Below are positions 1-32,374 of a stretch of 32,374 nucleotides of DNA, one piece after another. Source of the DNA: Patescibacteria group bacterium. Lineage in GTDB: Bacteria; Patescibacteriota; Minisyncoccia; Phycocordibacterales; Phycocordibacteraceae. The position numbers and the translations under genes were made by a program. The notes under the pieces are model-generated. The model was given only the letters and a program-made list of their open reading frames with translations, searched no databases and had not been told where the DNA came from. The first letter of the stretch is position 1. Each line of letters opens with the position of its first letter. The DNA lies in NCBI GenBank assembly GCA_018971265.1, contig JAGXBE010000005.1, forward strand, positions 1 to 32,374, read 5' to 3'.

Positions 1-1
1 A

Positions 2-529
2 TTTCCCGTGAGTGTTACCGCAGGAGCCACAACGAATATCGGCGGTATCTTTATTGCGCCAACCATAAGCGTGGATAAAAGCGAGGTAAAACAGGGGGAC
101 AACTTGGCAATCTTCGGGCAGTCTTCTCCCGGAAGCATCGTGACTATTGCCGTCCACTCTAATACGCCGCTTTTTGTACAGACACCGTCCGACTCCAAGG
201 GTGCATATCTTTATACGCTCGATACTTCGGTTCTAGACTTTGGCAACCACCTCGCGCAGTCGAAAGCGGCTCTCGCCGACGCCATAAGCGGTTTCGGTCC
301 TTCTGTCGGCTTCGTCGTGGGGGATCAAAATGTAGCGAGGCCAACAAAGACCGCTTGCCGCACAGGCGATCTCAATTGCGATGGCAGAGTCGATCTGGTC
401 GACTTCTCCATAATGTTGTATTGGTATCAACGCCCGCTTGCGGGTGCCGGACTTAAAGCAGACTTGAATAATGACGGCAAAGTCGACCTCACCGACTTCT
501 CAATCTTGGTCGCTAACTGGACCGGATAA
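2..529 (+). CDS. Dockerin type I domain protein with N-terminal Ig-like region (probably 5'-truncated by window edge)
   Basis: C-terminus has two consecutive Ca-binding loops DLNCDGRVDLVD and DLNNDGKVDLTD, each followed by FSI(M/L) helices, the duplicated dockerin signature. The frame is open to the left edge; the track start at 8 is GTG. Confidence 0.85.
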   Translation, partial: FPVSVTAGATTNIGGIFIAPTISVDKSEVKQGDNLAIFGQSSPGSIVTIAVHSNTPLFVQTPSDSKGAYLYTLDTSVLDFGNHLAQSKAALADAISGFGPSVGFVVGDQNVARPTKTACRTGDLNCDGRVDLVDFSIMLYWYQRPLAGAGLKADLNNDGKVDLTDFSILVANWTG

Positions 530-531
530 TT

Positions 532-1395
532 ATGAAGAAAATCTTTTACGCCCTCATTGCAATTTTTACGTTCTCTTTTCCCGCGTTCGTGTTTGCGGCA
601 ACGCTGTCTATCCGCGTTCAGCCATCGGTGGTTGGCGTAGGTCAAACCCTCCAGGTAACGATCTTCCTGAACAGCGTCACACCGGTGAACGCATTTTCCG
701 GGACACTCCGCTTCCCAACAGATACTCTCACACCGACTGCCGTAAGCGATGGAAACTCCATCGTGAGCGCGTGGATTACGCACCCGACGATAGGCGGAAC
801 CGGGGACATAACATTTGCAGGAGTCACCCCCGGAGGTTTTTCCGGAAAAGGAGGCGCACTTTTCAGTGCGCTATTCAAAACAACTGCCGCGACATATGCA
901 CACATCATGCTTACGGACGTACGCGTGCTCCGCAATGACGGGAAGGGAACAAGCGAGCCGGTCACACTCATTCCCGCCGACGTCACAGTTACGTCCGCGT
1001 CCCAGGCAACCTTCACAGAGCCGTCCGATACGGCGCCACCGGAGCCGTTCACCCTGTATCTCGGCAACTCCCCTCAGCTTTTCAATGGACGGTATTATCT
1101 CGTGTTTGCCGCAGTTGATAAGGGTTCAGGCGTCGACCACTACGAAGTGGCGGAAACGCGCTGGCCCGAGTGGCTTATCGCTCCCGTGTGGACAAGGACG
1201 GACAGCCCATACCTTATCCGCGACCAGTATCTTACGAGCGACGTCCTCATAAAGGCGGTCGATCGTGCGGGAAATGAGAGGATTAGCATTTTCCCGCGAC
1301 AAAATTTCCTACGCGCCCGGGAATGGCTCATTGCTTGTGGTATACTGGCACTGTTTGTTGGCGTGCTCTGGTATCGCCGCCGGCCGGGGACTTGA
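532..1395 (+). CDS. Cohesin-domain protein with signal peptide and C-terminal transmembrane anchor
   Basis: Signal peptide MKKIFYALIAIFTFSFPAFVFA; cohesin-like region ATLSIRVQPSVVGVGQTLQVTIFLNS...FSGTLRFPTDTLTPTAVS...ITFAGVTPGGFSGKGGALFSALFK; C-terminal TM WLIACGILALFVGVLWYRRR. Confidence 0.75.
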   Translation: MKKIFYALIAIFTFSFPAFVFAATLSIRVQPSVVGVGQTLQVTIFLNSVTPVNAFSGTLRFPTDTLTPTAVSDGNSIVSAWITHPTIGGTGDITFAGVTPGGFSGKGGALFSALFKTTAATYAHIMLTDVRVLRNDGKGTSEPVTLIPADVTVTSASQATFTEPSDTAPPEPFTLYLGNSPQLFNGRYYLVFAAVDKGSGVDHYEVAETRWPEWLIAPVWTRTDSPYLIRDQYLTSDVLIKAVDRAGNERISIFPRQNFLRAREWLIACGILALFVGVLWYRRRPGT

Positions 1396-1411
1396 AACAC
1401 GCGCGCTTCAT

Positions 1412-2863
1412 ATGACACCTCCGCACTCACGCTTGTGCATATTCGCTCTTGCCGCCGCAACGTTTCTCCTGGCGCCGGCAGTGTCGTTTGCTGCAACACT
1501 CGACATTTCTCCAGCAAGCATTTCGGTAGCTGCGGGCGAGATGTTTACCGAGGTTGTACGCGTCTCCAGTACAGACCAGGCCTTAAATGCCACGGCGGGC
1601 ACAATAAACTTCCCGACCGACCTTCTTTCAGCAGTCTCCGTTTCAAACGCGAATTCCATTCTCACGCTCTGGGTGCAGCAACCAACTTTCTCCAATGCGC
1701 ACGGTACCGTAAAGTGGAGCGGCGTCGTGCCGAATCCGGGATTCACCGGCGGTTCAGGGCGCGTTCTCTCCGTTCGTTTCATAGCGCAGAAAACGGGCAC
1801 CGCCAATTTACGCTTCACCTCCTCCGAGGTGCTTGCAAACGACGGGAGCGGAACCAATATTTTGACCGCTGCAAATCCGGCAACGGTCTTCATTTCCCAA
1901 CCACCCCCCCAGAGTCTGAATCCGGAACTGGCCGTGCAGATATCTTCCCCTACGCATCCCGATCAGACAAAATGGTACAACCTTTCCCGGGCTATCCTTG
2001 ACTGGACGAGCGTCTCGAGCGTGACAGCGACCCGTCTCGGATATGACCAAGACGCCGGCGGAATACCGACCGTTTTCTATACCGGGCTAACCCCGCACAA
2101 AGAACTGCAACTGAATGACGGAATCTGGTATTTTCATGTGCAAGAAAAAGACTCTAGTGGATGGGGGCCCATAAGCACCTTCAGGATCCAGATCGACACG
2201 GTACCACCGCTCCCCATAACCCTGAAGTTTCCAAACGGGACGACCACTCCGACTACCAGCATTGCCGTACAATTCGGCACCACCGATGCGCTCTCGGGCA
2301 TCAATCACTACCTGCTTTCGGTCGACGGAAACACCACCGCAGTGAGTGCGCAGGACGGAAGCAACGTCTACTCGCTTTCGGTGAATACTCCCGGAGTACA
2401 TACGCTTACCGTGACGGCCTTTGATGAGGCGGGGAACTCGGTAAGCGCTCAAGGCCAATTTGCTACCCGCGGGACGAAGGCGGCGCCGTCCACACCTGGT
2501 TCGTTCGTATGGCTCATCGCGAACTATCTCTCGCTCGTCCTTATTGCGATAGCGGCACTTGCAGCAGTTTTGTTCGTCGGCTGGTACCTCTGGCACCACT
2601 TCCGCATATTCAGGAGAAAATTGCGCGGCGAATTGGATCCGAGCCATCAGTTGCTCCGCCAGCAATTCACAGAAATAAACGAATCGATTATGCAAGAGAT
2701 TCTCTCTCTCGAGAAAGTCAGAGCGAGAGGATTAACGCCGGAGGAGGAGCACGTCATCGCAAATCTGCGGAAAGTTCTTGAAAAATCAGAAGGTATCATC
2801 GGGAAAGAAATGGATAAAATGGTCAACCAGAAACAAAAGGAGGAACAACCCTTACAAAAATAA
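1412..2863 (+). CDS. Cohesin-domain protein with Ig-like region, TM helix and cytoplasmic coiled-coil tail
   Basis: Internal ATG at 1412 gives signal peptide MTPPHSRLCIFALAAATFLLAPAVSFA; cohesin-like region homologous to preceding gene (NSILTLWVQQPT...VKWSGVVPNPGFTGGSGRVLSVRF); TM near YLSLVLIAIAALAAVLFVGWYLW; charged helical C-term. Confidence 0.75.
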   Translation: MTPPHSRLCIFALAAATFLLAPAVSFAATLDISPASISVAAGEMFTEVVRVSSTDQALNATAGTINFPTDLLSAVSVSNANSILTLWVQQPTFSNAHGTVKWSGVVPNPGFTGGSGRVLSVRFIAQKTGTANLRFTSSEVLANDGSGTNILTAANPATVFISQPPPQSLNPELAVQISSPTHPDQTKWYNLSRAILDWTSVSSVTATRLGYDQDAGGIPTVFYTGLTPHKELQLNDGIWYFHVQEKDSSGWGPISTFRIQIDTVPPLPITLKFPNGTTTPTTSIAVQFGTTDALSGINHYLLSVDGNTTAVSAQDGSNVYSLSVNTPGVHTLTVTAFDEAGNSVSAQGQFATRGTKAAPSTPGSFVWLIANYLSLVLIAIAALAAVLFVGWYLWHHFRIFRRKLRGELDPSHQLLRQQFTEINESIMQEILSLEKVRARGLTPEEEHVIANLRKVLEKSEGIIGKEMDKMVNQKQKEEQPLQK

Positions 2864-2913
2864 AGCTGCCAGGGAACGGGAGTTTATTTTTAACGACCGC
2901 GCGTTGCTTCAAG

Positions 2914-3528
2914 CTAATCTCCGGGAGGGAAGGAGTACGAGGAGGGTATGGTTTTCGGTATTTCCCGGTCGGTCCCGTACACGACTACGATTTCCTGATG
3001 AGCCGTAAGCACGAGCGCACGCGGATCGCCGGGCACAAGAGCGCCATCAGCGTATACACGCAAAGTGCTCGTTGCGGAAGTGCTGTAGCCGCCGATGGAA
3101 TCCCGCTCGAAACGAACGCCCCAGATATCAAAAAACTGTCCGAGGGTGAAATCCTGAATGGTGTTTGACTCTACATGGATAATGCCGCTCGTGTCGTGCG
3201 TGTGGATGGGCGAAATGAACCCTTCGGCCTCGTTTATGCCAATGTTTGCGGGAACAGCGACGGGGCTGCCATCGATGACGAGGTCGAGGTGCTGATGGAT
3301 ATGAAGTGCGCTGCCTTCAGAACCAAGAGCCGGTAAACCGATACCGGCGAGCCGCGCCCGCAAATGCGCAATCTCCGGAGTCCAAGGCGCCATGCCGGTC
3401 TGAATCCCCGGGAGGTTGCTCGAGTCGGTGACGGGCGTTGTCGCGCCCCGGAAAGGGAAGATCCGGTTCCACGAAAGCAGGAGAGCGATGATCGCGACAA
3501 TTCCCCCGATGATAAAAGTTTTTCTCAT
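2914..3528 (-). CDS. Membrane-anchored protein with conserved HxHxHL...HTHD...IHVES motifs
   Basis: Start reset to MRKTFIIGGIVAIIALLLSW (N-terminal TM). His-rich core IHQHLDLVIDGSPVAVPANIGI...SPIHTHDTSGIIHVES. Confidence 0.7.
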   Translation of the reverse strand: MRKTFIIGGIVAIIALLLSWNRIFPFRGATTPVTDSSNLPGIQTGMAPWTPEIAHLRARLAGIGLPALGSEGSALHIHQHLDLVIDGSPVAVPANIGINEAEGFISPIHTHDTSGIIHVESNTIQDFTLGQFFDIWGVRFERDSIGGYSTSATSTLRVYADGALVPGDPRALVLTAHQEIVVVYGTDREIPKTIPSSYSFPPGD

Positions 3529-3623
3529 GAGATTAATTAAGGTGGTAAACCAAAAGCATATCGCCGTACATGGTGCCATTATACCTCGCGCATATGATTT
3601 GTAACGTATTGCGCGTGTTGGGG

Positions 3624-3713
3624 CGCAGCATGATATGCTGCGGGGCATAGGTCGAAACCCATTGCCAGCTAATTACTGGATGGGTTTGTTTCTTTGTTTA
3701 GCGAAAAAACAAA
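3624..3713 (+). ncRNA. Candidate structured leader or small RNA (three consecutive hairpins)
   Basis: CGCAGCAT-GAT-ATGCTGCG (3624-3642); AAACCCAT-TG-CCAG-CTAATTA-CTGG-ATGGGTTT (3655-3687); TTTGTTT-AGCGAAA-AAACAAA (3693-3713). Found by eye, no folding run. Confidence 0.3.
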
Positions 3714-3732
3714 CTCATACTACAGCCCAATT

Positions 3733-3855
3733 ATGGACCAGGACCAGAACACGGGAATGCCGGTAGAGCCGACCATGCCGAACGAAGGCGGTGCGGTTGC
3801 TCCGATGGCAATGCCCGTCGAGGAGACTACCGAAGAAGGAGAAGTCGCTGCATAG
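3733..3855 (+). CDS. Candidate 40-aa acidic small protein MDQDQNTGMPVEPTMPNEGGAVAPMAMPVEETTEEGEVAA
   Basis: ATG-to-TAG ORF between a structured upstream region and a downstream hairpin; below the size cut-off of the supplied track. Confidence 0.4.
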   Translation: MDQDQNTGMPVEPTMPNEGGAVAPMAMPVEETTEEGEVAA

Positions 3856-3870
3856 GCCTTTCGTTAAACA

Positions 3871-3907
3871 CAAACAGCCTGCGCCTTTGGCGCGGGCTGT
3901 TTGTTTG
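3871..3907 (+). terminator. Rho-independent-like hairpin between convergent genes
   Basis: caaacagcctgcgcc-ttt-ggcgcgggctgtttg (15-bp stem, one T-G position) followed by tttg. Confidence 0.65.
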
Positions 3908-3915
3908 TTCTACCG

Positions 3916-4839
3916 CTACCGTTTCTTGATCCAAAGATAAATATCCTCAAGCGCTTTCACCCCGTCGCCTGCGGCAATGTTGTTCTGATGATAGAGCTCA
4001 TCGGTGCAGTCGCCTGCGGCCCAGACACCTTCGTGGCTCGTGCGCTGGCTGCGCGGGTCGGTCTTAATGCGCCGTATCGGGTCGAACTCGACAAGCCCTT
4101 TCGCGAATTCCGTATTGGGAATGACTCCCGCCTCAACGAAGATGCCGGCGACAGCAAGGTCCTCTACCGTACCCGAGTCTTTATTTTCGTACTTGAGGCC
4201 GGTTACGAACTGTTCTCCCATAACCTCGGTCGGTTCGGCATGGGTGATGATGCGCATATTCAGATGAGCGGACGCTTTTTCAACGGTTATCGGATCGGCC
4301 TTGAATTCCTTGTGCCGATGGATAAGCGTTACGGATTTCGCGTAGGCGAGAAGTTGGAGTGCGGTCTCAAAACCCGCATTTCCGCCGCCGATCACCGCAA
4401 CATCCTGATCGGCGAAAAGCGGCCCGTCACAGGAGGCGCAGTAAGTAACACCTTTATTCTCAAATTTTTCCGCACCCGGGACATTCAATTTGCGGCGGCT
4501 TGCGCCTGTAGCGACAAGCACCGCTTTTGCGGAAAATTCTTTAGCGGTTTTAGTCTTTACCGAAAATCCTTCCGCGCCCTTTTCGAGCATAACCACTGTC
4601 TCGCCGACCGCGAGCGTGACAGCATCTCCTTTTATCGCGTCGAGATGTGTTTGAAAAGATTTTGCGAGTTCCACCCCGCTTATCTCTCTCATACCAATCC
4701 AGTTCTCAATACCGCTCGAGACGATAGATTGTCCCCCAATCTCTTCCGCAATAAGAACGGTTTTTAGTCGTTTGCGAGCCGCATACACGCCTGCAGCAAC
4801 GCCCGCAGGTCCGCCGCCGACGATTACGAGATCAACCAT
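3916..4839 (-). CDS. trxB: Thioredoxin-disulfide reductase family FAD/NAD(P)-binding protein
   Basis: N-terminal GGGPAGVAAGVYAARK; redox motif YCASCDG; AVIGGGNAGFETALQL; C-terminal GVWAAGDCTDE. Start reset to MVDLVIVGGG. Confidence 0.9.
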   Translation of the reverse strand: MVDLVIVGGGPAGVAAGVYAARKRLKTVLIAEEIGGQSIVSSGIENWIGMREISGVELAKSFQTHLDAIKGDAVTLAVGETVVMLEKGAEGFSVKTKTAKEFSAKAVLVATGASRRKLNVPGAEKFENKGVTYCASCDGPLFADQDVAVIGGGNAGFETALQLLAYAKSVTLIHRHKEFKADPITVEKASAHLNMRIITHAEPTEVMGEQFVTGLKYENKDSGTVEDLAVAGIFVEAGVIPNTEFAKGLVEFDPIRRIKTDPRSQRTSHEGVWAAGDCTDELYHQNNIAAGDGVKALEDIYLWIKKR

Positions 4840-4858
4840 GGCGCACATTGTAGCACGC

Positions 4859-6112
4859 TCACTTTTTGTGGCGGCGTAGGAATGCAGGAATCGCGCCCCA
4901 CGACTCATCGTCCTCGGGAATTGTCGCTGCGTCTTCGCGCTTGTGCGGTGTTGCTGTCACCACAGGATCTTCTTTTTGAGAGAGTTCAGGTGTTTTTTCT
5001 CTTTCCTCATGCTTATTCCTATCTTCTTCATCCACCTGCTTTTCGTTGCGTTTTAAAACCTCGTGATAAATACGGCCGCGTTCTTCCGCGCGTGCTTCGG
5101 CTGGTATCGAAAAGAGCGAGCGCTCGAGCCCGGAATGCGAAGCGTGCGCCGGACTCTCGGGGAAACCGGTCGCAATGACGATAATGCGGATCTGACCCTT
5201 CTTAAGCTTTTCGTCGCGCATCATACCGAAGATAACCTTTGCGTTCTTGTCAACCGACTCGTTAATAACTTTTGCGGCTTCCTGCACCTCCATGATGCCG
5301 AGATCGTCGGAGCCAGCGACAACGAAAAGAACGCCTTTAGCGCCACTGATGGAAACATCGAGAAGCGGCGAGTTAACAGCCTGCTGCGCGGCCTCTTTGG
5401 CGCGCCCATCACCTTCGGCGATACCGATACCCATAAGTGCCGGACCCGCACCCTCCATAATCGCCTTGATATCGTTGAAGTCGGTGTTGATGTCGCCTGG
5501 CGTCGTTATAATATCGGAAACACCCTCAACCGCCTGCCGCAAAATCTCATCGCACATGGCAAAAGCGTTTCTTGCCGAAGTCTGCATATCAACAACCGAG
5601 AGCAGTTTGTCGTTCGGGATAACAATAAAAGCATCGACCTCCTTTTTGAGTTCAGCGAGGCCGCGTTCAGCGATATCTTTTCGTTGCGCCCCCTCAAAAG
5701 AGAACGGTTTGGTTACCACCGCAATGACGAGCGCACCAACCTCTTTCGCTATCTTCGCAACGATCGTGGAAGCGCCCGTACCAGTACCGCCGCCCATGCC
5801 GCACGTGATGAAGACCATATCGCTTCCGGAAAGCGCCTCCTGAATTTCCTGCCGTGTCTCTTCGGCGGCGCGCTTGCCCAGCTCGGGATTCATACCGGTA
5901 CCGAGTCCTCGCGTGAGGTTCTTTCCAATGTGGATCTTGCGTTTAGCGAGCGAGCGGTGGAGATCTTGGGCGTCAGAGTTAACCGCGATGAACTCGATGC
6001 CCCGCACCTTCGATTCAATCATGTGGTTAATCGCGTTTTTGCCGGAACCGCCGACGCCGACCACACGAATTCGTGCGAACGTTTCAATTTCCGGTTCAAC
6101 GCGTTTAGACAT
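4859..6112 (-). CDS. ftsZ: Cell division protein FtsZ
   Basis: GGSGKNAINHMIE, tubulin signature GGGTGTGAS, T7-like region NTDFNDIKAIM, C-terminal peptide IPAFLRR. Confidence 0.97.
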   Translation of the reverse strand: MSKRVEPEIETFARIRVVGVGGSGKNAINHMIESKVRGIEFIAVNSDAQDLHRSLAKRKIHIGKNLTRGLGTGMNPELGKRAAEETRQEIQEALSGSDMVFITCGMGGGTGTGASTIVAKIAKEVGALVIAVVTKPFSFEGAQRKDIAERGLAELKKEVDAFIVIPNDKLLSVVDMQTSARNAFAMCDEILRQAVEGVSDIITTPGDINTDFNDIKAIMEGAGPALMGIGIAEGDGRAKEAAQQAVNSPLLDVSISGAKGVLFVVAGSDDLGIMEVQEAAKVINESVDKNAKVIFGMMRDEKLKKGQIRIIVIATGFPESPAHASHSGLERSLFSIPAEARAEERGRIYHEVLKRNEKQVDEEDRNKHEEREKTPELSQKEDPVVTATPHKREDAATIPEDDESWGAIPAFLRRHKK

Positions 6113-6205
6113 AGGATAGTTTCAAAATAGAGAGCGTGTGCCGGCTATCATAGCAGAATCGGACGGTATGCAAATATTGACAACTGGCAAACCCCGTCTG
6201 TAATT

Positions 6206-7366
6206 TCATGGCAAGAATTGCTGTAAAAATTTCCCGAAGAAAGAGCTGAGGGTCTTCTTCGGCGCATTCGTATCACCGGTGAGTCCCCAGAGTGCCAGAC
6301 CGTAGGCGACCGCCCATGTTGCGTCGCGAATCTTCGTGTCGGCTGAAAGACGGAACTCCGCAAGACGGGCCGGGAGCTTGAGGGATCCTTTCGCTATGTC
6401 GCTTACAGAACCGACGCCCGCACCACCGCCCGATATGATAATGCCTGCGGGCAAAGGGCCGCGGCGCCCGAGCGATTTCAGATGCTTGTCAATGAGCGCG
6501 AACATTGTCTCAAGACGGCGCGCAATAAGATCATCAACTTTCTTGCGAGGATACATCTGCCCCGAAAGCCGACCAATCTTTACGCGTTCCGCCTCTTCAA
6601 GCGAGATGCGAAATCCGAGCGCGATATCATCCGTGATGTGGCTTGAGCCCATGGGGAACACTTTTACGGAAACGGGGATATTTTCATCGTATACAACAAT
6701 CGAGACCGTTTCAGCACCGATATTTGCAAGAACGCACCCTTTCATTTTCTGGTCCCCCTCAAGAAGTACATAGGAGCCTGCAAGCGGGGAAGCCATCTGG
6801 TCGATGATTTCTATATCCGCTTCTTCAACCGCCTCAGAGAGTGCTGCCTGATGCTGGGCAAGACAAGTGATAAAAAGATAATCGACCTCAAGACGCACCC
6901 CTTTCATGCCAAGAGGGTCACCCAACACTTTTTTATCATCAACGCGGTACTCAAGCGGGATGCTGTGAAGAACGTGTCGGTTGAGAAAGCCCGGGGCCGC
7001 CGCTTCGCGTGCCGCACTTCCCGCCTTTTCGATATCGAGTTCCGTTATCTCCTGGTCGGCGCGAGAAATGATGGTACTTCCGGTCGCGCGCGCTTCGTCG
7101 AGCGAGATACCACCGACGGCAAGGAAACCGCTGCGCAGCGGCACATGCGCAACGGACTCCGCCTGCCGCTTTGCCTCGCGGATGCTCGCCACAACCTCTT
7201 CCTTGTTGACTATGTAGCCGTGCCGTAGGCCCTTGCTTTCGGCAAGGCCCGTACCGAGAATACGCAGCTGCCGCAAACCCGCGCGTTTATCCGCGAGTTC
7301 CTCGACGACGACCAGCTTTACCTGGTACGTGCCGATGTCGATTCCGGTGGCGATGCGTCGGGACAT
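6206..7366 (-). CDS. ftsA: Cell division protein FtsA
   Basis: Actin-fold N-term GIDIGTYQVKLVVVEE, upstream of ftsZ; IISGGGAGVGSVSDIAK near C-term. Start reset to MSRRIATGIDIG. Confidence 0.92.
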   Translation of the reverse strand: MSRRIATGIDIGTYQVKLVVVEELADKRAGLRQLRILGTGLAESKGLRHGYIVNKEEVVASIREAKRQAESVAHVPLRSGFLAVGGISLDEARATGSTIISRADQEITELDIEKAGSAAREAAAPGFLNRHVLHSIPLEYRVDDKKVLGDPLGMKGVRLEVDYLFITCLAQHQAALSEAVEEADIEIIDQMASPLAGSYVLLEGDQKMKGCVLANIGAETVSIVVYDENIPVSVKVFPMGSSHITDDIALGFRISLEEAERVKIGRLSGQMYPRKKVDDLIARRLETMFALIDKHLKSLGRRGPLPAGIIISGGGAGVGSVSDIAKGSLKLPARLAEFRLSADTKIRDATWAVAYGLALWGLTGDTNAPKKTLSSFFGKFLQQFLP

Positions 7367-7766
7367 GAGGATGGGCGCGCACACCGCTCGTGGCAAATTG
7401 CGCCAAAAGTGTTCGTTCGCGTTTCTCCATCGTACCGCCATGTGCCATGCCTTTCAAATGCAATAAACCGTGGATAAACAAATACAGCACAAATACTCGT
7501 TCGCTCATGGCATACGCTGTAGCTTGTTTTTCCGCTTCCCGCAGGCAGATAATGATTTCACCGCTCCGTGTCCCAGACACATAGGAGAGGACATTCGGCG
7601 TATAAGTCGCGCCGCGCAACCGTTCATTCAATGCGCGCGCTCGTGCCGGGGCGACGAAGACGAGCGATATATCCCAACCGGGAAGCGCCGTGACAGAGAC
7701 GTCCGTATATGCAAAACGCGGCACTGAGGTACGCCGCGTAAGATTTTTAATGGAAACACTCGCCAT
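7287..7766 (-). CDS. ybeY: YbeY-like endoribonuclease (rRNA maturation factor)
   Basis: Metal-binding motif HGLLHLKGMAHG matches the HGxLHLxGxxH signature; preceding GEIIICLREAEKQA. 3' end overlaps ftsA. Confidence 0.85.
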   Translation of the reverse strand: MASVSIKNLTRRTSVPRFAYTDVSVTALPGWDISLVFVAPARARALNERLRGATYTPNVLSYVSGTRSGEIIICLREAEKQATAYAMSERVFVLYLFIHGLLHLKGMAHGGTMEKRERTLLAQFATSGVRAHPHVPTHRHRNRHRHVPGKAGRRRGTRG

Positions 7767-7771
7767 TCCTG

Positions 7772-8044
7772 CTAACGCTTGACGCCTTTGCCGCGCGCGT
7801 TTTTGCGGGCGGCCGGGTCGATCTTGCCGAGCTTTACAAGCTCATTGTATTTTTCGCGCCGTACTTTCGAAATAAGCGCGCGCTTATGGCTGACATTTTT
7901 CGACTCGGCGCGCTTCCAGTAGCGGCGGTCGCGCATCTCGCGCACGAGGCCGAGCCCCTGCGCGCGGCGGGTAAAGCGGCGGATGAGCGCGGAAGAACTC
8001 TCGTTCTTTCCGCGCCTGACCTCGACTCGTGTGCCTGCTGTCAT
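7772..8044 (-). CDS. rpsU: Small ribosomal subunit protein bS21
   Basis: VEVRRGKNESSSALIRRFTRRAQGLGLVREMRDRRYWKRAESKNVSHKRA. Confidence 0.85.
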   Translation of the reverse strand: MTAGTRVEVRRGKNESSSALIRRFTRRAQGLGLVREMRDRRYWKRAESKNVSHKRALISKVRREKYNELVKLGKIDPAARKNARGKGVKR

Positions 8045-8118
8045 AGTGGGAAGACTTTACCACAAAGGAACGGCAATTGTCTACGCCGCCCTCGACGGAC
8101 AACAAATGTAATCCGAAT

Positions 8119-9264
8119 TTATCCGACGGCTTTCAGACGTTCGACAAGGCCGGCGAGCGGGATAATCGTTTCCTCCTGCGTTTGCCTGTTGCGCAAGACG
8201 GCAGATCCCTCGAGTGCTTCTTTACGTCCCATGATGAGAAGGTAGGGGCTGTTACGCCGTTCGGCAAGGTGGAGCTGCTCGGTGAGCGACTCGACGCCAA
8301 TGTCTTGCACGAGAGAAAGATGCGCCCGTCGGAAGTCCTCGGCAAGCTTAATAGAGAGGCGTTTTGCCTCGTCGCCGATGTGAACAAACGAGAAGCGGAA
8401 ACGCGTCGGCGCGCGCTTTGCGACCACGCCGCCTTCGCTGGCTATCTGGAACACCGCGCCAGTGGCGCTAAAAGGCGCACCGGGAAAGAAATGGCGCGTA
8501 AGATCTCCATAGCGCGAACCCCACGCTATACGCTGCCCGCCCACCATAAGCTCAAAGCACATATCATTCCACGCGTTACCGCGACTGAGGAGTTCGCGCG
8601 CGAGTTCGTAGGGAGTCTCGGTCATTTCCAGATACTCGAGCAAATCCTCAAAACGTTTGCGGCTCGCATCGGAGAGATGTTCGGTCGGCGCCGGCAGGTC
8701 TTCCGCGCACTCACGTGCTATGACGAGCTCCGCGGCCCCGAAGGTGTCGTGTTTGGCGCGTGCAACGCACTCCTCGGGCAGCACATTCGCTCGTTTCCTG
8801 AAAAATACGCCGAGTTCGCGCGCATAACGCGCGCGTGTTTCTTTGTCACCCATAGAATTGATGCGAACCACCGGCTCTTCATGGAAGAGGTCGCGTGCAA
8901 GTGCGAGGAGCGCGCGGATAACGACTGCGTCCGCGATTGCGCGGTCCGTGCCGAGCGCGTGGAACTGCACGATCGCCTTTTTCTGGACTGAACGTCCTGG
9001 CGTTATGTTTGTATGCCAGACAAAAAGAGGTTGTCGCGAGGTCGGCGCAATAGCAGCGTGTTGAAACTTGCTCAGAAAACTTACCACTGTCTCCGCGACA
9101 GGGTCGAGCGCGAGATTGGCGATGGTCTCAGGGTAGCTCTCATTTTTTCTGTTGCTCCCGCGCGTTTTTGCGACAAGTATTTCAAGAGGAACAAAACCAT
9201 AGTATTGCCCGATCGCACGTGTTTTCCTTAGAAGCTCTTCTGCCGGAATGGAATCACGCATCAT
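8119..9264 (-). CDS. Histidyl-tRNA synthetase-like class II protein (divergent)
   Basis: Class II HisRS-like order: YYGFVPLEIL; INSMGDKETRARY; GGQRIAWGSRYGDL; C-terminal anticodon-binding-like LSLVQDIGVESLTEQLHLAERRNSPYLLIMGRKEA. Core motifs diverge from canonical HisRS. Confidence 0.65.
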   Translation of the reverse strand: MMRDSIPAEELLRKTRAIGQYYGFVPLEILVAKTRGSNRKNESYPETIANLALDPVAETVVSFLSKFQHAAIAPTSRQPLFVWHTNITPGRSVQKKAIVQFHALGTDRAIADAVVIRALLALARDLFHEEPVVRINSMGDKETRARYARELGVFFRKRANVLPEECVARAKHDTFGAAELVIARECAEDLPAPTEHLSDASRKRFEDLLEYLEMTETPYELARELLSRGNAWNDMCFELMVGGQRIAWGSRYGDLTRHFFPGAPFSATGAVFQIASEGGVVAKRAPTRFRFSFVHIGDEAKRLSIKLAEDFRRAHLSLVQDIGVESLTEQLHLAERRNSPYLLIMGRKEALEGSAVLRNRQTQEETIIPLAGLVERLKAVG

Positions 9265-9851
9265 GGTGCGGGAGCAGGAACGGTTTCCGAACTAGAAGAA
9301 GTCGTGTACGTCGCCTCGCCGGGGAAGAAGCCGATCTTCGCTATTGGTAGGAGCCGGAAGTCGACACGGCCGATAATGTTCTTTCTCGGCAAGGGGCCCC
9401 AGACGCGGCTGTCGGAGGAGTTGGGGCGGTTATCTCCCATGACGAAATACTCGTCCGCGCCCAGCGAGACGCTATTGGTATACGTCGCGTCTTCGGCGAC
9501 GACATACGGCTCGGCAAGCGAGATTTTCTTTCCGTCGTTCGTAGTGATGGTGACGACTCCGCGGTTAATGGCGACGGTTTCGCCGGGAAGCCCGATGATG
9601 CGCTTGATATAAAAGATCGAGGGGTTGCCCGGATAGCGGAACACGATGACATCGCCGCGCGTAGGCGTGTGGAGGTCGTAAACAAGCTCGTCGACAATGA
9701 GATAATCGAGATTTTCAAAAGTCGGATGCATCGAAGAGCCGTCGACGACAAACGGAGAAACTACGAACATGCGAATCGGGACGACGACAACGACGATAAG
9801 GAACGCGAGTGTGAAAAGATCCTTCAGAAGACCCTTCCCAGTGTCAGTCAT
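9261..9851 (-). CDS. lepB: Signal peptidase I
   Basis: VDGSSMHPTFENLDYLIVDE, RGDVIVFRYPG...YIKRIIGLPGE, VMGDNRPNSSDSRVWGPL. Start reset to MTDTGKGLLKDLFT. Confidence 0.95.
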   Translation of the reverse strand: MTDTGKGLLKDLFTLAFLIVVVVVPIRMFVVSPFVVDGSSMHPTFENLDYLIVDELVYDLHTPTRGDVIVFRYPGNPSIFYIKRIIGLPGETVAINRGVVTITTNDGKKISLAEPYVVAEDATYTNSVSLGADEYFVMGDNRPNSSDSRVWGPLPRKNIIGRVDFRLLPIAKIGFFPGEATYTTSSSSETVPAPAP

Positions 9852-10176
9852 GCACGCATTGTACTTGCCCCGTACCAACTTGCAAGGAACTTCCGATTTT
9901 GTGCGTGCGACACGATGGGAAAGTTGGTTCTGGGGCGCGTCCGTAGTTTGTGCGCAAGTTTTTGCGCAAGCACGTTGACTTGGAGCACGCGGCAATGCGT
10001 TCTGCGACGCACTGCGCTCACTCTCGGCTTGCAAATTTCTGCGCGGCTGCCCTACGGCGCACGATATTAATTACCTGCGCCCCTTCGGGCGTGACGAAGC
10101 GTCAGCTGCTTCGCCCCCGAGAGTCTCCATAATCAAAAAGCTCGCTCCTTTGGCGATTACGCGTTAGAATGCGCAC

Positions 10177-10773
10177 ATGGCACTCGTCATCATCGGGCTC
10201 GGGAACCCGGGAAAGGAATATGAAAAGACGCGGCACAACGCGGGCAGGAACGCGGTCTCGCTTCTTGCGAAGCGTGAGGGTTTCGATGAACTCGTTTTTA
10301 ATAAAACGGCGAATGCAGTCGTCGGCAAGGGCACGATCGGGGGAGAAAATGCAACGCTTGTTCTGCCAGAGACAATGATGAATCTCTCTGGAAAGGCGGT
10401 CGCGGCTTTCGTAAAGAGCCCGAAAGCGGCGAAAGATCTGCTCGTCGTTCATGACGACCTCGACCTTCCGCTCGGCACCATAAAAATGGTGTTCGGGCGG
10501 GGCAGCGGCGGACACAAGGGCGTCGAGAGCATCATGCGCGCGATAAAGACGAAAGAGTTCGCGCGCATCCGCATCGGCATCAGCGCGGCAGGGAAGAAAC
10601 ATCAGGCGAAGAAAGTCAGCGGCGGAGAAAAAGTCATCAAGCACGTCATCGGCAAGTTCAAACCGGCCGAGGAAGCGGCGCTGAAAAAGGTTTTGAAAAA
10701 AACAGCCGAAGCAGCGCATCTCTTCATCAGTGAAGGTATCGAAAAGGCGACAATGTTTTCCAACACTCGGTAA
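10177..10773 (+). CDS. pth: Peptidyl-tRNA hydrolase
   Basis: VIIGLGNPGKEYEKTRHNAG, LVVHDDLDLPLGTIK, GSGGHKGVESI. Confidence 0.96.
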   Translation: MALVIIGLGNPGKEYEKTRHNAGRNAVSLLAKREGFDELVFNKTANAVVGKGTIGGENATLVLPETMMNLSGKAVAAFVKSPKAAKDLLVVHDDLDLPLGTIKMVFGRGSGGHKGVESIMRAIKTKEFARIRIGISAAGKKHQAKKVSGGEKVIKHVIGKFKPAEEAALKKVLKKTAEAAHLFISEGIEKATMFSNTR

Positions 10774-10775
10774 GG

Positions 10776-10820
10776 AAAAGAAATCACGCGGCGCCTTTGG
10801 CGCCGCGTGATTTCTTTTTC
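10776..10820. terminator. Bidirectional terminator between convergent pth and rpsA
   Basis: Perfect 20-bp stem aaaagaaatcacgcggcgcc-ttt-ggcgccgcgtgatttctttt with flanking A and T tracts. Confidence 0.9.
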
Positions 10821-10834
10821 GCGCGGAGCGCGAT

Positions 10835-11950
10835 CTACTTCTTCTTGCCCGCGAAAGTGAGCGTCATGCGCTGCTCTTTCGGCTCGAAGAGCGAGATAGT
10901 GAAGGGATACGTTTTACCGAGTTCCAGCGTCTCGCGCAGCTCCGCCGGAGTTGCGAATTCAGAGACGTGCACGAGACCGGCAACGCCCTCCTCGATGGAA
11001 GCAAGCGCGCCGTGTTTGTTGTACTTGATGACGACGCCCGGCACCTCCATGCCTTTTTTATAACGGCCGGCAGCGGTGTGCCAAGGGTTTTCCCGAAGCG
11101 CTTTGATAGAAAGGGAAATCTTACCGTCTTTTATCTCGATAACTTTCACCCTCACCTCATCGCCGACATTGAAGAGCGAATGCGGATCCTCAACGAGGCC
11201 CCAATCGAGCTCGCTGATGTGCACGAGCCCCTCGAGTCCCGGCTCGAGCTTCACGAAGACGCCGAAGTCGACGATACCCGTTACTTCGCCGAGCGCCGTG
11301 TCGCCCACCTGATATTTATCGATAAGCGATGCCTTTTCTTCGGCCTCGTTCTCGGTACGTTCCGAGAATATGAGCTTGCCCTCTTTCGCATCAGCGGTGA
11401 TGATGCGCACCGAAAGCGGGTGGCCGATGAGCTGCATGAGTTCGCCGAGAATCTTTTCCTTGTCGCCCTCCGGCACGCGAGGGTAGTGCTCCTTGGAAAG
11501 CTGCGAAGCGGGGAGAAATCCCTGGATGCCCTGCCAGGAAAGAATAAGACCGCCCTTGTTCGCCTCCTCAACCGTAAGTGAGTATGGCGTTTGCGCAAGA
11601 ATGGCTTGTTCGGCCTCCCCCCAAATGGCCGCCTGTCGAGCTTCTTTAAGGGAAAGCTCGATATACCCCTCGCGACCGGCAGGATCGATGACTTTTGCGC
11701 TGATGGTGTCGCCCTGATTTGCTTTGCGCAGCACATCCGCAGCGTTTAGGTATTCGCGCCCATAAATAATGCCGGTGCCAAACGGCGGCAGTTCGACATA
11801 CACGCGGCCGCGGCTGATCGCTATAATCTTCCCCTCAACGAGATCGCCCAAAGCCGGAGGCATCGGAATGGCGTCAATCCAGGCCGCCATCGGATGTCCG
11901 TCCTCAACGTGAATGGTCGCCGCCGGACCCGCTTTTTCTTCCTCGGACAT
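10835..11950 (-). CDS. rpsA: S1-domain RNA-binding protein, ribosomal protein bS1 type
   Basis: Repeated S1 domains (e.g. GDTALGEVTGIVDFGVFVKLEPGLEGLVHISEL, GMEVPGVVIKYNKHGALASIEEGVAGLVHVSEF). Start reset to MSEEEKAGPAA; the longer track ORF runs antisense over the next gene. Confidence 0.88.
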   Translation of the reverse strand: MSEEEKAGPAATIHVEDGHPMAAWIDAIPMPPALGDLVEGKIIAISRGRVYVELPPFGTGIIYGREYLNAADVLRKANQGDTISAKVIDPAGREGYIELSLKEARQAAIWGEAEQAILAQTPYSLTVEEANKGGLILSWQGIQGFLPASQLSKEHYPRVPEGDKEKILGELMQLIGHPLSVRIITADAKEGKLIFSERTENEAEEKASLIDKYQVGDTALGEVTGIVDFGVFVKLEPGLEGLVHISELDWGLVEDPHSLFNVGDEVRVKVIEIKDGKISLSIKALRENPWHTAAGRYKKGMEVPGVVIKYNKHGALASIEEGVAGLVHVSEFATPAELRETLELGKTYPFTISLFEPKEQRMTLTFAGKKK

Positions 11951-12109
11951 TGTTATTACGCAGTGCAGATTTTCCGGAAAGGTGCTGGTTCCTTCCGCAT
12001 CGGGACTTCCGAAGGGAAAATGGAACTCAGGGTTAGCGCTTCCGTACTTCTCTGCACGCTGATACGCTGAACCATAGCACGAGGGGCGGAAAAATGCTAG
12101 AATAGAAGC

Positions 12110-12751
12110 ATGGTTATCACGCATCACGGAGGACAATGCTTCAAAGTGACGTTCGGCGAACTTACTCTGGCGTTCGACCCCGTAGCGAAAGGCGGAACGC
12201 CGCCGCCCTCCCGTTTCGGCGCCGACATCGCATTTGTCTCCCGCGATCATCCGGACATGAACGGCATTTCTGAGGTAACGTACGGCGAGAAGATTCCATT
12301 TGCTGTTACCGGTCCCGGCGAGTACGAGCGGCAGGGAATCGTCATTCAAGGGTTTCTCTCTCACAGCGCGTATGGTCTTGCGAAAGGGAAGCAGGAAGCT
12401 CTTAACACGATGTATGCCGTCCACATAGAAGATATGACACTCGTCCATCTCGGTGCGCTCGCCGACGAAGAGCTCTCGAAAGAGGCCCGAGAAAATTTCG
12501 ATGAAATAGACATCCTTTTTCTGCCAATCGGAGGGTCGGGAGTTCTTTCAGCCGCCGCCGCGCACGAACTAGCCGTATCATTGGAGCCGAAAATTATAAT
12601 ACCGATGCACTGGAGCGGCATAGGAGAACCCCGAGCACTCGAGTCGTATTTGAGGGAGGCCGGCAACGGCGGCGAAAAACTCGACAAACTTACCCTGAAG
12701 AAAAAGGACCTCGCGGGCCGCGAGGGGAGTATACTGATACTCACACCTTAA
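12110..12751 (+). CDS. MBL-fold (UlaG-like) metal-dependent hydrolase
   Basis: ITHHGGQCFKV...DIAFVSRDHPDMN...VTGPGEYERQGIVIQG...DILFLPIGGSGVL...KIIIPMHW. Confidence 0.8.
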   Translation: MVITHHGGQCFKVTFGELTLAFDPVAKGGTPPPSRFGADIAFVSRDHPDMNGISEVTYGEKIPFAVTGPGEYERQGIVIQGFLSHSAYGLAKGKQEALNTMYAVHIEDMTLVHLGALADEELSKEARENFDEIDILFLPIGGSGVLSAAAAHELAVSLEPKIIIPMHWSGIGEPRALESYLREAGNGGEKLDKLTLKKKDLAGREGSILILTP

Positions 12752-12757
12752 ATCATT

Positions 12758-13123
12758 ATGAAAACCATCTTCGACCATCTCGAAAACGTAAAAGGGAAGC
12801 CGCACCACGTCCGTAAGAGGATAGCTTTCGGCGCGGCGACGACCGGTACCGCACTCGTCGCTCTGGTGTGGTTGGCGAACGCGCTTTCCACGGGGGCCTT
12901 CGCCCTCAAGGACGGCTCGTTTGCAGAGAACACTGGACAAGGGTTCGCGGGAACAACCGATTTCGGAAATGGAAACCAAAATCTCGCGGGTGCCGCCTCC
13001 GCTCTTTCGTCCGCCGGACAGGATTCCACCGCTGCATCCGTCCCGGCGCACATCAGAATCGTTGACGCCGCCTCCTCAACATCGAGTGCAAGTCAGCAGG
13101 ATGAGACGATCATACCCTTCTAA
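12758..13123 (+). CDS. Hypothetical single-TM protein upstream of gyrA
   Basis: N-term basic segment, TM GAATTGTALVALVWLANAL, low-complexity extracytoplasmic tail. Confidence 0.6.
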   Translation: MKTIFDHLENVKGKPHHVRKRIAFGAATTGTALVALVWLANALSTGAFALKDGSFAENTGQGFAGTTDFGNGNQNLAGAASALSSAGQDSTAASVPAHIRIVDAASSTSSASQQDETIIPF

Positions 13124-13150
13124 ATTACTATAACCACATAACAGATCATC

Positions 13151-15628
13151 ATGGCGCGCGGGAAGGAGGAAAAAGGAGAGAGCGCGGCGACACCAGTCGC
13201 CGCGAACGTCATTGAGCAACCAATCGTTACGGAGATGCGCACTTCGTATCTCGACTACGCGATGTCGGTCATCACGGGGCGCGCATTGCCGGATGTGCGC
13301 GATGGACTGAAGCCCGTGCATCGGCGCATCCTCTACGCAATGAAAGACATGGGACTTGTCCCGGGCGCGAAATTCCGCAAGAGCGCCACCGTGGTCGGCG
13401 AGGTACTCGGCAAATACCATCCGCACGGCGACATCGCCGTGTATGACTCGATGGCGAAAATGGCGCAGGAATTCTCCTATCGCTATCCGCTCGTTGTGGG
13501 CCAGGGCAACTTCGGTTCCGTTGATGGCGATTCTCCCGCCGCGATGCGTTACACCGAGGCAAAAATGTCGCGCGTCGCGGAGGCGCTCCTCGGCGACCTT
13601 GAGAAGGATACGGTCGCCTGGAATCCGAACTATGACGCAACGCGCGAGGAGCCGAACGTGCTTCCCGCCGCGCTGCCGAACCTGCTCTTGAACGGCACGC
13701 TTGGCATTGCTGTGGGCATGGCAACCGAGATTCCGCCGCACAACCTGCGCGAAGTGGTTGCCGCAACCATTCACCTCATCGATAATCCGGGCGCGACCAC
13801 CGATGATCTCCTTGCGTTCGTCAAAGGCCCCGACTTCCCCCTCGGCGGCGTCGCTTTCAGTCAGGCCGACATTAAGCACGCATACGGCTCGGGTAAGGGG
13901 CCGGTGGTTGTGCGCGGCGAAGCGGAAATTATCGATGATGGAAAGAAAGACACCCGCATCATCATCACCTCGATTCCGTATCGTGTGAACAAGAGCGAGC
14001 TCATTTCGCGTATCGCGGAGCTCGTGCAGGAAAAGAAGCTTGAAGGCATCCGCGACTTGCGCGATGAATCGACAAGCGATATCCGTGTCGTGGTCGAACT
14101 GAAGGGTACGGCGCATCCGCAGGCGGTTTTAAATGCATTGTATAAACACACCGAGCTCGAGAGTACTTTCCACTACAACATGCTTGCTTTGGTTGACGGC
14201 GTACCGGAGATACTTTCGCTTTCGGCGATGCTCGAACATTTCGTGGAGCATCGACGCGTTGTAGTGAAGCGCCGCACCGAATTCGATTTGCGGAAAGCGC
14301 AGGAGCGCGAGCACATTCTGATCGGCCTCTCGAAAGCGCTCGACCACATCGACGAGGTCATCGCCATCATCAAGAAGGCTTCGGACGTGCCAAGCGCGGA
14401 TGCGGCGCTCCGTAAGAAATTCGGCTTTAGCGAGCGACAAACGGCGGCGATACTTGTAATGCGGCTCCAGACTCTTGCCGGTCTCGAACGCAAGAAGATA
14501 GAAGACGAGCTCGCCGAAGTGCAGGCAATCATACAGAAGCTGCAGGACATTCTGTCTTCGCCGAAAAAGATTCTCGCGGTGGTGAAAAGAGAACTCGAGG
14601 AACTCAGCGAGAAATACGGGGATGATCGACGGACGAAAATCGTGCGTGGCGGGGTACAAAACATTTCAGTGGAAGACCTCGTACCGGACGAGGAATCAAT
14701 GCTCCTCCTCACGCAGGGCGGTTATGTGAAGCGGACGAATCCAAACGAATACAAAAGCCAAAAGCGCGGCGGTGTAGGCGTCGTCGACATCGCGACCAAG
14801 GAGGAAGATGTCGTTACGCATTTTCTCGTGACGAGCGCGCATAGCGACCTCCTCTTTTTCACCGACTTCGGCAAGGCGTACCAACTCAAGATGTACGAGC
14901 TTCCGGAAGGAAAGCGCGCAACCAAGGGCAAGAGCATCATGAATTTTCTTTCACTCGCGAATGATGAAAAGGTAACCTCCATTCTGCCGGTCCCCAAGGG
15001 CGCCGCACTCGATGCCTCATCGGTCGTATTCGTGACCGAGGCGGGTTCAGCGAAGCGGGTGGCTGCGAAAGCATTTGCCGATGTTCGCCGTTCGGGCATC
15101 ATTGCGATAAATCTGAAAAAGGGCGATCGGCTCGTCTCAGCGAACCACGCGAGCACAGGCGATACAGTGTCGATTGTTACTGCGAAAGGACAGTCGATCC
15201 GCTTCGACGCGGAGGACGTTCGCGAAATGGGTCGCACCGCCGGCGGGGTGAAAGGTATGGGCGTGAAAAAGGGCGATCGCGTTGTGTCGGCGGAAGTTAT
15301 CTCCGCCCTTCACGCAAAAGATGCCTCGTTGCTCGTCATCATGAGCAAGGGGTACGGTAAGCGCACGAAGATTTCGGAATACAAGGTCCAGGGTCGCGGC
15401 GGTTCGGGCATCAAAACCGCAGAAGTGACGCCAAAAACAGGCGAAATTATCGGCGCGAAGATAGTTACCGACAACCAGGAAGACGAGGAAATCGTCGTCA
15501 TTTCGAAAAAAGGGCAGGTAATACGGACCTCGGTCTCTTCAATCTCGCTCCTTTCCCGCGCGACCCAGGGCGTACGTATCATGAAGATGCGCGAGGGCGA
15601 CTCCATCGCCTCCATGGCTGCGCTTTAA
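13151..15628 (+). CDS. gyrA: DNA gyrase subunit A
   Basis: [57 protein letters not shown] catalytic Tyr region, GyrA-box-like QKRGGVG, C-terminal blades. Confidence 0.95.
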
Positions 15629-15716
15629 ATCCGAAAAAAGAAAATTGCCTCCGGAATACGGCGAATGTTGATTGTGCGGCCCGCTGCGGGCCGCATGTGC
15701 TATGTTGTAGAGAATT

Positions 15717-16259
15717 ATGAGCGCGCATTTTAGCGATCCGCGGGAGAACGTATTGCAACTCGGGTTACGCGAGGGTATGAAAGTGGGCGATTTTGGGGCG
15801 GGTTCAGGTCACTACGCGCGCGCGGCCGCCGCCATTGTCGGGCAGAGCGGAAAGGTCTACGCAATCGACATACAGGAAGACGTACTTAAACATCTCAAAC
15901 TCAACACACAAGAACACCACCAGGGCACCATCGATACGCTTTGGGGAAACATCGAGAAATCGGGCGGCACGCACCTGCGCGACGCGTCTCTTGACGCAGT
16001 TATTCTCGCCAACACGTTTTTCCAAGTCGAAAACCGCTTTGGACTTCTGGAAGAGGTGAGGCGGGTGCTAAAACCAGGCGGGAAACTCATGCTTATCGAC
16101 TGGGCTGGCAGCTACGGCGGCATGGGTCCCGCGCCCGAACGCGTCGTGCCCGAACACGAAGCCGAAGCATTTTTCATCAACGGCGGCCTGCATAAGATGA
16201 AATCGTTTCGCGCCGGTCCACACCATTACGGCATCGTTTTTACTGTTCCCGACCTATGA
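15717..16259 (+). CDS. SAM-dependent class I methyltransferase
   Basis: VGDFGAGSGHYARAAA (motif I), VYAIDIQEDVLKH, DAVILANTFFQV, VLKPGGKLMLIDW. Confidence 0.85.
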   Translation: MSAHFSDPRENVLQLGLREGMKVGDFGAGSGHYARAAAAIVGQSGKVYAIDIQEDVLKHLKLNTQEHHQGTIDTLWGNIEKSGGTHLRDASLDAVILANTFFQVENRFGLLEEVRRVLKPGGKLMLIDWAGSYGGMGPAPERVVPEHEAEAFFINGGLHKMKSFRAGPHHYGIVFTVPDL

Positions 16260-17569
16260 GAATCTCTCTCTTCCAAGGAATCCTCATTGGCGTTTTTAGT
16301 CTCGGAGCCCTCATCGGACTTTTCGTTTTTGCGACGTATACAGGAAGCAATAAAAGCGCCGCGAACGTGGTCGGCCCCGTCGTTATTTGGGGGACACTCC
16401 CGAAAGATGACATAAATACGGCTCTCGTTGCCGCCGGTAAAGTTGACGCGACGCTCAAGGGCGTCTCGTACGTACAGAAGGATCCAGAGACACTGTCCAC
16501 CGACCTGGCCACGGCAATAGCGACAGGGGCGGCGCCCGATCTCATTCTTTCTTCGCAGGAGAACCTTCTCACGCTCAGGAAGCTGATTAAACCAATACCG
16601 ATCTCTACGCTTTCCGCGCGCACGTTCGAGGATACTTTCACCGCAGAGGCAAACCTCTTCGCTGTGCCGGGTGCCAACGGCTACTACGGAATACCGTTTC
16701 TCATCGATCCTCTCGTGCTTTTCTCGAATCAAGATATTCTTTCTTCCGACGGTATTGCGGTTCCACCTACGACATGGGAGGAGATCATCGGTCTCGTATC
16801 GAAAGTCGCCCTGTTTACGCCGGCGCAGCAGATAACGCGCGGCCTTATTGCGCTCGGAACCTATGACAACGTTCATGATGCACGGGGGATACTCTCGGCA
16901 CTTTTCCTTCAGGCAGGAGCGCCGCTTTCTTCATACTCTTCCGGTGACACCCTTGCCGCAAACCTCGGCGAGACCGGCAATGGAGGCGTGCGAGCCGGAC
17001 AGGCGGCTCTCGGTTTCTATACCCAATTTGCCGACCCTTCGAAGATCTCATACACCTGGAATGCTTCGTTGCCGGATTCGCAGCGGTCGTTTCTTGCGGG
17101 CAATCTCGGTCTGTATCTCGGATACGTTTCTGAGGCGCGGTATTTTGTGGCGGCAAATCCGAATCTCAACTTCAATGTTTCTCCCCTGCCGCAGCCCGCA
17201 ACCGCCGCGCTCAAGAGCGCGTATGGCCTCGTCTATGCGTTCATGATACCGCTTGGCGCAAAAAATCCTACCGGCGCGTACACCGTCGCCTCATTGCTCA
17301 CCGGCTCTACCGAGCAGAGTACCGCTGCACTTGCGACCGGGCTTGCGCCGGCGGTGCGAAGCGCTCTTGCGAGCGCCCCTGCAGATGATCCCGTTGCTGC
17401 GGTTGCATATGCCGAAGCGCTCTATACCGAAGGATGGTTGTCCCCAGCGCCTGCGGACACGGACAGAATTTTCTCGAGTATGATTGGAAATGTGATAAGC
17501 GGCCGCTCTAATTTGGATACCGCGCTTAGCTTTGCCGAGCAGTCTTTGACGGCTCTCTTGCAACAATGA
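16256..17569 (+). CDS. Membrane-anchored extracellular solute-binding-like protein (SBP family 1-like)
   Basis: N-terminal TM LIGVFSLGALIGLFVFATY; VVIWGTLPKDDINTAL, ATAIATGAAPDLILSS, YGIPFLIDPLVLFSNQDIL, PPTTWEEII, SFLAGNLGLYLGYVSEA. Confidence 0.75.
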   Translation: MRISLFQGILIGVFSLGALIGLFVFATYTGSNKSAANVVGPVVIWGTLPKDDINTALVAAGKVDATLKGVSYVQKDPETLSTDLATAIATGAAPDLILSSQENLLTLRKLIKPIPISTLSARTFEDTFTAEANLFAVPGANGYYGIPFLIDPLVLFSNQDILSSDGIAVPPTTWEEIIGLVSKVALFTPAQQITRGLIALGTYDNVHDARGILSALFLQAGAPLSSYSSGDTLAANLGETGNGGVRAGQAALGFYTQFADPSKISYTWNASLPDSQRSFLAGNLGLYLGYVSEARYFVAANPNLNFNVSPLPQPATAALKSAYGLVYAFMIPLGAKNPTGAYTVASLLTGSTEQSTAALATGLAPAVRSALASAPADDPVAAVAYAEALYTEGWLSPAPADTDRIFSSMIGNVISGRSNLDTALSFAEQSLTALLQQ

Positions 17570-18096
17570 GGAAACATACAATCGTTCTTGCCGCGCTTCT
17601 CGTCTCCACAACGTCTCTCGGTGCGTTCGCTGGGGTTGCTTTCGCACAAGCCGCCAACGGCCAGAGCTGTTTTGCCTCTACCGACTGCGCATCAGGTTAT
17701 TGCCAAGGAGATGCGGGAAATACAGGCGGAGGAACCTGCCAACCAAACCCGTCGCAAGTACAAACAAGTGTTACCAACACTGGTGGTTCAGGTCCCAGTA
17801 TCTCCCTCATAAATCCACTTAGCGGAGTTGACTGCAGCAGCGGCAACGGAAATTGTTTAGTCGCATTTCTGAACAACATTCTCGATTTTGTCATACGCAT
17901 CGGCTCCATCGCCGTCATCCTCATGCTGGTCTACGTCGGCTTCCTTTTTGTCACGGCGCGGGGCGAGCCGGGGAAGATCTCCACTGCACGCCAAGCGCTC
18001 CTCTGGACGGTCGTCGGCGCACTAATCCTTCTCGGTGCCAAAGCGATTTCGCTTGGGATACAGGCGACCGTGCAAGCGCTTTCGATCGGAAGCTAG
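17566..18096 (+). CDS. VirB2/TrbC-like pilin with signal peptide and Cys-rich N-domain
   Basis: Signal peptide; CFASTDCASGYC; two TMs NNILDFVIRIGSIAVILMLVYVGFLFVTARG...ALLWTVVGALILLGAKAISLGI. Confidence 0.65.
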   Translation: MRKHTIVLAALLVSTTSLGAFAGVAFAQAANGQSCFASTDCASGYCQGDAGNTGGGTCQPNPSQVQTSVTNTGGSGPSISLINPLSGVDCSSGNGNCLVAFLNNILDFVIRIGSIAVILMLVYVGFLFVTARGEPGKISTARQALLWTVVGALILLGAKAISLGIQATVQALSIGS

Positions 18097-18097
18097 C

Positions 18098-18367
18098 ATG
18101 ACCTTCGCCCAATTCGTCGGCAATGGCACCACCGGCGTCATCGGTGTTTTGAACACCATCGTGATACCGGTCATCTTCGCACTCGCTTTTCTCATATTTA
18201 TCTGGGGCGTCTTGAACCATTTCTTCCTCCACGGCGGGGAAGACGGTAGTCGTGAAGAGGGCAGACAGTTTATCCTTTGGGGCGTCTTGGGAATGGTGGT
18301 GCTTTTCTCGGTGTGGGGGATAATCAACATGCTGTTATCCACGCTCGGCATCGCACCCGGCGTATAG
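18098..18367 (+). CDS. Two-TM pilin-like small membrane protein (paralog 1)
   Basis: NTIVIPVIFALAFLIFIWGVLNHFFLHGGEDGSREEGRQFILWGVLGMVVLFSVWGIINMLLSTLG; start reset to MTFAQFVG. Confidence 0.7.
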   Translation: MTFAQFVGNGTTGVIGVLNTIVIPVIFALAFLIFIWGVLNHFFLHGGEDGSREEGRQFILWGVLGMVVLFSVWGIINMLLSTLGIAPGV

Positions 18368-18388
18368 CCCCTGTATACTTACAAGACC

Positions 18389-18703
18389 ATGATTACTTTC
18401 ACGAGCTGTGTCGCCGGCATCTGCACCGTCGCGGAGACCATCCTATATCTCATCAACTCGGTTCTGGTGCCGCTCCTCTTCGCCATCGCCTTCATTGTAT
18501 TTCTCTATGGCATCGCAAAGGCCTATATATTTTCCGGAGGCGATCCGGAAAAGATAAAAGACGGCCACAAACTTGTCCTCTGGGGCCTCATCGGTTTCGT
18601 TGTCATGATTTCGCTCTGGGGGCTCGTCAATGTCGTTTCCAACACTTTCGGGCTTGCGGGCTACGGCGCACCGTCAACGCCGACCTCATACCCGGCATAC
18701 TAA
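18389..18703 (+). CDS. Two-TM pilin-like small membrane protein (paralog 2)
   Basis: NSVLVPLLFAIAFIVFLYGIAKAYIFSGGDPEKIKDGHKLVLWGLIGFVVMISLWGLVNVVSNTFG. Confidence 0.7.
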   Translation: MITFTSCVAGICTVAETILYLINSVLVPLLFAIAFIVFLYGIAKAYIFSGGDPEKIKDGHKLVLWGLIGFVVMISLWGLVNVVSNTFGLAGYGAPSTPTSYPAY

Positions 18704-18711
18704 AATAAATT

Positions 18712-19011
18712 ATGGGTGGTATAAACACGTCGTATCTGGATAGTTATAAAAACAGTATTCTTTACATCATCAATGGTCTTCTCGCGCCCGTGTTGCTCGC
18801 CGTCGCTTTCATCACCTTCCTCTGGGGCGTCTACAAGTACTTTATCCTCGGTGCTGATAACGAGACCGAACGTAGGGCGGGCAAGCAAGTTGTCCTCTGG
18901 GGCCTCATCGGTTTTGTAGTCATTTTCTCCGTCTGGGGCCTCGTCGGTCTCGTCATGAGCACATTCAACCTTTCGCCAGGCGGCTCAGCGCCCGCTTACC
19001 CGACACTTTAA
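18712..19011 (+). CDS. Two-TM pilin-like small membrane protein (paralog 3)
   Basis: NGLLAPVLLAVAFITFLWGVYKYFILGADNETERRAGKQVVLWGLIGFVVIFSVWGLVGLVMSTFN. Confidence 0.7.
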   Translation: MGGINTSYLDSYKNSILYIINGLLAPVLLAVAFITFLWGVYKYFILGADNETERRAGKQVVLWGLIGFVVIFSVWGLVGLVMSTFNLSPGGSAPAYPTL

Positions 19012-19093
19012 GCTATCCACACGCGGTCCCGGACCACCGTTGACCTCTGCTTCGGAGGCGCTACAATTACTCCGTTATCCGATTACCTATATT

Positions 19094-19468
19094 ATGAAAA
19101 AAGCTCTCGCCCTTACCACGTTAACGTTCTCTGCATTCGCTTTGCCGCTCGTCTCTTTCGCAGCAATCAACAACATATCGGACGTAGGTTCGTTTATCAT
19201 CAACTTGATAAACAACATCATCGTTCCGGTGCTTTTTGCCGTTGCGTTCATCGTCTTCCTCTGGGGAGCGTTTACGACCTTTATCTTGGGAGCCAACTCC
19301 GATGACGTGAAGGAAAAAGGAAAGAACCTCATGCTTTGGGGCCTTGTCGGATTTTTCGTCATGGTTTCGATCTGGGGTCTTGTAAATATCCTCACCGGCA
19401 CCGTCAGTTTAAACAACTCTGGGCCGACTGGCGGCACGCCGAAGGCGGGGGTAAACATCGGCGGTTAG
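19094..19468 (+). CDS. Two-TM pilin-like small membrane protein with signal peptide (paralog 4)
   Basis: Start reset to MKKALALTTLTFSAFALPLVSFA; NNIIVPVLFAVAFIVFLWGAFTTFILGANSDDVKEKGKNLMLWGLVGFFVMVSIWGLVNILTGT. Confidence 0.7.
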   Translation: MKKALALTTLTFSAFALPLVSFAAINNISDVGSFIINLINNIIVPVLFAVAFIVFLWGAFTTFILGANSDDVKEKGKNLMLWGLVGFFVMVSIWGLVNILTGTVSLNNSGPTGGTPKAGVNIGG

Positions 19469-19472
19469 GTTA

Positions 19473-19742
19473 ATGTCCGTACTGAACGCATTTCTCGCAA
19501 AGGTAGTCACGCAGATAATCAATCCGATTATCCTGCTTCTGGCTGCGGGCGCGTTCGTGGTCTTTCTCTGGGGCGTGTTTGAGTTTATCCGTCAAGCAGG
19601 AGAGGGAAGTAAACGCGAGGAAGGGCGTCGCGCTATCTTCTGGGGCCTTGTCGGTCTCGTGATTATCTTTGGCGCGTATGGGATTATAAATCTCGCGCTT
19701 AACACCTTCGGCCTGACGCCCCTCCAGAAAATTTCACAGTAA
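19473..19742 (+). CDS. Two-TM pilin-like small membrane protein (paralog 5)
   Basis: NPIILLLAAGAFVVFLWGVFEFIRQAGEGSKREEGRRAIFWGLVGLVIIFGAYGIINLALNTFG. Confidence 0.7.
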   Translation: MSVLNAFLAKVVTQIINPIILLLAAGAFVVFLWGVFEFIRQAGEGSKREEGRRAIFWGLVGLVIIFGAYGIINLALNTFGLTPLQKISQ

Positions 19743-19762
19743 AAATTAAAGGGCAAAAGAAA

Positions 19763-19791
19763 AAGACCGCGCGGATGAACCGTGCGGTCTT
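19763..19791. terminator. Hairpin terminator after the pilin array (convergent junction)
   Basis: aagaccgcgcgg-atgaa-ccgtgcggtctt, 12-bp stem with one wobble; A-rich left flank would act as a T tract for the minus-strand gene. Confidence 0.6.
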
Positions 19792-19805
19792 GTGCCTACT
19801 GAACT

Positions 19806-20588
19806 TCAGTTGGAAGCAAACGCGTAGGAGATAACATTTGTTTCATCTGCCTTGTTTGTTGCGTATACCGATGCGAGAGAACCATCGGCACACGATTCTC
19901 CGAACGCGCATTCGTGCCCGTCTCGATACACATTATGAAGTAGGAAATTGCTTCCGACCATCACCACATGCATCTTGAGCGGAACCGCGATACGGGCTGA
20001 CTCTCCTGCGGCGGCCATGACCAGTTTCGGCCAAGACGACTGCGGAGCGCTCGCAAGAGGAATATTCGAGCGCGTGTTGCCGGGAGAGTTACCCGAACCA
20101 ACGAAAGATCCGATTATTGATGCACCAACAAAGAACATGAACACAATCCCAGCGAGTACCCTCTGGAGCGTCCCGGCCCATTCTTTCTTTGCATACATCG
20201 CAACAAGTGCGGCAAAGACAGCGTAGAGAATAAGAATCGGGAGCCAATGATCTCGGCCCCAACTCCCCACCGCGCTCATGCTCGGGCTTCCTACCACTGG
20301 CGCATAGAGCCCCCAGTAGATGATCGCAGCAATGCCGGCCAGAAGCAGGATGGTCAGTAGGTTCGAGCCCAATTTCGTTTTTAACCACTCGAAACTCTTT
20401 TCACCCCAACGTGCACCCGTCTGATCCTCGATGACAGCCCCGGGCATTTCTGTTTTCTTGTTCAGCCGCTTCTGCTTCCCGTACATCTTCCTCGAATGCG
20501 GCTTTGCCATACGAACGGCAACAATGCCCGTCGCAAACAAGAATAAAAGAAGAAGCGCTGTACCGATAATCCATAGAATCTTGCCCAT
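19806..20588 (-). CDS. Hypothetical membrane protein, about four TM helices
   Basis: Hydrophobic segments ILWIIGTALLLLFLFATGIVAV, LLTILLLAGIAAIIYWGLY, WLPILILYAVFAALVAMY, VLAGIVFMFFVGASIIGSFV; starts just downstream of the SPFH gene. Confidence 0.65.
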   Translation of the reverse strand: MGKILWIIGTALLLLFLFATGIVAVRMAKPHSRKMYGKQKRLNKKTEMPGAVIEDQTGARWGEKSFEWLKTKLGSNLLTILLLAGIAAIIYWGLYAPVVGSPSMSAVGSWGRDHWLPILILYAVFAALVAMYAKKEWAGTLQRVLAGIVFMFFVGASIIGSFVGSGNSPGNTRSNIPLASAPQSSWPKLVMAAAGESARIAVPLKMHVVMVGSNFLLHNVYRDGHECAFGESCADGSLASVYATNKADETNVISYAFASN

Positions 20589-20592
20589 AATT

Positions 20593-21702
20593 TCACTCTC
20601 CTTTCACATCGGGCTTTTCAGGTTTCAGCAGTCCGGCAAGCGCGCTCAGTGGGTTATTCGCCCAGATAATCGTGCTACCAGGATTCTTTGAGGACTCTTG
20701 TATCGCATCGTACCCGGCGAGTACTATTCCTTCGTTACCGTGTTGCTTGATCACCTTGAGTCGAGTAGCAAGGGCTTTCGCTTCTTTGGCACCCTTCATC
20801 TCGATGACCTTGGCTTCTGCTTGGCCCTTGAGAATCGTCGCCTTCGCCGCTTGTCTTGCAACATACTCCGCCGTAGTGGCTTCCTGGTCCTGTTTTTTCG
20901 TGTCGCCAGAGAGCTCGATGGTTTGCAGATCGGCGGTGCGTATTTCTACGCCATACCTACCCTGCAGTCCACGGGGAAGTTTCCCCGGCACATCATCCGG
21001 GAGCTCCCCGTTCAACTTGATGACAGGTTCGGAGAACTCCTTTTGATTTTTCGTGGAGATGAGATCTTGGAAATCTTTTTCTCCCACGAAGGTGCGTACG
21101 TGGCGATTGATTGCGGCGGTGATACGCCGCATCCAATCCTCACCGCTGAAGAGCGCGCGGTACGGGTTGCGTATCGCGACCGTTACGAGCGTGAGCTCGT
21201 CGGTCGGGAGGCGATCTTTCGTTTCCGCACTGTCGGTTACGATCGCATACGTGAAGTCGGACACGTAGATGAAGTCCGTGGATTCGGCACGGGAGAGAAC
21301 TTTCTCTTTGCCCGTCGCTTTATCCGTATACGTCTCGTTCCACTCGAACTCATAGACGTACACACTGTTCGCCCACGGCCACCCGACCCAATACAGGCCA
21401 AGATGTTTTAACAGCCGCGGGCGATCATCGTACCGGTCATCATTGTCCCGCCCGTGGTACACGACCTCCCAGTCCGCATGATTCTTCGTCTCATACCACG
21501 ACTTTGACGGGTCATTGAGGTGGTATTCAGCAAAGCTCATTACGAAGCGATCGAACGAGTCCCCGCGGACAATGCCTTTCACCGTTCCCTCATTTACTTT
21601 GGTGAAGAGAATACCCTCTTGTGCGAGCCACGGAAAGAGCACGAGAGTGCTCGCCGCAACAAGTGCTGCCGCCACGACGACTACAATTAACAGATAGAAC
21701 AT
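20593..21702 (-). CDS. SPFH/Band-7-like membrane protein
   Basis: N-term TM MFYLLIVVVVAAALVAASTLVLF; late region GVEIRTADLQTIELSGD...ATTAEYVARQAAKATILKGQAEAKVIEMKGAKEAKALATRL typical of SPFH coiled-coil. Confidence 0.65.
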   Translation of the reverse strand: MFYLLIVVVVAAALVAASTLVLFPWLAQEGILFTKVNEGTVKGIVRGDSFDRFVMSFAEYHLNDPSKSWYETKNHADWEVVYHGRDNDDRYDDRPRLLKHLGLYWVGWPWANSVYVYEFEWNETYTDKATGKEKVLSRAESTDFIYVSDFTYAIVTDSAETKDRLPTDELTLVTVAIRNPYRALFSGEDWMRRITAAINRHVRTFVGEKDFQDLISTKNQKEFSEPVIKLNGELPDDVPGKLPRGLQGRYGVEIRTADLQTIELSGDTKKQDQEATTAEYVARQAAKATILKGQAEAKVIEMKGAKEAKALATRLKVIKQHGNEGIVLAGYDAIQESSKNPGSTIIWANNPLSALAGLLKPEKPDVKGE

Positions 21703-21781
21703 GACGTTCTCCTCGGTATTGAGCAGCGGAAAGAGCTGCTTTCTGCAGCTCATAATACACGAAACTTAGGAAAAGTCAAGG

Positions 21782-21863
21782 TGCTGGAGAGAGGACTCGA
21801 ACCTCCATGGGTTGCCCCGCGAGCTCCTAAGGCTCGTGCGTCTACCAATTTCGCCACCCCAGC
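21782..21863 (-). tRNA. tRNA-Leu (anticodon TAG)
   Basis: Acceptor GCTGGGG/CTCCAGC, anticodon arm CGAGC-CTTAGGA-GCTCG, variable arm, T-loop GGTTCGAGTCC. Confidence 0.93.
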
Positions 21864-21914
21864 GCTTTCAAAGCATACTATGTTCTGTTATATTTTTCTT
21901 TACGTGCTCACTTT

Positions 21915-21990
21915 GCGCCTATAGCTCAGTTGGTAGAGCAGCTCCCTCTTAAGGAGACGGTCCCTGGTTCGAGCCCAGGTAGGCGCACCA
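21915..21990 (+). tRNA. tRNA-Lys (anticodon CTT), CCA encoded
   Basis: Acceptor GCGCCTA/TAGGCGC-A-CCA, D-arm GCTCAGTTGGTAGAGC, anticodon loop CTCTTAA, T-arm CCTGGTTCGAGCCCAGG. Confidence 0.93.
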
Positions 21991-22818
21991 CTACCGAAGA
22001 ACCGCCCTTTCGACCCGTATCTTCCTCCCGAAGAGCTTGCTGCCGAGAGTTTTGAAATTGTCGGTGCGGTCGGTTGAATAAAAGAGTACGCCAGAGCGCT
22101 TGCCAAGCGTTTCTTCGATTTCGCCATGTCGTGCGAAATATTTCGCGAGTTTCTTTGGCACGACTCTCGCTTCGGATATAATGGCAATATGCGGCCCGAT
22201 GATTGTGCGGATTTTCTTTTCCAAAATCCCGTAATGCGTGCAGCCGAGAATAAGAGTATCGATTTTCTTACGAAGTAAAGGATCAAGATATTTTTTGAGA
22301 ATCGTCTCTGTTTCTCGAGAATCCTGCTCTCCCGCCTCGACGAGCGGTACGAGAAGCGGGCATGCTTTTTGAAATACTTGTATGCTCGGATCGAGCTTTG
22401 TGAGTTCTCGGGCGAATTTGTTTGACGCGACGGTGCTCCGCGTCGCGATTACCCCCACCTTCCGACTCCTCGTCCTTTGCACCGCCTCCTCAGCTGCGGG
22501 AATAAGGACGCCAAGAACTTTTTTTGAGCCGCGCATCAGGGAATACCGGTCCTGTATTTTGCGAAGCGCTTCGCTTGAGGCGGTGTTACAGGCGATAATG
22601 ACGATTCCGCACTTATTCCGGAAAAGGAAATTCACCGCCTGTTTTGTGTATGCGTATATCGTCTCCTGTGACCGGTCCCCGTAAGGAGCACGGGCAGTAT
22701 CGCCCAGGTATACGTACTCGTAGTGCGGAAGGGTGTTCACTATGGAACGCAGGACATGCAATCCTCCGAATCCGGAATCAAAAATCCCTATGCGCAGATG
22801 TCTCTTTTTCTTCAGCAT
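21991..22818 (-). CDS. murI: Glutamate racemase
   Basis: IGIFDSGFGGLHVLRSI, YLGDTARAPYGDRS, IIACNTASSEAL, DTLILGCTHYGILE. Confidence 0.95.
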   Translation of the reverse strand: MLKKKRHLRIGIFDSGFGGLHVLRSIVNTLPHYEYVYLGDTARAPYGDRSQETIYAYTKQAVNFLFRNKCGIVIIACNTASSEALRKIQDRYSLMRGSKKVLGVLIPAAEEAVQRTRSRKVGVIATRSTVASNKFARELTKLDPSIQVFQKACPLLVPLVEAGEQDSRETETILKKYLDPLLRKKIDTLILGCTHYGILEKKIRTIIGPHIAIISEARVVPKKLAKYFARHGEIEETLGKRSGVLFYSTDRTDNFKTLGSKLFGRKIRVERAVLR

Positions 22819-22825
22819 TTTTCAG

Positions 22826-22914
22826 TGCCGAGGGTGGGACTCGAACCCACATGAGGGTTTTTAGGCCCTCTCAGGATTTTAAGTCCTGTGCGTCTACCAT
22901 TCCGCCACCTCGGC
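22826..22914 (-). tRNA. tRNA-Leu (anticodon TAA)
   Basis: Acceptor GCCGAGG/CCTCGGC, anticodon arm CAGGA-CTTAAAA-TCCTG, long variable arm, T-arm GTGGGTTCGAGTCCCAC. Confidence 0.93.
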
Positions 22915-22955
22915 GCCTTTTGAAGATACCACCGTCTCTGCTATTCTCGTAGTGT

Positions 22956-23027
22956 GGCCAGGTGGTGAAATGGTAACACGACGGTCTGCAAAACCGTTAT
23001 GCGCGGGTTCGATTCCCGCTCTGGCCT
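22956..23027 (+). tRNA. tRNA-Cys (anticodon GCA)
   Basis: Acceptor GGCCAGG/TCTGGCC, anticodon arm ACGGT-CTGCAAA-ACCGT, T-arm GCGGGTTCGATTCCCGC. Confidence 0.92.
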
Positions 23028-23368
23028 CTCGATAGTTCGCCTCCGGTCGTATCGCCCTGCTCGCGGTTATCAAGAAGGAAGTCAACGCGAGGGAGAGGAC
23101 GCAGGCGCGCATGGGATTTCAAATAATCCGAAAATGCTTCACGTTTTCGTTCGAGGAAAGCGAGGGCGGCATGTATTTTTTCTTCGGGAAAAATGCTTAC
23201 GAAAACCAAGATACGCTTACCGTGCGCGACGCTTTGCGCGCGGATGACGGTGATGAGGGATTCGCTACCGGCTTCGCGCGCGATGAATTGGGCGGCTTCA
23301 CGAACCACGACTTCAGCGCCGCGATCGGCCTGTTGGTTTCTCGCACCCCTGTTTTCAGCGGGAATCAT
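22997..23368 (-). CDS. rbfA: Ribosome-binding factor A-like protein
   Basis: LITVIRAQSVAHGKRILVFVSIFPEEKIHAALAFLERKREAFSDYLKSHARLRPLPRVDFLLD resembles RbfA; directly downstream of infB with 4-nt overlap. Confidence 0.7.
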   Translation of the reverse strand: MIPAENRGARNQQADRGAEVVVREAAQFIAREAGSESLITVIRAQSVAHGKRILVFVSIFPEEKIHAALAFLERKREAFSDYLKSHARLRPLPRVDFLLDNREQGDTTGGELSRGQSGNRTRA

Positions 23369-24834
23369 GCCTCGATGACGACGAACGTGACGAGTTCATC
23401 GCCCGGTGCGGCATCGACCCGCGCTTCTATTTCGACGCCGAAATCGCCTTCAGTTTTTATTTCTTTCACATCGGCCCGCGCCTGCTGAAGATTCGCGATT
23501 CGGCCGCGCGCTATTTCCGTGTCCTGCCGGAGTATTTTCAGCATATTTCCGACAACGAACGTGCCGGATACGTGGCGAACGCCGAGAACCTGTTTCTTCG
23601 CGCCGGAAGAGAAGGTTCGCAACACGGTTGCCCGTCCGAGCTCTTTTTCAATTGCGCGAGCGGGTACGCGCTCCGCCAATAGTTTCGCAAGCGTGTCTGA
23701 AAGTTCATAAATGATCGAGAAAGAGAGAATGCTGACAGCATCGCGCTCCGCAAGTTCGCTCGCGATGGCATCGGTCGAGACATTGAACGCAATAATGATT
23801 CCGTCGGCGGCATGCGCGGTTTTTACATCAGTTTCCGAGACGCTGCCGACGCCCGAAGAAACGATGCGGAGTGCGGCGCGTTCATGGATAATCTTTTTAA
23901 GTTCGTGAGCGATCGCGTCGACCGACCCGGCGACATCCGCCTTAATGACGAGAGGGAGTTCCACCGTGCCTTCGACTGCGGCAGCGCGCTCGGGCGCGCC
24001 GGCCAGCGTTTTTGCATTCGTAGCAGCCAGCGCCTCCGCTTCTTTTTTATTTTTTACAATACTGAAAAGCGATCCGGCCGCCGGCAGTTTGTTAAACCCT
24101 GAAATCCGCACCGGTTCCGAGGGTCTTGCGCGCTCGACGCGCTTGCCGCGGAAATCCTCGATAAAACGAATGGGGGCATACGCGTCGCCTGCAACAACAA
24201 AGCCGGCGAGCGTGAGCGTGCCCTCTTTCACAATGAGCGTTGCCGAAGCGCCGCGTCGGGGGTCCTGAGTCGACTCGAGCACGAAACCGGTGGCACTCGC
24301 TTCAGGGTCGGCGGTAATTTCCGCAAGATCCGCGGAGAGAAGAACCAGATCGAGGAGTTCGGGTATCCCCTCGCCGGTCTTGGAAGAAACGAGCGTGTAC
24401 GCCACATCGCCACCCATGCCCTCGATAAATATTCCATGCTCAATGAGCGAGTTTTTCGCACGGTCGATATCCGCATTGTTTTTGTCGATTTTGGTTATCG
24501 CAACGATGTAGGGGACGCCGGCCTCCCGTATCGCCGCAAGCGCGTCAAGCGTTTGCGGCATCACGCCTTCGTCTGCCGCGACGACGAGAATGGCGATGTC
24601 TGCAGCCGCCGCACCGCGCTTTCGCAGCGCTTTGAAAGCTTCATGCCCGGGCGTGTCGAGGAAGGTGACGAACCGTCCGTCATGCTCGGCAACGTAGGCG
24701 GCGACGTGCTGCGTGATGCCGCCCGCCTCGCCCGCCACTATATTCGCCTTGCGGATGTAATCCAGAAGCGATGACTTTCCATGATCTATGTGGCCCATCA
24801 CCGCAATGACGGGCGGCCGTGCTTCCCGCGCCAT
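23365..24834 (-). CDS. infB: Translation initiation factor IF-2 (short form)
   Basis: [47 protein letters not shown]-terminal IF2 domains ([14 protein letters not shown]...; [13 protein letters not shown]). Confidence 0.95.
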
Positions 24835-24894
24835 AATGGCTCCATTTCATCACAAAAATGGCGGACCCGCAATCGTGTAGAATTATTATTGTAT

Positions 24895-26106
24895 ATGTTC
24901 GTAAAAAAGAGAATGTATTTCGATTATGCTGCGGGCGCGGCGGGGAATCCATCGTCGCCGCACGAGGAGGGAAGACGCGCGAAGGAAGTGCTGGAGAATG
25001 CGCGTCTTGGCATCGCACGTCTTGTCGATGTTAAGAGCGACGACGTCATCTTCACGAGCGGCGCGACGGAAAGTAACGCGCTCGCTATTCTCGGACACGT
25101 GCGCGCGCTGCGCCTGCGTGCAGGACGCGATGCGCCCGAGAGAAACAACATGCACGCTTTATATCTGCCGAGCGCGCACGCGTCGATCGTCGAAAATATG
25201 CATCTCCTCGCCGATGAGGGGGTCGATAGTGAGCCGTTGCCGATACGGAACGGACGCATCGATACTGAAATGCTCGGAAAGATGCTGCGAAGCGAAACAG
25301 TGCTCGTCTCCATGGACGCGGTGTGCGGCGAGACGGGCGTCGTGTGGAATACACGTGAGGTAGCAGAGGTCTTGAAGAAAGCTCGCGCTGAAATATCGGA
25401 ACTGGAAAGGGAGAGCACCCCGGCCACCGGCTCAACCCAACATTCTTTTCTCGGTGTTCCGGCGCATATTCTTCTCCATGTTGACGCGAGTCAGGCCCCT
25501 TTAACCGAAAAGATTTCGCGTGCACACTTCGGAGCGGACGTCATTACATTTGACGCTTCAAAAGTCGGCGCAGTTCGCGGTATCGGTGTCCTCGTCGCGC
25601 ACCGTACCATCCCTCTCGTCCCGCTCTACGGGGGCGGGGGACAGGAGCGGGGGTTGCGTTCTGGTACCGAGGCACCCGAGCTTGCACGGAGTTTCGCGGC
25701 GGCCCTCTCGGCTGCGGTCCTCGGCCGCGAACCGTTTCGTGCCTTTGCCGAAACAGAACGGAAACGTCTTATACAGGCTATCACCAGCACCATCCCGAAC
25801 GTATTCATACAGGAGGGGCAGACGCAAGCACCGCACATCCTGAACCTCTCCCTACCGGGGCGCGATACGGATTATCTGGTTGCGCTCCTTGACGAGGCAG
25901 GATTCGCCATCTCTTCAAAGAGCGCATGTGAGACCGATTCTGAAGAAGGGTCGCGTGCGGTCCTCGCTCTAACCGCCGACAAAGAACGCGCACGCACGAC
26001 ACTGCGTATTTCCTGGGGTCCCGGCACTCACTCGCACGATCTTACGCGTCTTGCCCATGCCCTCAGAGATTCGGTCGCGTTCGTTGACAGCAAGACCGCC
26101 CGGTAG
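24895..26106 (+). CDS. Cysteine desulfurase / NifS-like class V aminotransferase
   Basis: YFDYAAGAAGNPSSPHEEGR, IFTSGATESNALAI, HVDASQAPL, DASKVGAVRGIGVLV, GGGQERGLRSGTEAPE, SSKSACE. Confidence 0.88.
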   Translation: MFVKKRMYFDYAAGAAGNPSSPHEEGRRAKEVLENARLGIARLVDVKSDDVIFTSGATESNALAILGHVRALRLRAGRDAPERNNMHALYLPSAHASIVENMHLLADEGVDSEPLPIRNGRIDTEMLGKMLRSETVLVSMDAVCGETGVVWNTREVAEVLKKARAEISELERESTPATGSTQHSFLGVPAHILLHVDASQAPLTEKISRAHFGADVITFDASKVGAVRGIGVLVAHRTIPLVPLYGGGGQERGLRSGTEAPELARSFAAALSAAVLGREPFRAFAETERKRLIQAITSTIPNVFIQEGQTQAPHILNLSLPGRDTDYLVALLDEAGFAISSKSACETDSEEGSRAVLALTADKERARTTLRISWGPGTHSHDLTRLAHALRDSVAFVDSKTAR

Positions 26107-26125
26107 CATTATGTAATCGATATGA

Positions 26126-26205
26126 ATCCCGTTAGAAATCACGGAAACAGAGGTCGAGACCGTGTTATAACGGGGTCAGTTACTAGCCATAATTTCTAAC
26201 GGGAT
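26126..26205. repeat. Inverted-repeat (MITE-like or palindromic) element with 14-bp perfect arms
   Basis: Left arm ATCCCGTTAGAAAT (26126-26139), right arm ATTTCTAACGGGAT (26192-26205), 52-nt spacer with internal CACGG...CCGTG; with flanks, TCGATATGAATCCCGTTAGAAAT vs RC of right TCGATATTCATCCCGTTAGAAAT (21/23). Confidence 0.7.
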
Positions 26206-26974
26206 GAATATCGAAGAACTCTCAAAATCGCAACTCATACTCCTCACGATTCTCGTGAATTTCGTCACCTCGGTCGCAACCGGTATCTTGACCGTGTCCT
26301 TGCTTGACCATGCACCCGCTTTCGTTACCCAGACGGTAAACCGCGTTGTCGAACACACTATCGAAACGGTTACGCAAGCGGCTCCCGCCGCAGTCATTTC
26401 CGCGCCCGCGCCATCAAACCAGGATCTTGTTACGGCTGCTCTCGGAGCAGACGCGGCGCGTACCGTCGCTATTTATTCTGCAGAGAACGGCACCTCGACG
26501 CCCGCCCTTGCCATCGGTACTTACCTCCAAAGCGCCCGCGCGATAGCGACAGCCGCGCAGGACGCGCTTCCGAAGGAGGTACTCATTGAATTTCCAGATT
26601 CATCCTATGTTCCGGCCTCGCTTTCGCACGAGGGCGATGGCATCGTGATTTACGGTTTTGCTGATACCGCGAAACTCCCGAAGACGCATGCGCCGCTGTT
26701 GGTCGCTGCGGCGGACTTGAAGCTCGGTGAGACCGCGCTCGCCATAAGCGTTGACGGTTCTGCCGCTACCGGCATTGTCGCACGGGTTACCGATAAGGGC
26801 GTATACACGACATTGCCGGATATCGGTACGGGAAGCGCCGCAGTCGACCTCTCGGGCAATCTCATTGGTATCGCAGCGGGAGTAACACACGGGCTGCTTA
26901 TCTCAGCGGATACCATAAGCGCCCTTCTCTCCTCAACCTCGACCGAGGCGACCTCGACGTCCGCTACACGGTAA
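26204..26974 (+). CDS. Single-TM protein with trypsin-like fold remnants, probably catalytically inactive
   Basis: TM SQLILLTILVNFVTSVATGILTVSLL; terminal region GVYTTLPDIGTGSAAVDLSGNLIGIAAG resembles the trypsin/HtrA GNSGGPL-nxxGxVIGI segment without the Ser motif. Confidence 0.55.
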   Translation: MNIEELSKSQLILLTILVNFVTSVATGILTVSLLDHAPAFVTQTVNRVVEHTIETVTQAAPAAVISAPAPSNQDLVTAALGADAARTVAIYSAENGTSTPALAIGTYLQSARAIATAAQDALPKEVLIEFPDSSYVPASLSHEGDGIVIYGFADTAKLPKTHAPLLVAAADLKLGETALAISVDGSAATGIVARVTDKGVYTTLPDIGTGSAAVDLSGNLIGIAAGVTHGLLISADTISALLSSTSTEATSTSATR

Positions 26975-26991
26975 CTCTTTCTTACTTACGC

Positions 26992-29670
26992 ATGCCTCCT
27001 TTCAACAATTTCACCACCAAAGCAAAAGAAGCCGTACGGCGCGCGCACGAACTCGCCATAGAACGCGGTCAGAACCATGTTTCGCCTCTCCACCTTCTCG
27101 CAGCGCTCGTGCTCCAGGAGGAATCGCTTGTCTTTTCGATGCTCGACCGGATGGAAGTTGACACCATCATGCTGGCGGACTCGGTACTCGAACATCTGGA
27201 GGCTCCCGAGAGTGCGTCGGTGCTCTCTCCCTCGTATCAGATTTATCTCACTCCCGATCTTGCACAGGCGCTCGAAAGTTCGGGGAAAATAGCCGCGCGC
27301 CTGAACGATACCTTCGTCGGCACCGAACATCTTTTCCTCGCGGTTATCGAACACCCGGGTCCAGCGGCCGACATTCTCGCGCGTTTCTCGATTAACCGCG
27401 ACGCGGCGCTCGCCCTTCTCAAGGAGCTTAAAAGCAGCAAAGACGGACAGACTACGGAACCGAAACGTTTCCGTGCGCTCGCCAAGTACGCGCGCAATCT
27501 CACCAAGCTCGCTGCGGAAAACAAACTCGATCCGGTCATCGGCCGCGATATCGAGATTAACAGAGTTATTCAAATCCTCGCGCGTCGCACCAAGAACAAC
27601 CCGGTGCTTATCGGCGAAGCCGGCGTGGGAAAGACCGCGATTGCGGAAGGGCTCGCTGCACGCATGGCAGCGCAAGATGTTCCCGAGTCGCTGAAGGGCA
27701 AAGAGCTTCTCTCGCTCGATCTCGGACTTATGATCGCAGGCACGAAGTACCGCGGCGAGTTCGAGGAGCGAATGAAGAATGTCATGAAAGAAGTGGAACG
27801 TGCGGAAGGAAAGGTCATCCTTTTCGTGGATGAACTCCATACGCTCGTTGGCGCCGGCGGTGCCGAGGGCTCTCTCGACGCTTCAAATATGCTCAAGCCC
27901 GCTCTCTCGCGAGGAGAGATCCGCGTCATCGGCGCAACGACGCTCAAGGAATATCAGAAATACATTGAAAAGGATGCGGCGCTCACGCGGCGCTTCCAGT
28001 CGGTTTTCGTTCAAGAGCCAACCGTCGAGGACGGCATCGCCATCTTGCGCGGGCTGCGCGACAAATACGAGCTCTTTCATGGCGTACGCATCACCGACGG
28101 CGCCATCGTCGCTGCCGTGGAGCTGTCCTCGCGCTACATCAGCGACCGCTTCCTCCCGGACAAGGCAATAGATCTTATCGACGAGGCGGCCTCGGGGCTG
28201 CGCATCGCGCTCGAGAACAAGCCGCCGCTTCTGGAAGAGACCGACCGTAAAATCCGCCGGCTTGAAATAGAGCGTCAGGCGCTCCAAAAAGATTTGGAAG
28301 GCGAACACGCGAAAGAGATCAAGGAACGCATCAAGATTATCGACAAAGAAATTGCCGATCTCAAAGAGAAAACCAGCGAACTTGAACTGAAGTGGAAAAA
28401 CGAAAAAGAAGTGCTTACCGACATTCGCACCGCAAAAACCGATCTCGAAGCGCTCAAGGTGCAGGCAGACAACGCCGAGGTTGCCGCCGATCTCGGCACG
28501 GTCGCGGAGATCCGCTACGGGAAGATTCCGCACATCCAGAAAGATCTTGAAACGAAGTTAAAGCGTCTCAAGACCCTGCAGAAGTCTCGCCGCGTGCTGA
28601 ACGAGGAAGTTACCGAACAGGATATCGCGGCTGTCGTGAGCCGCTGGACGGGAATTCCGGTCGCGAAGATGCTCGAAGAAGAGCAGGCGAAGCTTTCCCG
28701 CATGGAAGATGCACTCAAGCGCAGCATTATCGGCCAGGATGACGCAGTTAAAAAAGTCACGGACGCCGTGAAGCGTTCCCGCGTCGGTATCAGCGACCCG
28801 AATCGCCCCATCGGCTCTTTCCTCTTCCTTGGCCCTACCGGTGTCGGGAAGACCGAACTCTCCAAGAAAATCGCGGAGTTCATGTTCAACGATTCCGACG
28901 CGCTTGTGCGCGTCGATATGAGCGAATTCATGGAAAAGCACTCAGTGGCCAAACTCATCGGAGCGCCCCCGGGCTATGTCGGCTATGAGGAGTCCGGCAC
29001 GTTAACCGAGCGTATCCGGCATCGTCCATACGCAGTCGTGCTTTTCGACGAAATAGAAAAAGCGCATCCGGAGGTATTCAACATTCTGCTCCAGGTGCTT
29101 GATTCAGGGCATCTCACCGATGGCAAAGGACGGAAGGTCAATTTCAAGAACACGATCATAGTTCTGACAAGCAACATCGGGGGCGAATTCATCGATCGGC
29201 TCGCGCACATCGGTTTCGGCAAGGCGGACGCTACCGAGATAACCCGCTACGAAGAAACGAAAGAGAAGGTTATGGAGGCGCTCAAGGAACATTTCCGCCC
29301 CGAATTCCTCAATCGCTTGGACGACATCATCATATTCGACGTTCTTGCGAAGGAGGCGCTTACCAAGATTGTCGATACGCAGGTCGAGGAAGTGGTGAAG
29401 CGCCTTGCGCAGAAACACATCGTGCTCGCTCTTGAAGGCGAGGTGCGCGAGTGGCTTGCCGAGAAAGGGTATAACCCGCAATATGGCGCGCGTCCTTTGC
29501 GGCGCACGATCCAAGACAAGATACTCACCCCGCTCGCCTCACTGATGGTTACCCAGGGTTTGATGGAGGGCGGCATGGTTACTGTCTCCATCAAAAATGG
29601 CGAACCACACTTTGAAGTGAAAAAACGCGCGCCGCGGACGGCGCGCGCGAAAGAAGCGGCGGTTGCTTAA
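26992..29670 (+). CDS. clpB: ClpB-type AAA+ disaggregase
   Basis: Clp N-domain repeats; Walker A GEAGVGKT and [27 protein letters not shown]; long coiled-coil M-domain; second [17 protein letters not shown]. Confidence 0.93.
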
Positions 29671-29752
29671 TTTCCGTTCGCAGCCCGAGACGCTCCCGAA
29701 TCGAACAGCTCACTCCATTGCGAAAATTGATTCGTTCTGCTACATTTTTCGC

Positions 29753-29908
29753 ATGTCTCAAGACCGCCTCATCCGGCTTAAATCAACGAAGTCGGCGCAC
29801 GTCATCTGGACGCGCAAGAATAAGAAGAAAGTCGAACGTAAAATCGAAGTTACGAAGTTCGACCCGACCCTCCGCACCCGAGTCATTTTTAAAGAGGCGA
29901 AGAAGTGA
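29753..29908 (+). CDS. rpmG: Large ribosomal subunit protein bL33
   Basis: MSQDRLIRLKSTKSAHVIWTRKNKKKVERKIEVTKFDPTLRTRVIFKEAKK; no CxxC zinc motifs. Confidence 0.85.
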   Translation: MSQDRLIRLKSTKSAHVIWTRKNKKKVERKIEVTKFDPTLRTRVIFKEAKK

Positions 29909-29910
29909 CA

Positions 29911-29935
29911 AAACCACCCGAGAGGTGGTTTTTTT
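29911..29935 (+). terminator. Rho-independent terminator after rpmG
   Basis: aaaccacc-cgaga-ggtggttt followed by tttt. Confidence 0.85.
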
Positions 29936-30120
29936 GTTTCAACCCGCTAGTTAGGGTAGTTAATGCCTAAGTGATTGCACCGCATTATCCTGTATCTATA
30001 TTGATTGTATCGTCACTCGCGATACTTATCCCCACGCAACACCGTCTTCCGTATACGGGAGGAGCGCGCTGCAGTACAATTAATTAATACGGACTAGCTA
30101 TTATAACCTCAAATTATCCG

Positions 30121-32374
30121 ATGAAAAAATATCTCTTCGGTTTAACCCTCATCCTTGGAGCGCTGCTCCCGCTCTCCTTCACCCAAGCCGCAGGTCTCAC
30201 CTCAGAACAGATAAGCCAAATCGTAAGCCTCCTCGATTCTTTCAACGTTGATCAGGCAACCATTACAAGAACATTGGACTCTCTCACTGGCAGTAATACA
30301 CCAGGCAGTAGCGCCGAGTCCCCGTCCAGTACGGGGAGCTTATCTTCTGCGGCCCCAACTGCTTCCATTACGGTGAACGGTGGTCAGAAGAGCGTAATGC
30401 TAAATCCGGGAGATTCCGTTACAACCACCTGGCAGTCTACGAACGGTTCAGCGTATGACGCGACATGGTCAGCTACGGGGACTTGTTCAGATGCTGGACT
30501 GCAAAACCAACACTGGACTTGGTTTAACGGAAAAAATCCCGCAGGAGACACGGAAACACACTCAACAGCCGGGAAAATCGGTTGCACATATACGATTACA
30601 TACACCGTGAAGAGTGCGACAGGGCAGACCGCAAACAGCTCGGTTTCTTTTATATTCGGAGCACCATCCGCACCTAACACGCCCGCAACCGGCAGCTGTG
30701 ATGCTGTCCTAAATGCGTGGGTTGATGCCCATACGCCTTGCCAAAGTGGACAAGGAGTGCCGACGCAGGTGGTCGGCAATGCCTGTCAGGTGTCAGGCGC
30801 TTCTCAGAGCTGCACGGACTGCGCATATCTCTCCACCTCACAGAGGACCGTTGGTTACAACGCGATAACATGTGCGAATACCGCCCCAATCCAATATGAG
30901 TGGGCGCAACAACCCGCGGCTAATTTCGGTCCTACGCCACCAACCTGTGCATCAGCCCCGACTGTCGGAGGCTCATGCGCTACGCTCGGGAGTTCTTGCG
31001 TCTCGACGGACGGAAAGACCATGTATAGCTGCCAGGATACTAGAACGACAGCAGGAACGAGTTATTCCGGTAAGGTAGTTGACGAAAACGGAAACCCTTT
31101 AAGCGGTGTCACCGTGTCGCTCTATGTGGGTGGGCCGGTTAACCTGCAGGTTGACACCCAAACCGATGCCAGCGGGAATTGGTCGTTTCAAATGGCGGGA
31201 AATACCAGCAGCATTTACCACTTCGCCTGGTTCCACAATAAGCAAGGATACGACTCGACGGGGCGCATCGCTTTGACGGCTGGGGGGTCACAAGGGACGT
31301 ATGTCATGAAGACGTTACAGCCTCTTTCCATCTTCCCCTCAACCGTAAATCTGCCAAGGCAGGGCATGGCAAGAGTCTCACTTACCTTAAATAACTTCGA
31401 CAACGAGAACGATATTACCGATGCCGATCTCCAGATTTGTGCAGTACAAAACGCGACATCCTGCGCGAATTTCGTCGACTATCAGACGTACCTTAACAAC
31501 GGGTACTTGAACAGAACGGATCCGTTCCCATTCGTGTATCTAAACAACCGCTCGAACACGGTGACTTTTGTTTATGATAACGTTAATTATCCAAATCTCT
31601 CTAGCATAAATAACGTATTTTATGCCTTGCGCAGGAAATCTAATCCGTCGAATATAACGACCGGTCTTCTGAAGCTGTACGGTGGAACGTACATATGGAC
31701 TCTTAGTGCCACGAACAATACCGCACGGGATAAAACAAGCGTGTGGGCACTTCCGACCTGCAGCTCCGTGGGCGCATCCGTCGGATCAAGCTGCTCCGTA
31801 TTAAACGTAGGATCAACGTGCGCAATTGACGACAGCGCTACCAGTTGGCGGCAACTCAACTGCGAACTTGCAGGAAATACTGCACAACCGGTAACCATGG
31901 TCCCGTCGTATTCTCAGATGAGTATGACTACAAAACTACCTGTCCAAATAGCTGTTAATGGTATATCGAATCCGACGACAAACACCAAAGTCTGTTCCGA
32001 GGTACTCGCACAGCCAAACGTCCCGAGCGCCGTTGATGCGGGGAAATGTTCAGACTTAGCAAATTTCTACAGTTTTTCTGGGAACTCTGACTGGACACCT
32101 ACCCTAAACGGTTGGATTGGAAATATAAAATATGACCCCTCCATATATGGGGCGGTAGGTATACAAGTTAAATCCTACTTCATGAACGCGGCAACCGGAG
32201 GATACGCAGGATCGACTATAGAAGTTGTCGGCGGTACTGCTGCGGCCAGCCCCACACAAACGAATCCCTCATCAACAACGGCACAGATACAATGGAACAG
32301 TGGTGGTAGCGGTGGTACATACATCACGAATATCGATCCTACCTCGATCCAGACTCTATCTTGGCATTCAACGA
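30121..32374 (+). CDS. Large secreted multidomain surface protein (3'-truncated by window edge)
   Basis: Translated by eye: uninterrupted from ATG 30121 to the edge (751 codons); signal peptide MKKYLFGLTLILGALLPLSFTQAAG; Ig-like segment PTASITVNGGQKSVMLNPGDSVTTTW; CarboxypepD_reg-like SYSGKVVDENGNPLSGVTVSLY...TDASGNWSF; Cys-rich repeats. Absent from the ORF track, which seems to list only stop-terminated ORFs. Confidence 0.85.
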   Translation, partial: MKKYLFGLTLILGALLPLSFTQAAGLTSEQISQIVSLLDSFNVDQATITRTLDSLTGSNTPGSSAESPSSTGSLSSAAPTASITVNGGQKSVMLNPGDSVTTTWQSTNGSAYDATWSATGTCSDAGLQNQHWTWFNGKNPAGDTETHSTAGKIGCTYTITYTVKSATGQTANSSVSFIFGAPSAPNTPATGSCDAVLNAWVDAHTPCQSGQGVPTQVVGNACQVSGASQSCTDCAYLSTSQRTVGYNAITCANTAPIQYEWAQQPAANFGPTPPTCASAPTVGGSCATLGSSCVSTDGKTMYSCQDTRTTAGTSYSGKVVDENGNPLSGVTVSLYVGGPVNLQVDTQTDASGNWSFQMAGNTSSIYHFAWFHNKQGYDSTGRIALTAGGSQGTYVMKTLQPLSIFPSTVNLPRQGMARVSLTLNNFDNENDITDADLQICAVQNATSCANFVDYQTYLNNGYLNRTDPFPFVYLNNRSNTVTFVYDNVNYPNLSSINNVFYALRRKSNPSNITTGLLKLYGGTYIWTLSATNNTARDKTSVWALPTCSSVGASVGSSCSVLNVGSTCAIDDSATSWRQLNCELAGNTAQPVTMVPSYSQMSMTTKLPVQIAVNGISNPTTNTKVCSEVLAQPNVPSAVDAGKCSDLANFYSFSGNSDWTPTLNGWIGNIKYDPSIYGAVGIQVKSYFMNAATGGYAGSTIEVVGGTAAASPTQTNPSSTTAQIQWNSGGSGGTYITNIDPTSIQTLSWHST

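Follow-up and report, generated by a model that had tools for sequence, protein, structure and literature searches.

The window analyzed here is a single whole contig of 32,374 bases from a fragmented genome. At 15717-19742 it contains eight open reading frames which, as previously described, code for a methyltransferase (MT), a solute-binding protein (SBP) of a type that ordinarily supplies nutrient importers, and six small two-helix proteins (Table 1). The end of the MT gene overlaps the start of the SBP gene by the four nucleotides ATGA, as does the end of the SBP gene with the start of the first small protein, just as the preliminary description had it. Among the fetched loci, near-duplicates included, this overlap recurs between MT and SBP in 56 of 122 cases and between SBP and pilin in 46 of 142, and such coupling is also seen in a distant family (locus L226). 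The intergenic gaps downstream of the SBP are, in order, -4, 1, 21, 8, 82 and 4 nt. Given the 82-nt gap, the single coupled operon proposed earlier fits best for the genes from MT through pilin 4. A promoter-like site lies upstream of these last two genes, the count of such sites being not above that in shuffled sequence. The entire unit is flanked by two strong hairpins, of which the one 3' of gyrA is a probable gyrA terminator or processing site.

Table 1. Genes and other features in and around the MT-SBP-pilin unit
Feature	Coordinates	Strand	Description	Support
GC-rich hairpin	15674..15696	+	gyrA/unit interval; T-run absent 3'	-19.9 kcal/mol, z = -2.6
MT	15717..16259	+	class I SAM-dependent methyltransferase, UbiE/ArsM-like	PF08241 62 bits
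SBP	16256..17569	+	membrane-anchored, maltose-binding-protein fold, N-terminal TM 8-26, no cysteine	PF13416 72 bits
T4SS pilin 1	17566..18096	+		PF18895 30.5 bits (cut-off 26.6)
T4SS pilin 2	18098..18367	+		PF18895 31.1 bits
T4SS pilin 3	18389..18703	+		PF18895 36.9 bits
T4SS pilin 4	18712..19011	+	matches pilin-like conjugal transfer protein	PF18895 42.4 bits; NF045849 50.5 bits (cut-off 40)
Promoter-like site	19040..19067	+	TTGACC-16-TACAAT, upstream of pilins 5-6	weak evidence
T4SS pilin 5	19094..19468	+	signal-like N-terminus	PF18895 35.6 bits
T4SS pilin 6	19473..19742	+	conserved last-position class	PF18895 28.6 bits
Strong hairpin	19763..19791	+	between convergent units	-22.3 kcal/mol, z = -6.8

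All six small proteins match the T4SS_pilin family (PF18895) above its curated cut-off, with scores of 28.1-43.2 bits against 26.6. Hydropathy gives each of them two TM-like segments separated by a short loop, in agreement with the tandem of two-TM proteins reported at first, and the AF2 model of pilin 4 is a helical hairpin. Pilin 1 combines a signal-like N-terminal segment and a six-cysteine ectodomain with its two TM helices, and pilin 5 likewise has an N-terminal signal-like segment besides its two TM-like segments. It had been considered that these proteins might prove to belong to a known unrelated family; the family is indeed known, but it is a pilin family. In a pilin tree, to be read with the caveat that the sequences are short, that most forks are unresolved and that middle pilins have been duplicated inside single lineages, both the first and the last pilins fall into positional classes that are conserved: pilin 6 falls in the starred clade of last pilins, and pilin 5 belongs to a starred clade of 8 whose positional class is conserved within the genus. 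The clustering of first and last pilins by position does not favor the pilins being interchangeable copies.

The earlier statement that the window contains no permease, VirB4 or VirD4 is true within the contig. Searching the rest of the genome, as had been suggested, recovers genes for VirB4 (contig C14, 2133-3953, 606 aa), TrsD, PrgI and VirD4-like ATPases, all on other contigs, while the search for VirB6 gave only a weak TrbL match on contig C38 (E 0.03); a clear TrbL is present in a relative (locus L227). The PrgI adjoining virB4 matches PF12666 with 38 bits. The 211 aa neighbor of virB4 has no Pfam match and was assigned as TrsD-like by its position and the description in PMC12102498. The TIGR00929 model was too loose a probe for VirB4, matching all 14 control genomes; hence VirB4 from this genome was used as the query instead, and homologs were found in 272 of 286 genomes of the phylum. 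A published survey places pilins near virB4 in 1135 of 1948 assemblies, so that proximity is not a strict requirement (PMC12102498). The preliminary description had viewed the locus as a candidate novel system not recognizable as a T4SS. Neither view survives, since the pilins belong to PF18895, a T4SS core is encoded elsewhere in the genome and similar arrays have been published (PMC12102498, PMC10633639). A stand-alone novel system is thereby rejected, and the region at 15717-19742 is a split-locus T4SS pilin array.

Co-conservation of the SBP with the pilin array, put forward earlier as a check, is extensive. Within the order to which this bacterium belongs, the SBP adjoins pilins in 79 of 80 named loci, with the 80th sitting at a contig end; outside the order it does so in 42 of 59 loci. 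The unlinked arrangement that was to count against a functional unit is thus absent from the order and from most loci sampled across the phylum, but it does occur in a minority of distant lineages (17 of 59 loci outside the order). On the SBP tree, linkage to pilins changes only 3 times, versus 15 in shuffles. Because the gene order is conserved across the phylum, a chance arrangement is excluded. Of 39 loci from relatives at the level of the order, 38 have MT upstream of the SBP, and in locus L172 MT stands there although gyrA is not adjacent; it is a frequent but dispensable neighbor of the SBP-pilin pair. Furthermore, same-strand clusters join the SBP and pilins to the T4SS core in two distant lineages: MT-SBP-PIL-PIL-PrgI-TrsD-VirB4 (L172 and L234) and SBP-4PIL-474aa-TrbL-TrbL-PrgI-TrsD-VirB4 (L227). 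The pilin array is thus near virB4 in L172 and L227, and on a different contig from it in the genome studied here. In seven genomes (families f66, f73 and f83) the SBP lies 10-12 kb from virB4. Among the 286 genomes of the phylum, 215 are matched by the SBP profile; about 70 have no detected SBP, though pilins and VirB4 are present in nearly all, and the SBP is therefore not universal.

The SBP belongs to the SBP_bac family by sequence (PF13416), and it has an AF2 model of pLDDT 93 and hits to the MBP fold. Its family and fold would suit a scavenging receptor that serves another transporter, its place beside the pilins being a historical coincidence of how genes are arranged in reduced genomes. 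This is an unlikely account, though it gains from the one PF00528 permease of this genome, encoded on contig C40 next to an ATPase of its own, which may be the SBP's partner there, and from a gene order that is conserved within the order beyond the unit, gyrA included. However, the C40 permease is SaoP/TauC-like rather than MalF/MalG-like, and of 73 relatives that carry the SBP, 45 have no PF00528 gene, among them G048, whose genome is a single contig; the model matches in all 14 control genomes. In addition, the linkage of SBP and pilins outlasts changes of the other neighbors across the phylum, the upstream gene being gyrA in this class and often galU elsewhere. As had been claimed, no cognate permease or ATPase lies at the locus, and none was recognized next to the SBP in the loci examined. 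A standard ABC importer is rejected for most relatives by the absence of PF00528, and in much of the phylum the SBP fold has probably been drawn from ABC import into another role.

A short linker holds the SBP beside the membrane, as might be expected of a pilus component with a structural or chaperone function that has lost ligand binding, for instance one replacing VirB5, VirB8 or VirB1. VirB1 and VirB8 are seldom recognized in Patescibacteria (PMC12102498), and in our reading of the alignment several of the maltose contacts of MBP are replaced in the SBP. We nevertheless hold such a role to be improbable, as the aromatic and polar residues that are invariant family-wide (W45, Y72, W174, N205, Q219, Y266 and W268) would fit a retained binding site. 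It is very doubtful that SBP and pilins form a host-specific adhesin or attachment fiber unrelated to the T4SS core: the pilins diverge fast, and in Paceibacterales that parasitize methanogens, T4SS pilin genes rank among the highly expressed ones (PMC10936435), but the SBP evolves slowly for such an adhesin (mean column identity of 46% versus 18% for the aligned pilins), one-strand clusters with virB4 occur in two distant lineages, and the first and last pilins are not freely varying copies.

The persistence of the SBP-pilin order without a matching importer suggests that the SBP is an overlooked part of the T4SS. We propose with moderate confidence that it is a dedicated receptor within the Patescibacterial T4SS, a component not described before, with a conserved and probably host-derived ligand. 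A membrane complex or surface fiber displaying a binding protein, the hypothesis first put forward, thus remains the best reading of this co-conserved unit with no adjacent importer. The unit would encode part of an MPF_FATA-like T4SS, namely distinct VirB2-like pilin subunits and an SBP tethered outside the membrane, which appears to have left ABC import and could contact the pilin complex as its ligand-binding receptor, gate or uptake factor. The VirB4/TrsD/PrgI core would assemble and energize the pilin complex, and the ligand in the SBP cleft might couple host contact to its assembly, opening or uptake. The Patescibacterial T4SS is essential in the only species tested, and its purpose is a matter of speculation in reviews, which consider uptake or the delivery of effectors (PMC10633639, PMC12857230, PMC11665869); Patescibacteria, which are tiny and parasite-like, probably use it on their hosts. 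A bolder and rather unlikely version is a receptor-fed uptake machine, in which the SBP hands a host ligand to a VirB4-energized channel of positional pilins. If true, this would be an importer made from secretion parts in cells without matching ABC permeases. The ligand and partner of the SBP would make the direction and trigger of the Patescibacterial T4SS testable.

Tandem VirB2-like pilin arrays are already known from Patescibacterial MPF_FATA-like T4SSs (PMC12102498; PMC10633639), and in S. epibionticum the array is essential (PMC10633639). The present system shares with these PF18895, tandem divergent pilins and PrgI, TrsD and VirB4 in the genome, and differs from them in that the array lies away from virB4 and has an SBP in front. 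No report of an SBP in Patescibacterial T4SS loci was found in the open-access literature, the scope of this search. With the diderm conjugative pilins VirB2 and TraM the pilins share two hydrophobic helices, a short loop and weak sequence matches (pilin 1 to TrbC/VirB2, PF04956, E 8e-5, below the cut-off; TraM, 8cw4, E 0.041). Unlike in those systems, there are several pilin subunits, some without a signal peptide. A Foldseek structure search with a pilin gave no VirB2-type match at E <= 0.001. The SBP has in common with SBP_bac_8/maltose-type importer proteins (MalE; MBP1, 4r9f) the sequence family, the two-lobed fold and an external membrane tether; unlike them it has no adjacent permease or ATPase recognized in the loci examined, the matching permease family is absent from most relatives, and in the alignment the greater part of the maltose contacts of MBP is lost. 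Finally, the sugar-binding protein ChvE of Agrobacterium raises the expression of vir/T4SS genes and does so by binding VirA (PMC4086400). In contrast to the SBP described here, ChvE is soluble and periplasmic, signals via a histidine kinase and works with an ABC transporter as well; the likeness, offered purely as an analogy, is that of a sugar-binding-type protein tied to a T4SS beyond import.

Examination of the open reading frames at 15717-19742 of the window reveals eight genes on one strand, constituting a unit flanked by hairpins 5' of the methyltransferase gene and 3' of the final gene (see table). The preliminary description had proposed that these encode a candidate novel system, with a methyltransferase, a solute-binding protein (SBP) and six pilin-like proteins in a coupled operon. 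The gene arrangement is confirmed, including ATGA overlaps at both the methyltransferase/SBP and SBP/first-pilin junctions; however, the system is not novel as such, because all six small proteins match PF18895 (T4SS_pilin) above the Pfam cut-off and constitute a known T4SS pilin array. Pilin 4 additionally exceeds the NCBIfam cut-off for a pilin-like conjugal transfer protein, and a whole-genome profile search (E <= 0.001) recovered only these six PF18895 matches in the genome. The gap ahead of pilins 5 and 6 contains a promoter-like site, but such sites are no more frequent than in shuffled sequence, and a second promoter is no more than a possibility here. The ectodomain of pilin 1 contains six cysteines; it might be disulfide-bonded or engage a partner at the surface.

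Features of the pilin unit and of related loci (L numbers denote fetched loci)
Feature	Location	Gap to preceding gene (nt)	Length (aa)
Secreted-looking protein	window 12758-13123		121
Whole unit	window 15717-19742		
Methyltransferase	window 15717-16259		180
SBP	window 16256-17569		437
Pilin 1	window 17566-18096	-4	176
Pilin 2		1	89
Pilin 3		21	104
Pilin 4		8	99
Pilin 5		82	124
Pilin 6		4	89
Candidate VirB6 pair, contig C38	L241:1960-5756		565, 708
Gene cut by end of contig C14	L065:1-447		
Large Cys-rich pilin, relative G025	L236:8709-9959		416

The methyltransferase was assigned to the class I enzymes. The SBP matches SBP_bac_8 (72 bits), and its predicted structure (pLDDT 93) assumes the maltose-binding-protein (MBP) fold; it has a single N-terminal TM segment and no cysteines, whereas several distant homologues have lipoprotein-like N-termini. 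Between the MBL-fold gene and gyrA lies a gene for a secreted-looking protein, which recurs within the genus and has no Pfam match.

In Phycocordibacterales (33 families sampled) the order gyrA-methyltransferase-SBP-pilins is near-constant. Among 80 named SBP loci from GTDB genomes a pilin is the next called gene after the SBP in 75 and follows one extra ORF call in 4, while the remaining one stops at a contig edge. Of 59 SBP loci fetched from outside the order, 42 have a pilin no more than three genes away; as these loci were hand-picked among phylum hits, mainly stronger ones first, the fraction should not be read as unbiased. The genes upstream of the SBP there are gyrA or others, often galU; a galU-like nucleotidyltransferase often adjoins the SBP, replacing the gyrA-methyltransferase pair (L173, L182, L185, L226, L227). 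Two arrays are variants: in L217 the SBP closes the row of pilins, and L225 has two SBPs ahead of the pilins. A tree built from 75 SBPs requires 3 changes between the linked and unlinked states, versus 15 in shuffles, and 12 of the 17 unlinked loci fall in one supported clade. Thus, the linkage is old and mostly stable, with the ancestral state hinging on the position of the root. Several members of an SBP clade without adjacent pilins (L190, L194, L198 and kin) lie beside GroES/GroEL genes; this clade possibly uses its SBP differently.

The pilin locus is joined to the T4SS core in two distant lineages, with the orders methyltransferase-SBP-pilin-pilin-PrgI-TrsD-VirB4 (L172/L234) and SBP-four pilins-474 aa protein-two TrbL/VirB6-like proteins-PrgI-TrsD-VirB4 (L227; second TrbL match under its cut-off). 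In seven genomes of families f66, f73 and f83, which may share ancestry, the SBP lies 10-12 kb from virB4. Across 286 genomes of Patescibacteriota, PF18895 was found in 279, VirB4 in 272 and the SBP profile in 215; hence the T4SS genes are almost ubiquitous, and the SBP is frequent without being present everywhere.

The genome itself (556,541 bases in 43 contigs, the window being one) encodes a PrgI protein (PF12666), a 211 aa TrsD-like protein and a 606 aa VirB4-like ATPase on contig C14, and VirD4/TraG-like ATPases on C5 and C18. The VirB6 candidate, located on C38, matches only weakly (E 0.03); two large ORFs downstream of a KsgA-like gene there, one with a weak TrbL match, form a candidate VirB6 pair. 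In a congeneric relative the core T4SS locus closes with a large Cys-rich pilin, adjoining Ig-like and VirB4 genes, with dnaA farther on. The end of C14 falls inside a gene at the corresponding position, so one further pilin may be absent from the assembly.

Importers using such SBPs have permeases of the PF00528 family. The model matched in 14 of 14 control genomes; it found no match in 50 of 79 relatives searched, or in 45 of the 73 carrying the SBP, including the single-contig G048, and a role as ABC receptor is accordingly rejected for most relatives. The one PF00528 gene of the present genome (contig C40; nearest to SaoP/TauC) has its own ATPase, and in this genome alone a partnership with the SBP is possible.

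On a tree of 148 pilin domains (27 loci, 86 columns), the majority of whose forks are unresolved, the first pilins and many of the second ones split from the remainder with strong support, and most last pilins stand apart; middle pilins have duplicated inside lineages. Position clusters on it (24 changes versus 71 in shuffles), which fits a machine of distinct subunits better than interchangeable copies. Mean column identity is 46% for the SBP versus 18% for the pilins, a contrast that is only indicative since the pilin alignment mixes paralogues.

VirB2-like arrays of 2-11 pilins and the kinship of VirB4 to MPF_FATA have been published for Patescibacteria (PMC12102498); in S. epibionticum an array of six pilins has proved essential (PMC10633639, PMC12857230), and methanogen-parasitic Paceibacterales have T4SS pilins among their highly expressed genes (PMC10936435). 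The pilin array is therefore of a known T4SS kind; its conserved SBP partner is unreported, with no mention of it found in the open-access main texts searched.

The best reading of these observations is that the SBP would serve the T4SS pilin complex as its receptor on the outside, where it may gate, sense or feed uptake. Its residues invariant in the order (W45, Y72, W174, N205, Q219, Y266, W268) are aromatic and polar, some being general SBP motifs. In a sequence alignment to MBP, several of the maltose contacts of MBP are replaced, and the ligand is thus probably other than maltose. The sugar-binding protein ChvE of Agrobacterium, which stimulates vir expression via VirA (PMC4086400), offers a precedent, purely by analogy, for an SBP in the service of a T4SS.
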